DNA from: Methylobacter sp.
Lineage (GTDB): Bacteria; Pseudomonadota; Gammaproteobacteria; Methylococcales; Methylomonadaceae
Reading direction: 5' to 3'
Assembly: GCA_030699385.1 (NCBI GenBank)
Contig: JAUYMY010000060.1
Location: 124,001-188,000 of the forward strand
DNA length: 64,000 bases
Numbering within the stretch: position 1 is the first letter of the stretch; each line of letters begins with the position of its first letter. The notes below the pieces were generated by a model. The model saw only the letters and a program-made list of their open reading frames with translations. It was not told the DNA's origin and made no database searches. Position numbers and translations under genes: made by a program. This document shows, in pieces, positions 1-64,000 of this stretch.

Positions 1-2
1 TG

Positions 3-2543
3 TTAAATGTACTCGCAGGCCATCTCGCTTATCAGTCAGACATTCCTACTTTAAATAAGGTTTTTAACGACTTGGCGGAATACGCCATTTACCATTTTCA
101 AGAAGAAGAAACTATCTGGCATAGCTATTTTCCTGAGGATCCGTGGGAAACCAAGCACAAAGACGATCACAGACGATTTTTGGCGACAGTCACCAAAATA
201 ATGGGCGGCAAGACCACCCGCCCGTTAGATCAGGTCATTGAAGAAATCCTGGCCTTCCTGACCCAATGGTTGGCCTTTCATATTCTCGATACCGACATGC
301 GCATGGCTAAAGTGGTGTTGGCGGTGCAATCAGGCACACCGTTAAATCAGGCCAAAGAGCAAGCCGATCAGGAAATGAGCGGGGCGATGCGGGTTTTGAT
401 TGAAACCATGCTGTCGATGTTCGACGCGCTGTCTTCCCGTACCATGCAGTTGGCAAAAGAGGTGATTGATCGTCAGAAAGCCGAGCAATCCAGCCAAGAT
501 GCCCTGGATCGCCTGCAAAAAATCGCCAGTCAAGTGCCGGGATTGGTATTTCAGTTCCAGCTGTTTCCCGATGGGCGCACCTGCATTCCTTATGCTAATG
601 AATCTATACGCACCATCTATCGCGTCAGTCCGGATGAAGTCAGCGTCGATGCCAGCAAAATACTTGATGCCCTACATCCAGATGACCTGGAAAAGTTCAA
701 AACTTCATTCAAAATATCGGCCAAAGAGCTAACACCTTGGCGCCAAGAATACCGCTTACAGTTCGATAATGCGCCGGTCTGCTGGCTATTCGGCAATGCG
801 TTACCGCAGCTACAAGCCGACGGCTCTGTGCTTTGGCACGGCTTTATCACCGACATCACTAAACAAAAACAGGATGAAGTTAATCTTCGCATCGCCGCGA
901 CCGCCTTTGAATTGCAGGATGCCATGTTGGTTACCGATGCTAATAACGTCATCCTTAAAGTCAATCAGGCCTTTACCCGAATCACCGGCTACAGCGCCGA
1001 TGAAGTGGTTGGTAAAACACCCAACTTGCTTAGCTCGGGACGGCATGACAAAGCTTTTTATAACACCATGTGGGAAAGTATTAATCTTACCGACGCTTGG
1101 CAGGGTGAAATATGGAACCGGCGCAAAAATGGCGAAGTGTACCCCGAATGGCTGATTGTCACTGCAGTCAAAGAGGCTGATGAAAAGGTTAATCACTATG
1201 TCGCCTCCTTTTCCGATATTACCTCGCGCAAGGCCGCCGAAGAGGAAATCAAACAACTGGCTTTTTATGATCCACTGACCAAACTGCCCAACCGTCGGCT
1301 GTTGCTGGAACGACTCAAGCACAGCATCGAAATGGAACGTCGTGACGGCAAACAACTGGCACTGCTGATGCTGGATTTGGATCGTTTTAAAGCGGTCAAC
1401 GATAGTTTGGGCCACGCCGCAGGTGACGAATTGCTGCAACAGGTCGCTAGCCGTATTCTAGCAAGGCTTAGAGACGTTGACATCGTGGCGCGCCTGGGCG
1501 GGGATGAATTTGTGGTCTTACTGGAAGACATTATTCATCCTGAAGATGCCGCACGGGTGGCGTCTGAAATCATTTCCGTATTAAGCAAATCGTTTCAACT
1601 CAGTCAAAGCAACGATGTACAAATTGGCGCCAGTATTGGCATCGGCCTATACCCGGAACACGGCACAAATTATGAAATCCTGATGGATCATGCCGATGCT
1701 GCCTTATATCAAGCCAAAGATCAAGGGCGCGGCTGTTACGCCTATTTTTCTGAAGACCAGACCCTCGCAGCGCGTGAACGCATCGCCCTAGAAACCCGAC
1801 TGCGTCGGGCCATCGAGCAAAACGAACTGCGCGTTTATTACCAGCCTCAAGTCGATATTGCCAGTGGCCGTATCGTCGGTGCCGAAGCCTTGGTGCGCTG
1901 GCAAGACCCGACAGAAGGCTTAATTCCCCCGCTACGTTTTATCCCTATTGCTGAAGAAACCGGGCTGATTTTGGACATTGGTGCCTGGGTGCTGCGAGAA
2001 ACCTGCCGCCAAGGTCGCGAATGGCTTGACGCCGGTTTTCCGGCGCTCAACCTCGCGGTCAACGTTTCCCCGCATCAATTCCGTCGCGGCCATATCGATC
2101 GCTTGGTCGCCACTTGCTTGAGCGAAACCGGGTTTCCAGCCGCCTACCTGGAGCTGGAAATGACCGAAAGCGGACTGATAGAGAATCATGATAGCGTGAT
2201 GGTGCTGTTAAATTCGCTACGTACTCAAGGCGTCCACCTTGCCATTGACGACTTCGGCACAGGGTTTTCATCGCTGGCCTACCTCAAACACTTCCCGTTG
2301 AATGTGCTAAAAATCGACAAAAGTTTTATCGATGATATTCCCAATCTCCAAGACGACATGGAAATTACCGCCACCATTATCGCGATGGGGCATATTTTGG
2401 GTTTTAAAGTGCTGGCAGAAGGCGTAGAAACCCCTGAGCAACTGGCGTTCTTACGGGAAAAAAACTGCGATTTATATCAAGGCTATATTAAAAGCCCACC
2501 GTTACCGGCAGAAGCCTTTATTAATCTGTTGAGCAATGACTAA
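3..2543 (+). CDS. Hemerythrin-PAS-PAS-GGDEF-EAL cyclic-di-GMP signalling protein (5' end outside window)
   Basis: The reading frame is open from the left edge, so the true start lies outside the window. The N-terminal part is a hemerythrin-like domain with the iron-ligand pattern HxxxE (HFQEE), HxxxH (HKDDH) and HxxxxD (HILDTD), which suggests oxygen or redox sensing. Two PAS domains follow (the second carries ITGYSADEVVGKTPNLLSSG), then a GGDEF domain with an intact GGDEF active-site motif, and an EAL domain starting at EALVRW. The protein is probably a cytoplasmic bifunctional diguanylate cyclase/phosphodiesterase that links an O2/redox signal to c-di-GMP level. Which activity dominates cannot be told from sequence. 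The next gene is separated from it by a hairpin terminator. Confidence 0.9.
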   Translation, partial: LNVLAGHLAYQSDIPTLNKVFNDLAEYAIYHFQEEETIWHSYFPEDPWETKHKDDHRRFLATVTKIMGGKTTRPLDQVIEEILAFLTQWLAFHILDTDMRMAKVVLAVQSGTPLNQAKEQADQEMSGAMRVLIETMLSMFDALSSRTMQLAKEVIDRQKAEQSSQDALDRLQKIASQVPGLVFQFQLFPDGRTCIPYANESIRTIYRVSPDEVSVDASKILDALHPDDLEKFKTSFKISAKELTPWRQEYRLQFDNAPVCWLFGNALPQLQADGSVLWHGFITDITKQKQDEVNLRIAATAFELQDAMLVTDANNVILKVNQAFTRITGYSADEVVGKTPNLLSSGRHDKAFYNTMWESINLTDAWQGEIWNRRKNGEVYPEWLIVTAVKEADEKVNHYVASFSDITSRKAAEEEIKQLAFYDPLTKLPNRRLLLERLKHSIEMERRDGKQLALLMLDLDRFKAVNDSLGHAAGDELLQQVASRILARLRDVDIVARLGGDEFVVLLEDIIHPEDAARVASEIISVLSKSFQLSQSNDVQIGASIGIGLYPEHGTNYEILMDHADAALYQAKDQGRGCYAYFSEDQTLAARERIALETRLRRAIEQNELRVYYQPQVDIASGRIVGAEALVRWQDPTEGLIPPLRFIPIAEETGLILDIGAWVLRETCRQGREWLDAGFPALNLAVNVSPHQFRRGHIDRLVATCLSETGFPAAYLELEMTESGLIENHDSVMVLLNSLRTQGVHLAIDDFGTGFSSLAYLKHFPLNVLKIDKSFIDDIPNLQDDMEITATIIAMGHILGFKVLAEGVETPEQLAFLREKNCDLYQGYIKSPPLPAEAFINLLSND

Positions 2544-2577
2544 GAGCTGTTCGAAAATTCGTCTTGACAGCTCTTTC
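2543..2577 (+). terminator. Intrinsic terminator after the GGDEF-EAL gene
   Basis: An 8-bp inverted repeat, AGAGCTGT/ACAGCTCT, begins just after the stop codon and is followed by TTT. The loop contains a smaller dyad (CGA/TCG). The T-tract is short, so efficiency is uncertain. Confidence 0.55.
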
Positions 2578-2632
2578 CGGTCAGCTTTAACGTTTGCGAT
2601 TTTGTAACTACTACCCTTGGAAATTTAGCCTC

Positions 2633-2971
2633 ATGAACACCCCGTCAGTCGCGTCTAGCGATATTTTCTCATCGACTTTTTTATTCGGTAATGTGGCGGC
2701 GCCGTTTGCTATCGGGCTGGCGGTCGGTTATTTTGCTAAAAAAATGTTGCGCATGGCGTTATTTTTGGGGGGAGGGCTGGTTGTGCTGCTGTTTGTCGCA
2801 GAGTCTTACGACATTATTGATATAACCGATGAGAAGCTGCAACATGCCGCTAGCGCGGCCACTGATGTTGCAAAAAAATCCAGTGGCTTTTTGGTGGATC
2901 GTTTGACGCGTATTACCAGCAAGGGCGTCAGTGGTGTTGGTGGTTTTTTTGTCGGGCTTAAATTAGGGTAG
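2633..2971 (+). CDS. FUN14-family small membrane protein
   Basis: This is a 112-residue protein if the ATG at 2633 is used; an in-frame upstream start at 2594 is less likely. It has a glycine-rich hydrophobic segment (FAIGLAVGYFAKKMLRMALF), a second hydrophobic stretch (LGGGLVVLLFVA), a polar middle, and a glycine-rich C-terminus ending in FFVGLKLG. This pattern fits the FUN14 family, whose bacterial members are uncharacterised small membrane proteins. I see no functional motif. It sits alone between two hairpins. Confidence 0.7.
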   Translation: MNTPSVASSDIFSSTFLFGNVAAPFAIGLAVGYFAKKMLRMALFLGGGLVVLLFVAESYDIIDITDEKLQHAASAATDVAKKSSGFLVDRLTRITSKGVSGVGGFFVGLKLG

Positions 2972-3029
2972 TTATTTTTGCTGCGGCCTTGCAGGCAAAG
3001 CTTCCGCTCCTGCTCACGCCCCTTATAGG

Positions 3030-3058
3030 CAAAAAAAATGCGGCCGGTTGGCCGCATT
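3030..3058 (-). terminator. Hairpin with T-tract on the minus strand
   Basis: The arms ATGCGGCC and GGCCGCAT (3038-3045 and 3050-3057) enclose a GGTT loop. Eight A residues lie to the left, so the structure looks like an intrinsic terminator only when read on the minus strand. No convincing minus-strand gene precedes it. It may work as a bidirectional stop after the FUN14-like gene. Confidence 0.4.
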
Positions 3059-3238
3059 GGAGAAGGATATAACGCTCTGAATTCCTAGGAGGAAGTTTGC
3101 ATCTCAAGAGTTGCAAGTATATTAACGGTGAGCGTTAAATAATGGAATGCGGCAAATTGCCGCGTGTCAGAATGTCGCAGGATATACTTTTGGGTTTCCC
3201 CACGCGCCGCTTTTTTAACAATCAAGTTGTGACCATTA

Positions 3239-3661
3239 ATGAAAACATATTTAAAAGATACCGAAGCGACAGAGCAATTTGGTGCCAAGCTTTGGGCGGA
3301 GTTGCCGCCAAAATGCCTGATATTTTTGCAGGGAGATCTGGGCGCTGGAAAAACAACGCTGGTCAGAGGTGTTCTAAGGGCGGCCGGTTACACGGGTGCG
3401 GTTAAAAGCCCCACTTATACGCTGGTCGAAGAATATACGCTGGCCGGACGTCGGCTATTTCATTTTGATTTGTATCGGGTTGCCGATCCCGAAGAGCTGG
3501 AATGGATTGGCATTAGAGATTATTTTGACCAGGATTGCCTGTGTTTTATCGAATGGGCCGACAAGGGGCAGGGCTTTTTACCTGAGCCGGATCGGCTTAT
3601 CAGTTTGCTTGCCGAGGGCGAGGGGCGATCGGTTGAACTGCGCATTATCGATAAAAATTAA
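3239..3661 (+). CDS. tsaE: tRNA threonylcarbamoyladenosine biosynthesis ATPase TsaE
   Basis: This 140-residue P-loop protein has the Walker A motif GDLGAGKTT and the conserved SPTYTLVEEY and HFDLYR blocks of the TsaE (YjeE) family. TsaE is the ATPase partner of TsaB-TsaD in making t6A at position 37 of ANN-decoding tRNAs. Its length matches the family. The order tsaE, cell-wall amidase, mutL is the same as in Escherichia coli (yjeE-amiB-mutL), which supports the call. Confidence 0.95.
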   Translation: MKTYLKDTEATEQFGAKLWAELPPKCLIFLQGDLGAGKTTLVRGVLRAAGYTGAVKSPTYTLVEEYTLAGRRLFHFDLYRVADPEELEWIGIRDYFDQDCLCFIEWADKGQGFLPEPDRLISLLAEGEGRSVELRIIDKN

Positions 3662-3745
3662 AAAATATAATTACAACAGCTCTAGGAAAACAATCACATA
3701 CTGCTATAATCTAACGCAAATTATCACCTTGCGAGTTGCGTGCCA

Positions 3746-5059
3746 ATGAGAAGTTATTCAAAGATCTTGTTTATTATCGGATTACAGTTTCTGGCTGTGC
3801 CCGGTTATGCCGAGCAGATCAGTATCAGTGCCTTGCGTTACTGGAATACACCTGATCAAAACCAACTGCTGTTTGATGTGACGTCTTCACCCGAACACCG
3901 GGTTTTTCTGATGAATAATCCGGCGCGCTTGGTTGTTGATATGCGCAATGTCAATGCAAGCAACGCATTGACTCAGCCTGCGCCCTCCCATCCGCTGTTT
4001 TCTAAAGTACGTATTGCCCAAAGAAATAAGACCGATTTAAGGGTTGTTATTGACTTGAAAAAAGACATAAACTCAAAAAATATGTCATTAAGAACCAATA
4101 GCATGAACGGCAAACGTTTGGTTATTGAGTTGCTGAACAAAGAGCCTGTTAACTATGCCCAGGCTGAAAAGCCGGTAGCGGTTAAACCCGTTGCCGTCAA
4201 AACACCCGCTATCAAAGTGGCAAGCAACAAACAGGCGATTCCCAAGCCGACACCCGTTAAAGAGCCGCAAAAAACAGCCATTCAACAGGTTGTAATGAGT
4301 TCTGAGCCGTCGAAAACTGCGCCGAAACGGGACGTTATTGTTGCTATTGATGCCGGTCATGGCGGTAATGATCCCGGCGCCCACGGGGCAAACGGCACCG
4401 AAGAGAAGGTAATTACTCTGGCTATTGCTAAAAAACTGGCTAATTTAATCGACCAACAGCCGGGCATGAAGGCTTTTATGGTGCGTAAAGGCGATTATTA
4501 TGTGGATCTTAGAAAACGGATACAAATCGCCCGAGCAGCCAAGGCCGATTTGTTTGTTTCAATTCATGCCGATGCGTTTCAGGATGCAACGGTGAAAGGC
4601 GCATCGGTGTATACCTTGTCCAATAAAGGTGCCAGTAACGAAGCTTCACGTTGGCTGGCAGACAGTGAAAATGCCTCCGATTTGGTGGGCGGCGTCAGCC
4701 TTAACGACAAGGACAATGTGTTAGCATCGGTTTTGCTCGATTTGTCGCAGACTGCTTCGCAAGATGCCAGCGTTAATGTTGCTAATAAGGTGCTGAAAAA
4801 CTTTCAACGTATCGGCGAACTGCATTACGGCTCAGTGCAAAAAGCCAATTTCATGGTGTTGAAATCACCCGATATACCGTCCATTTTGATAGAAACGGCG
4901 TTTATCTCTAATCCGACAGAAGAGTTTAAATTGCTTAATAGCGCGCATCAGTCAAAAATGGCGCTGGCTATTTTTAATGGTGTGCGCAGTTATTTTGATG
5001 CAGCCGCACCGGGTAGACCTGCCCCTGATACGGCTAGCGTAGTCGCGTTGGATATGTGA
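3746..5059 (+). CDS. N-acetylmuramoyl-L-alanine amidase with AMIN domain (AmiB/AmiC type)
   Basis: The protein of about 437 residues starts with a signal peptide ending near VPGYA, so it acts in the periplasm. An AMIN domain (roughly residues 22-120) is followed by a Pro/Val/Lys-rich linker containing two KPVAV repeats, then an amidase_3 domain. This domain has the zinc-site motifs IDAGHGG, the Glu in NGTEEKV, FVSIHAD and LIETAFISN. Such enzymes cleave septal peptidoglycan during cell separation. It has no C-terminal LysM domain, unlike E. coli AmiB, although it holds the amiB position between tsaE and mutL. I chose ATG 3746 over GTG 3740 because neither has a clear ribosome binding site and the ATG gives a normal signal peptide. 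Confidence 0.93.
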   Translation: MRSYSKILFIIGLQFLAVPGYAEQISISALRYWNTPDQNQLLFDVTSSPEHRVFLMNNPARLVVDMRNVNASNALTQPAPSHPLFSKVRIAQRNKTDLRVVIDLKKDINSKNMSLRTNSMNGKRLVIELLNKEPVNYAQAEKPVAVKPVAVKTPAIKVASNKQAIPKPTPVKEPQKTAIQQVVMSSEPSKTAPKRDVIVAIDAGHGGNDPGAHGANGTEEKVITLAIAKKLANLIDQQPGMKAFMVRKGDYYVDLRKRIQIARAAKADLFVSIHADAFQDATVKGASVYTLSNKGASNEASRWLADSENASDLVGGVSLNDKDNVLASVLLDLSQTASQDASVNVANKVLKNFQRIGELHYGSVQKANFMVLKSPDIPSILIETAFISNPTEEFKLLNSAHQSKMALAIFNGVRSYFDAAAPGRPAPDTASVVALDM

Positions 5060-5068
5060 AAGTGTAGT

Positions 5069-5096
5069 GGCGATACTTGCGCCTTATCGCCGTTTT
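5069..5096 (+). terminator. Terminator after the amidase gene
   Basis: The inverted repeat GGCGATA/TATCGCC with a 9-nt loop is followed by GTTTT. It separates the amidase from mutL. Confidence 0.55.
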
Positions 5097-5162
5097 CCTG
5101 CACTGAAGTATGAATAATAAGCCCCAGTCATATAAAATACGCGTTTTGCTTTAGGTCGGCCG

Positions 5163-6977
5163 ATGCGTATCCATTCACTCCCCACTCAACTGGTTAACCA
5201 AATTGCCGCTGGCGAGGTGGTCGAGCGGCCATCGTCCGTGGTTAAAGAACTGGTTGAAAACTGCTTCGATGCCGGCGCCAGCCAAATTACTATCGATATA
5301 GAGCAGGGCGGCGCTAGGCTGATAAAAATCAGGGATGACGGTTGCGGCATCGTTAAAGAGGATTTGCCGCTGGCTTTATCGCGTCATGCAACCAGCAAAA
5401 TTGCCAGCTTAAAAGACTTGGAACAGGTGTCCAGCATGGGTTTTCGTGGTGAGGCTTTGCCCAGCATCAGCTCGGTTGCAAGGTTGACGCTGATTTCGCG
5501 CACTCAGGATGCCGATTGCGCCTGGCGGGTTAATGCCGATGGTTCCGAGCAGGATTTCGACCCGCAGCCCGACCCGCATCCTTTCGGCACCACTGTCGAT
5601 GTGCGCGATTTGTTTTACAACACACCGGCGCGGCGAAAGTTTTTAAAAACCGAAAAGACCGAATTTACCCACATTGAAACGCTAATTAAACGCATGGCGC
5701 TCAGCCGTTTTGATCTGGGTTTTACGCTCACGCACAACCAAAAAGAAATACTCACACTAAAGCCGGCGCTAAATGACGGCGAACAGGAACAGCGCATTGC
5801 CGGCATTTGCGGCTCGGCTTTTATCGAGAATGCGGTCAAAATCGACTTTGCCGCCTCCGATCTGCAGCTGACCGGCTGGGTGGGATTGCCGACTTTTTCG
5901 CGCAGTCAGCAAGACATGCAGTTTTTTTATGTCAACGGCAGGCTGGTCAGGGATAAGCTGGTAAGTCACGCGGTTAAACAGGCTTATCAGGATGTGCTGT
6001 TTCATGGTCGGCATCCGGTGTTTGTTTTATATCTGACTCTTGATCCGACGCTGGTTGATGTCAACGCGCATCCGGCAAAATTGGAAGTCAGGTTCAGGGA
6101 AGGGCGCTTGGTGCATGATTTTCTGTTTTCGGCGCTGCACCGCTCGCTGGCTAATGTAAGGCCGGGACAGGACGCCGTCCGGCAAGTCTCTATCGAGCCA
6201 TCGCCGCAGACGCATCCGGTGGCTGATCAGCCGCAAAATGCCTTTTCGGTTGCAGCCAAACCGAATTACAGCCCTAAACCGCCGCCGCAACAAGCCTCAT
6301 TGCCGTTGCAGGTAGAAGAAGCTATTCAGGCTTATGCGTCGTTATATCCAAAAACGGAACCGATTGCACAAGCGCAAGCCGCGCAACAGCAAGCAAGGCC
6401 GCTAGGTCAGGCCATCGCGCATTTGCACAACATCTACATTTTGTCGGAAACCGCTAACGGCATTATTTTAGTCGATGCCCATGCCGCACATGAACGGGTC
6501 ACTTATGAGCGCTTAAAACTGCAATATCAAAACGGCGCTGTGCCCAGCCAGCCTTTGCTGCTGCCGATTAAAATAAAAGTCAGCAGCGCAGAAGCTGATT
6601 TGGCCGAACAGAAACAGGATTTTTTCCACGCCCTGGGTTTTGAACTCAACCGTTCCGGCCCGGAAACCGTGGTGTTGCGCTCAATTCCGGCGTTATTGGG
6701 CAATACCGATATGGAAACCCTGGTTCGCGATGTACTGGCCGACCTCAATGAACACGGCGTCAGCCAAAGGGTGCAGGAAAAATCCAATGAGTTATTGGCC
6801 AAAGTCGCCTGTCATGGCTCGGTGCGCGCACATCGGCGTTTGACCCTCGACGAAATGAATGCCTTGTTGCGGGATATGGAACAGACCGAAAGAATAGGGC
6901 AGTGCAACCACGGCAGGCCGACCTGGATAGAATTATCGACCCGCGAGCTGGATAAATTCTTTTTACGTGGGCAATAG
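5163..6977 (+). CDS. mutL: DNA mismatch repair protein MutL (endonuclease type)
   Basis: This 604-residue protein has the N-terminal GHKL ATPase motifs NQIAAGEVVERP, the ENCFDAGA block, DDGCGI and GFRGEAL. A Gln/Pro-rich linker (about residues 345-410) leads to the C-terminal dimerisation domain. That domain contains DAHAAHERVTYE at residues 438-449, which fits the metal-binding endonuclease motif DxHA(x)2E(x)4E. It also has the companion motifs ACHGSVRA (Cys 550) and QCNHGRPT (Cys 581, His 583). E. coli MutL lacks these motifs and relies on MutH, so this MutL probably nicks DNA itself. The second motif residue is Ala, where many bacteria have Gln. Confidence 0.97.
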   Translation: MRIHSLPTQLVNQIAAGEVVERPSSVVKELVENCFDAGASQITIDIEQGGARLIKIRDDGCGIVKEDLPLALSRHATSKIASLKDLEQVSSMGFRGEALPSISSVARLTLISRTQDADCAWRVNADGSEQDFDPQPDPHPFGTTVDVRDLFYNTPARRKFLKTEKTEFTHIETLIKRMALSRFDLGFTLTHNQKEILTLKPALNDGEQEQRIAGICGSAFIENAVKIDFAASDLQLTGWVGLPTFSRSQQDMQFFYVNGRLVRDKLVSHAVKQAYQDVLFHGRHPVFVLYLTLDPTLVDVNAHPAKLEVRFREGRLVHDFLFSALHRSLANVRPGQDAVRQVSIEPSPQTHPVADQPQNAFSVAAKPNYSPKPPPQQASLPLQVEEAIQAYASLYPKTEPIAQAQAAQQQARPLGQAIAHLHNIYILSETANGIILVDAHAAHERVTYERLKLQYQNGAVPSQPLLLPIKIKVSSAEADLAEQKQDFFHALGFELNRSGPETVVLRSIPALLGNTDMETLVRDVLADLNEHGVSQRVQEKSNELLAKVACHGSVRAHRRLTLDEMNALLRDMEQTERIGQCNHGRPTWIELSTRELDKFFLRGQ

Positions 6978-7027
6978 GACGGCAGGATTAAAGTCAAATT
7001 TCCTTGCCCCGCAATAGACAAATTATT

Positions 7028-7651
7028 ATGAAACGCATATCACTGCTTAATAGCGCCCATAACGTAATCCGAAACCGACTTAAACCCGGCGATAGCGCCA
7101 TTGACGCCACCGTCGGTAATGGCCATGACACCTTATTTCTCGCCCAGCAAGTTGCTCCATCCGGTCATGTTTACGGCTTTGATATACAGCAGGCAGCTAT
7201 TGATGCCACACGGGATAAACTGGCTTGCAAAACCCCCCTATCAGATTGCCTGAGCTTAATTCATGCCAGCCATGCCAACATGAAAGAAAATATCCCGGCG
7301 CAGCTTCACGGCAAGATCAATGCCATTATGTTTAATCTGGGCTACCTGCCGGGCGGCGACAAAAGCGTCATCACCCTCACCGACTCGACTTTGGCCGCAT
7401 TAACCGCAGCCAGCCAAATATTGGCGGTCAACGGCATCATCACCCTGCTAGCTTACCCCGGTCATTCAGGTGGTGACACCGAAACCGACCACGTTGCAAA
7501 TTGGTGCGAACAGCTCGATAGGCAGCGCTTTGCAGTCAACATTTTCTACAGCGCTGAACACAAGGACTCAGCGCCTCGGCTTTTTGTCATTGATAAACGT
7601 GTAGCAGAATATCAAGAGAACCCGGAAAATTGCGGGTATTTTAATAAATAA
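7028..7651 (+). CDS. Class I SAM-dependent methyltransferase, putative rRNA methylase family (YtqB-like)
   Basis: This protein of about 207 residues has the SAM-binding motif DATVGNGHDTLFLA and the motif II acid in VYGFDIQ, followed by the family signature FNLGYLPGGDK. These match the rRNA_methylase/YtqB-like family (PF06962 type). The substrate is uncertain; YtqB itself has been tied to tRNA methylation. I chose ATG 7028 over TTG 7004 because homologues begin close to this Met. It is read with mutL, about 50 bases downstream, and may be co-transcribed with it. Confidence 0.85.
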   Translation: MKRISLLNSAHNVIRNRLKPGDSAIDATVGNGHDTLFLAQQVAPSGHVYGFDIQQAAIDATRDKLACKTPLSDCLSLIHASHANMKENIPAQLHGKINAIMFNLGYLPGGDKSVITLTDSTLAALTAASQILAVNGIITLLAYPGHSGGDTETDHVANWCEQLDRQRFAVNIFYSAEHKDSAPRLFVIDKRVAEYQENPENCGYFNK

Positions 7652-7871
7652 TCAATATAAACAATGATATATGTTATGATGAATGCAAATAACATCATTT
7701 GAACATGCTATGCCAGTCCCTTTCAAATCAAGCCCGCTAGAATTTAACCAACACCTATTTGAGTTTAGTGTGGTTTCCAAGTAACCATTGTTATACTCTT
7801 ATAGGGCGCTTTATTCATTTTTTATCAACCTGTTATGGTGTTTTTTTTAGCTCTGAAACTTAATAGTCAAA
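7652..7871. other. Intergenic region before ccmG
   Basis: This 220-bp AT-rich gap holds no recognised gene. A 24-codon open frame at 7710-7784 starts MPVPFKSSPLEFNQ, a wording that recalls the beginning of some transposases, and it stops after SVVSK. It could be a truncated insertion-sequence remnant, but it is too short to assign. No terminator is obvious. Confidence 0.4.
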
Positions 7872-8402
7872 ATGCTTAAATTTATCCTCCCCTTATTATT
7901 ATTCATCGTTCTTGCGGTATTTCTGGCGCTGGGCTTAAACCTGCATCCCAGCGAGATTCCTTCGCCGCTCATAGACAAACCGGCACCGGTATTTTCTGCG
8001 CCAAAGTTGCAATCTCCTGAAGAAAAATTATCCCCCGCCGACTTAAAAGGCAAAGTCTGGCTGTTTAATGTCTGGGCATCGTGGTGCGCTTCGTGCCGCC
8101 TGGAACATCCGATATTGAACCAATTAGCCAAGCAAAAAGCAGTCATTATTATCGGCTTAAATTACAAGGACGAGCCCATTGCTGCAAAGGGCTGGTTGGC
8201 GCAATTGGGCAATCCCTACGATGTCAGCATCATGGATCAAGATGGCCGCATCGGCATCGACTGGGGCGTTTACGGCGTGCCGGAAACCTTTGTCGTCGAT
8301 AAACACGGCGTGATCCGCTATAAACATACCGGCCCGGTTACTGCAGAAGATGTGCCGCAAATATTCCTACCGTTAATTGCTAAATTACAGGCTGAAAATT
8401 GA
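7872..8402 (+). CDS. ccmG: Cytochrome c biogenesis thiol:disulfide oxidoreductase CcmG/DsbE
   Basis: This 176-residue protein has one N-terminal membrane anchor (about residues 3-24) and a periplasmic thioredoxin fold with the active site WCASC. It also has the family GVYGVPETFVVD block with the cis-Pro. CcmG reduces apocytochrome c or CcmH so that heme can be attached. It overlaps ccmH by 4 bp, so the two are translationally coupled. The other ccm genes (ccmA-F) are not in this window. Confidence 0.95.
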   Translation: MLKFILPLLLFIVLAVFLALGLNLHPSEIPSPLIDKPAPVFSAPKLQSPEEKLSPADLKGKVWLFNVWASWCASCRLEHPILNQLAKQKAVIIIGLNYKDEPIAAKGWLAQLGNPYDVSIMDQDGRIGIDWGVYGVPETFVVDKHGVIRYKHTGPVTAEDVPQIFLPLIAKLQAEN

Positions 8403-8860
8403 TGAAGTATTTATTTATCGCCTTCCTGCTCCTATTGTCCAACATGGCCTGCGCCGGTGTTGAATACCGCCAGTTTGCCAATCCTGAACAGCAAGAAGCT
8501 TACGAAGATCTGACCTCGGAATTGCGCTGCTTAGTCTGTCAAAATCAGACTATCGCTGATTCCAATGCTGAACTGGCGGCGGATTTGCGTCGGCAAGTCT
8601 ACGAAATGCTGCAACAAGGCAAATCAAAACAGGATATTGCCACCTTTATGACCGACCGCTACGGCGATTTCGTTTTATACAAACCGCCGTTTAAGCTTAA
8701 AACCGGCTTGCTGTGGCTGGGGCCGGTGGCGTTTTTAGTCATTGGTTTGATCGCGCTATTTTTATTCGCCCGGCGCAAAAAAAATGCCGAGGCGGTGACT
8801 ATCAGTGCTGAAAAACAACAAAAAATTCGTCGTTTATTGGAAAAAGGTGATCAGTCTTGA
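8399..8860 (+). CDS. ccmH: Cytochrome c-type biogenesis protein CcmH
   Basis: This 153-residue protein has a signal peptide or anchor ending near NMACA, then the periplasmic three-helix domain with the redox motif LRCLVCQNQ (CxxC). A C-terminal membrane helix follows (LLWLGPVAFLVIGLIALFLF). It accepts apocytochrome thiols in heme-ligation system I. It lies between ccmG and ccmI with 4-bp ATGA-type overlaps on both sides, so this is one transcription unit. It corresponds to the short CcmH (CcmL-like) form, with the TPR part encoded separately by ccmI. Confidence 0.95.
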   Translation: MMKYLFIAFLLLLSNMACAGVEYRQFANPEQQEAYEDLTSELRCLVCQNQTIADSNAELAADLRRQVYEMLQQGKSKQDIATFMTDRYGDFVLYKPPFKLKTGLLWLGPVAFLVIGLIALFLFARRKKNAEAVTISAEKQQKIRRLLEKGDQS

Positions 8861-10080
8861 ACATGCTATTTTTGCTGATTGTCAGCGTCTTGGTGTTAAG
8901 CGCTTTTGTGATCGTATTGCCGCCCTTGTGGCGTAAACAGCCGCTTGCTGATTCAGATTTAGATCAGCGTAATGTGGCCATTGCCCAGCAGCGTCTGGCC
9001 GAATTGAAAGAGCAGCTCGAAGCCGGTGCATTAAGCCAGGCGCTTTATGACGAGCAATTAGCTGAGCTGGAACTGGCCTTGAGTGATGATCTCGATATTG
9101 TCAGTCAAGTTAAAGCGACGTCTTCATCAGGGCGCTGGATGGCAGCGGTGCTGATTCTGGCCATTCCGGTATTAGCCGGTTCGCTTTACTGGACGTTAGG
9201 CGATTATCAGTCGCTAACGCAACAAGGCCAAACGGCCGCGACCCCGCAGCCGACGCCTGAATTGGAGCAAATGAAAGCGATGGTGACCGGCCTTGCCGAG
9301 CGCTTAAAACAGCAGCCGGACGATGCAGTAGGCTGGACTATGTTGGGCCGATCTTATAAATATTTGGAGCAATATGCAAAGGCCGCCGATGCGTTTGGAC
9401 ATGCGTATAAGTTGATAGGCGACCAGCCGGAAATCATGTTGCTTTATGCCGACATGCTGGCTTTTGCCAATGATGAACAAATGGCTGGAAAGCCGGAACA
9501 GCTGGTGTTTAAAGCCTTGGCGCTAGAGCCGGACAACATGACCGGTTTGTGGCTGGGCGGTATGGCGAAAGCGCAAACCGGCGAGTTTGTTGCCGCGATG
9601 GCCTTATGGAAAAAGCTCGAAGCCTTATTGCCGCCGGGTTCCGAGTCGCAGCAGGAAATACAAGGCTTGCTGGCTAAATTGGCGACGCAAATACCCGAAG
9701 GCACGGTGATGCCGGAAGCCAAACCTGCGAGCGCGGCGAGCATTGAAATACAAGTGAGCTTAACGCCGGAGTTGCAAAAATTAGCCAATCCTGATGACAC
9801 GGTTTTTGTCTATGCCCAGGCCTTATCCGGCGCGAAAATGCCGCTGGCAATTGTGCGTAAACAGGTGTCCGAATTGCCGCTGATGGTCAGTTTGACCGAT
9901 GCAATGGCGATGATGCCGGCGATGAAGCTGTCCAATTTTGAGCAGGTTAAACTGCTGGCGCGCATTTCCAAATCCGGCGATGCGATGCAGCACCCCGGCG
10001 ATTTGATCGGCATGATCGAACAGGTTGCTTTAACGGACAAAAGCCTTAAACACATAATCATTAACAGCCAAATAAAATGA
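8857..10080 (+). CDS. ccmI: Cytochrome c biogenesis TPR protein CcmI (CycH)
   Basis: This 407-residue protein starts with a membrane helix (MLFLLIVSVLVLSAFVIVL) and an acidic/Gln-rich cytoplasmic segment. A second helix near residue 95 leads to a periplasmic TPR region with the typical AVGWTMLGRSYKYLEQYAKA repeat. CcmI holds apocytochrome c and passes it to the CcmFH ligase. The C-terminal part carries the conserved domain that follows the TPRs in CcmI proteins (VFVYAQALSGAKMPLAI). The gene overlaps hemN by 4 bp, which joins cytochrome c assembly and heme synthesis in one operon. Confidence 0.93.
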   Translation: MNMLFLLIVSVLVLSAFVIVLPPLWRKQPLADSDLDQRNVAIAQQRLAELKEQLEAGALSQALYDEQLAELELALSDDLDIVSQVKATSSSGRWMAAVLILAIPVLAGSLYWTLGDYQSLTQQGQTAATPQPTPELEQMKAMVTGLAERLKQQPDDAVGWTMLGRSYKYLEQYAKAADAFGHAYKLIGDQPEIMLLYADMLAFANDEQMAGKPEQLVFKALALEPDNMTGLWLGGMAKAQTGEFVAAMALWKKLEALLPPGSESQQEIQGLLAKLATQIPEGTVMPEAKPASAASIEIQVSLTPELQKLANPDDTVFVYAQALSGAKMPLAIVRKQVSELPLMVSLTDAMAMMPAMKLSNFEQVKLLARISKSGDAMQHPGDLIGMIEQVALTDKSLKHIIINSQIK

Positions 10081-11459
10081 TGGATCAATCTATAAAATTC
10101 GATTTAGGCCTTATCAACCGTTACGACAAAGCCGGGCCGCGTTACACCTCGTACCCGACTGCGCTGGAATTGCATGAAGGCTTTGGCGACCACGAATACC
10201 GCCAGCATATCGCAAAGTCTAATGCCGCAGGCGGGCCGCTGTCGCTGTATTTCCACATCCCGTTTTGCGACACCGTGTGTTTTTATTGCGCCTGCAACAA
10301 AATCGTCACCAAAAACCGCAAGCATGCCGAACCGTATCTGGCGAATTTGTGCAAAGAAATTGCCATGCAGGGCGATTTGTTCGATGCCGGTCGGGTGGTC
10401 AATCAATTGCACTGGGGCGGTGGCACGCCGACTTTTTTAAGTTATGAGCAGATGCTTAACTTGATGGAGGTTACTCGTCAGCATTTTCATCTAAGGGACG
10501 ACGACAAAGGCGAATATTCAATCGAAGTCGACCCGCGTGAAACCAACGGCGAAACGATGAAACAACTGCGCGAACTGGGCTTTAATCGGGTCAGTTTAGG
10601 TTTGCAGGATTTCGACCCCGCCGTGCAAAAAGTCGTCAACCGATTTCAAAGCGAAGAGCAAACTTTCGCCGTTTTAGCCGCCGCCCGTGCCGAAGGTTTC
10701 CGTTCCACCAATATCGATTTGATTTACGGCCTGCCGCTGCAAACAGTAGAATCTTTTGCGCTTACGCTGGACAAAATATTGGCGGTAGAGCCGGACAGGT
10801 TCTCGATTTTTAACTACGCGCACATGCCGAACCGTTTTAAAACCCAGCGCCAGATCAACGATGCCGACATGCCCACGCCCGAAGTCAAATTGGCGATTTT
10901 GCAAATGGTAGGTCAACGATTGACTGACGCCGGTTATGTTTATATCGGCATGGATCATTTCGCCAAACCTGATGACGAACTCGCCATCGCGCAAAGGGAA
11001 GGCCATTTGTACCGCAATTTCCAAGGCTATTCCACGCATTCGGATTGCGATTTGGTTGGCTTAGGGATTACCTCAATCGGCCGGGTAGGCGATGCTTATA
11101 TACAGAATGTCAAAGAGTTGGACCAGTATGACCAACTGATCAGCCAGAATAAATTGCCGGTTTTTAAAGGCGTCGAACTGAATGACGATGACAAACTGCG
11201 CCGCGCCGTGATTACGCAGTTGATTTGTCATTTCGAGTTGAACTTTGCCGCTATCGAACAGCAATTCAGCATTGATTTTGCCAACTATTTTGCTGCCGAA
11301 CTTAACAACTTAGCGCCGATGCAGACCGACGGCTTGCTGGTTTTATCAACAGAAGGTATCAGCGTATTATCCGCAGGCCGTCTGTTGATTCGCAATATCT
11401 GTATGGTATTCGATAAATATCTGGCGCAAAAACAACAACAATTTTCAAAAGTAATATGA
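10077..11459 (+). CDS. hemN: Oxygen-independent coproporphyrinogen III dehydrogenase HemN
   Basis: This 460-residue radical-SAM enzyme has the 4Fe-4S motif CDTVCFYCAC (CxxxCxxC) after the SYFHIPF-type start, the WGGGTPTFL block and the IDLIYGLP motif. It oxidatively decarboxylates coproporphyrinogen III to protoporphyrinogen IX without O2. Length and motifs match true HemN rather than HemW, which is usually near 380 residues. Its start codon overlaps the ccmI stop codon and its end overlaps slyX by 4 bp, so ccmGHI-hemN-slyX is read as one operon. This enzyme would keep heme synthesis going when O2 is low. Confidence 0.95.
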   Translation: MMDQSIKFDLGLINRYDKAGPRYTSYPTALELHEGFGDHEYRQHIAKSNAAGGPLSLYFHIPFCDTVCFYCACNKIVTKNRKHAEPYLANLCKEIAMQGDLFDAGRVVNQLHWGGGTPTFLSYEQMLNLMEVTRQHFHLRDDDKGEYSIEVDPRETNGETMKQLRELGFNRVSLGLQDFDPAVQKVVNRFQSEEQTFAVLAAARAEGFRSTNIDLIYGLPLQTVESFALTLDKILAVEPDRFSIFNYAHMPNRFKTQRQINDADMPTPEVKLAILQMVGQRLTDAGYVYIGMDHFAKPDDELAIAQREGHLYRNFQGYSTHSDCDLVGLGITSIGRVGDAYIQNVKELDQYDQLISQNKLPVFKGVELNDDDKLRRAVITQLICHFELNFAAIEQQFSIDFANYFAAELNNLAPMQTDGLLVLSTEGISVLSAGRLLIRNICMVFDKYLAQKQQQFSKVI

Positions 11460-11662
11460 ACGAAGAACGCATCATCGAATTGGAAATAAAAACCGCATAT
11501 CAGGAAGATTTGCTACAGGCATTAAATAAAATAGTCGCCGGGCAACAGCAGCAAATAGACCGCCTGGAAGCCACTTGCCGAATGCTTAACGAGCGGATTA
11601 AAAGCCTGTCCGTAGAAGCCGCAGGCGGTGAAAGCATTGAGGAGTTGCCACCGCATTATTAG
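11456..11662 (+). CDS. slyX: SlyX family protein
   Basis: This 68-residue coiled-coil protein has the family pattern ELEIKTAYQEDLLQALN followed by a Gln-rich helix, and ends with the typical PPHY. The function of SlyX is unknown. It overlaps the hemN stop codon and is the last gene of the ccmGHI-hemN operon. Confidence 0.9.
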   Translation: MNEERIIELEIKTAYQEDLLQALNKIVAGQQQQIDRLEATCRMLNERIKSLSVEAAGGESIEELPPHY

Positions 11663-11729
11663 CCGATAGAAGTGGTTTTTTTACTAATCAATTGGTGTTA
11701 AGAAAAACAGAAAATTTGACTGTGTAGCG

Positions 11730-11735
11730 TATAAT
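11730..11735 (+). promoter_or_regulatory. Possible -10 box for proA
   Basis: A perfect TATAAT lies 36 bases before the chosen proA GTG. No good -35 box lies 17 bases upstream; a TTGACT at 11716 is only 8 bases away, which is too close. The call rests on the -10 alone. Confidence 0.35.
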
Positions 11736-11771
11736 CACACACAAATTTTGCATCCGGTTAATGGGAATACA

Positions 11772-13028
11772 GTGGATATTAAACAATACATGAATACGCT
11801 GGGCCAGCAGGCCAGGATAGCGGGGCGGGAAATCAGCCGTACCGAGTCGGGTCAAAAGAATCTGGCGTTGCTAAAGATTGCCGAAGCAATTGAAAACAGC
11901 CAGGCGCTGTTGGTTGCGGAAAATCGTAAGGATTTGGAGGCAGGCGAGAACAACGGTCTGGATGCGGCATCACTGGATCGGCTGGCGCTTAAACCGGCAG
12001 CTATTCAGGCGATGATTGAAGGTTTGAAGCAGGTTGCCGCGCTGCCCGATCCGGTCGGCGAAATCAGCGATTTAAGCTACCGACCCAGCGGCATACAGGT
12101 CGGCCAGATGCGTGTGCCGTTGGGCGTAATCGGCATTATTTACGAATCCCGGCCCAATGTGACGGTCGATGCGGCGGCTTTGTGCCTTAAATCCGGCAAT
12201 GCCTGTATTTTAAGGGGCGGCTCGGAAGCCATTCATTCCAATCAGGCGATTGCCGCCTGCATTACTCAAGGCCTGCAGGCAGCCGGTTTGCCGGTGGACG
12301 CGGTGCAAATTGTGGCGACTGCAGACCGTGCCGCCGTCGGCGAATTGATCACGATGAATCAATATGTTGATGTGATCGTGCCGCGCGGCGGCAAAAGTCT
12401 GATCGAGCGCATTGCTAAAGACGCCACGATTCCGGTGATCAAACATCTGGACGGCATTTGCCATGTTTATATTGACGACAGCGCCGACATAGACAAGGCG
12501 GTCAGGATTGCGGTTAATGCCAAAACCCATCGCTACGGCGTGTGTAATGCGATGGAAACATTGCTGGTGGCGGAAAGCATTGCCGCCAAAGTCCTGCCGC
12601 TGTTGGCTGAACAATACCGCGAAAAAGGTGTCGAATTGCGCGGTTGCCTTAAAACCTGTTCGCTGATTCCAGGCTGCATCAGAGCAACTGAGGAAGACTG
12701 GGACACCGAATATCTGGCGCCGATTTTGTCTATTCATATTGTCGAAGGCATCGATGACGCGCTGGCGCATATCAACCGGCACAGTTCCGGCCATACCGAA
12801 GCCATTGTTACCGAAGACTACAGTTTGGTGCGCCGTTTCTTGCGCGAAGTGGATTCCAGTTCGGTGATGGTGAATGCCTCAACCCGCTTTGCCGACGGCT
12901 TCGAATACGGGCTCGGCGCAGAAATTGGCATCAGCACCGACAAGCTCCATGCACGCGGTCCGGTCGGTTTAAAGGGCTTGACATCATTAAAATTTATCGT
13001 GCTCGGCGACGGCCATATCCGGCAATAA
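11772..13028 (+). CDS. proA: Gamma-glutamyl phosphate reductase (proline synthesis)
   Basis: The enzyme is about 418 residues from GTG 11772; TTG 11748 and ATG 11790 are alternative starts. It reduces gamma-glutamyl phosphate to glutamate semialdehyde with NADPH. The catalytic Cys lies in YGVCNAMET, and the family blocks [21 protein letters not shown] and VPRGGKSLI are intact. The gene is followed at once by nadD, with no spacer between the stop and the next ATG, so the two are coupled. No proB is present here. Confidence 0.95.
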
Positions 13029-13766
13029 ATGATAGGCATTTTCGGCGGCACTTTCGATCCCGTTCATTTTGGGCATTTACGTTCGGCGCTTGAAGTTAAG
13101 GATATCTTCGGGCTGGATGAAGTCCGCCTGATTCCTTGCGCTATGCCGCCGCACCGCGAGAGCCCTGCCGTTACCGCAGCCATGCGTTTACAAATGTTGG
13201 CATTGGCGATAAAAAACCAGCCGGGGCTGAAAATCGATACCCGTGAACTGGAGCGATACGAGCGGCAGCAAACGCCGTCGTATATGGTCGATACGCTGGA
13301 ATCGTTGCGCCAGGAATTCCCCCATGAAACCTTGCTGTTGTTCATCGGTACTGACGCGTTCAAGTATTTAACCGGCTGGCATCAATGGCAGCGTTTATTC
13401 GATTATGCGCATATCGTAGTGCTGACCCGGCCGGGCTTTGCCATACAGCAACTTATCGCCAAGGATGGTGTGTATGCCGCAAGTCCGCCGGGAGCGGACG
13501 CGGCGATCGCCAAGGATGGTGTGTATGCCGCAAGCCCGCCGGGAGCGGGCGCGGCGGATGATTTTTTTAAACTCAGGCTGGCTGGCGATATTACTGAGTT
13601 GGCGCAGGCCACAGCGGGGAAATTATATTTTCAGCAAATCACCCAATTGGACATTTCGGCAACCGCCATCAGGCACATAATTGCACAAAAGCAAAATCCG
13701 GGTTTTTTATTACCCGATGCTGTCATAGAATACATCAAGCAACACCAGCTTTACGGGACACATTGA
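13029..13766 (+). CDS. nadD: Nicotinate-nucleotide adenylyltransferase NadD with a 34-residue repeat insertion
   Basis: This 245-residue enzyme carries the nucleotidyltransferase motif GGTFDPVHFGHL at the start and ISATAIR near the end. It adenylates nicotinate mononucleotide in NAD synthesis. NadD proteins are usually about 210-220 residues. The excess is explained by residues 143-176, two direct 17-residue repeats (IAKDGVYAASPPGA plus three residues), which lie in the variable region between the TRPGF segment and the C-terminal SxTxxR motif. The catalytic motifs are undisturbed and the frame is open, so the enzyme is probably active. The proA-nadD-rsfS order is common in Gammaproteobacteria. 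Confidence 0.95.
   Translation: MIGIFGGTFDPVHFGHLRSALEVKDIFGLDEVRLIPCAMPPHRESPAVTAAMRLQMLALAIKNQPGLKIDTRELERYERQQTPSYMVDTLESLRQEFPHETLLLFIGTDAFKYLTGWHQWQRLFDYAHIVVLTRPGFAIQQLIAKDGVYAASPPGADAAIAKDGVYAASPPGAGAADDFFKLRLAGDITELAQATAGKLYFQQITQLDISATAIRHIIAQKQNPGFLLPDAVIEYIKQHQLYGTH
13455..13505 (+). repeat. 51-bp protein-coding palindromic repeat, nadD copy 1
   Basis: The unit encodes 17 residues starting IAKDGVYAAS. It contains hairpin 1 (CGCCA AGGA TGGTG, 13457-13470) and hairpin 2 (GTCCGC CGGGA GCGGAC, 13483-13499). It is followed directly, in frame, by a second copy. Related units occur in comEC and copD. Confidence 0.9.
13506..13556 (+). repeat. 51-bp protein-coding palindromic repeat, nadD copy 2
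   Basis: This is a direct tandem copy of the preceding unit. Its three differences include a pair that changes hairpin 2 to GCCCGC/GCGGGC, so the stem stays fully paired. The encoded residues differ only by Asp to Gly near the end. Confidence 0.9.
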
Positions 13767-13792
13767 TCCCATTTTTTATACTAGGAATTTGA

Positions 13793-14146
13793 ATGCAAGC
13801 AGAACACATATTGAAAATTGTCCAGGACGTGTTGGACGAACGCAAAGGGCAAACCATCACGACACTTGATGTCCGGGGCAAAACCAGTTTTACCGATTAT
13901 ATGGTGGTCGTGACCGGGACTTCAGACCGGCACTTGAAGTCTTTATGCGAATACGTAGCCGAGAAGTTAAAGGAAAGCGGCGTTAAACCCTTAGGCATGG
14001 AAGGCGATTTAGGCTCGGACTGGGTGTTGCTGGATATAGGCGATGTGATTGTTCATGCGATGAACGCCCAAGCGCGCGAGTTTTATCAGCTGGAAAAATT
14101 ATGGTCGGTTGAGGGCGTTAAAGAAGGCGAGCTGAAAGCCGGATAA
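13793..14146 (+). CDS. rsfS: Ribosomal silencing factor RsfS
   Basis: This 117-residue protein has the family patterns LDVRGKTSFTDYMVVVTG and GDLGSDWVLLDIGDVIVHAM. RsfS binds uL14 on the large ribosomal subunit and blocks subunit joining under starvation. It follows nadD by 26 bp, as in many bacteria. The usual next gene, rlmH, is absent here; a terminator follows instead. Confidence 0.95.
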   Translation: MQAEHILKIVQDVLDERKGQTITTLDVRGKTSFTDYMVVVTGTSDRHLKSLCEYVAEKLKESGVKPLGMEGDLGSDWVLLDIGDVIVHAMNAQAREFYQLEKLWSVEGVKEGELKAG

Positions 14147-14160
14147 ACGGGTAAAAAGGC

Positions 14161-14192
14161 AAAAGGCGAAGAAAATCACTTTTCGCCTTTTT
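14161..14192. terminator. Bidirectional terminator between rsfS and the HNH gene
   Basis: The arms AAAAGGCGAA and TTCGCCTTTT (14161-14170 and 14182-14191) enclose an 11-nt loop. A and T runs at both ends suit termination of the convergent genes on either side. Confidence 0.7.
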
Positions 14193-14200
14193 CCGTGATT

Positions 14201-14581
14201 TTAATTTTTGTTATTCAACAAAGATTTCAGGTCGGCAAAGGGGGTGTGCGTGGCGGTAGCGGCGCTTGATTTACCGGTTGCAGCGCTATCAAAGCGGGTT
14301 TCTTCGTATCTTGAATGTTCATTGTCATGGCAATAAAGGCACAATAATTCCCAGTTGCTGCCGTCGGATGGATTGTCATCATGGTTGTGATTTTTATGAT
14401 GCACGGTCAATTCGGTCAGGTTTTTATGGTCGAATTCACGCGCACAACGGCCGCACACCCACGGGTATAATTTAAGCGCCTGGCCGCGATAAGACTGCTC
14501 CCTGAGTTCCTGGTTGCGCCGTGCGTCGGTGACGATTTGATTCAGCTTGGTTTTATCGGGTTGGATTTTTTTGATAGTCAT
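14201..14581 (-). CDS. YajD-like HNH nuclease family protein
   Basis: This 126-residue protein contains a CGRC...CLYC zinc-type Cys pair arrangement around an HNH core (LTVHHKNHNHDDNPSDGSNW then CHDNEH). This matches the YajD family of HNH proteins, whose cellular role is unknown. The catalytic His residues are present. It is a single gene facing rsfS. It could be a housekeeping nuclease rather than a mobile one, since no phage or intron context is seen. Confidence 0.85.
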   Translation of the reverse strand: MTIKKIQPDKTKLNQIVTDARRNQELREQSYRGQALKLYPWVCGRCAREFDHKNLTELTVHHKNHNHDDNPSDGSNWELLCLYCHDNEHSRYEETRFDSAATGKSSAATATHTPFADLKSLLNNKN

Positions 14582-14690
14582 AACAATGTCTTCTATTAAG
14601 GTGCGGAAAAATGACGCCTATGCGTTTAAGCTGGACTAAATTTTAACAGAAAAATTGCAAAGGTTGGGTCAACCTTGTTACAGGTGATGA

Positions 14691-15422
14691 GTGGACAAAC
14701 GAACATTTACCAATCGGCTGGTGGTTCTTGATACCGAAACGACCGGTTTAAATCCGCAGGAAGGGCATCGAATTATTGAAATCGGCTGCGTCGAGCTGGT
14801 TAATCGCCGTCTGACCGGCAAGCGTTTTCATGTCTATATTAATCCTGAGCGGACGATTGATGCGGGGGCTATTGAAGTGCATGGCATCACTAATCAGTTT
14901 TTGGAAGATAAGCCGGTTTTTGCCGGTATTGCAGACGATTTTATTGCCTTTATTCAGGGCGCCGAGCTGGTCATACATAATGCGCCGTTTGATGTCGGCT
15001 TTATTAATTATGAGTTTTCAAGGCTGAATAATCAGGCTGGAACAGTCGCTGATTACAGTCAGGTGTTTGACACGCTGACTTATGCAAGAAAAAAACATCC
15101 GGGGCAGCGTAACAGTCTGGATGCGTTGTGTAAGCGTTATAGCATCGACAACAGCCATCGCGATCTGCATGGCGCGTTGCTGGATGCTGAAATTCTGGCT
15201 GATGTGTTTTTGTTGATGACCGGCGGCCAGTCTTCGTTGCTGGATGACGGGCAGGAAAAGCAGGAGCAGTCGGTGGTGAGTAGTGAAGTTAGTTATTTGT
15301 CGGCAGATCGCCCCGCGTTAAAAGTCATTCGCTGTACAGAGCAGGAATTAAACCAACATCAACAGCGACTGGAAGCGATTGAAAAAGCGTCAGGCAGCTG
15401 TCTTTGGCAGCAATTAAGGTGA
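14691..15422 (+). CDS. dnaQ: DNA polymerase III epsilon subunit (3'-5' proofreading exonuclease)
   Basis: This 243-residue DEDDh exonuclease shows motif I VLDTETTGL, motif II HNAPFDVGFINYE and motif III HRDLHGALLDAEILADV. The C-terminal tail after residue 190 is the part that binds the polymerase alpha subunit. The start is GTG 14691, with AGGTGA a few bases upstream. It is a single gene. rnhA, which is next to dnaQ in many Gammaproteobacteria, is not here. A dispersed inverted repeat directly downstream may end transcription. Confidence 0.95.
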   Translation: MDKRTFTNRLVVLDTETTGLNPQEGHRIIEIGCVELVNRRLTGKRFHVYINPERTIDAGAIEVHGITNQFLEDKPVFAGIADDFIAFIQGAELVIHNAPFDVGFINYEFSRLNNQAGTVADYSQVFDTLTYARKKHPGQRNSLDALCKRYSIDNSHRDLHGALLDAEILADVFLLMTGGQSSLLDDGQEKQEQSVVSSEVSYLSADRPALKVIRCTEQELNQHQQRLEAIEKASGSCLWQQLR

Positions 15423-15428
15423 TAAAAC

Positions 15429-15520
15429 AGAGTCCACGAAAAGCACGAAAGGCACGAAAACTTCGTGTTAAGCGTGCCTTTCGTGGACAATTATTTAGGG
15501 CTATTTTTTTTCAGGAAATG
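15429..15520. repeat. Dispersed inverted repeat family A, copy 1
   Basis: The element has outer arms GTCCACGAAA...TTTCGTGGAC (15432-15488) with inner GCACGAAA repeats, followed by an AT-rich tail ending CAGGAAAT. A second copy with the same arms and the same tail lies at 27329-27419. It sits between the convergent dnaQ and helicase genes, where the hairpin can serve as a terminator. Confidence 0.8.
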
Positions 15521-15524
15521 GCCT

Positions 15525-17321
15525 TTATTCATCCGTTTTCGGTTTTGCTCGTCTGGATGTTGAGCCCACCCTTTTTTTTGTTTTATCGACTTTTTTGCCG
15601 TCATCATCGGTTTTTGCTGCTTTTTTAGCAGCTTCGCCCATTTTCGATATATTAAGTTGCTGTCCGGCTACCCTGACTCTTTTCAATTCTTCAAACAATT
15701 CTTTCGGAATGCCGGCGGGTAACTCGACAGTACTGTAGTCATCCTGAATTTTAATGCGGGCGATATGGTCGCCGTCGATGCCGGTTTCATTGGTGATGGC
15801 GCCAACGATATTGCCGGGTTTAACGCCGTGGTTGTGGCCGACTTCAATCCGGTAGGTTTCCATTTCAATGTCCGCACCGCCGCCGAATGTGCGTTTCGGT
15901 TTGCGGTCTTTTTGCGGACGGTCACGGTCGGGTCTTGATGAACGCTCATCCCGCGCCGGCCTGTCGTCGCGGCTGTCTTTCGCCCTTTTCGGTAAATTTT
16001 GCATCAATAACGGGGTGTCGCCTTGAACCAGTTTCGCCAGTGCAGCGGCTATTTCGAGTGCGCTGACGTTGTGTTCTTGTTGATATTGTTCCAGCAGTTG
16101 GCTGAAAAAACTCAGTTCTTCGGCAGCCAGCGTGTCGGTAATATTTTGTTTAAAGCGGGAAATACGTTTGTTGTTAATGACCTCGGTGGAAGGCAGGCCC
16201 ATTTCCTCAACTTTTTGCTTGGTCGCTTTTTCAATATTGTTCAGCAGGTTTCTTTCTCGGGGCGCAATAAATAAAATAGCGTCGCCGGTGCGTCCTGCTC
16301 GACCTGTTCTGCCGATACGATGCACATAAGATTCGGTATCGTAAGGAACATCGTAGTTGACAACGTGGGTGATACGATCGACATCGAGTCCGCGCGCGGC
16401 AACGTCGGTTGCGATCAAAATATCCAGTTTGCCGTTTTTCAGGTGAGCAATAGCGCGTTCGCGTAAGGCTTGCGACATATCGCCGTTAATCGCGGCGGCG
16501 GAATATCCGCGTGCTTCCAATTTTTCAGCCAGTTCAACGGTTGCCGTTTTGGTTCTAACGAAGATGATCATGCCGTCAAAGGTTTCGGCTTCCAGAATGC
16601 GGGTTAGCGCATCGAGTTTGTGTACGCCGCTGACCATCCAATAGCGTTGACGGATGTTTTCAGCGGATGCCGTCGTAACTTTAATGGTGATATGCTCAGG
16701 TTCATTCAGGTATTCCTGGGCGATTTTGCGGATGACAGACGGCATGGTCGCCGAAAATAAGGCGATTTGTCGTTGTTTCGGGATTTGTTCCAAAATCCAT
16801 TCCACATCGTCAATAAAGCCCATACGCAACATTTCGTCGGCTTCATCAAGTACCAAATAAGTGAGGCCTTTTAAATTCAGCGTGCCTTTACGCATGTGAT
16901 CCATGACGCGGCCCGGCGTGCCGACCACGACATGAGCGCCGCGTTTTAGCTGGCGTAATTGAGTGGTGTAGTCCTGGCCGCCGTAGATAGGCAATACATG
17001 GAAGCCTTTTAAATGTGCGGCATAACGTTGAAACGCTTCGGCCACCTGAATGGCCAGTTCTCGGGTTGGCGCCAGCACCAGAACCTGGGGGTCTTTTTGT
17101 TTGAGGTCGATGCGCGACAAAATCGGTAATGCAAAGGCAGCGGTTTTACCGGTACCTGTTTGTGCCTGCCCCAGAACGTCTTTGCCTTGCAGAAGGAGCG
17201 GGATGGTTTGTGCTTGTATGGGTGAAGGTGTTTCATAACCGACATCTTTCAGTGCTCTTAGCACCGGTTCGATCAGGGCTAAATCACTAAAAGAGGGAAA
17301 TGTTGAAACATCATTGGACAT
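15525..17321 (-). CDS. deaD: DEAD-box ATP-dependent RNA helicase (DeaD/CsdA)
   Basis: This 598-residue helicase has the Q motif (GYETPSPIQAQTIP), Walker A AQTGTGKT, DEAD as VLDEADEML, SAT as LFSATMP, and motif VI HRIGRTGRAG. After the two RecA-like domains there is a spacer and a DbpA-type RNA-binding domain (EVGHNHGVKPGNIVGAI), then a basic Lys/Arg-rich tail. This layout is that of DeaD/CsdA, which unwinds RNA in ribosome assembly and mRNA decay, mainly in the cold. It is a single-gene unit with a leader of about 190 bp before the next gene. Confidence 0.95.
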   Translation of the reverse strand: MSNDVSTFPSFSDLALIEPVLRALKDVGYETPSPIQAQTIPLLLQGKDVLGQAQTGTGKTAAFALPILSRIDLKQKDPQVLVLAPTRELAIQVAEAFQRYAAHLKGFHVLPIYGGQDYTTQLRQLKRGAHVVVGTPGRVMDHMRKGTLNLKGLTYLVLDEADEMLRMGFIDDVEWILEQIPKQRQIALFSATMPSVIRKIAQEYLNEPEHITIKVTTASAENIRQRYWMVSGVHKLDALTRILEAETFDGMIIFVRTKTATVELAEKLEARGYSAAAINGDMSQALRERAIAHLKNGKLDILIATDVAARGLDVDRITHVVNYDVPYDTESYVHRIGRTGRAGRTGDAILFIAPRERNLLNNIEKATKQKVEEMGLPSTEVINNKRISRFKQNITDTLAAEELSFFSQLLEQYQQEHNVSALEIAAALAKLVQGDTPLLMQNLPKRAKDSRDDRPARDERSSRPDRDRPQKDRKPKRTFGGGADIEMETYRIEVGHNHGVKPGNIVGAITNETGIDGDHIARIKIQDDYSTVELPAGIPKELFEELKRVRVAGQQLNISKMGEAAKKAAKTDDDGKKVDKTKKRVGSTSRRAKPKTDE

Positions 17322-17517
17322 GGATTTACCTGTTGGAAATATAGAATGCGCGAAAGCGCGGGGAAATGTGTTTGTTTATCAGGGTATTGTAACTTACTAA
17401 ATTAATATTTGCAGAAAAATAACAGCGCAAAGAGCAGAATAATACGTCCACTGACGGCCGCTTTGTCTTTTGCGACTTACTTTAGTCAGAAGGAGGCTGA
17501 AAATTACTGTGCGCTTG

Positions 17518-18150
17518 CTAATGGTCAGGCTGGGTGCCGAAAGGCGCTGAGAAAATAACGTTTTGCACTGGTTCTTGGTCTTTAATGAATGCAGTTAGAC
17601 TGCGACGAATATCGGGATGAAGAGAAGCTGAGTTGAGTTCTGTGCGTATTATGTCGAGAATGTGTCGGTATTTGTTGTTATCGGTAGTAAGGCGCAAGGT
17701 AAAGTTTAATAAGGTGTACAAGCTCTCTTGGCGGTTTTTTTCGACGTCATCACGTAAGGCTTTAAACAGGGCGTTTAGGGTAGGGTCAGACAAGTCTTTG
17801 AATAAAGCTAAGCTCTGAGCCGCCGTTTGGCGTACTTGTGCATTGTCATCATTAAGCAGGGTCTCGCTTAATTGCCGCTCCGACTCTGGGGTTTGATAGG
17901 CGCTTAAGGTTTCTGTCGCGACAATGCGTTGATGCACGTCGGCACTGCTTAATTTTTCAATGGCTTGTGTTACTTGGCGCGAATCGAAGGCTTTTTCTTG
18001 CGCTAATTCTTCCGCTGTAGGTAAACGCGTTCCGTGTCCGAGTAATTCCGGGGGAGGCGGCGAAGCCGTGGGTTTAACCGATATTGCTGGTTTTGTTACA
18101 CAACCGCTGGCGGCTATTATTGAAGCAATGGCCAGTAGATATTTTTGCAT
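17518..18150 (-). CDS. Putative lipoprotein with HEAT-like repeats
   Basis: This 210-residue protein begins with a signal peptide and a lipobox-like AASGC, so it is probably lipid-anchored. A Pro-rich stretch (PTASPPPPELLGHG) follows, then helical HEAT-like repeats: IEKLSSADVHQRIVATETL and LLNDDNAQVRQTAAQSLALF. HEAT repeats usually mediate protein contacts. I do not recognise a characterised homologue. It lies about 70 bases downstream of the secreted HbpS-like gene on the same strand and may be co-transcribed with it. Confidence 0.75.
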   Translation of the reverse strand: MQKYLLAIASIIAASGCVTKPAISVKPTASPPPPELLGHGTRLPTAEELAQEKAFDSRQVTQAIEKLSSADVHQRIVATETLSAYQTPESERQLSETLLNDDNAQVRQTAAQSLALFKDLSDPTLNALFKALRDDVEKNRQESLYTLLNFTLRLTTDNNKYRHILDIIRTELNSASLHPDIRRSLTAFIKDQEPVQNVIFSAPFGTQPDH

Positions 18151-18222
18151 GTGCCTTACGAACGAAGCAGGGTTCGCCTCTTACGCAGGGCTGCAATAAG
18201 AGGCGAAGCAGGGAAAGTTTAC

Positions 18223-19011
18223 TTACTCGACAATCACGCCGGTTTCCGCGCCGGTTGTAGGATTGAGTATCGCATTGTGGGCGCAGCTTGGCTGTTTGTA
18301 GGTATTGGCTACATCGCCTTTGCCGATGATCATTTCATCGCCGATTACCCAGCCAGGTTTTGCGGCATAGCCGCTGATAAAACCGGCAGGAACATGGTTA
18401 AGCCCCATTAACGCACGCAATCTCCAGGCTACGGCATGATCGGTACACGAGGTGTCCCCGGAAACGCCGATTGCGCCGACTTTTTTATTCTCACTGTTGT
18501 ACAGTGCTAAGCCGCCGCCAAAGACATTGATACCGCCAATGCGCTTGCCTACAGCCGGGTCAGTAACGCCTGCCCCGAAATGCTCGGCACTGCCGAAATA
18601 AGCGGCGGCAGGGTCAACAGGATTACTGAACTGCAGGCCGTACAAGCTGCCACCCGGTTGGGTTAGGCCGTAAAGGTTGCTGGTTGCGATTGAAAAACCA
18701 TCCAAACTAAAAGAGTTGGCTGAGGCTGCTTTTTGCATGGAAACAACCCGGCTACCGAGCCAGGATGAATTGCCGATAGTTTCACCTGAACCGGCGCTAT
18801 TGGCAACGGCGCAGACTTTACCTGTTTCATCAACGACACTTATCCACATAGGAAGTCCGTAGCCGCCGTTACCTTCAACGCCTATGGCAGACGTCAGAAA
18901 GCTATTGTCCCAACTTTTAAAAATATCAGCGCAGCTAGCCATGGCATTAGCGCTAGCTCCGGTTAGTAAAATCCCTCCGATAAGCGAAGAGATAGTTTTC
19001 ATTTTTCTCAT
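18223..19011 (-). CDS. Secreted HbpS/GlcG-like family protein
   Basis: The protein is 262 residues from the ATG at 19011, which has AGAGGA upstream on the coding strand and gives a good signal peptide ending ANAMA. A longer open frame to 19179 has no ribosome binding site. The mature part carries GlcG/HbpS-type features: PMWISVVDETGKVCAV, RIGGINVFGGGLALYN and VGAIGVSGDTSCTDHAVAWR. HbpS binds heme in Streptomyces. Whether this one does is unknown. It has five or so Cys residues, which suits a periplasmic disulfide-bonded protein. Confidence 0.8.
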   Translation of the reverse strand: MRKMKTISSLIGGILLTGASANAMASCADIFKSWDNSFLTSAIGVEGNGGYGLPMWISVVDETGKVCAVANSAGSGETIGNSSWLGSRVVSMQKAASANSFSLDGFSIATSNLYGLTQPGGSLYGLQFSNPVDPAAAYFGSAEHFGAGVTDPAVGKRIGGINVFGGGLALYNSENKKVGAIGVSGDTSCTDHAVAWRLRALMGLNHVPAGFISGYAAKPGWVIGDEMIIGKGDVANTYKQPSCAHNAILNPTTGAETGVIVE

Positions 19012-19342
19012 GATGAATCCTCTTGATTTTTTGTTTTTTTTATGAAAATCGCACTTATTACAAGCACTTTGCGAGTATAGGATATTTTTATCAGAATACA
19101 ATGCGCCGATTTTCGCTTTGTGGGGTCTATTGTTCTTGATTTGCTGGAGACGGGCACGAAAGGCGGCAATTGGATTCATGCAGGGATTTCACAAACAGGT
19201 ATCAGCTTAAGCCCGTTGGGCGAGACGCACGAATTTTCGATCATCAAACGTCAATAATGCACTACAAGCTTTCAAACTTTTTTTATATACACATTTACAT
19301 CGGCTTTGAATAATGCCTATACTCTGAACTGATATTTAATTT
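19012..19342. other. Divergent intergenic region
   Basis: This AT-rich region separates the HbpS-like gene from the metallophosphoesterase unit and ends at the left edge of the transposon-like element. I see no gene. It presumably holds the promoter of the minus-strand gene, but no box is convincing. The last 8 bases (19335-19342) form the left target-site copy TTTAATTT. Confidence 0.5.
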
Positions 19343-19515
19343 GGCTCTTCCAGACTTCGCGGGGTGGCCACTATATGTAGATGCTGTGTATTAAAAGAAA
19401 TGAAATAAAACCGACCTTTTCATTGCTTAATCAATGTGTTGTGTTCCACTCGCCTTCATGAGCTCGACACTAAATATCTATATATAGATTCGACCCCGCG
19501 AAGTCGGGAAGAGCC
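19343..19515. mobile_element. 173-bp MITE-like element with 8-bp target duplication
   Basis: The ends are inverted repeats: 19343-19365 begins GGCTCTTCCAGACTTCGCGG, and 19493-19515 is its complement with one mismatch. The pairing continues inward after a short unpaired stretch as CTATATGTAG/CTATATATAG, so the arms are about 38 bp. Both sides carry the exact direct repeat TTTAATTT (19335-19342 and 19516-19523). Termini starting GGCTCTTC and 8-bp AT-rich target sites are features of the ISL3 family. The element is too short to encode a transposase, so it would be a non-autonomous derivative. Confidence 0.88.
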
Positions 19516-19537
19516 TTTAATTTTAAAGGTAATCTAT

Positions 19538-21592
19538 ATGAAAAATAGTGATTCTAAAATCAGTTTGAATTCCGAACATCATGATGGGATAACGCGGAGG
19601 ACGTTTTTGAAATATTCTACGGGGATGCTAGCGGCTGTTTCGCTGTTTCCTCAACTAAGTTTTGGCTCAAGCAAAAAAATATCAGCGTATCCGATTGCTT
19701 TTGATTACGCCGCTTACCCCGTTTCAGGGGTCGCCACAACGGCTCAGCGTATGCTCTCATTCAAGATAAATTGGTCTACTAAGGCAGACTCTACACAGCT
19801 TAGCCAGGCATCAAAAAATCTTTATCAACACACAGAAAACGCTTTATATGATGGCAAATGGTCATTCGGCGCGGCGCTTCCGGTGCAGCAACGAACCGAT
19901 ATTATGCCGCAAGGTTATAGCAATCCTACGCCGACGAGAAATACAAAATTTGTAAACTTCTTTGCTATTACTGACATTCATATCACCGACAAAGAATCAC
20001 CCAATCAACTGATTTATTTGCAACAACAAGATCCTACTTATTCTGGTTCCAATACGTCGATATACTCGCCGGTGATGATGTATACAACGCATGTACTGGA
20101 CGCTGCTATTCAGACGGCAAATGCGCTGCATCAGCAAAATCCATTCGATTTTGCTATATCGTTGGGAGATACTTGCAACAATACTCAGTATAACGAGTTG
20201 CGTTGGTACATTGATGTGCTCGACGGCAAAGTGATCATGCCGAGTTCTGGCGCTCATGTCGGGGCTGACAGCATCGATTATCAAATGCCGTATCAGGCCG
20301 CAGGACTCGATAAATCGATTCCCTGGTATCAGGCTCTTGGCAATCATGATCATTTTTTCATTGGCTCATTTCCTGTCGATGCCGATCCTACCTTGGGTAT
20401 TCGTGATTCCTACATTGCTGATGCTGTCTGGTCTGTCGGGGATATTTTAGTGCCTAATTTCACTACGTTTCCGGCTTTATTCAGCATGGAAAATATAAAA
20501 GCCTCCTCAGTTGCTCCTTCGCCTTATTACATGGGTGTCATCGATGGTGCTAGCCCTTACGGAAACATCATTAACATGGGTTCGGTCACTGATTCGGTTT
20601 TCACCGCCGGCGCGCCGAAAGTGGTAGCCGATCAAAATCGACGTTCATTATTAAGAACGGAGTGGGTGCAAGAATTTTACAATACGAGCACACAACCCGT
20701 CGGTCACGGATTTAATCTGGTCGATAAAAGTAACCCGGAATCGGCCAATGGTTTTGCCTGTTATAGTTTCATTCCGAAAGAAGGCGTGCCGCTCAAGGTG
20801 ATCGTGCTGGACAATACCCAATCAGAACATGATGGTTCGAATGATATTCACGGGCATGGCTATCTTGATGCTAATCGCTGGGCGTGGCTTCAAGCTGAGC
20901 TTGCAGCGGGTCAGGCCGCGAATCAACTGATGATCATTGCGGCGCATATTCCCATCGCTGTTGCCGCTATTGGTTCCGAACTGGAGTGGTGGCTGGGTGA
21001 CTCTACGACCACAGCACAGTATGAAAATGCGGTCACCATCGACGGTTTAGTGCAAACTCTGTGGCAGCATCCGAATGTTATTGCCTGGATTGCGGGGCAC
21101 CGTCATACCAATACGGTTAAGGCGTTTATTTCTCCTGATCCGGCTAAGTCTGAGCAAGGTTTCTGGCAGATTGAAACCTCGTCATTAAGGGACTTTCCTC
21201 AACAATTTCGTACGTTTGAGATTTATCTTAACAGCGATTACACTGTTTCAATTGTTACCCTTAATGTCGACCCAGCGATTAAAGAGGGGACACCAGCCGC
21301 GAAATCGCGCCAGTATGCCATTGCCGCACAACAGATTATTAAAACTAATTTGACGCCTAATTTTCCTAATGTTGCAGACTTTACTTCACCCTATAAAGAT
21401 TCATTTCTTGTACCCAGCATGGATCCATCGCGGCCGCAGGATGGTACAACGGATGAAACTATTCAATGGGTCAATTTGAGCACAGGTACAAACGGTGTAC
21501 CTTACAATGCCTCGTACAATGCCGAATTGTTTAAACAATTGAGTCCTCAAATGGTAAGCGTACTCAAGGCACGGTATCCGCAGCCGGTTTAA
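19538..21592 (+). CDS. Tat-exported metallophosphoesterase (TIGR03768-like)
   Basis: The protein is 684 residues from ATG 19538. A twin-arginine signal (TRRTFLKYSTGMLAAVSLF) at about residues 19-37 points to folded export. The calcineurin-like metal motifs are present in order: TDIHITDK, SLGDTCNN, ALGNHDHFF, IIAAHIPI and IAGHRHTNT. This fits the TIGR03768 (RPA4764-type) metallophosphoesterase family. The substrate is unknown; a phosphate ester or diester in the periplasm is likely. The ribosome binding site AAAGG (19525-19529) starts 2 bases after the right target-site copy of the inserted element. The secreted two-repeat protein follows 66 bp downstream. Confidence 0.85.
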   Translation: MKNSDSKISLNSEHHDGITRRTFLKYSTGMLAAVSLFPQLSFGSSKKISAYPIAFDYAAYPVSGVATTAQRMLSFKINWSTKADSTQLSQASKNLYQHTENALYDGKWSFGAALPVQQRTDIMPQGYSNPTPTRNTKFVNFFAITDIHITDKESPNQLIYLQQQDPTYSGSNTSIYSPVMMYTTHVLDAAIQTANALHQQNPFDFAISLGDTCNNTQYNELRWYIDVLDGKVIMPSSGAHVGADSIDYQMPYQAAGLDKSIPWYQALGNHDHFFIGSFPVDADPTLGIRDSYIADAVWSVGDILVPNFTTFPALFSMENIKASSVAPSPYYMGVIDGASPYGNIINMGSVTDSVFTAGAPKVVADQNRRSLLRTEWVQEFYNTSTQPVGHGFNLVDKSNPESANGFACYSFIPKEGVPLKVIVLDNTQSEHDGSNDIHGHGYLDANRWAWLQAELAAGQAANQLMIIAAHIPIAVAAIGSELEWWLGDSTTTAQYENAVTIDGLVQTLWQHPNVIAWIAGHRHTNTVKAFISPDPAKSEQGFWQIETSSLRDFPQQFRTFEIYLNSDYTVSIVTLNVDPAIKEGTPAAKSRQYAIAAQQIIKTNLTPNFPNVADFTSPYKDSFLVPSMDPSRPQDGTTDETIQWVNLSTGTNGVPYNASYNAELFKQLSPQMVSVLKARYPQPV

Positions 21593-21658
21593 TTCCTGCA
21601 AGGAGTTAAACCCGATGATGCATCCAGTCAAAACTTATAAACAACTAAGGTAACTATT

Positions 21659-22273
21659 ATGAAGATATATTTGGCGCTCTTATTGTTATTCACATTAAAT
21701 TCCAATGCGGCAAATAACTCAACGGTAAACTCTTATGATGCAACGACCGGTACGCTCAGGCTTAATGCTGTCGTCGATCTGCGCGAGGCAAAAAAATATA
21801 CCGGGATTGTCGCGCAAATGAATGAGGCATCTGTGATCAGCGAAGACTCAACACCCGCCAAAGCGCACGAAGTTGCAAGCTATGATAGCCAACTAAAAGT
21901 CATTAGCATACCGAGTCTTACCTATCTGCAGGACGGTTCGCAACATTACCATGTGCAAGCCAATATAAGCGCCTTTAGCGGTGTTGTAGCAACGCTGGAC
22001 AATACCTACGACGCCAGCACGGGAACGCTTACGCTGTCTGTTATGACTGATTTGCAAGCGGCAACAACCTATACCGGCGTTGTCGCACGCCTGGCTAATG
22101 TCTCTGTTGACAGCGAAGATTCAATGTTACCGGCGCCGGATGAAGTTGCCACTTACGATAGTCAATCAAAAATCATTACCATACCAAGCCTTACCTACCT
22201 GCAGGATGGTTCGCAACATTATCATCTGAAAGCTGTTGTCGATAGCCTTGAGTTGGGTGTTGATTTAAACTAA
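21659..22273 (+). CDS. Secreted protein made of two internal repeats
   Basis: This 204-residue protein has a signal peptide ending NSNA. The mature part is almost wholly two copies of an approximately 80-residue repeat, each running from YDA(T/S)TGTL to the identical block SLTYLQDGSQHYH. The repeats align without gaps over most of their length. I do not recognise a characterised family; the YDxxTGTLxL wording recalls beta-rich repeats of exported proteins. An AAGG ribosome binding site precedes the ATG. It follows the metallophosphoesterase on the same strand, so a partner or substrate role is possible but is only inference. Confidence 0.75.
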   Translation: MKIYLALLLLFTLNSNAANNSTVNSYDATTGTLRLNAVVDLREAKKYTGIVAQMNEASVISEDSTPAKAHEVASYDSQLKVISIPSLTYLQDGSQHYHVQANISAFSGVVATLDNTYDASTGTLTLSVMTDLQAATTYTGVVARLANVSVDSEDSMLPAPDEVATYDSQSKIITIPSLTYLQDGSQHYHLKAVVDSLELGVDLN

Positions 22274-22299
22274 TGTCACATCCTACGCACTCACACGCT

Positions 22300-22875
22300 C
22301 CATATTGGTCAACCTTGTCCCAAAACTGTTGCCGGCGCCTTTTCGACTACACCAAGGCGCGTAACGATAAAATGACTTTGGCGCCTTTCTCTTTCCAACG
22401 CATACCCGAACCACACAGCCGCTGTTTCACCAAGGTCTTGCAGACAGCTTCGGGGAAGCCTGAGCCAATGGGCAGGTTCTTTTCCACATGCCCGGCATAA
22501 TCCATCATTTGCCGATGGTTGATAAAATAGGTCAGCGCGGCCTGCAGGTCTGCTTTGACCGTTTTGCTCAGCTCGTTTTTTTGCTCAATTTTTCCATGTC
22601 ACTGATCAGCGCTTCGACGGCGCCCGCCTCATGATTGATCTGCTGGCAGCGCGTGTCCAGCCACAAGGTTTGTCGGTTTTTCCGGTGGGCGGGGTAAGCG
22701 ACTTTGGCAAGGTATTCGGTGACGTGAAAAAAGTCCAGCAATTGACGCTGGGTATGTTGCGCCAGGAATCCCCAGTTATTTTGGCACCATCGGTAATGCC
22801 CAGGTACAGGGCGTCGGGTAGTGTTTTTTAACGATGGCAATCTCCCGTTCCAGGTGTTGTTGGGTTCGGGATAAG
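22300..22875 (-). pseudogene. Decayed ISKra4-family-like transposase
   Basis: Read on the minus strand, the pieces EREIAIVKKHYP, DALYLGITDGAK, NNWGFLAQHTQRQLLDFF with HVTEYLAKVAY, NELSKTVKADLQAALTYFIN, LPIGSGF and VKQRLCGSGMRWKEKGAKV follow the order of an ISKra4-type transposase C-terminal half. They fall in different frames. One base appears lost in the CCCG stretch, one in the AAAA of GCCAAAATAAC, and one in the run of seven A (22576-22582). A TAG stop (22347-22349) also interrupts the last part before QQFWDKVDQYG. The N-terminal half is missing. This is a dead insertion-sequence remnant. Confidence 0.85.
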
Positions 22876-23267
22876 CTAATCCAACAAAGGTAGTAAATTT
22901 TCCCTGTAACTACTCAGGTGAAAAAAGAACGAAGATATGACGGAAATGGGAATAAAGATAGGATACCAGCCGTTGCTGTTGGAATAAGCAGTTACTTTAG
23001 AATAGAACACGGATGGCACTGATAAAACGGATAATCGCTGATTAAAAGCACGGTCTATTTTAAAAAATCCGTGTAAATCCGTCTGATCTGTGACATCCGT
23101 GTTCTATTTCTTTTTTGGCTGAGTATCAGCAAGAAGCCGCATGAGTACTAGGATTGCACTTCGGAGTTGAATCCGTCATTGTTCGTTGGGTTGCTTTAAA
23201 AAACAACCCGATCATTTTAGTATTTGGTATTTGTCAATGGGGCGCGATTGCACCCTTACAGACTTAT
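22876..23267. other. Intergenic stretch between the transposase remnant and dxs
   Basis: About 390 bp without a gene. It holds a dispersed repeat (23001-23109) and AT-rich spacer DNA. The rest may be flanking insertion-sequence debris. No promoter or RNA gene was recognised. Confidence 0.5.
23001..23109. repeat. Dispersed inverted repeat family B, copy 1
   Basis: The element starts AATAGAACACGGATGGCA and ends with the complement TGACATCCGTGTTCTATT. Inner segments such as AAATCCGTGTAAATCCGT also pair with each other. A related, shorter copy lies at 27425-27509. Elements of this wording occur in several bacterial genomes as non-coding dispersed repeats. Confidence 0.75.
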
Positions 23268-25130
23268 TTATGAGCAAAACGCCTCGGTTTGGGCAAGGAT
23301 GCCTTGTACATCAAGTCCACACAGCGCCAGCAATTCTTCGCGGGTGCCTTGCTCGATAAAGCTGTCCGGCAGGCCGATATTCAGCACCGGCATCAGGATG
23401 TGTTGCGCTTGCAGGAAGTCGTTGACGGCGCTGCCTGCGCCACCGGCGAGGACATTTTCTTCGACGGTGACTAATACGTCGTGGCTCTTGGCCAATTCCA
23501 GCAGTAGCTCGGTGTCGATAGGTTTAACGAAACGCATGTTGACGACGGTGGCGCCCAGCTGTTTGCCCGCTTCCAATGCAGGGGTTACCATGCTGCCCCA
23601 GGCCAGTATGGCAATGCGGCCGCCTTGATGGCGCAGTTCGGCTTTACCTATAGGCAACGCGGTCATGGTTTTGTTGACGGCAACGCCGGGGCCTTTACCG
23701 CGTGGGTAACGCACGGACGCCGGGCCTTCGTGCAGAAAGCCGGTGTAGAGCATTTGCCGGCATTCGTTTTCATCGGCAGGCGCCATCACCAGCATATTGG
23801 GGATGCAGCGCATGTAGCTGTAATCGAAACTGCCGGCATGGGTTGGGCCGTCGGGGCCGACTAAACCTGCTCGATCTAGCGCGAACAGCACATCCAGATT
23901 TTGGATGGCAACATCGTGAATCATCTGGTCGTAAGCCCGTTGCAAAAAGGTCGAATAAATCGCTACGACGGGTTTTGCGCCTTGGCAGGCTTGCCCTGCG
24001 GCTAGCGTTACTGCGTGTTGTTCGGCTATCGCGACATCGAAATAACGTTTGGGATAGCACTCCGAAAATTTGACCAGTCCCGAACCTTCGCGCATCGCAG
24101 GCGTAATGCCCAATAAGCGCTCGTCAATGGCCGCCATATCGCAAAGCCAGTCGCCGAACACTTCGGTGTAAGTCGGGTGCGGTGAGGGCGCCGATTTGGG
24201 CAGGCAGTCTTTGCTCGGATCGAACGCCGGTACGCCGTGGTAGGCTAGGGGGTCTTTTTCGGCCGGTGCGTAGCCTTTGCCTTTTTGGGTGACGATATGC
24301 AAGAAACGCGGCCCACTGATGTCTTTCAGGTTCTCCAGCGTGGATACCAGCATATCCATATCATGTCCGTCTATCGGGCCGATATAATTAAAGCCCAGTT
24401 CTTCAAACAAGGTGCCCGGCACGACCATGCCTTTCATGTGTTCTTCGGTGCGCCGCGCCAATTCCCAAACGCTGGGCATGTTGCTTAAGGCCTTTTTGCT
24501 GCCTTCGCGCATCGATGAATAAAATTTGCTCGATAAAATTTTAGTCAGGTAATTGTTCATCGCGCCAACTGGCGGCGAAATCGACATATCGTTATCGTTC
24601 AGGATGACCAGCAGGTTGGCGTCCAGAGCGCCTGCATGATTCATCGCTTCAAACGCCATGCCTCCGGTGATGCTGCCGTCTCCGATGATGGCGACCATTT
24701 TCTTGTCTTCGCCTTTTAGTTCGGAGGCTATCGCCATGCCTAAGGCTGCGCTGATCGAGGTGCTGGAATGGCCGACGCCAAACGCATCGTATTCGCTCTC
24801 GGCGCGGTTGGGGAAGGCCGATACGCCGTCACGGGTGCGGATGGTGGTCATCCGGTCTTTGCGGCCAGTCAATATCTTGTGCGGATAAGCCTGATGGCCG
24901 ACATCCCAAACCAGCTGGTCGGAAGGTGTGTCGAATACGTAATGCAGGGCTATGGTCAGTTCAACGGTACCAAGGCCTGCGGAAAAATGGCCGCCGGAAA
25001 TGCTCACGGTATGGGTCAGATAGTCGCGCAGTTCTTTGGCCAACGCTTTCAGCTGGTTTTTCGGCAACTTGCGCACATCGGCTGGGATATTGATGTCTTT
25101 GAGCAATGGGTAGTTATGTAATGTATTCAT
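23268..25130 (-). CDS. dxs: 1-deoxy-D-xylulose-5-phosphate synthase
   Basis: This 620-residue thiamine-diphosphate enzyme makes DXP from pyruvate and glyceraldehyde-3-phosphate, the first step of the MEP isoprenoid pathway. The TPP-binding block [18 protein letters not shown], the catalytic His/Glu regions ([25 protein letters not shown]) and the transketolase domain PADENE and RYPRGKGPG are intact. The length is normal. It lies 1 bp after the copD stop codon on the same strand, so it is read with copC-copD. The hopanoid cluster starts a few genes upstream, which places precursor supply close to its main consumer. Confidence 0.97.
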
Positions 25131-25131
25131 A

Positions 25132-26871
25132 TTAATAAAGAGGTTCGCGATAGAACATCAGGATGATGCCAATCTGAAACAGGGCGGCAACAGAAATAAA
25201 TCCGGCAATTGCCGCGACTGCCAGGGATGGCGGAAGTGTCGCAATCGGTAGGGAACCGATGCGACCGCCTGCTCCCGGCAGACTTTCGGCATACACACCC
25301 TCCGTGGCGATATTTTTGCTGGGTTGGTCTAGTTTTAATTCCAGCCAGCGGCCGCAAGCCAGAATGAGCGAGAAGATGCCCATCGTGGTATGACCGACTT
25401 GGATAAGGAAAGCACTCTTGGCTTGAAAGCCGACATGAGAATGCGTCAGCAGCATTAGGCCGCCGAATGCTGCCAGCAACGGAAATACGTAGGGCAGTTT
25501 GCTGTCGGGATTTTTGGTCATTCTGGCGGCAAGTTCCATGATGCCGAGCACCAACACCAATAAGGTTGCAATCCGGTGTTGCAACACTTCGCCGTTGTTA
25601 AACGTGCTTTCCCAAAAACCTATCGGGCCTAAGGGCCAGGTTTCGGCATCGCTACGGAAAAACAGAAAAATGCCCAGTCCGACAAAGCCCAGCGGCCAGT
25701 ATTTTAATGGCCTGAGTGCCGGGTATTTTACATAAGAGAGCATGGCAAAGAAACTCATCACGGTCAGAAAAATGCCGGCAATATTGTGATTGTAGTTTGA
25801 CCATTCGGTGGCCGCTAACGAAGGAGTCTGGCCGACAATGGCGACACGCCCGGCTTCACCGGCAATCAAGTCGGTATGCTTGGGCGAGCTGGTTTGCGGA
25901 ATTTGCGGGTTAAAGGTATTTAGCACTTCCTGCCAGCTTGCAGTCAGATTGGGGATGTCGATAGCCGGCGGTTGCGATGCCAGACTGGCAGCAGTAAATA
26001 ACAAGGTCACCAGCACAAAAGTTTCGGCCTCAATATAATAAGGGACGCGGTGAGTTAATGCGTAATTATTGCCGGACAGGCCATAGTCTGAAACGGCACT
26101 TTTATTGAGCCAAGCAAAACCTAAAGCGATAGCCATTAAGGTGATTTTTACCAGCAATAAATTGCCGTAACCCGTGCCGATCAGGCCGTTCCAGCTATCG
26201 ATGTATTGCAAAGCAATCGGTAAGCCTGAGATCAGTAACGCCGCGACTGAAGCAATGCCGAAGACTGTGAAGCGTTTTAGCAATAAAGGCCATAAGCCGC
26301 CGTCAAGTTGATGGTTATTGCGTAATAACCACAGGTTGATCAGTTGAAAAACGCCGCCTATCCAGGCCGCTGCCGCCAGCTGATGCAGGACTGTCAGCGA
26401 CATGAGCAGGGCTTGATTTTCAAAACGGCCGGCGCCATGCACCAGCCAGGCACCGGAAATAATCATCGGCACTGCCACCAAGGCGGCGCTTATCCAGTGT
26501 TGTTTGGAAAAAGGCTGGTTACGGAGAACGTGGTAGCTGTAAACGGCCAAAACCAGCGTCAATAGTGTGCGTATGATGCCGCCGATGAATTGCGTGGTGC
26601 CGGCAAAATCGGGAAATGGCGAGCGTTCCAGCACGGCAGCCATGAGCCAAATTTTAAGAATAATTTTGAACAACTGGGCGGCGGCCAGCCAAAAACCACC
26701 TTTATAAATAAGGGTGATGGTTTTTTGCAGTAAGAGTGCCGGATATTGCTCTGGTTGATGCCAGGGACGCAACACAAAAAGCCCCCAAAACAGGCTGCCG
26801 ATTGCCAATGAATAACAAATCAGATCAAACCCGCCAATCAGGGAATCGAGAAAATCAGCTATACCAGCCAT
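25132..26871 (-). CDS. copD: CopD-family copper-transport membrane protein with a repeat insertion
   Basis: This 579-residue polytopic membrane protein has many hydrophobic helices and His/Met-containing loops ([37 protein letters not shown]). The first half matches the CopD domain. The C-terminal half adds further helices, seen in longer CopD proteins. Residues 521-537 ([17 protein letters not shown]) are encoded by a single copy of the 51-bp repeat that is also found in nadD and comEC. They lie in the loop before the last membrane helix. copC is 9 bp upstream. The pair probably handles periplasmic copper, which methanotrophs need for particulate methane monooxygenase. Confidence 0.85.
25261..25311 (-). 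repeat. 51-bp protein-coding palindromic repeat, copD copy
   Basis: Read on the minus strand, this copy begins exactly on a codon boundary (codon 521) and encodes [17 protein letters not shown]. Hairpin 2 is GTCTGC CGGGA GCAGGC with one wobble pair; hairpin 1 (CGCC/GGTG) is weaker. It is the most divergent of the five copies, and the only single one. Confidence 0.8.
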
Positions 26872-26880
26872 TGCTAACCT

Positions 26881-27237
26881 CTATTCAGAAACAGAAAAAC
26901 GAATGATGTCTTCGGTCAAATGGCCGTCGGCGGCGAAGACTTTAAACCGGAGCGCATAATCGCCGGCTGCCAATGGCGGAATATGAATAATGATTTGGCC
27001 TTGTTTACTGCCTTTGTCGGCTTGTAATAGTGTATGTTTGTCGCCGATACTGACCAGGAAAATCTGCGATAAGCCCAGTTCGATTTTAGAGTTAAATGAC
27101 AGCTCGACTTGCGCCGGGCTATTGGCGCGAATAGGCGTAATTTTCAGCGAATAATCGGTGATCACCGCATGAGCGCCGACACCTTGTGCTAGACACAAGG
27201 TTAACAATAATAAACAGATTGGAATGATTTTTTTCAT
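26881..27237 (-). CDS. copC: Periplasmic copper-binding protein CopC
   Basis: This 118-residue protein has a signal peptide whose cleavage after GVGA would leave His as the first mature residue (HAVITDY), as in copper-binding CopC proteins. The C-terminal ADGHLTEDIIRFSV supplies the conserved Asp-His pair of the copper site, and the beta-barrel blocks VELSFNSKIE and GDYALRFKVFA are typical. It is followed by copD with 9 bp between, so they form a CopC-CopD unit, probably for copper uptake or handling. Confidence 0.9.
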   Translation of the reverse strand: MKKIIPICLLLLTLCLAQGVGAHAVITDYSLKITPIRANSPAQVELSFNSKIELGLSQIFLVSIGDKHTLLQADKGSKQGQIIIHIPPLAAGDYALRFKVFAADGHLTEDIIRFSVSE

Positions 27238-27328
27238 TACTTTTCCAGGTTGTAACTATTTGTAGCTGATAACTAAAGGTTATTTCCGAGAAATAATATC
27301 CCTTGATAATCATGGTCTGTAAAAAATA

Positions 27329-27419
27329 GAGTCCACGAAAGGCACGAAAACCACGAAATTTTCGTGTTTTTTCGTGCCTTTCGTGGACAATTTTTGTTAT
27401 ATCCTTTTCAGGAAATCAC
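27329..27419. repeat. Dispersed inverted repeat family A, copy 2
   Basis: It has arms GTCCACGAAAGGCACGAAAA and their complement ending TTTCGTGGAC (27331-27388), with a tail ending TTTTCAGGAAAT. Arms and tail match the copy at 15429-15520. It lies between copC and hpnO. Confidence 0.8.
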
Positions 27420-27424
27420 CTAAT

Positions 27425-27509
27425 AATGGAGCGCGGATTAGACGGATGTAAACGGATTTTTTATCCGTGTTTATCGGTTACATCCGTGGCATCCGTGTTC
27501 TATTTTTTA
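27425..27509. repeat. Dispersed inverted repeat family B, copy 2
   Basis: The element contains GACGGATGTAAACGGAT and the complementary ATCCGTGTTTATCGG, and ends GGCATCCGTGTTCTATT as in the copy at 23001-23109. Its right end touches the hpnO stop codon, so it may form the 3' end of the hopanoid transcript. Confidence 0.7.
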
Positions 27510-28898
27510 ACCCTTACTTTTGCCTTTCAAAGCATGAGCGGCCAGATTCTTGCCTAAATCCCAAATCGAGCCGGGGATTTGATGAGTGTCGGCGATGGCT
27601 TTGTCGAATGAATTGATGATAGTGTCGCGGTCTTTTTGCGTTAAATTTAACGGCGGCAACAGCTTGACCACGTTCATGCCGTGTCCTGCAACCTGAGTCA
27701 GGATATGGTGTTCTTTGAATAACGGAATGGTGATCATTTGGCAGAACAAGCCTTTATTCGCCGCTTCTAGCATTGCCCAGGCCGCTTTGAGTTTCAGGCT
27801 TTTCGGCGACTGGAATTCAATCGCAATCATCATGCCTTTGCCGCGCGCTCCTTTCAGGAACTCGTATTTCCCGGTCATCGCGTTCAGGCTGTCGATAATA
27901 TCGGTGCCGACTTTCAGGCTATTTTCGACCAGTTTCTCTTCTGCCATCACATGCAGGGTGGCAAGCCCTGCCGCCATCGCCATGTTGTTTTTGGAAAAAG
28001 TCGAACCATGCACGACAGCCCTGTCCATGCGGTTATAAACGGTGTCCATGATTTTTTGGGTGATGGCGACGCCGCCGACGGGCACAAAACCGCCGGACAG
28101 CGCTTTAGCCATGCAAATCATATCGGGTTTGACGTTCCAATGGTCGATTGCCCAAAATTTTCCGGTGCGCCCCAAGCCGGTTTGCACTTCATCGGCGACA
28201 AACAGGGTGCCGTATTTTTTGCATAAACGCTCGACTTCGGGCAGATAATTATCATCCGGCACATTGACGCCTTTGCCTTGAATCGGCTCGACGACGAACG
28301 CGGCCACGTCTTTATTACTTAGCGCTTGTTCCAACGCCGCAAGGTCGTTGAAAGGCACGGCGCTGCAACCGGGCAATAACGGGCCGAAACCTTCGCGGAA
28401 AATGTCTTCGCCGTTTAATGACAGCGAACCTAGCGTCAGGCCATGATAGCCGTGTTCGCAGAAAACGATTTTTTCGCGTTTGGTGGTGTAGCGGGCAAAC
28501 TTGATCGCCGCTTCCACGGCTTCGGTGCCGGAGTTACAAAAGAACATTTTGTTCAGGTTGTCTGGCGTGGTTTTCAGGATTTCCTGCGCCAGCAAGCCGC
28601 TCAGCACCGACACATCCATTTGCACCAGATTGGGTAATTCCAGCGTTAAAGTTTCGGTCAAGGCGCTGATCACGGTCGGGTGATTGCGGCCAATTGCAAA
28701 TACGCCGAAACCGCTCAGTAAATCCAAGTATTCGGTGCCGTCCTGGTCGTAGAGATATTGTCCGAGCGCCTTTTTATAATGGCGGTCGTAGCCTATGGTC
28801 TTTAATACTCTGACCATTTGGTTGTTTAAATGTTGTTCGTGCAGATCAAATTTATCAGTGCTGTGTTGAGAAAAAAGTTCGGCGATACTGAATGACAT
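27507..28898 (-). CDS. hpnO: Aminobacteriohopanetriol synthase HpnO (class III aminotransferase)
   Basis: This 463-residue PLP-dependent enzyme of the class III aminotransferase family carries the family blocks NSGTEAVEAAIKFAR, VADEVQTGLGRTG and CMAKALSGG, which holds the PLP lysine. HpnO makes aminobacteriohopanetriol from the ribosylhopane-derived aldehyde. Context decides the assignment: it is the last gene of the minus-strand hopanoid run, 17 bp after hpnN. Without context it would be annotated only as an aspartate aminotransferase-family protein. Confidence 0.9.
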   Translation of the reverse strand: MSFSIAELFSQHSTDKFDLHEQHLNNQMVRVLKTIGYDRHYKKALGQYLYDQDGTEYLDLLSGFGVFAIGRNHPTVISALTETLTLELPNLVQMDVSVLSGLLAQEILKTTPDNLNKMFFCNSGTEAVEAAIKFARYTTKREKIVFCEHGYHGLTLGSLSLNGEDIFREGFGPLLPGCSAVPFNDLAALEQALSNKDVAAFVVEPIQGKGVNVPDDNYLPEVERLCKKYGTLFVADEVQTGLGRTGKFWAIDHWNVKPDMICMAKALSGGFVPVGGVAITQKIMDTVYNRMDRAVVHGSTFSKNNMAMAAGLATLHVMAEEKLVENSLKVGTDIIDSLNAMTGKYEFLKGARGKGMMIAIEFQSPKSLKLKAAWAMLEAANKGLFCQMITIPLFKEHHILTQVAGHGMNVVKLLPPLNLTQKDRDTIINSFDKAIADTHQIPGSIWDLGKNLAAHALKGKSKG

Positions 28899-28915
28899 GA
28901 GTTACCTCAAAAAAA

Positions 28916-31549
28916 TTAAATACGTTTGCCGCTAAATGCAGGCAGGACTATTAAAGAACACATCACTGTGAAAGTAAGGCCTATGGTTAATAATAAACCC
29001 ATGCTGGCTATCCCTTGATGGGTCGTTAAGGCCAGACTTGAAAAACAGCATAAGGTGGTCAGGGCGCCAAAGATAATGCCCCGCGTAGTGCTGCTTTGTA
29101 GTAGTTGGTCATCTTCAACGGAACTGGAATGATGCCTATGCACAATCAGGATGCTGCTGTCGATACCCATGCCCAGTAGCAAGGGCAGGGCGATGATATT
29201 GGCAAAATTAAAAGGATTATCCAGTAATACGTTGCTGGCGCCGGTCAGTAATGCCGCCAGCAATAAGGGCATGATGACTAATAAGGTCTTTTTGACGCTT
29301 CGATAAATCACTAATAATAATATCACTATGGCAATAAAAGCGCCGCTAAAGGCTTCAATAAAGGCATTGACTACGGCATTGCCGCCGGCCAGATTGACAA
29401 TCGGCAGGCCGGAAATGGTGTCATCAACCGCTTGCACTTGGCTAACAAATTCTTTCAAATTTTCCGGATTATTCTGGTCTTTTGCCGGGGTGATTAACAC
29501 GCGGTATAGGCCGGTGCTGCTGACCCAATGTGATTTTATCTCTGGCGGTAAATCGTCCAGGCCAAAAGGTACGGCGGTCAGGCTGGTTTTGAGGCGTTCG
29601 ATAGTAAACGGCAGCAAACCTAAAATATTTTTTTCCAGCTGAATGTAGCTGTCTTTTGGCGTTGCTGTCGCTTCAGCCTGATGTATGAAGGTGTCGATAC
29701 GTTGTTGTAATTGCTGCAAGGTTACCAAGGGCGCATTCGGCGATTGTTCGGCGATGGCTTTTTTTAGCGTGGCATTGAATTTGGTCAATGCGCTGAGTTG
29801 GTCGGCGTTATCGAGCGTGTTGTCGAAATTTTTAAGTTGCCCGCCCAGCATCAAGTTTAGGTCTTCAATGGTGGCCAGTTTGTCGTCCTGATCTTTAGCA
29901 ACAAAGCTTGCCAGGGTAATCACCTCGTGTACTGAGGACTGTTGTTCAAGTTGATGGGTGATGTTATCGGCCGCTACGAGATCTTTTGCTAAGGCGGTCA
30001 TTGCGAACGGCGAGTCGGTTTTCGACTTTAACAGCTCTTTAATGGTGGACACCGATTCGCTACTGGGATCTCTTAGGTTGATTGGGTTGTAATCAAAGCT
30101 AAGTTGAGTCAACACAAAACAGGCGGCTATGCCCAACAGAATGGAAACGATTTTAATGCCGGTGGCATGGCGAAACGGGAAGGTAATAACAAACGCGGGT
30201 ATCAGCACTGAGCGCAGGGGTTTTGCATACTTGATCGGGAAAATGCAAAATAGCGCCGGCAATACAGTCAGTGAAATAATCAGGCCGATAAAAATGCCGC
30301 CGCCGGAAATGATGCCGAGTTCAGATACGCCGGCATAATCGGTGGGGATAAAGGCAAAAAATCCAATGGCTGTCGTTAGTGCGCATAAAAATAAGGATGA
30401 GCCGACATCGCGGATGCTCACCAGTATCGCATCAATGTTGGACAGGCCTTCTGCTCTGCCTTCGCGGTAATGCAGGCAGATATGGATGGCATAATCGACG
30501 CCAAGTCCGATGTATAAACTGGCGAAGGCCATGGAAATGACGTTCAAATGCCCGATGCTGATAGCGGCAAAACCTGCGGTTAAGATCAGGCCCATAATCA
30601 AAGCCAGATAGGTGATCAGCACTAATTTGACCGAGCGCAGACCTACCCAGAGCGCTATGCACACCAACGCCAGCGACATTAAACCGGAGAACGCGGCGTC
30701 TTTGGTGACACTTTCCAGTTCTTCGTGTTCCAGCGCGGTTTCACCGGTGATGCGTATGCTGAGATTTGCATTTTCCGCCATGATGCCGCGACTGATTTCG
30801 CGAGCGCTGGTCAGTGCAGTATCGCCGGGCAGGATTTGATCAAAATGCATTTTAGGCTTGGCGATAACGAGTGTGCGGTTCAGCTTGATTTGCGCAGCGG
30901 CGTCTTGGAAATTTTCGCTATTAGGCTTGTCTTCGGCCAGTATGTTCTGCCAGGACAAGTATTGCGATTGGCCGTTTAGCTGATTATTCAGTGTGTTATC
31001 AATGGCCAGCAGTATCGGATTGAGATCCATCGGCAGACTGTTATCGCGCTGCTCAAGTGCTTGCCCGATGATGCCAAACAGGCCTTCAAGATGGTAATTT
31101 TGCGACAGATGGCCTAAAAAAGGCTGGGCATCGGTGAGTTTTTGCGCCAAATCATCCAGCTCGCTTTGCTCAAGATAGAGCAAGGCCTGTTGCCTGAAAA
31201 AAACATTGTCGGTAGGGATGTAAACCGAATCAAAACGGTCTTTAGCTTTGCCTAATTGCTCGGCGAGTTTGCTTGCCGCCAGAGCGGTTTCTTCCGGCGT
31301 TTTAGCTTCAACGACAAAAATAATGGTGTCGGCATCTTCGGGAAAGGTTTGGTTTAAGCGTGTCTGATTTTGCCGGAACGCCAAGTCGGCTGACAGCATG
31401 TCGGCAGTGTTGGTGTTAATTTCCAGGTTTTTTAGGGTGTAGTCCAGGGTAAGGCCGCAAAAGATAAGCGCAAGCAATACCACTGTCCACGGGAAGCGCA
31501 TGATTTGTCGCTCACACCAGCCGATAATTGCAATAAAAAAAGATGACAT
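28916..31549 (-). CDS. hpnN: Hopanoid transporter HpnN (RND superfamily)
   Basis: This 877-residue RND-type membrane protein has 12 predicted helices in two halves, each half led by a large periplasmic loop. The conserved helix blocks SLYIGLGVDYAIHICLHYREG and LPLLLGMGIDSSILIVHRHH are the two equivalent RND transmembrane-4 regions. HpnN moves hopanoids from the inner to the outer membrane in Rhodopseudomonas and Burkholderia. It lies 5 bp after hpnG and 17 bp before hpnO in the same operon. Confidence 0.95.
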   Translation of the reverse strand: MSSFFIAIIGWCERQIMRFPWTVVLLALIFCGLTLDYTLKNLEINTNTADMLSADLAFRQNQTRLNQTFPEDADTIIFVVEAKTPEETALAASKLAEQLGKAKDRFDSVYIPTDNVFFRQQALLYLEQSELDDLAQKLTDAQPFLGHLSQNYHLEGLFGIIGQALEQRDNSLPMDLNPILLAIDNTLNNQLNGQSQYLSWQNILAEDKPNSENFQDAAAQIKLNRTLVIAKPKMHFDQILPGDTALTSAREISRGIMAENANLSIRITGETALEHEELESVTKDAAFSGLMSLALVCIALWVGLRSVKLVLITYLALIMGLILTAGFAAISIGHLNVISMAFASLYIGLGVDYAIHICLHYREGRAEGLSNIDAILVSIRDVGSSLFLCALTTAIGFFAFIPTDYAGVSELGIISGGGIFIGLIISLTVLPALFCIFPIKYAKPLRSVLIPAFVITFPFRHATGIKIVSILLGIAACFVLTQLSFDYNPINLRDPSSESVSTIKELLKSKTDSPFAMTALAKDLVAADNITHQLEQQSSVHEVITLASFVAKDQDDKLATIEDLNLMLGGQLKNFDNTLDNADQLSALTKFNATLKKAIAEQSPNAPLVTLQQLQQRIDTFIHQAEATATPKDSYIQLEKNILGLLPFTIERLKTSLTAVPFGLDDLPPEIKSHWVSSTGLYRVLITPAKDQNNPENLKEFVSQVQAVDDTISGLPIVNLAGGNAVVNAFIEAFSGAFIAIVILLLVIYRSVKKTLLVIMPLLLAALLTGASNVLLDNPFNFANIIALPLLLGMGIDSSILIVHRHHSSSVEDDQLLQSSTTRGIIFGALTTLCCFSSLALTTHQGIASMGLLLTIGLTFTVMCSLIVLPAFSGKRI

Positions 31550-31554
31550 GGTGT

Positions 31555-32274
31555 TTATGAGTTCGAGTTGGATAAATCGCTCAGATCATTGAGCTGTTTG
31601 GCGACGTATTTTAAGGTATTTGTGGCGGCATTGAAATGCAGGCCCAGTTTTATCAGTCCGGCGAGTTCTGCAGGATGGCGCACGATAAAAGCCAATAATC
31701 TGCCCAAGACGATGTCGCCTTGAGCATTAAGCGCATGGCTGATGGCTTTAGGCAAATCCATGTCAGCCGGATCAACAATGGCGCGGATGGCTAAAAAAGG
31801 CAGCTGGTGTTGCCCGGCCACGTGGGCGATGGCGGCAGATTCCATGTCCAGGGCTATAGCGCCGGTTTGCTGGTGCAGCTGCTGTTTGTCTTTAGCGAGA
31901 TCCACGATGCTATGGCTTTCGGCTAAACTGCCGACGTGGATGGGGCGTGAATTTGACAGCAGTTTTTGGCTGTTACGGTGCCAGTCGGATTGAAGGCTAA
32001 GGCGTGCGCCTTCGGCATCAATTAGGCTGTCGGCTAACACCAGATCGCCGGATTTTAAGTTTGCACTGAGGGCAGCGGCACAGCCCCAACTGATCAGTCG
32101 GGTGGCGCCCTGTGTAATCAGGCGTTCAGCGGCAGCTTGCGCATTGTTGGCGCCCGCGCCGGAATAGCCGACCACAAGCGTGTCGGTAATAAAAACACAG
32201 CTCCCCTTGGCGATCTTTTGTGAGGTCAGGGTGCCGAGTTCTTCCGGTAAGGCAACAACAATGCCGACAATCAC
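31555..32274 (-). CDS. hpnG: Adenosylhopane nucleosidase HpnG
   Basis: This 239-residue phosphorylase-superfamily protein has the nucleosidase blocks GYSGAGANNAQAAAERL, ALDMESAAIAHVA and FLAIRAIVDPAD. HpnG removes adenine from adenosylhopane to give (phospho)ribosylhopane. Its ATG overlaps the shc stop codon by 4 bp. The context between shc and hpnN, together with the motif set, separates it from MTA/SAH nucleosidase. Confidence 0.93.
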   Translation of the reverse strand: MIVGIVVALPEELGTLTSQKIAKGSCVFITDTLVVGYSGAGANNAQAAAERLITQGATRLISWGCAAALSANLKSGDLVLADSLIDAEGARLSLQSDWHRNSQKLLSNSRPIHVGSLAESHSIVDLAKDKQQLHQQTGAIALDMESAAIAHVAGQHQLPFLAIRAIVDPADMDLPKAISHALNAQGDIVLGRLLAFIVRHPAELAGLIKLGLHFNAATNTLKYVAKQLNDLSDLSNSNS

Positions 32275-34229
32275 TTTTTCAGCAGCTCGTTACGGTATCT
32301 AGCCAATGCCCAGAGCGGGAAAAACTTGTCGTAGCCGTGGTATTTGAGATAGAACACTTTAGGAAAACCGGGTGCAGTAAAGCATGGATCATTCCATACG
32401 CCGTCAGCTTGCTGTTTGCGCAAGATGAAATCAATGCCGGCTTTGACTTCGTGGCTGTTGGCTTCACCTGCCGCCATCAGCGCCAATACCGCCCAGGCGG
32501 TTTGAAAAGCAGTGCTGAAATGATATTTACCGGCTTGCTCGGTTTCATGGTAGCTGTAGTTGTCTTCACCCCAGCCGCCATCGCCGCGCTGTACGCTTTT
32601 TAACCAGGATGCCGCTTTGGTGTAGAGCGGGTCGCTTTTAGGCAGGTTGGTTTGCTCAAGGCCGAGCAATACCGACCAGGTGCCGTAAATATAGTTAGTG
32701 CCCCAGCGGCCAAACCAGGAGCCGTCTTGTTCCTGTTCGCTGCGGATGTAGTCTAGGGTGCGTTTTAATGCCGGTAGATACTCATCATGATCCTGGGCGA
32801 CTCTAGCCATCAGCATAGCGCAACGCGCACTGACATCGGATGTCGGCGGGTCGAGTAAGGCACCGTGATCGGCAAACGGAATTTCATTCAGATAATAAGC
32901 GGTGTTATCGACATCGAATGCACCGTAGCCGCCGTTTTTAGATTGCATACCGACTATCCAGCGAGTGGCGCGATGGATTGATTCTTCCAGATGCGGCAAC
33001 TTCGATTCGGCCATGGCGAAGGCCACTACAGCAGTGTCGTCGACATCGGGGTAATGCGGGTTTTCAAATTGGAATGCCCAGCCGCCGCCGGCCAAATCGG
33101 GTTTGGAAATACGCCAATCGCCGGGTTCATCGGACAATTGTTTGCTTTTAAGCCAATCGTATGCGCGAGTCAGGCTTGCGCTGTTGCCTGATTTGTCCAC
33201 TTCTTGCAAGGCTAATGCGGCCAGCGCGGTATCCCAAACCGGCGACAAGCACGGTTGGCAATAAGCATCATGTTCATTGATCACCAATAATTTGTCTATC
33301 GCTTTGCGCGCGGTGACGGCAAGTTCATGATCTTTAGGCATACCGGTTAGCAGCAATGCTTCGTAAGCGGCCATCATCGCAGGAGAAATACCGCCTAGAC
33401 CATCTTCGCCGTTCAGGCGTTCGATAATCCAATTTTTGGCTTTTTCGATGGCGAGATTGTGTAATTTATTTGGGATTAACGGCCGTGTTGCCAAGCCCAG
33501 TTTATCCAGACCCAGAAAGATTTTATTGAGTACGGTTCTTTCAGGAAAATAGTGTTGCTCTTCATCCGGATGGGTGATGAAAAGTTCCAATATATTAATA
33601 TTGTTAGGGTTTTTTGCTTTCGCCTTTAAGGTGCAAAGAATAAAGAGCGGCACCATCACAGTTCTTGACCAGTAGGAGACTTTATCCAAATGAAACGGAA
33701 ACCATTTAGGAAACAGCATGATTTCGACAGGAATATAAGGCACGCCGCGCCAGGGGATTTGCTTAAAAGTTGCCAGCGCAATACGAGTAAATACATTGGC
33801 TTTGGCGGCGCCGCCTCGGCTGAGAATATAGTGTCTTAAGCGAACCATGTGCGGCGCGTCGATAGCATCACCGGCCATTTTTAGGGCGTAGTAAACTTTA
33901 ACGCTGCAGCTAAGATCGCCGGGGCCGCCAGTAAAGAGCGGATAGGCGCCGTTTTCGTCCTGACGTGAGCGTAGATAGTTAGCGATTTTGCCCTGCAGCG
34001 ATTCATCGATTTCGCCCAGATAGTGCATCATCATGATGTATTCGGAGGGAATGGTGCAATCGGCTTCAAGCTCGAATACCCAATAACCGTCCTTGTCTTG
34101 CAGGCTTAATAATTTATCCTGAGCCTTACTGATGGCCAGCTCAAGGTTGTGTGCATAATGATCCGCTGTATTCGATAAGTTCGATACAGTGCCGGTGGTA
34201 TTTATTTCTAAAGTTGCTTCGTTAAACAT
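32271..34229 (-). CDS. shc: Squalene-hopene cyclase
   Basis: This 652-residue enzyme folds squalene into hopene/hopanol at the membrane. The catalytic DxDD motif is present as DVDDTAVVAF, and the QW repeats recur (QDENGAYPLF, QSKNGGYGAF, QEQDGSWFGRWG, QRGDGGWGED, QQADGVWND). The length is that of the family. It sits 11 bp after the squalene synthase gene and overlaps hpnG, so substrate and product enzymes are co-transcribed. Confidence 0.97.
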   Translation of the reverse strand: MFNEATLEINTTGTVSNLSNTADHYAHNLELAISKAQDKLLSLQDKDGYWVFELEADCTIPSEYIMMMHYLGEIDESLQGKIANYLRSRQDENGAYPLFTGGPGDLSCSVKVYYALKMAGDAIDAPHMVRLRHYILSRGGAAKANVFTRIALATFKQIPWRGVPYIPVEIMLFPKWFPFHLDKVSYWSRTVMVPLFILCTLKAKAKNPNNINILELFITHPDEEQHYFPERTVLNKIFLGLDKLGLATRPLIPNKLHNLAIEKAKNWIIERLNGEDGLGGISPAMMAAYEALLLTGMPKDHELAVTARKAIDKLLVINEHDAYCQPCLSPVWDTALAALALQEVDKSGNSASLTRAYDWLKSKQLSDEPGDWRISKPDLAGGGWAFQFENPHYPDVDDTAVVAFAMAESKLPHLEESIHRATRWIVGMQSKNGGYGAFDVDNTAYYLNEIPFADHGALLDPPTSDVSARCAMLMARVAQDHDEYLPALKRTLDYIRSEQEQDGSWFGRWGTNYIYGTWSVLLGLEQTNLPKSDPLYTKAASWLKSVQRGDGGWGEDNYSYHETEQAGKYHFSTAFQTAWAVLALMAAGEANSHEVKAGIDFILRKQQADGVWNDPCFTAPGFPKVFYLKYHGYDKFFPLWALARYRNELLKK

Positions 34230-34240
34230 AAGTGATGTCC

Positions 34241-35341
34241 TTAAAGGTTTATCTTGGCGTTTGAAGATGATGTCGAATAGCTCCAGTCCGGAGTTTTAAG
34301 CTCGCGACTCGCCACGTTGAACAGTAGGCTAAGCAGTGTGTTGCTGCGCCCGGTTAGTCGGGTCGCAAGGATAGTCGCCTTAACGCTATTACGGCTTATT
34401 TTGACTTGGTTTGAATGGGTGAAATCCAGATTTTTGTTGATTTTTTTTAAGGTCAAAACAGCCATGCCCAGCGCCCAGAGGCAGAAATTGCGAATGCCGG
34501 TTTCGTGGCTAGGTAGCAACAGAGTATATTTCAGGGCGTTATGCAAATGCCCGTGAGCGATGTTGATCAAGTGCGTTAAGCCCAGTCGAAAATGTTCATT
34601 GTTGTTTTCGGGGGACAGGGTTTTAAGATCAAAGCCGGTTTCGGTAAAAATATCTTGCGGCAACCAGCACACGCCGCGTTCGGCGTCATCCCAAATATCT
34701 TTTAAGATGTTGGTCATTTGCAGGCCTTGGCCAAAAGACACCGAAAGCTTGAGCAGTTCGTCTTGGTGTTGCGCAATTTCGGGCGAATAATGGCAAAACA
34801 GCTTGGCCAGCATTTCACCGACGCAACCGGCAACGTAATAACAATATTTGTCCATATCGGCCAGTGTAGCAAGGCCGCCTTGTAAATCCTGTGCCTGAAA
34901 AATCGGCATCCCTTCTGCCATGGTTTCAACGCAACAAGCCAATGCTTCAATTTGAGCCGGATCGAATTTATGGGTGATTTGTATAACCCGTGGCAACACA
35001 TGAATTAAGGTGTGTTCGGCAGGAATGGTCTGTTCGGACAGCAGCGGCGCAAGGTCAACGGCAAACGGCTCCGAGTTGGCGCCGGTTTTTACTACCTGAA
35101 TAAACTCGGAGCAAAAATATTTTTTTTGACCGGGGGACAGTGAAACTTCATCTTCTATGGTGTCTACAATGCGGCATAACAAATAGGCATTGGCGACTGC
35201 GCTATACAGTTTTTCCGGTAATTGCGGAATGGTCAACGCAAATGTTCTGGAGACGCCTTCGAGTAAGAGTGCCTGAAATTGATCATCAGAGCATTTGCTC
35301 AGTGACTTTGGATTGTCCAGGGATATTTGAGTGTCACTCAT
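34241..35341 (-). CDS. sqs: Squalene synthase (farnesyl-diphosphate farnesyltransferase)
   Basis: This 366-residue protein, starting at ATG 35341, has both Asp-rich metal sites: DTIEDE after NAYLLCRIV, and DIWDDAERGVCWLPQD. The SRTFALTIPQLP start and the YYVAGCVGE block are typical of one-enzyme squalene synthases. It joins two farnesyl diphosphates and reduces the product to squalene with NADPH. In many hopanoid producers this step is done by HpnC, HpnD and HpnE; none of those genes is here. The longer frame to 35452 lacks a ribosome binding site. Confidence 0.93.
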   Translation of the reverse strand: MSDTQISLDNPKSLSKCSDDQFQALLLEGVSRTFALTIPQLPEKLYSAVANAYLLCRIVDTIEDEVSLSPGQKKYFCSEFIQVVKTGANSEPFAVDLAPLLSEQTIPAEHTLIHVLPRVIQITHKFDPAQIEALACCVETMAEGMPIFQAQDLQGGLATLADMDKYCYYVAGCVGEMLAKLFCHYSPEIAQHQDELLKLSVSFGQGLQMTNILKDIWDDAERGVCWLPQDIFTETGFDLKTLSPENNNEHFRLGLTHLINIAHGHLHNALKYTLLLPSHETGIRNFCLWALGMAVLTLKKINKNLDFTHSNQVKISRNSVKATILATRLTGRSNTLLSLLFNVASRELKTPDWSYSTSSSNAKINL

Positions 35342-35823
35342 GGTATTTTTTTGTTGGCTTACGGGTAAATTTAAGTTTTGTATGAGGCAATAATAGACTG
35401 TTTGTTGGTATTTTGCAAAGCAATGTTGTTTTGTTGCAAATGCGCACAACAAGGGATTGTTAAAAGTTATTTATTGTTAATAAAAACATCATTTTACCTG
35501 TCTTTAACCGGTGTTGCTGTGGCGGGTATCGGGGCGTGCGCTACAGGTCGATTTACAGCGGATTAAGGGTAAAACTGGAGTCGCCCGTTAAAAGATAGTA
35601 TTCTAGTCAGTAATAGATAAGCGCTTGTATTATATGATGGCCTTGTTGATATTTACTAAAGCCCGCGATTTAAAAGCAGTAGGTGTTTGTATTTTAGTAA
35701 GTATTATTGGTCTGTTGTTTTTTTGATACAAGATTGCTTGGCTTTTTAGCGTATCTGGTTTCAGGGCGGTCATTTTTAAATGGGCGCCATTAAGTTCATT
35801 AAGATTTTTTGGAGGGTTTGCTC
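35342..35823. other. Divergent hopanoid control region
   Basis: About 480 bp separate the leftward squalene synthase operon from rightward hpnH. The region is AT-rich and contains no supported gene. It should hold both promoters. A GGAGGG ribosome binding site (35810-35815) precedes the GTG start of hpnH. No known operator was recognised. Confidence 0.55.
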
Positions 35824-36933
35824 GTGGGAGTTCCTTTACGTCAGCAGTTGACTGTAGGCAGTTATTTGATTAAGCAAAAATTGAAAGGGGTTAAAAAATA
35901 CCCTTTGGTGTTGATGCTTGAACCGTTGTTTCGTTGTAATTTGGCCTGTGCGGGTTGTGGCAAGATTGATTACCCGGATGATATTCTCGATAAGCGCCTG
36001 TCCTTTGAAGAATGTATGCAGGCGGTCGATGAGTGCGATGCGCCGATGGTCTCTATTCCAGGCGGCGAGCCTTTGATTCATAAGGAAATGCCGCAAATTG
36101 TTGCCGGTATTATTGCGCGCAAAAAATTCGTTTATTTGTGTACCAATGCCTTATTGTTGAAAAAGAGAATCGATGATTATCAGCCGTCGCCTTATCTGAC
36201 TTTTTCAATCCATTTGGACGGTATGCAGGACAGGCATGACACTTCTGTTTGTCAGGACGGTGTGTTTGAGCGGGCGGTTGAGGCGATAAAATTGGCTTTG
36301 GCAAAGGGTTTTAGAGTCACCGTCAACTGCACGCTGTTTCAGGGTGAAAATGCACAAGAAGTTGCCGATTTCCTGGATTATGCGATGGAGCTGGGCGTTG
36401 AAGGTGTGACCATTGCGCCGGGTTTCAGTTATGAGCGTGCGCCGCAGCAGGATGTGTTTATTAAGGGCAGCGATGTGAAGGATTTGTTTCGCGGCATTTT
36501 CAGAATCGGCAAAAATCGTAAGTGGAAATTAAACCATTCATCGTTATATCTTGATTTTCTGGCGGGCAATCAAAACTATGATTGTACCCCGTGGGGTAAT
36601 CCGACCCGCAACGTGTTTGGCTGGCAAAAACCGTGTTATTTACTGGCTGATGAAGGCTATGTATCCACTTTTCAGGAGTTGTTGGATACCACGCCATGGG
36701 AAAAATACGGTTCCGTTAATAATCCTAAATGTGCCAGCTGCATGGCGCATTGCGGTTATGAAGCAACTGCTGTTGAGGATATGTTGAGTCACCCTTTGAA
36801 AGCACTGTTGACTTCAATTAGAGGGCCAAAAACCGAAGGCGACATGGTGCCTGAGGCCGCGCCTGCGTATGCGAAAAAAGAGCTATCATCGACTATTGCC
36901 GGTATTCCTGTGAGAGTGGAAGCTGTCGATTAA
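35824..36933 (+). CDS. hpnH: Adenosylhopane synthase HpnH (radical SAM)
   Basis: The protein is 369 residues from GTG 35824, chosen because of the GGAGGG 8 bases upstream; TTG 35809 lies on that site and is rejected. The radical-SAM motif CNLACAGCGK (CxxxCxxC) and the SIPGGEPLIH block are intact. HpnH adds the 5'-deoxyadenosyl group of SAM to diploptene, the first step in building the C35 side chain. Its product is used by HpnG on the opposite strand. A strong terminator follows. Confidence 0.95.
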   Translation: MGVPLRQQLTVGSYLIKQKLKGVKKYPLVLMLEPLFRCNLACAGCGKIDYPDDILDKRLSFEECMQAVDECDAPMVSIPGGEPLIHKEMPQIVAGIIARKKFVYLCTNALLLKKRIDDYQPSPYLTFSIHLDGMQDRHDTSVCQDGVFERAVEAIKLALAKGFRVTVNCTLFQGENAQEVADFLDYAMELGVEGVTIAPGFSYERAPQQDVFIKGSDVKDLFRGIFRIGKNRKWKLNHSSLYLDFLAGNQNYDCTPWGNPTRNVFGWQKPCYLLADEGYVSTFQELLDTTPWEKYGSVNNPKCASCMAHCGYEATAVEDMLSHPLKALLTSIRGPKTEGDMVPEAAPAYAKKELSSTIAGIPVRVEAVD

Positions 36934-36950
36934 AGTGCATCCCGATGTGG

Positions 36951-36978
36951 GGCGCAAAAGTCAACTTTTGCGCCTTTT
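36951..36978 (+). terminator. Intrinsic terminator after hpnH
   Basis: The 10-bp arms GGCGCAAAAG/CTTTTGCGCC with a TCAA tetraloop are followed by TTTT. It separates hpnH from hpnM, so the latter probably has its own promoter or depends on read-through. Confidence 0.85.
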
Positions 36979-37016
36979 ACCTTGTTACCTGATTCAATTT
37001 TTACGAGGTTTTTATT

Positions 37017-37634
37017 ATGATTTGGAAAAATGTGCAGTTAGCTGTCGTTTTTATGTTCTTTTTGTTTGGAGCGGTGAATGCTTTTGCTGCGGATGAAGGC
37101 GGCGCTACGGCTAGACAGGTTGTTGAAAGGTTTCAGGCAGAGTTGATTGCCGTAATGAAGGACGGCAAAAAATTGGGTTATGCCGGGCGCTATGACAAGC
37201 TAAAAGAGCCGGTGTCTAACAGCCATGAATTGACAAAAATCGCGCGCATTGTTGTCGGTAAGGAATGGGAAAAATTATCCGAAGAGCAGCAACAAAAATT
37301 GGTCGATGTGTTCAGTGAGCTGAGTATCGCGTCCTATGCGCACAATTTTAAGGATTATTCCGGCGAATCCTTCATTTTCGATTCGGAAGAAGAAACCACA
37401 CGCGGCGGTTTTGTGGTGCATTCCCATTTAGTCATCCCTGATGACAAGCCGGTCAAATTCGATTACATGCTGAAAGAAAAAGGCAATAGCTGGCGTATTA
37501 TTAACATTATCGCCAATGGTGTCAGCGATTTGGCTTTGAAAAGATCGGAATACACCACTATTTTACAGCGCGAAGGCTTTGATGCCTTAATCAGCAAAAT
37601 TAGCGAAAAAATTAATAATTATTCAAAACAATAG
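37017..37634 (+). CDS. hpnM: HpnM (MlaC/Ttg2D family periplasmic lipid-binding protein)
   Basis: This 205-residue protein has a signal peptide ending NAFA and the MlaC-like fold signature: DKLKEPVSNSHELTKIARIV, the SYAHNFKDYSG helix, and KGNSWRIINIIANGVSDLAL. Members beside hopanoid genes are named HpnM and are thought to shuttle lipid through the periplasm. It is 12 bp upstream of an mlaA-like gene, so the two probably act together in lipid transport between membranes. Confidence 0.9.
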   Translation: MIWKNVQLAVVFMFFLFGAVNAFAADEGGATARQVVERFQAELIAVMKDGKKLGYAGRYDKLKEPVSNSHELTKIARIVVGKEWEKLSEEQQQKLVDVFSELSIASYAHNFKDYSGESFIFDSEEETTRGGFVVHSHLVIPDDKPVKFDYMLKEKGNSWRIINIIANGVSDLALKRSEYTTILQREGFDALISKISEKINNYSKQ

Positions 37635-37646
37635 GTTTTAAAACCA

Positions 37647-38552
37647 ATGAATAGACCCTACTGCGGCAATCGTAACGCTGGAATTCTTCTCCTGATGGGT
37701 ATTGTTACCACGCTGGGAGGTTGCGCGACAACCGGTAAAGCCCCTGATCAGGCTGTAACGAGCAAGGTTGATCCTTACGAGAGTTTTAATAGAAAAATGT
37801 TTGTTTTTAATGATGGCGTTGATGGCTATGTCGCGGCACCTATTGCAAATGCTTATAAATGGATTACGCCGCAGTTCATGCAAACAGGTGTATCCAATTT
37901 CTTTAATAACTTGAAAAATGTCAATGTGGTCATTAATGACGTTTTACAGGCTAAATTTGCACAGAGCGCTGAAGACACAGGGCGTTTGGCGATCAATTCA
38001 ACCGTCGGTTTGGGTGGATTGTTTGATGTTGCCAAGCATGTCGGGTTGGAGCAAAACATGGAAGATTTTGACCAGACGCTGGCAGTCTGGGGCGTGCCTC
38101 AAGGCCCTTATTTAGTCTTGCCGTTGTTGGGGCCATCAACAGGGCGCGGCGTTTCTGGGGGTATCTTGGATTCGGCGGCAAATCCTATTAATTACATCAG
38201 TACGCCGGTGCAGTTGTTGGCTATGATCAATGAACGGGCCAATGCGGAAGGGGCGTTAAAATTTATTGATGAAGCCGCGTTGGACCCTTATGTTTTTACC
38301 CGCGAATCTTTTTTGCAATGGCGCAATAATTTGGCAACTGACGGAAAGTCGGAAGCCACTTCGGATGTGGACGATTTCGATGATGCTTTGCTCAATACCG
38401 ATAATGGCGAAGCGTCTACGCCCGGTCTTAGTTCTGTAGGTGACACTAATCCTTATTCATTTAGCAGTGCCGCTCAATCGTTTGATAGTACGGCAAAATC
38501 GTTTGAGCAGGCGGGGCTTAAAGCGGAGCAATTAGCTAGAGAGCGTCGATGA
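37647..38552 (+). CDS. mlaA: MlaA/VacJ family outer-membrane lipoprotein
   Basis: This 301-residue protein has a lipobox (TLGGC), then the VacJ signature DPYESFNRKMFVFNDGVDGYV, GRLAINSTVGLGGLFD and WGVPQGPYLVLPLLGPS. MlaA extracts phospholipids from the outer leaflet of the outer membrane. The C-terminal 70 residues are Ser/Asp-rich and look disordered. It is coupled to hpnM, so here it may serve hopanoid or phospholipid balance. The other mla genes (mlaFEDB) are not in the window. Confidence 0.93.
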   Translation: MNRPYCGNRNAGILLLMGIVTTLGGCATTGKAPDQAVTSKVDPYESFNRKMFVFNDGVDGYVAAPIANAYKWITPQFMQTGVSNFFNNLKNVNVVINDVLQAKFAQSAEDTGRLAINSTVGLGGLFDVAKHVGLEQNMEDFDQTLAVWGVPQGPYLVLPLLGPSTGRGVSGGILDSAANPINYISTPVQLLAMINERANAEGALKFIDEAALDPYVFTRESFLQWRNNLATDGKSEATSDVDDFDDALLNTDNGEASTPGLSSVGDTNPYSFSSAAQSFDSTAKSFEQAGLKAEQLARERR

Positions 38553-38603
38553 AAAAAAACCAAAGGCGAGGTGTGAGATACGATTTTTTGCCCTTCGCCT
38601 TTG
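38552..38603 (-). terminator. Likely terminator for apt
   Basis: The arms CAAAGGCGA/TCGCCTTTG (38561-38569 and 38595-38603) are followed on the minus strand by eight T. The loop of about 25 nt is long, which lowers confidence. Confidence 0.5.
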
Positions 38604-38610
38604 CTCGTGC

Positions 38611-39126
38611 TTAATAATGCAATAGTGAATGGATTTCGTAATTGCCCAATTTTTCTCGTCCTTGCAGAAAATCCAGCTCCACCACAAAGGCGCAGGCCTC
38701 GACTTTAGCGCCCAGTTGTTCAACCAACTCACAGCTGGCTTTTGCGGTTCCGCCGGTAGCTAGCAAATCATCAATCAATAAAACCCTATCATTGGCATCA
38801 AACGCATCAATATGCGCTTCGAGTGTGGCCGAGCCGTATTCAAGATCGTAGGATACGCTTTGCACATCGTAAGGCAGTTTGCCCGGTTTTCTCAAGGGGA
38901 CAAAAGGCAGGCCCAATTCCCAGGCGACTAATGAGCCGAAAATAAAACCGCGCGCTTCCATGCCGGCTACAACGGTGATATTTCTGCCTAGAAAAGGCTG
39001 CAGTAATTGATGTACGGCAAGCCTTAGCATCGCCGGGTCTTTGACCAGTGGCGTGATGTCCTTAAAAATAATGCCGGGCTTAGGAAAGTCGGGGATGTCG
39101 CGGATTTTATCTTTTAATCTATTCAT
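38611..39126 (-). CDS. apt: Adenine phosphoribosyltransferase
   Basis: This 171-residue enzyme salvages adenine to AMP using PRPP. The PRPP-binding motif VLLIDDLLATGGTA and the blocks FPKPGIIFKDITPL and GMEARGFIFGS are typical. The length is normal. It may also recycle the adenine released by HpnG, but that link is inference. It is divergent from the small Cys/His gene, with 18 bp between their starts. Confidence 0.96.
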   Translation of the reverse strand: MNRLKDKIRDIPDFPKPGIIFKDITPLVKDPAMLRLAVHQLLQPFLGRNITVVAGMEARGFIFGSLVAWELGLPFVPLRKPGKLPYDVQSVSYDLEYGSATLEAHIDAFDANDRVLLIDDLLATGGTAKASCELVEQLGAKVEACAFVVELDFLQGREKLGNYEIHSLLHY

Positions 39127-39144
39127 AGTGGCCTGGAGGAAATC

Positions 39145-39330
39145 ATGGGTGAGGTGGTTCAGTTTAAACGTCCTAAGTTATCGGAACGGCATAAAGGTAA
39201 TACCTTATGCCGCAGCGGTTTTCATAAATGGGAGGTTTTAAAGGAAAAACAATTTGATGTAAAGCAGGGGAAACTGGTCACCGTTTATCGGTGTAAACGC
39301 TGTTTGATAACCAAGGTGAAAGCGCTTTAG
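39145..39330 (+). CDS. Small zinc-ribbon-like protein
   Basis: This 61-residue basic protein has LCRSGFHKW followed by YRCKRC, a Cys/His spacing that could bind one zinc ion. A good ribosome binding site (GGAGG, 39135-39139) precedes the ATG, which supports a real gene. The N-terminus EVVQFKRPKL is like that of small uncharacterised proteins in Gammaproteobacteria. Its function is unknown; nucleic acid binding is plausible. Its stop codon lies inside a strong hairpin. Confidence 0.75.
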   Translation: MGEVVQFKRPKLSERHKGNTLCRSGFHKWEVLKEKQFDVKQGKLVTVYRCKRCLITKVKAL

Positions 39331-39353
39331 CGGCGTTAATCCGCTAAAGCGCT
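39321..39353. terminator. Perfect hairpin between the small Cys/His gene and gltD
   Basis: The arms AGCGCTTTAGCGG/CCGCTAAAGCGCT (13 bp) enclose a 7-nt loop. No T-tract follows on either strand, so it may act as a weak bidirectional terminator or an RNA-stabilising hairpin for these convergent genes. Confidence 0.5.
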
Positions 39354-39359
39354 ACCAGA

Positions 39360-40802
39360 TTATCTTGGCAATTCGGATGAACCCATCAGGAATTCATCGA
39401 CGGCTCTCGCGGCTTGGCGGCCTTCGCGTATCGCCCAGACCACCAGCGATTGTCCGCGTCGCCCGTCGCCGGCAGCAAATACTTTATCGACTGAGGTCTG
39501 ATATTGTCTGTCGTTGGCTTTGATGTTGTTACGCTCAAGTTCGACGCCCAGCTCTTTTAGCAAGCCTTCGTGTACTGGATGGACAAAGCCCATGGCCAAA
39601 AACACGATGTCAGCATCCAAGCTAAAGGCGCTGCCGGCTTTTTCGCTCATTTTCCATTGCCCGCCTTCCTGCTTCCACTCGACTTCGACCGCATTCAGCT
39701 GAGTTATCTTGCCGTCTTTGCCGCTAACGCTTTGGGTGTTGACGCTAAAATAACGTTTTTTGATGCCTTCGTTATGTGACGAGGTAGTGCGTAACTTGTT
39801 CGGCCACAGCGGCCAGGTCATTAGTTTGTTTTCTTTTACAGGCGGTTCCGGCAAGATTTCCAGTTGCACTACAGACGCTGCACCTTGGCGAATCGAGGTG
39901 CCGATACAGTCGGAACCGGTGTCGCCGCCGCCAATTACTACGACATGCTTGTCGGTTGCGCTTATCGCTTCACCGTCGGCTATCGTGTCGCCTGCGTTGC
40001 GTTTGTTCTGCTGGCGCAAAAAGTCCATCGCATAATAAACGCCTTGCAGTTCATTACGCCCCGGAACTTCCAAATCGCGCGCTTTTTCCGAGCCGACCGC
40101 TAACACGACCGCATCGAATTCGGCGAGTATTTTTTGTGCCGGAATGTCGCTGCCGATGTGGCTGTCAGGTCTGAAGCTGACGCCTTCCGCCTGCATTTGT
40201 GCAATGCGCCGGTCGATGTGCGATTTTTCCATTTTAAAATCGGGGATGCCGTAACGCAACAAGCCGCCGATACGGTCATTCTTTTCATAGACCACGACTT
40301 CATGGCCGGCGCGAGCGAGCTGCTGGGCGCAGGCTAAGCCTGACGGGCCTGAGCCGATGACGGCGACGCGTTTGCCGCTACGTTTTTCCGGGATTTGCGG
40401 TTTAACCCAGCCCATTTCCCAGCCTTTATCGATAATGGCGCATTCTATCGATTTAATGGTGACCGGTTGCTCTTGCAGATTCAGCGTACAAGCCGCTTCG
40501 CAAGGTGCAGGGCAGATGCGTCCGGTAAATTCGGGGAAATTGTTGGTGCTGTGCAGTATATCCAGCGCCTGTTGCCAATCGCCACGATAAACCCCGTCAT
40601 TCCAATCCGGGATAATATTGTTGACCGGACAGCCGTTATGGCAAAAAGGGATGCCGCAATCCATGCAGCGTGAGCCTTGTTCGGCTACTTCGGCATCGCT
40701 GGGCGATAACGTAAATTCGCGATAATGCTGGATACGATCACCCGGCGCGGCAGTATGCCGCTCGGTGCGTTCTAGTTCCATAAACCCGGTTGGTTTACCC
40801 AT
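39360..40802 (-). CDS. gltD: Glutamate synthase small subunit
   Basis: This 480-residue protein carries the N-terminal Cys clusters ([23 protein letters not shown]) for 4Fe-4S centres, the FAD site [20 protein letters not shown] and the NADPH site [13 protein letters not shown]. It passes electrons from NADPH to the large subunit. It lies 83 bp after gltB on the same strand. Together they make glutamate from glutamine and 2-oxoglutarate. Confidence 0.97.
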
Positions 40803-40885
40803 TTTTAATACCTTCTACTTAAATAGTGTCGCAATGACTTTATGCGGTCGCGGAAGCTTCGCCTACAGGACGTAGGCGAGGAGCG

Positions 40886-43800
40886 TTAGCAGGACACGGA
40901 AGCTTGTTCTGCCTGGATTTGTTTGAGCGCTTCACGGTAGTCGATCGGCATGACTTTAACAAAGCGCGGCAAGAAATCCTGCCAGTTATCCAAAATATGC
41001 TGCGCTCTGGCGCTATTGGTATAGTGCTTATGTTTTTCAATCAAATGCTTCAAGCGTTGTGCATCGTAACGGTTCATATCGGACATGATGTGAACGCGGC
41101 CATGAGTTTCCAAATCGCCGCCCTGATGAGCGATGAGTTCCAGCGTATCGTCTTCTTCTGGAATCGGTTCGAGATCAACCATGGCCATATTGCAACGTTT
41201 TTCAAAGTCGCCTGCTTCATCCAGCACATAAGCCACACCGCCCGACATGCCGGCAGCAAAATTGCGGCCGGTTTGTCCGAGCACTACGACAACGCCGCCG
41301 GTCATGTATTCGCAGCCGTGGTCGCCTACGCCTTCAACGACGGCAAGCGCGCCCGAGTTGCGTACCGCAAAACGTTCGCCGGCGACGCCGCTGAAATAGC
41401 ATTCGCCGCTGATCGCGCCGTACAGCACGGTGTTGCCGACGATAATATTTTCCGCCGGTGTAATCGGGCAGTCTTTCGGCTGATAAATAGCGATACGTCC
41501 GCCGCTCATGCCTTTGCCTACATAATCGTTGCCATCGCCTTCCAGTTCAATGCTGATGCCTTGCGCCAAAAACGCGCCGAAACTTTGACCGGCCGTGCCT
41601 TTGACTTTGATCGCAATGGTGTCTTCCGGCAAACCTTTATGGCCGTAGCGCTTGGCGACTTCGCCGGACAGCATCGCGCCAAAGGTGCGGTTGATATTGC
41701 GGATCGGCGTGTTAATCACTACCGCTTGACCGTTTTGCAACGCAGGCTGGGCTTGGGCAATCAATTCATGATCGAGTGCATTCTCTAAGCCGTGATCTTG
41801 TGCTTCGTGGTGATAAAGAATGGTGCCGTCGGCAACTTCGGGTTTATGGAATACGCGGCTAAAATCCAAGCCTTCGGTTTTCCAATGGTTCAGCGAGCGC
41901 TGCATGTCCAGTAAGTCCGAGCGTCCTATCATTTCGTTAAGATTGCGGAAACCCAGTTTTGCCATCCACTGCCGCACATCTTCCGCGACCATGAAGAAAT
42001 AATTGACTACATGCTCAGGCTGTCCGGTAAAGCGTTTGCGCAATTCAGGATCTTGCGTCGCTACGCCAACCGGGCAGGTGTTTAGATGGCATTTGCGCAT
42101 CATTAAACAACCGGTCACGATTAACGGTGCGGTGGCAAAGCCGAATTCATCCGCGCCTAATAATGCGCCGATGATTACGTCGCGACCGGTACGCAGGCCA
42201 CCGTCGACTTGCACAGCAATGCGTCCGCGCAATTTGTTCAGCACCAGCGTTTGATGGGTCTCGGCAAGGCCGATTTCCCACGGTAAGCCGGCGTGTTTAA
42301 TCGATGTGCTCGGACTAGCGCCGGTGCCGCCGTCAAAGCCGGAAATGGTGACGTGATCGGCATGAGCTTTAGAAACGCCTGCAGCAACCGTGCCTACGCC
42401 GACTTCAGAAACCAGCTTGACGCTGATGCGCGCTTCGGGGTTGACGTTTTTCAAGTCATGGATTAACTGCGCCAAATCTTCAATCGAGTAAATGTCATGG
42501 TGCGGTGGCGGCGAAATCAAGCCTACACCGCGCGTCGAATGGCGCACTCGGGCGATAACCGCATCGACTTTATGGCCGGGCAGCTGTCCGCCTTCGCCGG
42601 GTTTTGCGCCCTGACTGACTTTGATTTGAATGTCGTCGGCATTGACCAGGTATTCGGTGGTCACGCCAAAACGGCCGGAGGCAACTTGTTTGATTGCCGA
42701 GCGCATTGAGTCGCCGTTGGGCAGCGGTTTGAAACGTTCGGGCAATTCGCCGCCTTCGCCGGTATTCGATTTGCCGCCGATGCGGTTCATCGCGATAGCC
42801 AGCGTGGTGTGCGCTTCGTAAGAGATTGAACCGAACGACATCGCGCCGGTAGCAAAGCGTTTAACGATGTCGGCTGCCGGTTCGACTTCATCCAGTGGCA
42901 CCGGTGTTAAGCCTTCTTTGAATGACATTAAGCCGCGCAATGTCAGCAAAGACTCGCCTTGCTCGTCAATCAGGCGGGCAAATTCGGCATATTTTTCGTA
43001 GCTGTTGCTGCGCGTCGCATGTTGCAAGGTGCTGATAGTGGCAGGCGTCCAGGTGTGCGCTTCGCCGCGTACCCGGTAGGCATATTCGCCACCAACATCC
43101 AGCGCGTCACGGTATAACGGTGCATTGCCGAAAGCAATGCGGTGACGGCGTGTGGTTTCTTCGCTGATTTCGGCTAAGCCGACGCCTTCGACGGTGCTGG
43201 TAGTGCCGGTGAAATAACGGTCTAAAAACGGTTCCGCTAAACCGATGGCGTTAAATATTTGTGCGCCGCAATAGGATTGATAAGTCGAAATGCCCATTTT
43301 GGACATAACTTTAAGCAGGCCTTTGGAAATTGCCTTGATATAACGTTTATGTGCTTCGTATTCGCTAAGGTCGGCGATATTTTGCGCTATTGCGGAGATG
43401 GTATCGAAGGCCAGATACGGGTTAACCGCTTCCGCACCGTAAGCTGCCAGCAGTGCAAAATGATGTACTTCGCGCGCTTCGCCGGTTTCAACGACTAAGC
43501 CGACTTTGGTGCGTAGACCTTCGCGGGTCAAATAGTGATGCACCGCAGATGTTGCCAATAAAGCAGGGATGGCGATATGGGCAATATCCAGGTCGCGATC
43601 GGACAGCGCCAGAATATTGTTGCCGTCTTCAACCGCTTGTTTAGCCGCAAGGCATAATTTATCCAGCGCCGCTTCCATGCCGCTCGCGCCTAAATCAGAC
43701 GGGTAGCACAATGTCAGAGTTTTGGTTTTGAATGCGCCTCCGGTGCGGGTTTCGATGCGACGAATTTTTTCCAAATCCTGATTGGTCAAAATAGGTTGCT

Positions 43801-45511
43801 CGACTTCCAGGCGCTTATGGGTGCCGCCTTCGTCCAGGCCTAATAAATTAGGGCGTGGGCCGATCAGCGAAACCAGCGACATAACCAATTCTTCGCGAAT
43901 CGGGTCGATAGCCGGATTGGTGACTTGGGCAAAACCTTGTTTGAAATAGTCGTAGAGCATACGCGAACGCCGCGATAACACCGCCAGTGCGGCATCGATA
44001 CCCATTGAGCTGATCGGTTCTTGGCCGGTTTGCGCAATCGGTTTTAAGATGAACTCAAGGTCTTCGCGGGTATAACCAAACGCTTGCTGTCTATCGAGCA
44101 GTGTGTTCGCATCCGGCGCCATCGCTGAAATTTCGGTGGGCAGTTCGGCTAACAGGATTTGCGTTTTAGCCAGCCATTCGGCATAAGGATAGCGCGCCGA
44201 CAAATTAGCTTTTAATTCTGCGTCATCAATGATACGGCCTTGCTCGGTGTCAATCAGCAGCATTTTACCGGGCTGCAAACGCCATTTTTTGATGATTTTG
44301 TGTTGTGGAACTTCCAATACGCCCATTTCTGACGCCATGATCACGAAGTCGTCATCGGTGACCAGATAACGCGCAGGGCGCAGGCCGTTACGATCCAAGG
44401 TCGCGCCGATTTGACGGCCATCGGTAAAGGCCATTGCAGCCGGGCCGTCCCACGGTTCCATCAGTGCGGCGTTGTATTCGTAAAACGCGCGCAGTTTTTC
44501 GTCCATTAAGACGTTGCCTGCCCAGGCTTCGGGGATCAGCAGCATCATCGCGTGGGCCATTGAATAACCGCCGGCGACCAATAATTCCAGCGCATTGTCG
44601 AAACAGGCCGAATCCGATTGTTCTTCGTTAATTAACGGCCACAATTTGTGCATGTCGTCGCCCAATACCTTGGACGCGATAGAATGGCGACGTGCCGCCA
44701 TGCCATTCACATTGCCGCGCAAGGTATTGATTTCGCCGTTATGGGCGATTAAACGGAACGGATGAGCCAAATCCCAAGTTGGGAAGGTGTTGGTGGAAAA
44801 ACGTTGATGTACCAGCGCCAAAGCACTTTCCACGCGTTCATCACTTAAATCGGCGTAAAACGCGCCGACCTGATCGGCCAGCAACATGCCTTTGTAAACG
44901 ATAGTGCGTGACGATAAAGAGGGAATATAAAAAGCGTGGCCTTGATCGAGATTTAAATCGCGGACGGCATTTTCAACTTGTTTACGGACAACGAATAATT
45001 TGCGTTCGAAAGCGTCTTGATTGGAACAAGCCTCGCCACGAGCAATAAAAATCTGCCGAATAAGCGGTTCAACCAGCTTGACGGTCTCGCCCAGCGTATG
45101 ATTGTCGACAGGGACATCGCGCCAGCCTAACAAAACCAATTTTTCTTGGGCAATGAAGTCGGTTAGCAATTTCTCGCACGTCGCTCGATTGGCGGCATCG
45201 CGCGGCAAAAATACCATGCCTGCTGCATAATCGCCTGCTTTTGGCAGGGTGATGCTGAGTTTGTTGCACTCTGCGCGCAAAAACGTATCGGGTATTTGAA
45301 GTAAAATACCTGCGCCATCGCCGGCATGAATATCGGCACCGACAGCGCCGCGGTGGGTCAGGTTTTTAAGTAATTCTAAGCCCTGACGTACGATTTCATG
45401 GCTTTTGTGACCTTTGATATGGACGATAAAACCCACGCCGCAAGCATCGTGTTCGTTGCGCGGATCATATAAACCTTGTCTGGTCGGTAGCGTACTTTGA
45501 CTCATTGTCAC
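40886..45511 (-). CDS. gltB: Glutamate synthase large subunit
   Basis: This 1541-residue protein is a class II glutamine amidotransferase. Its catalytic Cys lies in EHDACGVGF at residue 24, which implies removal of a 23-residue propeptide. The FMN and synthase domains follow, with the [15 protein letters not shown] block and the 3Fe-4S site [15 protein letters not shown]. The C-terminal domain has the GXXGG-type beta-helix ([21 protein letters not shown]). The length is normal for GltB. A sigma-70-like promoter lies about 110 bases upstream. Confidence 0.97.
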
Positions 45512-45617
45512 CTCTAAGAAATATTACAAAAGGGCTACTTTTGCTGGCTGTCATAACCCTCGTTCCGTATTTGTTCTGATGCATACATCAGAGGCCGCGA
45601 TACGGCAAAACCACACA

Positions 45618-45646
45618 ATTATACGGATTGCGGCTGATTTTGTCAC
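45618..45646 (-). promoter_or_regulatory. Putative sigma-70 promoter of gltBD
   Basis: On the minus strand GTGACA (45641-45646) and TATAAT (45618-45623) are spaced by exactly 17 bp. The transcript would have a leader of about 100 nt, which includes the dyad CTGATG/CATCAG near 45577-45592. Confidence 0.65.
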
Positions 45647-45801
45647 GCGGTCTTTGTTGTTTTTCACAGCAATGAGTGTCATATTGCTTGTTGTTAGTGC
45701 TCTTTTTTGCGGGGATTGTTAGCGGTATTTTGCTTAATCTTTAGTTAGGTGTGGTATCTTTTTACGTGGTTTTATATAGTCGTTATGTAACATGGTTAAT
45801 T

Positions 45802-47019
45802 ATGAAAGAAGATTTTGATGTGGTGGTTGTCGGTGGCGGTATGGTGGGTGCGGCTGTTGCGTGCGGTCTTGGCGGAAGTTTGTTAAAGGTGGCGGTGGTG
45901 GAAGCTGCTTTGCCTGATGCGTTTACTCCCGAGCAGCCGCATGATTTAAGGGTTTCGGCGCTCAGTATCGCGTCAAAAAACATCCTTGAAACTGTAGGTG
46001 CTTGGGAGGGCGTAACTAAGCGCCGGCTGTGTCCGTTTCGCCGGATGCGCGTGTGGGAAACGGCGGGCGATACCGAATTTTGCAGTGATGATATTGATTA
46101 TCCTGAATTGGGTTATATCGTTGAAAACAGAGTGACGCAATTGGCCTTGTTGGAACGTTTGCAGGCGTTTGATAATGTCGAGCTGATGTGTCCGGCGAGT
46201 ATTAATAAAATCAACTATATGGCTGAAAAATCGTCTGAACTGACCTTGGATGATGGTCGTATTTTATCGGCAAAATTATTGGTTGCCGCAGATGGCGGTC
46301 AATCCAGAGTTAGGCAGGTGGTTGGCTTGGGTGTCACGAGTTGGGATTACAATCAACATGCGCTGGTGATTTATATCGAAACGGCTTACGGGCAACAAGA
46401 CATAACTTGGCAGCGCTTTGTGCCGAGCGGGCCGCAGGCGTTTTTGCCGTTAACGGGGCATTATGCTTCGATAGTTTGGTATAACTCGCCAGATGAGGTG
46501 TGTCGTTTAAAAGCGTTGTCTAATAATGACTTGATGAGCGAATTAACCGCCACTTTTCCTGATTGTCTGGGTAAGGTTAACGCCATTTTGGGTACGGCGA
46601 GTTTTCCGCTGAAACGCCAGCATGCGCAAAGTTATGTCAAGCCGGGCGTGGTTTTGGTTGGCGATGCGGCGCACATGATTAATCCCTTGGCGGGACAGGG
46701 CGTTAATATTGGTTTACTGGATGCAGCGGCATTGGCCGAGGTGTTGATTGAGGCAAGTGGACAAGGTCTTGATCTGGGTGATTTGGCGGTTTTGAAACGT
46801 TATGAAAAAATGCGCCGCAATGAAAATCTGAAAATGATGACGGTAATGGATGTTTTCTATCGGGTATTTAGCAATCAGCTGTTGCCGGTTAAAATTTTGC
46901 GCAATTTAGGATTGGGTTTGGCTGAGCGAATTTTGCCTGCAAAAAACAAAGTGATGCGCAGTGCAATGGGTTTGGAAGGTAATTTACCTAAGCTTGCGAG
47001 AGGGAAGTCAATTGTTTGA
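45802..47019 (+). CDS. UbiH/UbiI-type FAD-dependent ubiquinone-biosynthesis hydroxylase
   Basis: This 405-residue flavoprotein, starting at ATG 45802, has the Rossmann FAD motif VVGGGMVGAAVACGL, the DG motif LLVAADGGQSRVR and the GDAAHMINPLAGQGVNIGLLD signature of the ubiquinone hydroxylase family. These enzymes hydroxylate the ring of ubiquinone precursors with O2 and NADPH. UbiH, UbiI and UbiF are hard to tell apart by eye, so no symbol is given. It is a single gene ending before a large palindrome. Confidence 0.88.
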   Translation: MKEDFDVVVVGGGMVGAAVACGLGGSLLKVAVVEAALPDAFTPEQPHDLRVSALSIASKNILETVGAWEGVTKRRLCPFRRMRVWETAGDTEFCSDDIDYPELGYIVENRVTQLALLERLQAFDNVELMCPASINKINYMAEKSSELTLDDGRILSAKLLVAADGGQSRVRQVVGLGVTSWDYNQHALVIYIETAYGQQDITWQRFVPSGPQAFLPLTGHYASIVWYNSPDEVCRLKALSNNDLMSELTATFPDCLGKVNAILGTASFPLKRQHAQSYVKPGVVLVGDAAHMINPLAGQGVNIGLLDAAALAEVLIEASGQGLDLGDLAVLKRYEKMRRNENLKMMTVMDVFYRVFSNQLLPVKILRNLGLGLAERILPAKNKVMRSAMGLEGNLPKLARGKSIV

Positions 47020-47084
47020 ACGGGATAAGAAGCTTAGCAATAACATTGAGTTGTTGTCTAAAGCTTTAAGCGGGAGGGCAAATG

Positions 47085-47124
47085 CAACTTGACCCAAAAA
47101 AATTAATTTTTTTGGGTCAAGTTG
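47085..47124. terminator. Perfect 40-bp palindrome, bidirectional terminator
   Basis: The arm CAACTTGACCCAAAAAAATT (47085-47104) is followed at once by its exact complement (47105-47124). As RNA this gives a GC-containing stem with A/U tracts, in either direction. It lies between the convergent hydroxylase and cold-shock genes. Confidence 0.85.
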
Positions 47125-47133
47125 TTGAGTTTG

Positions 47134-47343
47134 TTACGCTGGGGTTACATTCTCGGCTTGCGGACCTTTTTGCCCTTGAGTAACTTCCATAGTCACTTTT
47201 TGGCCTTCCCTTAAGGTCTTGCGACCGGCGCCGTTAATTGCACTATGGTGAACAAAAACATCTTTGCCACCTTCCTGTTCAATAAATCCAAAACCTTTTT
47301 CATCATTGAACCACTTAACGGTACCTACAACTTGATCTGACAT
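47134..47343 (-). CDS. Cold-shock domain protein (CspA family)
   Basis: This 69-residue single cold-shock domain has RNP1 KGFGFI and RNP2 VFVHH. The start [15 protein letters not shown] and the end GPQAENVTP are typical. Such proteins bind single-stranded RNA/DNA and melt mRNA structure. The 220-bp upstream gap may hold a long leader, as in cold-shock genes, but no cold box was identified. Confidence 0.95.
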
Positions 47344-47563
47344 ATCACACTCTTATCTTAAAAAAATCGCCAATTTTGTTTGGCTTTACAAATCCCAGCC
47401 TTAGAATAAAGCCGGCTCAAACTCTAACTGCGGCAGATAATAGCACTAAAGATGCAAACAGGGCAAAATATTTTAACTAGGCTCGAAGATAATTCCGTAT
47501 TGCAGTAAGAAGTCTTTAAACACTAAGGGTTTATAGAAAAACAGCATGAAGTCATTACAATTA

Positions 47564-48052
47564 TCAGTGGCTCTTAAGTTGTTGGTAAGCGCCTTGAAAA
47601 TAAAGAAGGGGTTCTCCTGAGCGGCGCAGGCAATTTTGTACTTCGCCAATTAAAATCCAGTGGGTGCCGGCATGAACTTTCTTGATGACTTTACATTCCA
47701 AAGACATCAGGCTGTTGTCGAGAAGAGGTGCGCCAGTCACGGTGCCTGCTGTCCAGGGTGTGTTTTCAAAACGCTGTTCTTGGCTGCTGCCGCCGGCAAA
47801 CTGATTGGAAACATCTTGTTGTTCTGACGTTAACACATTGACAGCGAAACACTGGCTTTCTTCAATGCCGAGGCCGGTGTCGGCCGATTCATTGAGGCAG
47901 ACCAATATTTGCGGCGGATTAACTGAAACACTGGTAAATGCAGTGACCGTCATGCCTTGAACGCCAAATTTTTCAGAATATGTGCTGACAACGGTGACGC
48001 CGCTAGCCCATAGTTGCATTGCTTTTTTAAAATCATCCACACCAACAGTCAT
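47564..48052 (-). CDS. Flavin reductase family protein
   Basis: This 162-residue FMN-binding split-barrel protein of the flavin reductase-like (HpaC/RutF-type) family has GMTVTAFTSVSVNPPQILVCL, CFAVNVL, and a C-terminal HWILIGEVQNCLRRSGEPLLYFQGAYQ. It would reduce free FMN or FAD for a partner monooxygenase. No such partner gene is adjacent, so its role is open. Confidence 0.88.
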   Translation of the reverse strand: MTVGVDDFKKAMQLWASGVTVVSTYSEKFGVQGMTVTAFTSVSVNPPQILVCLNESADTGLGIEESQCFAVNVLTSEQQDVSNQFAGGSSQEQRFENTPWTAGTVTGAPLLDNSLMSLECKVIKKVHAGTHWILIGEVQNCLRRSGEPLLYFQGAYQQLKSH

Positions 48053-48179
48053 TAATTTTCCCGGTTGTTTATTTAAAGATATAGCCTAAAAAATAGGTTT
48101 TTTAAGTTAATTTGGTTTTTTATGATACCGCACCTTTGCGCATTTTGTTAAATGGCCGAACATAGCTATCGCTGAAATA

Positions 48180-49079
48180 CTATTCCGACAGTTTGATCAG
48201 AATATTAACGCGCCGGTTCTTTTCTCTGCCTTCTTCGGTGGCATTGTCGGCAATCGGCATGGTGTCGGCGTAAGTAATCGCCCGTAAACGGCTGCTATCT
48301 AGTTGTTGCAAAACTAAAAAGTGTAAAACGCTGGTGGCTCTGGACGAGCCCAGTTCCCAGTTAGAAGGAAACTGGGCGGTTTTAATCGGCATATTGTCAG
48401 TGTGGCCTTCAATCAGAATCAAGCCGACAGCTTGTTGCAATAGCGGCGTCAGGCGTTTGAGCAAAGCGCCTCCAGTGGCCGTTAATTCGGCTTCTGAGGA
48501 CTTGAATAGCAGTTTGTCTTGAATCTCAAGCTGTGCGTAGCCTTGGGTGATTTTTATGTTCACGATGTTATTAAGGCCGAAATCATCAATCGCTTTGGTC
48601 AGTACATTTAACATTTTTTCATCGGCCGAGTTGGCGCGACTTAGTTCAGGAATCGGATTGATTGCCGTTTCGGCGATCATCTTAATAGCGGAGGCGTCGC
48701 TTAGATCGAAGACGTTATCATTTTCCTGTTTAATTTCGGGTTTGACCGCGACGGCTGGTTTGACAGTTTCTACGGGCTTATTTTCAATAACAGCAGCAGG
48801 CGGACAGTTTGTGGCGACAGGTGTCGGCGGTACGGGCGGACAGATTTTTTTCGGCTGAGTGACTGCTTGCTGCTGTTCGGTGTTGATGTCGCTCAAGGTT
48901 ATCAAGGTGATCACCAGCATGACAATGAGAATAAATACGTCCAAATAGGTGAGTAGCCAATTTTGCGAGTTTCTGGTTACCGGTTGGTCAAGTAAGTCTT
49001 CTAAAGATAGCGAGGACTGTAATTTTGAAAATGGATCTTTACGCATGTTGCTGTGTCTGGGTCTGTGTCTTGGGTTCAA
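48180..49079 (-). CDS. motB: MotB-like stator protein with OmpA-type C-terminus
   Basis: This 299-residue protein has one membrane helix at about residues 45-62, preceded by WLLTYLDVFI, in which the Asp is the expected proton-binding residue. A Pro/Val/Lys-rich linker leads to an OmpA/MotB peptidoglycan-binding domain (LILIEGHTDNMPI, SNWELGSSRATSVLHFL, NRRVNILI). It follows the motA-like gene by 14 bp. It probably forms an ion-driven stator. No other flagellar or chemotaxis gene is in the window. Confidence 0.88.
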   Translation of the reverse strand: MNPRHRPRHSNMRKDPFSKLQSSLSLEDLLDQPVTRNSQNWLLTYLDVFILIVMLVITLITLSDINTEQQQAVTQPKKICPPVPPTPVATNCPPAAVIENKPVETVKPAVAVKPEIKQENDNVFDLSDASAIKMIAETAINPIPELSRANSADEKMLNVLTKAIDDFGLNNIVNIKITQGYAQLEIQDKLLFKSSEAELTATGGALLKRLTPLLQQAVGLILIEGHTDNMPIKTAQFPSNWELGSSRATSVLHFLVLQQLDSSRLRAITYADTMPIADNATEEGREKNRRVNILIKLSE

Positions 49080-49093
49080 GATGGGGCGGTTTT

Positions 49094-49906
49094 TTAGTCT
49101 TTCAATTCATTGTCATAATGCATGATGAATGATCTGAGTGTCTCCCGTACAAACGATGGACTGCGGCGGTCTGCTATCAGGGTAATACCTTCCATGATCA
49201 TACTCATGATCATGATGCGCTGTTCGGTGCGCCTTTCCAGTTTTATAGCTATCGGGTTAAAGATAAGGTTAGCCATGATGAGTCCGTAAAAGGTGGTAAT
49301 CAACGCAACGCCCATGTTGTAACTGATGCCGGCTATGTCTTTAAGTTCAATAATTTGCAGCATGTTGATCATGCCTATCAGCGTGCCCAACATGCCAAAT
49401 GCCGGTGAATAAGCCGCCAAGCTGTAAAAAATATTGGCTTCGGCTTTTTCTTTAGCTCTCAAGCGGGCAATGCGCCATTTTAGTAACGATAAAATATCTT
49501 CTACCGGCGTATTGTCGACGATCAGCTGGAAGCCTGTTTTTAAATACGGATTATTGATGTTGTCGATGGTATTTTCTATCGAGACCTTATCTTTGTTAAA
49601 CCACATTTGCGCGACCGCGACAATTTCGTTGGCTTCTTTCTCGGGATTCAGGTCTTCATAAAAAAAAATGAGCTTGATTGATTTTAAACCGTGTTTGATG
49701 TCTTTTAACGGATAGCTTAGAAGAATAGCGGCGATAGTCCCGCCAATGACAATCGCTAATCCGGTCAAGTTGATAAAAGACAGCGGGTCATTTGCTGCAA
49801 AGGCAATAATGAAAGCAAACAATATAATGCTCAGCAAAATACCTAAGGCTGTTGAATAGTTGATTTTTTTAGTCAGTGTTTTTAGCGATGCTGTGGTGAA
49901 TTTCAT
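49094..49906 (-). CDS. motA: MotA-like stator protein
   Basis: The protein is about 270 residues from ATG 49906; ATGs further upstream up to 49978 are possible but have no ribosome binding site. It has four predicted membrane helices: two near the start (LGILLSIILFAFIIAFAAND; LAIVIGGTIAAILLSY) and two after a large cytoplasmic loop (PAFGMLGTLIGMINML; GVALITTFYGLIMANLIF). The MotA family signature with the conserved Pro residues is in the third helix region. It pairs with the motB-like gene. Confidence 0.88.
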   Translation of the reverse strand: MKFTTASLKTLTKKINYSTALGILLSIILFAFIIAFAANDPLSFINLTGLAIVIGGTIAAILLSYPLKDIKHGLKSIKLIFFYEDLNPEKEANEIVAVAQMWFNKDKVSIENTIDNINNPYLKTGFQLIVDNTPVEDILSLLKWRIARLRAKEKAEANIFYSLAAYSPAFGMLGTLIGMINMLQIIELKDIAGISYNMGVALITTFYGLIMANLIFNPIAIKLERRTEQRIMIMSMIMEGITLIADRRSPSFVRETLRSFIMHYDNELKD

Positions 49907-50109
49907 GGTGTAATCGTGTCGGCGCATGTTGATGTTTGGGTGAGTGATGTGCTGCATCACAGCGGCATAGTACCCCAATATAGGTAATTCTACTTATGTA
50001 TAAGTACTGAGGGCTGCTGTATATTAATTATTCCTGAATACGGAAATACAGCGGGATGTGTGAGTATAACTTGCTGTTTTTATTGATCAATAAAGGAATA
50101 ATAAAAATC

Positions 50110-50754
50110 ATGATTAATGTTTTTTTGGTTGATGACCATGAGCTTGTGCGAGCCGGGATTGAAGCATTGTTAAATAATGTTAATGATATTACCGTGATTG
50201 GCGTGGCAAAATCGGGTGAAGAAGCGGTTGATGCCGTTGCCACGATGTCGGCAGATGTTGTGTTGATGGATATTAACATGGCAGGGATGAGCGGGTTAGA
50301 AGCGTGTCGCAGAATTTTGCAACAGGATGCCGAAGTCAAAATTATTGCGGTATCAGTTCGTAACGAAGGGCCTATCCCTTATCAGTTGCTTAGGCTAGGT
50401 GTGTTAGGTTTCGTGTCTAAGGATTCCCCGGCCAATGAAATGATTTATGCTATTGGCAGAGTCATGGAAGGTAAGCGTTATTTGTGCTCTGAGGTGGCCA
50501 ATAACCTGGCTTTGCAGGGGCTTCCCGGCAGTTGTCATTCGCCTTTCGCAATGCTGTCGCAAAGAGAGGCTGAGGTTGTCACCTTGATTCTTCAGGGCAA
50601 TACCATACAAGAAATGGCGAAAAATATGATGCTGAGCGACAAGACTATCAATACTTATCGTTACCGTCTTTACAATAAGTTACGGGTAAAAAACGATGTC
50701 GAATTAATTCGCATGGCCATTAAATTCGGCTATATTGATGGGGCGATGATCTAG
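50110..50754 (+). CDS. GacA/UvrY-type LuxR-family response regulator
   Basis: This 214-residue protein, starting at ATG 50110 with AAAGGA upstream, has a receiver domain with acidic residues D8/D9 and phosphorylation site D54 in VVLMDINMAG. The C-terminal LuxR helix-turn-helix is SQREAEVVTLILQG followed by LSDKTINTYRYRLYNKL, which is the GacA/UvrY form. Such regulators act with BarA/GacS kinases and control small RNAs of the Csr/Rsm system. No kinase is adjacent, as is usual for this family. The 5' gap to the motA-like gene holds both promoters. Confidence 0.9.
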   Translation: MINVFLVDDHELVRAGIEALLNNVNDITVIGVAKSGEEAVDAVATMSADVVLMDINMAGMSGLEACRRILQQDAEVKIIAVSVRNEGPIPYQLLRLGVLGFVSKDSPANEMIYAIGRVMEGKRYLCSEVANNLALQGLPGSCHSPFAMLSQREAEVVTLILQGNTIQEMAKNMMLSDKTINTYRYRLYNKLRVKNDVELIRMAIKFGYIDGAMI

Positions 50755-50773
50755 CGGGTTGATTGGGCGCAAA

Positions 50774-50794
50774 GGGGAAACGTCGCGTTTCCCC
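50774..50794. terminator. Hairpin between the response regulator and the mtdB-like gene
   Basis: The arms GGGGAAACG/CGTTTCCCC with a TCG loop form a stable stem between convergent genes. No T-tract follows, so termination strength is uncertain. Confidence 0.5.
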
Positions 50795-50806
50795 GTGAGC
50801 TAAGTG

Positions 50807-51730
50807 CTAACTTTCGTCACCACCAAATTGCATTTCACGCGCTTTGTTGAAGGCATATCTGAAGTCGATATATAGAGGCTGATCCGGCCCTAACATCGTT
50901 TCTAATAATTCATGTTGCAGTTGAAACTTAACATCGCCAATCGCTAAGGCACCTATGCCTACTGCGCCTGGCGCTTGGGTAGCATGAATTAACGGTGCGC
51001 CAAAATCCTTGTTTTTAACCCCTTCAATGCCATAAGGCGGCACGGCATTAACGTCGCCGGCCACTTTCAATTGCTTGGCCTCTTTTAGTACCGCCGCACT
51101 TAAAACCTGAATGCCGGCTTTAGCAGTGCAAAAAATAATATCGGCATCGCTGACCAGTTTGGCTTTATCCGCGTCGGAGTGAGCCAAAGCGCCTTTAAGC
51201 GAGCAATTAAAGCGCCGATTATAGGCTTTAGCGACATCCAACGAGGTGTCGACTGATAAATGATCGGTCAAGGTCACATCGGCGCCGGCTAATGAGGCAA
51301 TAATGCCGGTGGCAATACCGACTGGGCCTGTGCCGCCAAAAATAACAATCGAGCATTGATTGAGTTCTTTGCCGTGTTTTTCTTTCAGTTCTTTTTCTGC
51401 GCAAGTGACTAATGCGGCCGCTGTGGTGAAAGAGCCGCTAGGATCGGCAAAAACAGAGACTTGAAAAGGTGGAACCATCGCTTGTTTGCTAGTGTTTAGC
51501 ATGTCCATCGCCAAACCTAAATCGCGGCCGCCAATAAAAATGCCGGTGCGTTTAACGCCCGATGGGCTGCGGGAAAAAATGGCGTCTTGAGTCAGGCCGT
51601 AAACACTATCCAGCTTGACGTTGCTATAGGGGACGAGTACGTCAAACCCTGCATCCACCGCCATGTTAATGTCGAATGGGCTGTTGTTCGGCATGGGGTC
51701 AAGCATGTGAAGAATGCTGCGTTTTGCCAT
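50807..51730 (-). CDS. MtdB-family methylene-tetrahydromethanopterin dehydrogenase paralogue
   Basis: This 307-residue protein has the dinucleotide-binding motif FGGTGPVG, the family block RTGIFIGGRD and FADPSGSFTTAAALV. It is clearly homologous to the downstream-strand neighbour encoded just upstream (51775-52683): many blocks such as QDAIFSRSP and GGTGPVG are shared. MtdB oxidises methylene-H4MPT with NAD(P) in formaldehyde oxidation by methylotrophs. The two paralogues may differ in cofactor or pterin preference (NAD/NADP, H4MPT/H4F); sequence reading cannot settle that. The gap between them is 44 bp, so they are one operon. Confidence 0.88.
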   Translation of the reverse strand: MAKRSILHMLDPMPNNSPFDINMAVDAGFDVLVPYSNVKLDSVYGLTQDAIFSRSPSGVKRTGIFIGGRDLGLAMDMLNTSKQAMVPPFQVSVFADPSGSFTTAAALVTCAEKELKEKHGKELNQCSIVIFGGTGPVGIATGIIASLAGADVTLTDHLSVDTSLDVAKAYNRRFNCSLKGALAHSDADKAKLVSDADIIFCTAKAGIQVLSAAVLKEAKQLKVAGDVNAVPPYGIEGVKNKDFGAPLIHATQAPGAVGIGALAIGDVKFQLQHELLETMLGPDQPLYIDFRYAFNKAREMQFGGDES

Positions 51731-51774
51731 TATATTTCCTTAGTTTTATGCAGGGTTGATTTGAAGAATGAGTC

Positions 51775-52683
51775 TCAAGAGCTGGATTTAATATAATCTC
51801 TTGCTGTGGCAAAGGCGTGTTCGAAATGCAGATAAACAGGCTTTTCGCTGCTGATCATCTGCTTTAACAACAGTACCTGAGTCTGAAACTTGATATTGCC
51901 AATAGCCATTGCGCCTAAGCCTACTGCGCCGCTTGTTGAGCCTTCAATAGGGGTGCCGTTATGGAAGGCATCAACACCGGCGATACCGGCTGGCGGCACG
52001 GCATTGGCATCGGCGGCCACTTTCAGTTGTGGCGCGGCAGCGATCAGTTCGGCGCTTAATAATTCAATTCCGGCAGCACCGGTGGCAAAGACCACATCCG
52101 CTGTTTTGATATACTCTGCTTTGTCGGCATCGGCACCGGCTTCGATGTTAATTTTGCCGTCGCCAAATTCATTGTTGCACATGTCGGCAATTGCTTGCGC
52201 TTTATCCAGTTGACGACCAATCAGTTTGACATTGGCGCCGCCTTGCGCGGCAATCACTGCAACCACTTGACCCACAGGCCCGGTTCCACCGAGTACCAGA
52301 ATGTTTTTTCCTTCCAGCGTGGTGTCGAATTTACTCATTAATTCGCGTTCTACAGCGGCAACCATGCCCGCTGCGGTCGTAAATGCGCCGCTAGGGTCAG
52401 CGAATACGGATACTTCAAACGGAGGAAACATCGAGCGTTTAGCCATTTTCAGCATGTCCATGGCTTGTTTGGTATCGCGCCCACCGATAAATATGCCGGT
52501 GCGTTTTAAGTTTTTGGGGCTGCGGGAAAAAATGGCATCCTGCACCAAGCCTTGAACTTCGCTGGGTTCAACATTGATATAAGGTAATGCTGAAACCCAG
52601 CCTGCGTCCAATGCCATGTTGACATCGAAGGGGCTAAGGTTTTTAGCGGTGGTTAACATGTGTAAAATGAATGGCTTTTCCAT
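51775..52683 (-). CDS. mtdB: NAD(P)-dependent methylene-tetrahydromethanopterin dehydrogenase
   Basis: The protein is 302 residues from ATG 52683, which has GGAG eight to nine bases upstream on the coding strand; the longer frame to 52794 is rejected. It carries the NAD(P) site VLGGTGPVGQVVAVIAAQGG, the KLIGRQLDKAQAIAD block and VAADANAVPPAGIAGVDA, as in MtdB/MtdA proteins. It takes part in H4MPT-linked formaldehyde oxidation, a central pathway in methanotrophs. It is divergent from the 5-formyl-THF cyclo-ligase gene, so two C1-carrier functions share one intergenic region. Confidence 0.9.
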   Translation of the reverse strand: MEKPFILHMLTTAKNLSPFDVNMALDAGWVSALPYINVEPSEVQGLVQDAIFSRSPKNLKRTGIFIGGRDTKQAMDMLKMAKRSMFPPFEVSVFADPSGAFTTAAGMVAAVERELMSKFDTTLEGKNILVLGGTGPVGQVVAVIAAQGGANVKLIGRQLDKAQAIADMCNNEFGDGKINIEAGADADKAEYIKTADVVFATGAAGIELLSAELIAAAPQLKVAADANAVPPAGIAGVDAFHNGTPIEGSTSGAVGLGAMAIGNIKFQTQVLLLKQMISSEKPVYLHFEHAFATARDYIKSSS

Positions 52684-52830
52684 GGGGTCTCCGTTATGTT
52701 TTTTGCGGCAAGTATAAAAGAAAACGCCACAGAATAAAAATGTCCTTGCCCATTTGGGTTTTAAAGCACGCATGAATCTGTGTATTATCGCCATGATTTT
52801 ATATTTTCCGGCTTTCTCTGTTGACTAAAA

Positions 52831-53442
52831 ATGCATGAACTAAAAAACCGGCAACGCCGCCACGCTTATAAGGCGCGTAATAACCAAGACGATAAGGATG
52901 CCGTCAGTCAGCTCATTTGCGCCCGACTGATGGCGCATCCGGCTTATCAGCACGCCAAAACCGTGATGTGGTATAGCCATTGCCGTTCAGAAGTCAGGAC
53001 ACAAGCCGTCTTGTCGGACGAAGTGGCCGCCGGTCAACGCATTATCGTTATGCCTTATTGCACCGAAGACGAACAGGGGCAGGCGCAATTGGGATTATGG
53101 CGGCTGGATGATATGACTGAATTGGTGCCGGGTATGTGGGGAATTTTAGAGCCGCCGAAGTCACGCTGGGGGGAGCCTGGTAAAGCTGTTGTTGCCGAAC
53201 AAATCGATTGCATCATCGTGCCGGGTGTTGCTTTCGACCGGAACGGCGGACGTTTGGGCAATGGCGCCGGTTATTATGACCGCTTATTAAATTGCGTTAG
53301 AGCCGATGCTGTCTTGCTTGGCGTCTGTTTTGAAGCGCAGTTGCTGGAACAGGTCGTTATGGATGCCCATGATGTGGCAATGGATGCCGTCATCACCGAA
53401 CACGCACTGTATGCCGGTAAAGGACGGCAGTTTTTTCGCTGA
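52831..53442 (+). CDS. 5-formyltetrahydrofolate cyclo-ligase
   Basis: This 203-residue protein has the family's C-terminal ATP/folate motif GGRLGNGAGYYDRLL and the GVAFDRNG block. It converts 5-formyl-THF to 5,10-methenyl-THF at the cost of ATP, which returns a storage folate to the C1 pool. The next gene, nspC, starts inside its stop codon (TGATGG), so the two are translationally coupled, although their functions are not obviously linked. Confidence 0.93.
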   Translation: MHELKNRQRRHAYKARNNQDDKDAVSQLICARLMAHPAYQHAKTVMWYSHCRSEVRTQAVLSDEVAAGQRIIVMPYCTEDEQGQAQLGLWRLDDMTELVPGMWGILEPPKSRWGEPGKAVVAEQIDCIIVPGVAFDRNGGRLGNGAGYYDRLLNCVRADAVLLGVCFEAQLLEQVVMDAHDVAMDAVITEHALYAGKGRQFFR

Positions 53443-54581
53443 TGGATTTTTTAGTCATGAAAGACAGCGTGCATTCCTCGCCGGCCTTTGTGTTGGACGA
53501 GTGCGAAGTCATTAAGACCTTGGCCGTCTTGGCCGAGTTAAGGGCGCAATGCGGCTGCAAAATTTTGTATTCTATCAAGTCTTTGCCGCTCACGGCTGTC
53601 ATGGACATAGCGAAGCCTTATGTCGACGGCTTTTCGGTCAGTTCCTTATTCGAGGCGCGATTGGCTGATGAAGTTCTGGTCGGGCAGGGCAGCATACATT
53701 TGACCACGCCCGGTATCAGAGCGGATGAGTTAAAGGAATTGGATGCGCTGTGTTCACATATCAGCTTCAATTCTTGGTCGCAGTACCAGCGCTATGCCGA
53801 TCAGGTTGAGGCGTCAGTCGGCTTAAGAATTAATCCCAAACTGTCGTTTTTGCAGGATGAGCGTTTTGATCCGTGCCGGTCGCAGTCAAAGCTGGGTGCG
53901 GCTCTTGATGATGTGACGTGTCTGGAGCAAATTCAGGGCCTGCATCTGCATAATATTTTTTCTGCAACCGATTTCACCCCGTTAATTAAAACCATCGACA
54001 AACTTCGGCAGCATGTGGGTTTAGGTTTGGCTGAACTGGACTGGTTGAATATCGGCGGCGGCTATTTATTCGGGCAAATTAAAGATTATCACCCGTTTAT
54101 TAACGTAATTAATCAGCTGAAAAACGATTTTGGTGTCGAGGTTTATATTGAACCGGGCAAGGCGCTTGTGGGTCGCGCCGGTTATTTAATCGCGACGGTG
54201 TTGGATTGTTTCGTCAGTGATGGCGAAACAATCGCTGTACTGGATACGTCGGTCAATCATAATCCCGAAGTGTTTGAATATCAGCGTCAGCCAGAACTGC
54301 ACGAACATCAGCCCGATGGACGCTATAGCGCCATTTTGGCCGGCTGCACCTGTTTAGCCGGTGATGTGTTCGGTCGATACCGGTTTGCCGAACCGTTGCA
54401 AGTTGGCGATAAGGTAGTTTTTAAGCAGGTCGGCGCGTACTCCCTCATTAAGGCGAACCGCTTTAATGGCTATAATTTTCCCGATATTTACCTGAGTGAT
54501 TCGGTGCGGGTAAAAAGGATTAAACATTATGATTATCAGGATTATCGGCAGCAATGGCTGACGGATGGCGACGTAATATGA
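53442..54581 (+). CDS. nspC: Carboxynorspermidine decarboxylase
   Basis: This 379-residue PLP enzyme of the alanine racemase-type fold has the PLP lysine in YSIKS and the family's start SSPAFVLDE. It also has the DWLNIGGGYLF, YIEPGKALVG and CTCLAGDVFG blocks. It decarboxylates carboxynorspermidine or carboxyspermidine to norspermidine or spermidine. The partner dehydrogenase gene, commonly adjacent, is not on the right side here. ATG 53442 is used because of the overlap with the preceding gene; ATG 53457 is an alternative. Confidence 0.93.
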   Translation: MDFLVMKDSVHSSPAFVLDECEVIKTLAVLAELRAQCGCKILYSIKSLPLTAVMDIAKPYVDGFSVSSLFEARLADEVLVGQGSIHLTTPGIRADELKELDALCSHISFNSWSQYQRYADQVEASVGLRINPKLSFLQDERFDPCRSQSKLGAALDDVTCLEQIQGLHLHNIFSATDFTPLIKTIDKLRQHVGLGLAELDWLNIGGGYLFGQIKDYHPFINVINQLKNDFGVEVYIEPGKALVGRAGYLIATVLDCFVSDGETIAVLDTSVNHNPEVFEYQRQPELHEHQPDGRYSAILAGCTCLAGDVFGRYRFAEPLQVGDKVVFKQVGAYSLIKANRFNGYNFPDIYLSDSVRVKRIKHYDYQDYRQQWLTDGDVI

Positions 54582-54630
54582 TTCAGCCGACATTATCGCG
54601 CACACCTGATAATCAAATATTTTGAGGAAT

Positions 54631-55638
54631 CTACAAACCCGCCAAGCCAAAAAACAGGTCGAGACTGCCGACATCGACGATATCCGCTCCAAAGCTGCCG
54701 CCGGTGGCGAAAACATGGCCGTCTTTAGCGCCGATACAGATACCGTTGTCATAACAGCGGGCGTAATAGCCGAATATATCGGCAGAATCTGCATGATGAG
54801 GGAAAAGGTCGGTATAAAAATTTTCCGCCCAGTTAAATAAGGCATCAATCCGAGGCTTGTCGAGGGGAGCGGCCAGATTGGCTTGTACGCGTGAAGACAG
54901 GGCTAGTTGAAATTGCTCGTCCGACAGGTCGTTGTTGAACAGGATAAAAAATGAATCGGAAAGCTCGGGGCGTTGGTCGGAAAATAGGCTCATTTCGACC
55001 CAGTAAGCCCCGACAGGCCCTCCAGGAGTTTGTGTGTTGGATTCAAGAAACCAATCCAAATGCGAATGTAGGGAACCGTCTGATTTTGCCTCGCCGACAA
55101 TCAAGGATGCCGCGCCTGAGATGCCGTTAGCCGTATATAAGCTATAACCTTCGACTGCTGTAGGCAAACAAAATACCAGTCCACAGTTTTGGTTAGGCTG
55201 GAGGTCGAGCCCGCCAGCCAAACGGATTTGCACTTGGCTTGGCGCAAGCGTCCATTGGTTAATGGCGGGGTCCCAATAGTGCAATGGGCCTATCGCTTGA
55301 TATTTGACTATTTCGCCACCGGCAAGGCTGCCGGGAAATGCCTGAAAACCGGGGCTATTAGTTGCCGTCGTGCCCAGAACAGTAGAAAACGGGGTCACAT
55401 AAATAGCTTTGCCGGTTTGGTGATCGGTTGGTAAGGTGCCGGTCGGTAAGCCTAATTGTTCGGTGCCGATGGTGCTGCAGCCACTGTCTGGCCTTGAACA
55501 AAAGCCGGCTTGAAGCCGCGAACCTGTGGTTTTGACTTCAATATCCTGATGGAAGCTTTGTGCGTGTGCGTGGATTGTCGGCAGCAGAAGCATAGTCGTC
55601 ATTAATAAAACGGACATTGATTGTTTTTTTAGTCGCAT
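54631..55638 (-). CDS. Secreted protein with C-terminal Cys module, paralogue of the 57941-58831 product
   Basis: The protein is 335 residues from ATG 55638 with a signal peptide ending HAHA. The mature N-terminus has FHQDIEVK, and a central HSHL motif (GSLHSHLDWFLES) precedes GAYWVEMSLFSD. The last 75 residues form a module containing IDALFNWAENFY and ARCYDNGICIGAKDGHVF. The same three landmarks occur, in order, in the first gene of this operon. The order (secreted protein, TonB receptor, secreted protein) and the Zur-type site suggest extracytoplasmic zinc binding. The architecture recalls the all3515-type Zur-repressed proteins, but I cannot confirm that. Unlike its paralogue, it has four extra Cys residues in the N-terminal half. 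Confidence 0.75.
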   Translation of the reverse strand: MRLKKQSMSVLLMTTMLLLPTIHAHAQSFHQDIEVKTTGSRLQAGFCSRPDSGCSTIGTEQLGLPTGTLPTDHQTGKAIYVTPFSTVLGTTATNSPGFQAFPGSLAGGEIVKYQAIGPLHYWDPAINQWTLAPSQVQIRLAGGLDLQPNQNCGLVFCLPTAVEGYSLYTANGISGAASLIVGEAKSDGSLHSHLDWFLESNTQTPGGPVGAYWVEMSLFSDQRPELSDSFFILFNNDLSDEQFQLALSSRVQANLAAPLDKPRIDALFNWAENFYTDLFPHHADSADIFGYYARCYDNGICIGAKDGHVFATGGSFGADIVDVGSLDLFFGLAGL

Positions 55639-55657
55639 GATGGTTTTCCCTGTGTGG

Positions 55658-57802
55658 TTAAAAATTAGCTCGAAACCCGATTTCAAGGCTCATGCCGGGT
55701 TCGGGCGCGAAGCTGCGTAAAAAAGAGGTGGAGTTTCGTATCATCGAATCGCTCATATTAGAGGCTTTGCCGAAAACCAGGATTTTTTGCCCGGCTTTGG
55801 TTTTCCAATCATACGATAGATCCAGGTCCAAACGGTCGTAGGCGGCGGTTTGCGTTTCATTCAGGCCGGGTTTGTCCTGCGCCAGCGCGTGGGTGTAGCG
55901 CAGGGCGCTTTGCCAGCTGTTTCGTTCCGCGCCGATTTCAGCGCCGAAACGTAACGGCGGCAGGCGCGGCACATCGCCGAGCGCGTCGTCATTAAATCGT
56001 CCTCTGACGTAATCCGAAAACAAGGTCAGATGCGGTTTGGCCCAAGCGAAAGTCGGATGAAAATTCAGCTCGGCCTCGTAGCCCAAAAAATTAGCGTCGT
56101 TGCCTTGATAACCGTACACTGGCAAACAGTTTTGCAGGTTGGCGCAATCGAGCTGAAAGCGGGACGGGTCAGTGGCCAAATTAAAAAAATAGCCGAGATT
56201 TTTCTGGTAAATGAAGTCTTTCACCTGTTTATGATAGGTGTTTAGTTGGAGCGAGGTTAGTTCGTCATCGAAACGCAAGCCTATCTCATGATGGTCGGCG
56301 CGTTCGCTGTTTAAATCCGGCCTGCCGAATTCAAAGCTGCGGGTCGCCAAATGCGGGCCGGAAGCGAGCAATTCTTGTATGTCCGGCGCCCGCTGGGCAT
56401 GTTGCCAGGCTAGATAAATCGACCCGCCTTTAAATGCTTCGTAATTCAGGTTGGCCGCCAGAGAATACGGTGAATGTTTCAATTGATCCGGCAGGGGTAG
56501 CGGCGAGGGCACACCGGCAACCTTGACTGATGAGACTTTAGGCGTGGTCACCTGATGCTCATGCCGTGCGCCCAGTTCCAGGTTGAGGTCGTCGATTAGT
56601 TCGAGTTTTTCAGTCAAAAAAACACCGAGCGAGTCAACATGCGAAGGCGGCACGTAGGTCTCGACGCCGGTAGCGGAAAAATTGCGGTCTTGCCACTGCA
56701 GGCCGACAAAGCCCGATGACATTTCGCCGATGCGGTGGCCGAGTTCGAAGCGCGATTCCCAGACTTCGTTGTTAAATTGCGTGAACGGCTGGCCGTTGTC
56801 GAGCTCATTATGCTTATAATCGACATAACCGACTTTGGCGGAGGCGCTTTCTATCAGGGGCAGGGGATCGTACAGCATTGCTTCAAAATCGTAGCGCCGT
56901 TGTTCCATCGCGACGCGTACCGATTCTACGTCTTCAGCCTGATTTGGACTATGGCTATGGCCGGGGACGCCGGGCGGCACGCCATAATCTTTGACCATTT
57001 CATAATAGCTGATGCCGATATAACCGGGATCGCCGACCAGGGAAATACCGGCCGAGCCGCCCTGACTGGTGCTGCTGGTATTTTCAATCTCGCCGTCGCT
57101 ATTGTGCGTTGGCTGGATGTTAAATTGCTGGCGAATCGCGTCTTCGTCTAAAGCCAAGCCGGGAATTTGGCTGTTTTCGCTGCCGCGTTGAAAATAATCA
57201 AAATGTACGGCGAATAAGTCCTTGCCGGCGTCAATACCGATCACGCCTGCTTTTTCCTGCGGGTTATGGTCGAAACGGAATTCGGCAACGCCTTCAATCG
57301 GCTTTTCCGGCAAGCTGTCGGGGATGCGTTTATGTTTGACATCGACCATGCCGCCGATGGCGCCGCTGCCAAAGCGTAAGGTCGCGGGGCCTTTGTGTAC
57401 GGTAATGCTGTCGGCCAGCATCGATTCGACCGCCACCGCATGATCGGGGCTCATCGCAGAGGCATCGTGTGCGCCGATGCCGTCATGCATGACCCGAACC
57501 CGTGGCCCGCTCATGCCGCGAATCACCGGCTGGCCCACGCCGGGGCCGTAAGACAGGTTACTGACGCCAAGTTCACGCTCCAGGGTTTTGCCCAGCGTGC
57601 TCGCGGCTTTCAGGCGCAGCTCGTTGCCGGATAGCTCGCTGGTCGCATCGGCTATGGGTGGTGCTGTTCCTTCGACAACCATGGTTTCCAGCTCCAGTTC
57701 GGTTTCAGGCGCATCGACGGGTTCCGCGCCGAATGAAGTGCCGCTTAACAGCAACAGGCTCAGGATGATTTTTAGAGAAAATAAAACAGTAGGTCTGGTC
57801 AT
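55658..57802 (-). CDS. ZnuD-like TonB-dependent outer-membrane receptor
   Basis: The protein is 714 residues from ATG 57802 (GTG 57808 is an alternative), with a signal peptide ending SFGAEP. A plug domain (VSNLSYGPGVGQPVIRGMSG, RVRVMHDGIG) is followed by a 22-strand type barrel ending in Phe (EIGFRANF). The His-containing extracellular loop YGVPPGVPGHSHSPN is a hallmark of ZnuD-type zinc receptors. A second His-rich region is QVTTPKVSS with HEH just before it. The gene lies between two related secreted-protein genes and downstream of a Zur-type operator. Zinc or zinc-complex import is the best inference. Confidence 0.88.
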   Translation of the reverse strand: MTRPTVLFSLKIILSLLLLSGTSFGAEPVDAPETELELETMVVEGTAPPIADATSELSGNELRLKAASTLGKTLERELGVSNLSYGPGVGQPVIRGMSGPRVRVMHDGIGAHDASAMSPDHAVAVESMLADSITVHKGPATLRFGSGAIGGMVDVKHKRIPDSLPEKPIEGVAEFRFDHNPQEKAGVIGIDAGKDLFAVHFDYFQRGSENSQIPGLALDEDAIRQQFNIQPTHNSDGEIENTSSTSQGGSAGISLVGDPGYIGISYYEMVKDYGVPPGVPGHSHSPNQAEDVESVRVAMEQRRYDFEAMLYDPLPLIESASAKVGYVDYKHNELDNGQPFTQFNNEVWESRFELGHRIGEMSSGFVGLQWQDRNFSATGVETYVPPSHVDSLGVFLTEKLELIDDLNLELGARHEHQVTTPKVSSVKVAGVPSPLPLPDQLKHSPYSLAANLNYEAFKGGSIYLAWQHAQRAPDIQELLASGPHLATRSFEFGRPDLNSERADHHEIGLRFDDELTSLQLNTYHKQVKDFIYQKNLGYFFNLATDPSRFQLDCANLQNCLPVYGYQGNDANFLGYEAELNFHPTFAWAKPHLTLFSDYVRGRFNDDALGDVPRLPPLRFGAEIGAERNSWQSALRYTHALAQDKPGLNETQTAAYDRLDLDLSYDWKTKAGQKILVFGKASNMSDSMIRNSTSFLRSFAPEPGMSLEIGFRANF

Positions 57803-57877
57803 AATCACTCAATCATGCAATCAAATAAGGTAGTGGTAAGCAGTGGCAGCATGATTTTTTTTTAACAGTGTATAAAC

Positions 57878-57914
57878 AAAAAAACGTTCCGCCGCCAGTC
57901 AAGGCGACGAAACG
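57878..57914 (-). terminator. Terminator between the first secreted-protein gene and the TonB receptor
   Basis: On the minus strand a 12-bp stem with two G-T pairs (CGTTTCGTCGCC/GGCGGCGGAACG) and a 6-nt loop is followed by seven T. It may make the first gene of the operon the most abundant product. Confidence 0.75.
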
Positions 57915-57940
57915 TCGTTTTAGTGCGCTCCGGTTAAGGA

Positions 57941-58831
57941 TTATAAGCCAGCTTCATCAAAGAATGTATGCAGGCTGCCGACCTCGGTGAGGGCGCCAAA
58001 TGAACCGCCGCTCACGAACACATGGCCGTCTTTGGCGCCGAGGCAAATGTCATTGTCATAACAGCGGGCGTAATAACCGAAAATATAACGGGAAGCCTCA
58101 TGCTTAGGGAAAAGCTCGGGATATACCGCTTCAGCCCAGTCAAAGAGTGCGTCGACCCGTGGCGCGTCCATCGGCTGTTGCTCAATGCCGAAGTCTTCGA
58201 GCACATGCTCAAAGTCTTCCTCCCCAAAAGTGCCGCCGGCATTCAAATGAAAGGCCAGGTAGATTTTATCGGACGGTGTGTGCAGCGCTGTTACGCCATC
58301 CGCCTCGGTAGCGAATAATGACATTTCCAGTAAGTAGGCGCCATCGTCAGGGTTCGCCTCATCGGCTTGGTCGATTTGAAAGCTTAGATGACTATGGATT
58401 TTTCCGGCATTGTCGATCTGACTGATTAAGCCCCGGATGTTTAGGCCTTCCGTTGCTGAAACCCTGTTGACGGTATCCGTTTTGGCGATTGCTATGCGTT
58501 CATTAAAACCGGCCGACAACCATTGATGGCGGGTCGAATCCCATTTTTTCAGCGTATTTTCAATGTGATAGCCGATCAAGCTACCGGTCACAGAAAATCC
58601 AGAGCCGTTAAGGCCTGGATCTTTTGTAATGAATGGTGTCAACGAATTATCGAAACCTACTTCATATAACTTGGCGTTGCCGACCTGTAACGCTTTATGG
58701 TTCGGGTCGACAATAATCTTGTCGTTTTGCAAAGCCAGCTCAATATCCGCATGCGCGGATGTTTCCGCGAATGCGTTGGCGCTCATTAATCCGACTAACA
58801 GCCAGAGCACTGTAAGCTTTAAGTGTTTCAT
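57941..58831 (-). CDS. Zur-site-linked secreted protein with C-terminal Cys module
   Basis: The protein is 296 residues. ATG 58831 is preferred over ATG 58837 because the AGGAG lies 9 rather than 3 bases away. The signal peptide ends NAFA. Landmarks are HADIELAL at the mature N-terminus, HSHLSFQID in the middle, GAYLLEMSLF, and a C-terminal module with VDALFDWAEAVYPELFP and ARCYDNDICLGAKDGHVF. The Cys pair and the His/Asp-rich landmarks could bind metal. It is the first gene after a perfect Zur-type palindrome. The domain looks like that of all3515-type Zur-repressed secreted proteins, which I cannot verify here. Confidence 0.78.
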   Translation of the reverse strand: MKHLKLTVLWLLVGLMSANAFAETSAHADIELALQNDKIIVDPNHKALQVGNAKLYEVGFDNSLTPFITKDPGLNGSGFSVTGSLIGYHIENTLKKWDSTRHQWLSAGFNERIAIAKTDTVNRVSATEGLNIRGLISQIDNAGKIHSHLSFQIDQADEANPDDGAYLLEMSLFATEADGVTALHTPSDKIYLAFHLNAGGTFGEEDFEHVLEDFGIEQQPMDAPRVDALFDWAEAVYPELFPKHEASRYIFGYYARCYDNDICLGAKDGHVFVSGGSFGALTEVGSLHTFFDEAGL

Positions 58832-58881
58832 TGTCATAAACTCCTGAAAAGATAAATGTCCTTGGTATAAGGAAAGAGTGC

Positions 58882-58900
58882 GATGTTATATTATAACATC
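58882..58900 (-). promoter_or_regulatory. Zur-type operator
   Basis: The sequence GATGTTATATTATAACATC is a perfect 9-1-9 palindrome and fits the gammaproteobacterial Zur box (core GTTATAnTATAAC). It lies about 50 bases before the chosen start of the first secreted-protein gene. Read on the minus strand it contains TATAAT, so a bound repressor would cover the likely -10 box. Zinc shortage should then switch on this gene and perhaps the receptor. Confidence 0.88.
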
Positions 58901-59019
58901 TGGCTTTGCAAAACAGTTTTCATTGTCTTTATTTAGAGCTGTCAGGAAATTTGTGCTTATACTGATGGGGCGATAGCGGCTTAAATGCGCATTATCGCCC
59001 ATTGCAGTTGGGTGGGGAT

Positions 59020-59562
59020 TTAGTCTTCGGCGATTATTCTTTTTGCCTTTCTTTCCGCCCATTTTTTGCGTATATGATGTTGCCAGTAATATTTCATGCC
59101 GAAATAACCGGCGGCGGATGAGGTGATGCCCAGAACAAGGCAGCCCAATAGAAACGGCTGCCAGATGTCGCCAAGGCCGGACAACATGCTGTCTAAGGTG
59201 AATTCGAAGTCATCGGGACTGGAGGGTTGATGCATCAGCCAGAGCCCCACTTGATAAGCAAAATAAAACAGCGGCGGCATGGTGACGGGGTTGGTAATCC
59301 ATACCAGGCCTACCGAAAGCGGCAGGTTAGCCCTGAAATAGATAGCGCCGGCGGCGGCAATGGCCATTTGCGTCGGCGTTGGAATCCAGGCGCAAAAAAG
59401 ACCCACGCCAAAAGCCAAGGCCACGGAGCGTCTGTTTAAATGCCAGAGGTTAGGGTCATGCAGTTTGTCGCCAAGAAATTTCAGGCTTTTGTGCTGCTTG
59501 ATGAAATCGGGATCGGGAATGAGTTTGTTAATCAGTTGTTGGATACGTTGTTTTGGCATCAT
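59020..59562 (-). CDS. DUF2062 domain membrane protein
   Basis: This 180-residue protein has the DUF2062 signature: RRSVALAFGVGLFCAWIPTP, then GLVWITNPVTMPPLFYFAYQVG, and a last helix (FLLGCLVLGITSSAAGYFGM). Its function is unknown. DUF2062 genes often lie divergent to or beside comEC, as here. The Lys/Arg-rich C-terminus is cytoplasmic by prediction. Confidence 0.9.
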   Translation of the reverse strand: MMPKQRIQQLINKLIPDPDFIKQHKSLKFLGDKLHDPNLWHLNRRSVALAFGVGLFCAWIPTPTQMAIAAAGAIYFRANLPLSVGLVWITNPVTMPPLFYFAYQVGLWLMHQPSSPDDFEFTLDSMLSGLGDIWQPFLLGCLVLGITSSAAGYFGMKYYWQHHIRKKWAERKAKRIIAED

Positions 59563-59641
59563 TAGTTATTATTGATTAAGGTTACATTTATTTAAGTTTA
59601 TCAGGCTTTTGTGGCCCAAAAAACACCAAGGTAGCGAGTCA

Positions 59642-62020
59642 ATGGTTATTTTTGCCCTATCATTTTTAGCCGGACTCTTGTTAGTCCAACAGCTCTCGGC
59701 ATTGCCTGATGTTCAATGGCTGATAGTCGGCGCTGTGGCGGCCTGCATTATTACATGGTTGCGTTATTGGCGGTGTCTGTTTTTTGTGCTGGGTGTGTTG
59801 TGGGCAATCGCGTTTGCACTGTGCCGGATGTCTGATCGTTTGCCTGAACAATTAGAGGGCAGGGAGCTTCAGGTAATTGGCATGATAGCGGGTTTGCCGG
59901 TGCAGGATGATCGCCGCGTCCGCTTCGACTTTATCCCCAGGGATGGGGTGTATGCCGCGAATCTGCCGGGAGCAGATGCGGCGATCCCCAGGGATGGGGT
60001 GTATGCCGCAAACCAGTCGGGAGCTGGCGCGGCGATTACTAATCCCGCAAGTCAATCGCAGCCGCTACCGGCCAAATTGAGGTTAAGCTGGTATTTTCCG
60101 GATCAACCGGTCAAGGCAGGCCAGCAGTGGCTGTTTACGGTGAAGTTGAAACGTGTCCACGGCAGTTTTAATCCGGGTGGCTTTGATTATGAACGCTGGG
60201 CGTTTGCCGAGGGTATCGGTGCAACAGGCTCTGTGCGTTCAGGTTCAACGCCGGTTTTGCTGGGGCGCGAGGCGGCCTGGCGCAGTATTTCTGTGTGGCG
60301 GCAGCAGATTGCCGATGAACTTTCAGAGCGGTTAGGCCAGCGTCCCCATTTTGCGCTGATAAAGGCGCTGACGATTGGCGACGGCAGCCACATTACACAA
60401 GATCAGTGGGACATTTTTCGCCAAACCGGCACTACACATTTAATGGTGATTTCCGGTTTACATATCGGTCTGGTGGCGGGTTTGGTTTATTTTCTGGCGC
60501 TTAAGGCCTGGTCTTGGATGGGCTTTTTGAGCCAGTCGCCGCAAAAAATAGCGGCAATCGCAGCGATGTTGGCGGCCTTGCTTTATGCCGCGCTGGCAGG
60601 TTTTTCCGTGCCTACCCAGCGTTCGTTGGTGATGCTGTGCGTGGCGATGACGGCGATCATTTTGCAGCGTAACAGTCGCCCGTTTAATACCTTGTCGGTT
60701 GCCTTGTTTGCGGTGTTGATCGTAGACCCGCTGGCGGTGTTGGCGGCGGGATTCTGGTTGTCGTTTTTGGCGGTCAGCGTGATTGTTTATGCAGTGTCGG
60801 GGCGCTTGGGGGGCGCCCGTTATTTTACCGGGGCAGTAAAAGTGCATTGGGTTACTTCGGTGGCTTTGGCGCCGCTGCTGTTGCTGTTTTTTCAACAGGT
60901 TTCGCTGGTTGCGCCTGTCGCCAATTTAGTCGCGGTGCCGGTCGTCAGTCTGTTGGTGGTGCCGCTGTCTTTGTTGGCGGTAATGGTGATGTTCCTGTTC
61001 CCGGCGCTGGCGGACACGCTGTTTTATGTCGCGGATAGTGCGCTGCAAGGCTTATGGTGGGTGTTGACGCAATTAGGGAATATCCCGCTGGCGTCGTTTT
61101 ATTATGCGCCGCCTGCCTATTGGGTGTTGCTGTTTGCCGTGCCCGGCGTGTTGTTATTGTTGGCGCCAATTGGTATTCCCGGCGGGTCGCGTTGGCTGAG
61201 TCTCGCGCTGTTGTTGCCGCTGGTGTTCGGCGAAGTCAAACGTCCCGACGTTGGCGACATCAAAATGACGTTACTCGATGTCGGGCAGGGCTTGTCGGCG
61301 GTGGTGCAAACCGTTAATCATTTGCTGGTTTTTGACACCGGGGCGAAATTTTCGGCACAAAACGATAGCGGGCAAAGTGTGGTTCTGCCTTTTTTACGCT
61401 CGCAAGGTGTGTCCAAAATCGACCGCTTAATTATCAGTCATGGCGACAATGACCATATCGGTGGCGCGGCCTCGTTGATACGCGGCATGGTGACTGATGT
61501 TGTGCTGACCAGTGTGCCGCAGCAGTTAAGTGACTATGCGCCGATGACTTGTAGGGCAGGGCAATCGTGGCTGTGGGATGAGGTTAAATTCACCATACTG
61601 GCGCCGCAGAAACAGGCGTTTTCGACAAAAAACGACAATTCTTGCGTACTGAAAATCGACTCGAAACACGGCGCGGTGTTATTCACGGGCGACATTGAAG
61701 CGGCCGCAGAATCTTGGCTGGTCAAAACTTACGGCGAGGCTTTAAAGGCCGAGGTGTTAATCGCGCCGCACCACGGCAGCAAGACCTCATCGACGGTTGG
61801 TTTTTTGCAAGCCGTACAGCCGCATTATGTGCTGATTCCGGCCGGTTACCGTAGCCAATTCGGCCACCCGCACCGCACGGTGTTGGCGCGTTATCGGGAC
61901 ATCGGTGCAGAATGGCTAAACACTGCAGACAGCGGCGCGATTGGCGTTTATCTGGAAAATAACGCATGGGTCGTGCAGAGCATCAGAGCGGCGCAAAGCC
62001 ATTATTGGAACATGAAATAA
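59642..62020 (+). CDS. comEC: ComEC/Rec2 DNA-uptake channel protein with a repeat insertion
   Basis: The protein is 792 residues from ATG 59642 (an upstream GTG at 59609 is possible). It has N-terminal helices, a periplasmic OB-like domain, a competence membrane domain (TTHLMVISGLHIGLVAGLVY) and a C-terminal metallo-beta-lactamase domain. The last contains LLDVGQGLSAVV, SHGDNDHIGG and LIAPHHGSKTS. ComEC brings single-stranded DNA across the inner membrane in natural transformation. Residues 98-131 of the periplasmic part are two 17-residue units (IPRDGVYAANLPGADAA and a close variant), encoded by the same 51-bp repeat found in nadD and copD. They lie in the N-terminal soluble domain just after RRVRFDF. 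Confidence 0.93.
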   Translation: MVIFALSFLAGLLLVQQLSALPDVQWLIVGAVAACIITWLRYWRCLFFVLGVLWAIAFALCRMSDRLPEQLEGRELQVIGMIAGLPVQDDRRVRFDFIPRDGVYAANLPGADAAIPRDGVYAANQSGAGAAITNPASQSQPLPAKLRLSWYFPDQPVKAGQQWLFTVKLKRVHGSFNPGGFDYERWAFAEGIGATGSVRSGSTPVLLGREAAWRSISVWRQQIADELSERLGQRPHFALIKALTIGDGSHITQDQWDIFRQTGTTHLMVISGLHIGLVAGLVYFLALKAWSWMGFLSQSPQKIAAIAAMLAALLYAALAGFSVPTQRSLVMLCVAMTAIILQRNSRPFNTLSVALFAVLIVDPLAVLAAGFWLSFLAVSVIVYAVSGRLGGARYFTGAVKVHWVTSVALAPLLLLFFQQVSLVAPVANLVAVPVVSLLVVPLSLLAVMVMFLFPALADTLFYVADSALQGLWWVLTQLGNIPLASFYYAPPAYWVLLFAVPGVLLLLAPIGIPGGSRWLSLALLLPLVFGEVKRPDVGDIKMTLLDVGQGLSAVVQTVNHLLVFDTGAKFSAQNDSGQSVVLPFLRSQGVSKIDRLIISHGDNDHIGGAASLIRGMVTDVVLTSVPQQLSDYAPMTCRAGQSWLWDEVKFTILAPQKQAFSTKNDNSCVLKIDSKHGAVLFTGDIEAAAESWLVKTYGEALKAEVLIAPHHGSKTSSTVGFLQAVQPHYVLIPAGYRSQFGHPHRTVLARYRDIGAEWLNTADSGAIGVYLENNAWVVQSIRAAQSHYWNMK
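59933..59983 (+). repeat. 51-bp protein-coding palindromic repeat, comEC copy 1
   Basis: This unit encodes IPRDGVYAANLPGADAA. Hairpin 1 is CCCCA GGGA TGGGG, and hairpin 2 is ATCTGC CGGGA GCAGAT. Both are perfectly paired, with stems that differ in sequence from those in nadD. Confidence 0.9.
59984..60034 (+). repeat. 51-bp protein-coding palindromic repeat, comEC copy 2
   Basis: This is a direct tandem copy encoding IPRDGVYAANQSGAGAA. Hairpin 1 is identical to copy 1. Hairpin 2 is changed to ACCAGT/GCTGGC, which keeps four Watson-Crick pairs and one wobble around a CGGGA loop. Confidence 0.88.
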
Positions 62021-62050
62021 TAACCAACTTCTTTACTCTGTAATTAAATA

Positions 62051-62065
62051 GGACTAGAATAGTCC
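62051..62065 (+). promoter_or_regulatory. Candidate Rrf2/IscR-type operator before the suf regulator
   Basis: The dyad GGACT AGAAT AGTCC is of the ACT-n5-AGT type used by IscR-like regulators. It lies 25 bases before the start of the Rrf2-family gene, which fits autoregulation. Its ribosome binding site is AGAGGTGG (62075-62082). Confidence 0.6.
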
Positions 62066-62089
62066 AGAATTATTAGAGGTGGTTTAATT

Positions 62090-62536
62090 ATGTTGCGGCT
62101 GAGTAAATTAACGGACTATGCAACGGTTATTTTAAGTTTCATGGCCAGAGAAAAAACACAAGTGGCGGCGATGGAAATAGCGGCTGTCACCGGCATAGCG
62201 CTGCCGACGGTCAGTAAGATATTGAAATCGCTGGTCAATGCCGAAGTGTTGGTTTCGACGCGTGGTGCTAAAGGCGGTTATGCGTTGGCTAGAATGCCGG
62301 AAGAAATCAGCGTCGCGACCGTGATCAATGCGCTGGAAGGGCCGATTGCGTTGACCGAATGCAGTATTTCTCACCAAGGCTGCGAGCAAGCTTTAGGCTG
62401 CGATATTGGCGGAAATTGGAGCTTGATTAACCAGACCATTCATAACGCATTAGAGTCGGTGACCTTGGCCGATTTAATCAGACCCGCTGTGTTGCCGAAC
62501 GAAGTGTTTATTCCGGTTTCCAGTTTATATAGGTAG
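62090..62536 (+). CDS. Rrf2-family SUF system regulator
   Basis: This 148-residue winged-helix protein has the Rrf2 start [15 protein letters not shown], the wing block [13 protein letters not shown] and three Cys residues ([15 protein letters not shown]) that can hold an Fe-S cluster. It fits the proteobacterial SUF-operon regulator family (TIGR02944 type). It lies 8 bp upstream of sufB, so it probably senses Fe-S status and controls the suf genes and itself. Confidence 0.92.
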
Positions 62537-62544
62537 AAAATTTT

Positions 62545-63993
62545 ATGTCAGCAACTGCACAAGAAATCAATAACCTGATTAGTCAGGATTATAAACAAGG
62601 CTTTGTCACGGTATTGGAAACCGACACCTTTCCGCCGGGATTGGATGAGTCGGTTATTCATAAGTTGTCGAAGGTCAAGAACGAGCCTGAGTTTATGCTC
62701 GAATACCGGCTAAAAGCGTTCCGGCATTGGCAGACACTAAAGTCGCCGGAATGGGCGTTTGTCGATTTCGAGCCTATCGATTATCAGGCGATCAGCTATT
62801 ATTCCGCACCCAAACGCAAAGAAGACGGGCCGCAAAGCCTGGACGAAATTGATCCGCAAGTGTTGGAAGCCTACAAAAAATTGGGTATTCCGCTTGATGA
62901 GCAGGAACGCTTGGCCGGTGTCGCGGTCGATGCGGTGTTCGACAGCGTGTCGGTGGCGACCACGTTTAAAGGCAAGCTGAACGATGTCGGCGTTATTTTT
63001 TGCCCGATTTCGGAAGCCCTGCGTGAGCATCCCGAATTGATCAAGCAATATTTGGGTTCAGTCGTGCCGCATACCGACAATTATTTTGCTGCATTGAATG
63101 CCGCTGTATTTACCGACGGCTCGTTCGTCTATATTCCCAAAGGCGTACGTTGCCCGATGGAATTGTCGACCTATTTCCGTATCAACGCCGCTAACACAGG
63201 GCAGTTTGAACGCACTTTGATCATTGCCGATGAAGGCAGTCATGTGTCGTATCTGGAAGGCTGCACCGCGCCGATGCGCGATGAAAATCAGCTTCATGCG
63301 GCGGTGGTTGAATTGGTCGCGCTGAAAGATGCGACCATCAAATATTCGACCGTACAAAACTGGTATCCGGGCGATAAAAACGGTTTGGGCGGCATTTATA
63401 ACTTTGTCACCAAACGCGCCGATTGCCGGGGCGAGAATTCCAAAGTGTCGTGGACGCAGGTGGAAACCGGTTCGGCGATTACCTGGAAATATCCCAGCTG
63501 CATTTTGACCGGCGACAATTCCACCGGCGAGTTTTATTCAGTGGCGCTGACCAACAATTATCAGCAGGCCGATACCGGCACCAAGATGATACATATCGGC
63601 AAAAACACCAGCAGTACCATTGTGTCCAAAGGCATTTCGGCAGGCAAGGCGCAAAATACCTATCGCGGTTTGGTCAAAGTGTTAAAAAGCGCGGAGAATG
63701 CGAGGAATTATACCCAGTGCGATTCGCTGTTAATCGGCGATAAATGCGGCGCGCATACTTTTCCTTATATTGAAGTCAAACAGCCGTCGGCTCAGGTTGA
63801 ACATGAAGCCACCACCTCCAAAATCAGCGAAGATCAGTTGTTCTTTTGCCAGCAACGCGGCTTGTCGGCAGAAGATGCCGTGTCGATGATCGTCAACGGC
63901 TTTTGCAAAGAAGTGTTCAGGGAATTGCCGATGGAGTTTGCTGTTGAAGCGCAGGCGTTATTGGGTTTGAGTTTGGAAGGTTCTGTAGGTTAA
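62545..63993 (+). CDS. sufB: Fe-S cluster assembly scaffold subunit SufB
   Basis: This 482-residue protein has the family blocks [40 protein letters not shown] and the C-terminal [27 protein letters not shown]. SufB with SufC and SufD forms the scaffold that builds Fe-S clusters, especially under oxidative stress or iron shortage. The ORF is complete and ends 7 bases before the window edge. The remaining suf genes presumably follow outside. Confidence 0.97.
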
Positions 63994-64000
63994 TTGCTAT

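What the first reader, a model, noticed from the sequence alone, without database searches (positions are those of the whole stretch)
13457..13499. Two hairpins in the 51-bp repeat are kept by compensatory base changes across five copies
Hairpin 2 has a constant CGGGA loop and stems GTCCGC/GCGGAC, GCCCGC/GCGGGC, ATCTGC/GCAGAT, ACCAGT/GCTGGC and GTCTGC/GCAGGC. Three are fully paired, one has a wobble pair, and one has a mismatch plus a wobble. Hairpin 1 is CGCCA/TGGTG in nadD and CCCCA/TGGGG in comEC. Pairing is conserved while sequence changes, so the folded DNA or RNA form seems to matter as well as the encoded peptide. This recalls the Rickettsia palindromic elements that insert in frame into genes, but the sequence is different.
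Basis: partly seen in the sequence, partly recalled or inferred. Interest (0 to 1): 0.9.

Follow-up and report, generated by a model that had tools for sequence, protein, structure and literature searches.

The report
Mobile two-hairpin 51-bp genome repeat
A 51-letter DNA repeat that has inserted itself cleanly into many genes of methane-eating bacteria keeps the same two-hairpin fold and the same GGA loop letters while its stem letters change, and similar repeats turn up in distant bacteria, so it looks like a tiny mobile element recognised by its shape.

Summary
The five copies are real; hairpin 2 is longer than described (11 bp with a two-base bulge). In the window's own genome 27 aligned copies pair in 94.7% of cells, against 25.0-50.5% when partners are slid. 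A 114-match set has 191 doubly changed cells. The host genus is Methylobacter; 23 of 23 genus genomes have matches. Inserts are whole 51-bp units without target duplication, mostly at WT|NNNG, in both orientations and outside genes. At shared sites the loop-2 GGA barely changes (divergence 0.020, flanks 0.161) while stems change and compensate. In sense-coding copies 75 of 77 loop glycine codons are GGA, a codon with 6% usage. So nucleic acid, not only peptide, is constrained. A broader model finds similar units in 22 further genera of the class. Best reading: a very small non-autonomous mobile element whose folded strand is recognised by an unidentified protein. The paired GGA loops resemble CsrA/RsmA sites, but equally constrained antisense copies and two carrier genomes without a csrA match argue against that. 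No Rfam family matched.

The parts
13455..13505 (+). copy 1 of the 51-bp element, in frame in nadD (IAKDGVYAASPPGADAA)
   Evidence: 79.2 bits, model R2
13457..13470 (+). hairpin 1 of copy 1: CGCCA / AGGA loop / TGGTG
13476..13504 (+). hairpin 2 of copy 1: GCCGC + AA bulge + GTCCGC / CGGGA loop / GCGGAC + GCGGC (11 bp)
13506..13556 (+). copy 2, in tandem with copy 1, in frame in nadD
   Evidence: 80.2 bits
13029..13766 (+). nadD (nicotinate-nucleotide adenylyltransferase) carrying a 34-residue insert
   Evidence: insert absent from 19 of the 21 genus genomes in which nadD was found (18 aligned)
25217..25266 (+). related copy of another subfamily (1-nt bulge, AGGGA loop), tail to tail with the next part
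   Evidence: 54.4 bits
25263..25311 (-). copy of the Methylobacter subfamily, 3' end altered, near the 3' end of a copD-like gene
   Evidence: CopD model below its cut-off; 57 bits
59933..59983 (+). copy in comEC; hairpin 1 CCCCA/TGGGG (compensated)
   Evidence: 73.3 bits
59984..60034 (+). second tandem copy in comEC
   Evidence: 71.6 bits

Best explanation
It is a very small non-autonomous mobile element (unit 51 bp). One strand folds into two hairpins, each with GGA in its loop. Shown: insertion of whole units without target duplication, mostly at a WT|NNNG target, in either orientation, inside and outside genes; different unit numbers in tandem at shared sites; conserved fold and loops. Inferred: an unidentified enzyme binds the folded single strand by its loops, bulge and stem shape, cuts at the foot of hairpin 2 and just before hairpin 1, and joins the unit between a T and NNNG. 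Elements that lose the fold are no longer copied or amplified, so surviving copies show compensated stems and constant loops in all contexts. Coding is a side effect: a mostly stop-free 17-codon unit is tolerated in genes, in sense genes mostly in one frame.
For: Fold. Insertion without duplication: nadD against 18 aligned empty relatives and 26 further sites with an ungapped, element-free orthologue (29 listed, of which one is nadD and two compare filled with filled; ungapped alignment was a filter). Target: T at -1 in 67 of 72 sites and G at +4 in 55 of 72, alike in sense, antisense and other sites; in the best element-free orthologue T in 21 of 26 and G in 17 of 26 (my hand count). Orientation: 31 sense, 21 antisense, 26 other of 78 labelled sites. 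Unit number differs at 19 of 39 shared sites with upstream flanks at most 35% diverged. Loop 2 constrained in all contexts. Compensation within shared sites 53 of 624 site-pairs against 4-7 of 585-624 for slid partners. Similar units in tandem at 51-53 nt in two distant genera.
Against: No enzyme is linked. Of 30 fetched Y1 loci plus 40 further Y1 regions only two places carry a weak related copy (L259 = L309, 32.7 bits; L308, 34.9 bits; L271 only 16.5 bits), no more than chance by my estimate; Y1_Tnp gave no match in 7 of 31 carriers. The strand test is weak (98 G-U, 67 A-C, p 0.019; inner pairs 62:52, p 0.40). Sites are often shared between species, so constraint there may instead mean a host function. 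In nadD itself the empty relatives mostly have C, not T, at -1 (16 C, 1 T, 1 G of 18). No movement was observed. Plasmid and phage collections gave no match.
Confidence: 0.45

Rival explanations
1. Portable CsrA/RsmA-binding site. As RNA the unit offers two hairpins with GGA in the loop, 28 nt apart; a CsrA dimer bridges them. Copies in transcripts would sponge CsrA or put the host mRNA under Csr control.
For: Loop 1 is CCA-N-GGA-TGG, which fits the Rsm motif CANGGANG (passages of PMC6849547); CsrA dimers prefer two ANGGA sites about 10-55 nt apart, preferentially in hairpin loops (passages of PMC6028588). Both loops GGA in 80 of 97 distinct rows of A2 and 26 of 28 of A3 (A3 was found with a model that already holds GGA). 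csrA in 3 of 3 and 28 of 30 carriers. Compensation is most frequent in sense sites.
Against: Antisense copies keep loop-2 GGA (0.000 divergence at 10 sites) although the gene's mRNA lacks it. Sense to antisense in genes is only 31:21. No G-U excess in sense copies (40:36). G298 and G412, one genus with tandem arrays, gave no csrA match (completeness 95 and 55). Loop 2 is mostly CGGGA, not ANGGA.
Confidence: 0.17
2. Mutational artefact: quasi-palindrome (hairpin-templated) correction during replication copies one arm onto the other, so stems look compensated without selection; units expand by slippage.
For: Compensation occurs in all orientations, strand symmetry is nearly kept, tandem number varies.
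Against: It does not explain constant unpaired letters (loop-2 GGA 0.020 against flank 0.161), the kept G.T pair 4-15 (182 of 218 site-wise distinct copies), the sequence preference of the target, or 75 of 77 GGA glycine codons.
Confidence: 0.1
3. Host-functional DNA hairpin: a host DNA-binding protein needs the cruciform or single-strand hairpin at these places (chromosome structure, replication or repair), with the element as the carrier.
For: Constraint within shared sites in all orientations; 45 of 79 sites seen in more than one locus.
Against: Match number 3-89 between congeners and absence from 19 of 21 nadD genes speak against need; no host recognition motif was tested or identified.
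Confidence: 0.15
4. The peptide is what is kept (a mobile protein linker), the fold is secondary.
For: In sense genes 28 of 31 sites use one frame, more than the target words alone predict (965 of 1865).
Against: 21 antisense and 26 other sites; paired changes alter residues (L/Q, S/N) at shared sites; glycine codon GGA kept against codon usage.
Confidence: 0.04

Closest known systems
REP / REPIN elements moved by RAYT (Y1, HUH) transposases
   Same: Short, dispersed, hairpin-forming; compensatory changes reported for REPINs (PMC3116915, passages); intragenic units known (PMC3733652, passages); bulged stems known (PMC6006769, passages).
   Different: No GTAG/GT[AG]G foot seen; REPINs are inverted doublets, here head-to-tail units of two unlike hairpins; 52 of 78 labelled sites inside ORFs; no RAYT linkage found.
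Rickettsia palindromic elements and the CGTC-tagged repeats
   Same: In-frame insertion in unrelated genes, encoded peptide, no dedicated transposase known (PMC10969869 and PMC3733652, passages).
   Different: RPE about 150 bp; CGTC end tag, CCA tail and a single 8-9 bp stem; here 51 bp, two hairpins, GGA loops, no CGTC tag.
Small dispersed repeats (SDR) of Nostoc
   Same: Very small, common fold across families supported by compensatory changes (recalled; only named as a reference in PMC3116915).
   Different: 21-27 nt and other sequence (recalled).
IS200/IS605 end hairpins
   Same: Hairpins at the ends and a conserved tetranucleotide flanking the left end (PMC6006769, passages); no target duplication (recalled).
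   Different: A tetranucleotide guide at the hairpin foot is not recognisable by eye; G at +4 of the target has no counterpart that I know of.
CsrB/CsrC/RsmX/Y/Z RNAs
   Same: Repeated hairpins with GGA in loops (recalled).
   Different: No Rfam match; dispersed, often inside genes, and antisense.

Membership tests
REP/REPIN (RAYT) | GTAG (or GT[AG]G) tetranucleotide 5' of the hairpin foot | tested here: not met
   GTAT precedes hairpin 2 and AT hairpin 1 in the consensus; definition from passages
REP/REPIN (RAYT) | RAYT gene flanked by the repeat | tested here: not met
   R1 over 30 Y1 loci and 40 Y1 regions: weak related copies at two places only (L259 = L309; L308)
REP/REPIN (RAYT) | Y1 transposase in the genome | tested here: inconclusive
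   23 of 23 genus genomes, 24 of 31 other carriers; G000 and G010 have one hit each, of very different score (153.7 and 47.5 bits)
Rickettsia palindromic element / CGTC repeats | CGTC end tag, CCA tail, one 8-9 bp stem | tested here: not met
   consensus; definition from passages of PMC3733652
Rickettsia palindromic element / CGTC repeats | in-frame insertion into ORFs | tested here: met
   52 of 78 labelled sites lie in ORFs by script; nadD 34-residue insert
MITE | target-site duplication | tested here: not met
IS200/IS605-derived element | no target duplication, conserved 5' flank | tested here: met
   T at -1 in 67 of 72 sites
IS200/IS605-derived element | element copies at Y1 genes of the genus, as IS ends would be | tested here: not met
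   no R1 match at E up to 1 in 29 of 30 Y1 loci (L229, L241-L269; only L259)
CsrA/RsmA binding RNA | CANGGANG or ANGGA in hairpin loops, two sites 10-55 nt apart | tested here: inconclusive
   loop 1 has ANGGA in 87 of 97 rows; loop 2 has GGA in 88 of 97 but C is the commonest base at the A position (column 35); spacing 28 nt
CsrA/RsmA binding RNA | binding by CsrA | not testable with these tools
   needs gel shift or CLIP
Rfam families | match to a described RNA family | tested here: not met
   none at E up to 1 for window 13300-13700; in six loci only six hits below their gathering scores

The most novel reading that the evidence does not exclude
A class-wide superfamily of mobile two-hairpin modules that carry ready-made dual GGA protein-binding loops (for CsrA/RsmA or an equivalent single-strand binding protein) and drop them, in frame and without scar, into genes as central as nadD, thereby spreading a regulatory or structural binding site through the genome.
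Probability: 0.16. Interest if true: 0.92.

Novelty: new variant of a known kind. Interest (0 to 1): 0.7.

Why it matters
If true it is among the smallest mobile elements that leave no scar and stay in frame, with a fold backed by covariation over many copies and similar units far beyond one genus. It gives a clean test case for what recognises a 51-nt two-hairpin unit, how such units move without target duplication, and whether portable CsrA-like sites exist. It also explains odd 17-residue inserts in conserved proteins of methanotrophs.

Tried and rejected
Y1/RAYT linkage: 30 Y1 loci and 40 Y1 regions scanned; no association beyond what I estimate for chance. mRNA-level selection: G-U against A-C test, weak overall and absent in sense copies. 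Phage or plasmid carriage: no blastn match in either collection; 8 viral stretches with the 17-mer reached at most 19.6 bits. Known RNA family: none. Description in print: ten literature searches listed no paper on it that I recognised from titles and abstract starts; one search looked for hairpin-1 letters in full text. The library lacks most subscription journals, and lists were capped, so this is not proof of absence.

Limits. ORF context comes from a codon-usage script, not annotation. Shared sites were grouped by single linkage of flanks, which joins some loci with unlike flanks; therefore use only pairs with upstream flanks above 0 and up to 35% diverged. The 117 stretches (80 titles shown) were found by an exact 17-mer over columns 9-25, so conservation of loop 1 and linker is biased there and I used columns 26-51 for the constraint test. 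R2 was trained on GGA loops, so its hits favour GGA; model calibration is short and E-values are rough. Genome searches scored a capped number of candidates, so copy numbers are lower bounds.

Full report
OBSERVATION. The unit is 51 bp: 13455-13505 and 13506-13556 in nadD, 59933-59983 and 59984-60034 in comEC, 25263-25311 (minus strand) in a copD-like gene. Gene names rest on NCBIfam: nadD and ComEC models over their cut-offs, CopD under its cut-off. Hairpin 2 is longer than described: 5 bp, a two-base bulge (mostly AA), 6 bp, loop CGGGA. Hairpin 1 is 5 bp with loop NGGA. A sixth, related copy lies at 25217-25266, tail to tail with the fifth. The four intact copies fold into this structure, or within a pair of it, as RNA and DNA; the fifth is degenerate; the bottom strand of copy 1 folds well too.

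COVARIATION. The own genome (3.57 Mb, 84 contigs) gave 30 DNA matches at E up to 10; 27 units of 51 nt were aligned. Pairing: 94.7% of 416 cells against 86.9% in shuffles, 36 doubly changed cells against 9.7, 7 pairs changed on both sides against 3.4; slid partners 25.0-50.5%. The covariance model R1 gave 44 matches in the own genome at E up to 1 and matches at E up to 0.01 in 29 of 61 genomes: 23 of 23 in the genus (3 to 89 matches), 6 of 14 in other genera of the family, 0 of 24 in other families of the order. An alignment of 114 matches from 82 chosen loci (97 distinct rows; other subfamilies and partial copies included) pairs in 93.9% against 81.7% in shuffles, with 191 doubly changed cells (shuffles 50.5) and 13 of 16 pairs changed on both sides (shuffles 9.0); slid partners 20.5-52.5%. 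That alignment was fitted to the structure and leans towards it; the 27-copy alignment was not.

HOST. Of the 80 record titles shown for the 17-mer (117 stretches, scan stopped at its limit) most name Methylobacter, others Methylovulum, Methyloglobulus or Methylococcaceae; a few unrelated organisms look like chance matches. A contig length ties handle G019 to M. tundripaludum SV96.

INSERTION. nadD was found in 21 of 23 genus genomes; 19 lack the insert, and the two that have it (G000, G020) have two units at the same place. Against the 18 empty genes that were aligned (one was lost by the script) the insert is 102 bp with no duplicated target. Of 29 sites with an ungapped orthologue one is nadD and two compare filled with filled; the other 26 have an element-free orthologue, some weakly aligned; ungapped alignment was required, and one search shows a few with small gaps. 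Flanks: T at -1 in 164 of 172 and G at +4 in 125 of 165 copies; by site T 67 of 72 and G 55 of 72, alike in sense, antisense and other sites. In the best element-free orthologue of the 26 sites T is at -1 in 21 and G at +4 in 17 (hand count), so the target mostly precedes the insertion; nadD is an exception at -1 (16 C, 1 T, 1 G of 18 empty genes).

CONTEXT. 175 arrays fall into 79 sites, 45 of them seen in more than one locus. Of 78 labelled sites 31 are sense in an ORF (phase 0: 28, phase 1: 0, phase 2: 3), 21 antisense (11/1/9) and 26 other. Target words in window ORFs predict 965:270:630 for sense phases 0:1:2, so the frame that reads IARDGVYAA... is favoured beyond the target. Unit number differs at 23 of 45 shared sites, or 19 of 39 with the flank limit.

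WHAT IS CONSTRAINED. At 39 shared sites mean divergence is 0.161 in the upstream flank, 0.182 in the inner stem, 0.095 in the 3' outer stem, 0.173 in the bulge, 0.147 at loop-2 columns 35-36, but 0.020 in loop-2 GGA; by class GGA is 0.000 sense (16 sites), 0.000 antisense (10), 0.060 other (13). Within such sites (183 pairs of loci) doubly changed Watson-Crick pairs occur in 53 of 624 site-pairs (sense 31 of 256, antisense 11 of 160, other 11 of 208), against 4 to 7 of 585-624 for slid partners; without the flank limit 76 of 675 against 9-11. In 82 distinct sense phase-0 copies the loop glycine codon is GGA in 75 and GGC in 2 (5 others are not glycine); GGA is 63 of 1019 glycine codons in long window ORFs. 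So letters of the loop and pairing of the stem are held in the nucleic acid whatever the gene reads. Pair 4-15 stays G.T in 182 of 218 site-wise distinct copies, which templated correction should have removed. The strand test is weak (98 G-U, 67 A-C, and 147 other mismatch events; sense 40:36, antisense 21:9, other 37:22) and does not fit selection on mRNA alone.

RELATIVES. Other subfamilies share the architecture with other stems. In G032 (another genus of the family, 81 matches) the module sits inside a longer repeat of roughly 200 bp. Model R2 finds 50 of 161 genomes in the order (20 of 45 genera) and 26 of 274 in a class-wide sample (24 of 222 genera, two of them in the window's family), at E up to 1e-4 with rough calibration. 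Units repeat at 51-53 nt in two distant genera (g159: L374, L375, L377-L379; g171: L380, L381, L386). 28 distinct rows from 19 loci (one of them, L354, of the window's family) pair in 93.8% against 73.8% in shuffles, with 90 doubly changed cells (shuffles 25.9); loops are GGA/GGA in 26 of 28.

MECHANISM. The anatomy asks for a protein that reads a folded strand. Two candidates were tested. Y1 transposases occur in 23 of 23 genus genomes but are rarely near the element, and 7 of 31 carriers gave no match, five of them at least 90% complete. CsrA/RsmA: loop letters and spacing partly fit, csrA is in 3 of 3 and 28 of 30 carriers, but antisense copies are equally constrained and the two genomes without a match (G298, 95% complete; G412, 55%) belong to one genus with tandem arrays. 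I therefore commit to a small mobile element kept in shape by the enzyme that moves or amplifies it, enzyme unknown, at 0.45, and keep the Csr reading at 0.17.

KNOWN KIND. REP/REPIN, RPE/CGTC repeats, SDRs and IS200/IS605 ends are the nearest (passages only of PMC3116915, PMC3733652, PMC10969869, PMC6006769; SDR details recalled). The element lacks the GTAG and CGTC tags and target duplication. It works like these but is filed with none.

Noticed in passing
L312, L314 and other G032 loci: In another genus of the family the two-hairpin module lies within a longer, many-copy repeat (roughly 200 bp) with pairing ends (TGTGGGGTATGC / GCATACCCCACA).
   Followed up: partly
L380, L386: Tandem arrays of about 3 units beside a terminator-like hairpin with A and T runs, in a genus where no csrA match was found.
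   Followed up: partly
L230 (G000:C74:7091-10960): Cluster of four copies of other subfamilies in about 4 kb, partly in inverted pairs.
   Followed up: partly
window 15424-15488, 27320-27399: Another dispersed inverted repeat (words GTCCACGAAAGGCACGAAAA).
   Followed up: no
window 23001-23112, 27436-27508: Repeat family with ATCCGTGT words, direct and inverted.
   Followed up: no
window 19343-19515: 40-nt inverted repeat, 85% complementary, 93 nt between arms, before and in the start of the ORF listed at 19436-21592.
   Followed up: no
window 13502-13511: The junction of the two tandem units in nadD reads GGCGATCGCC, containing the HIP1-like octamer GCGATCGC (name recalled).
   Followed up: no
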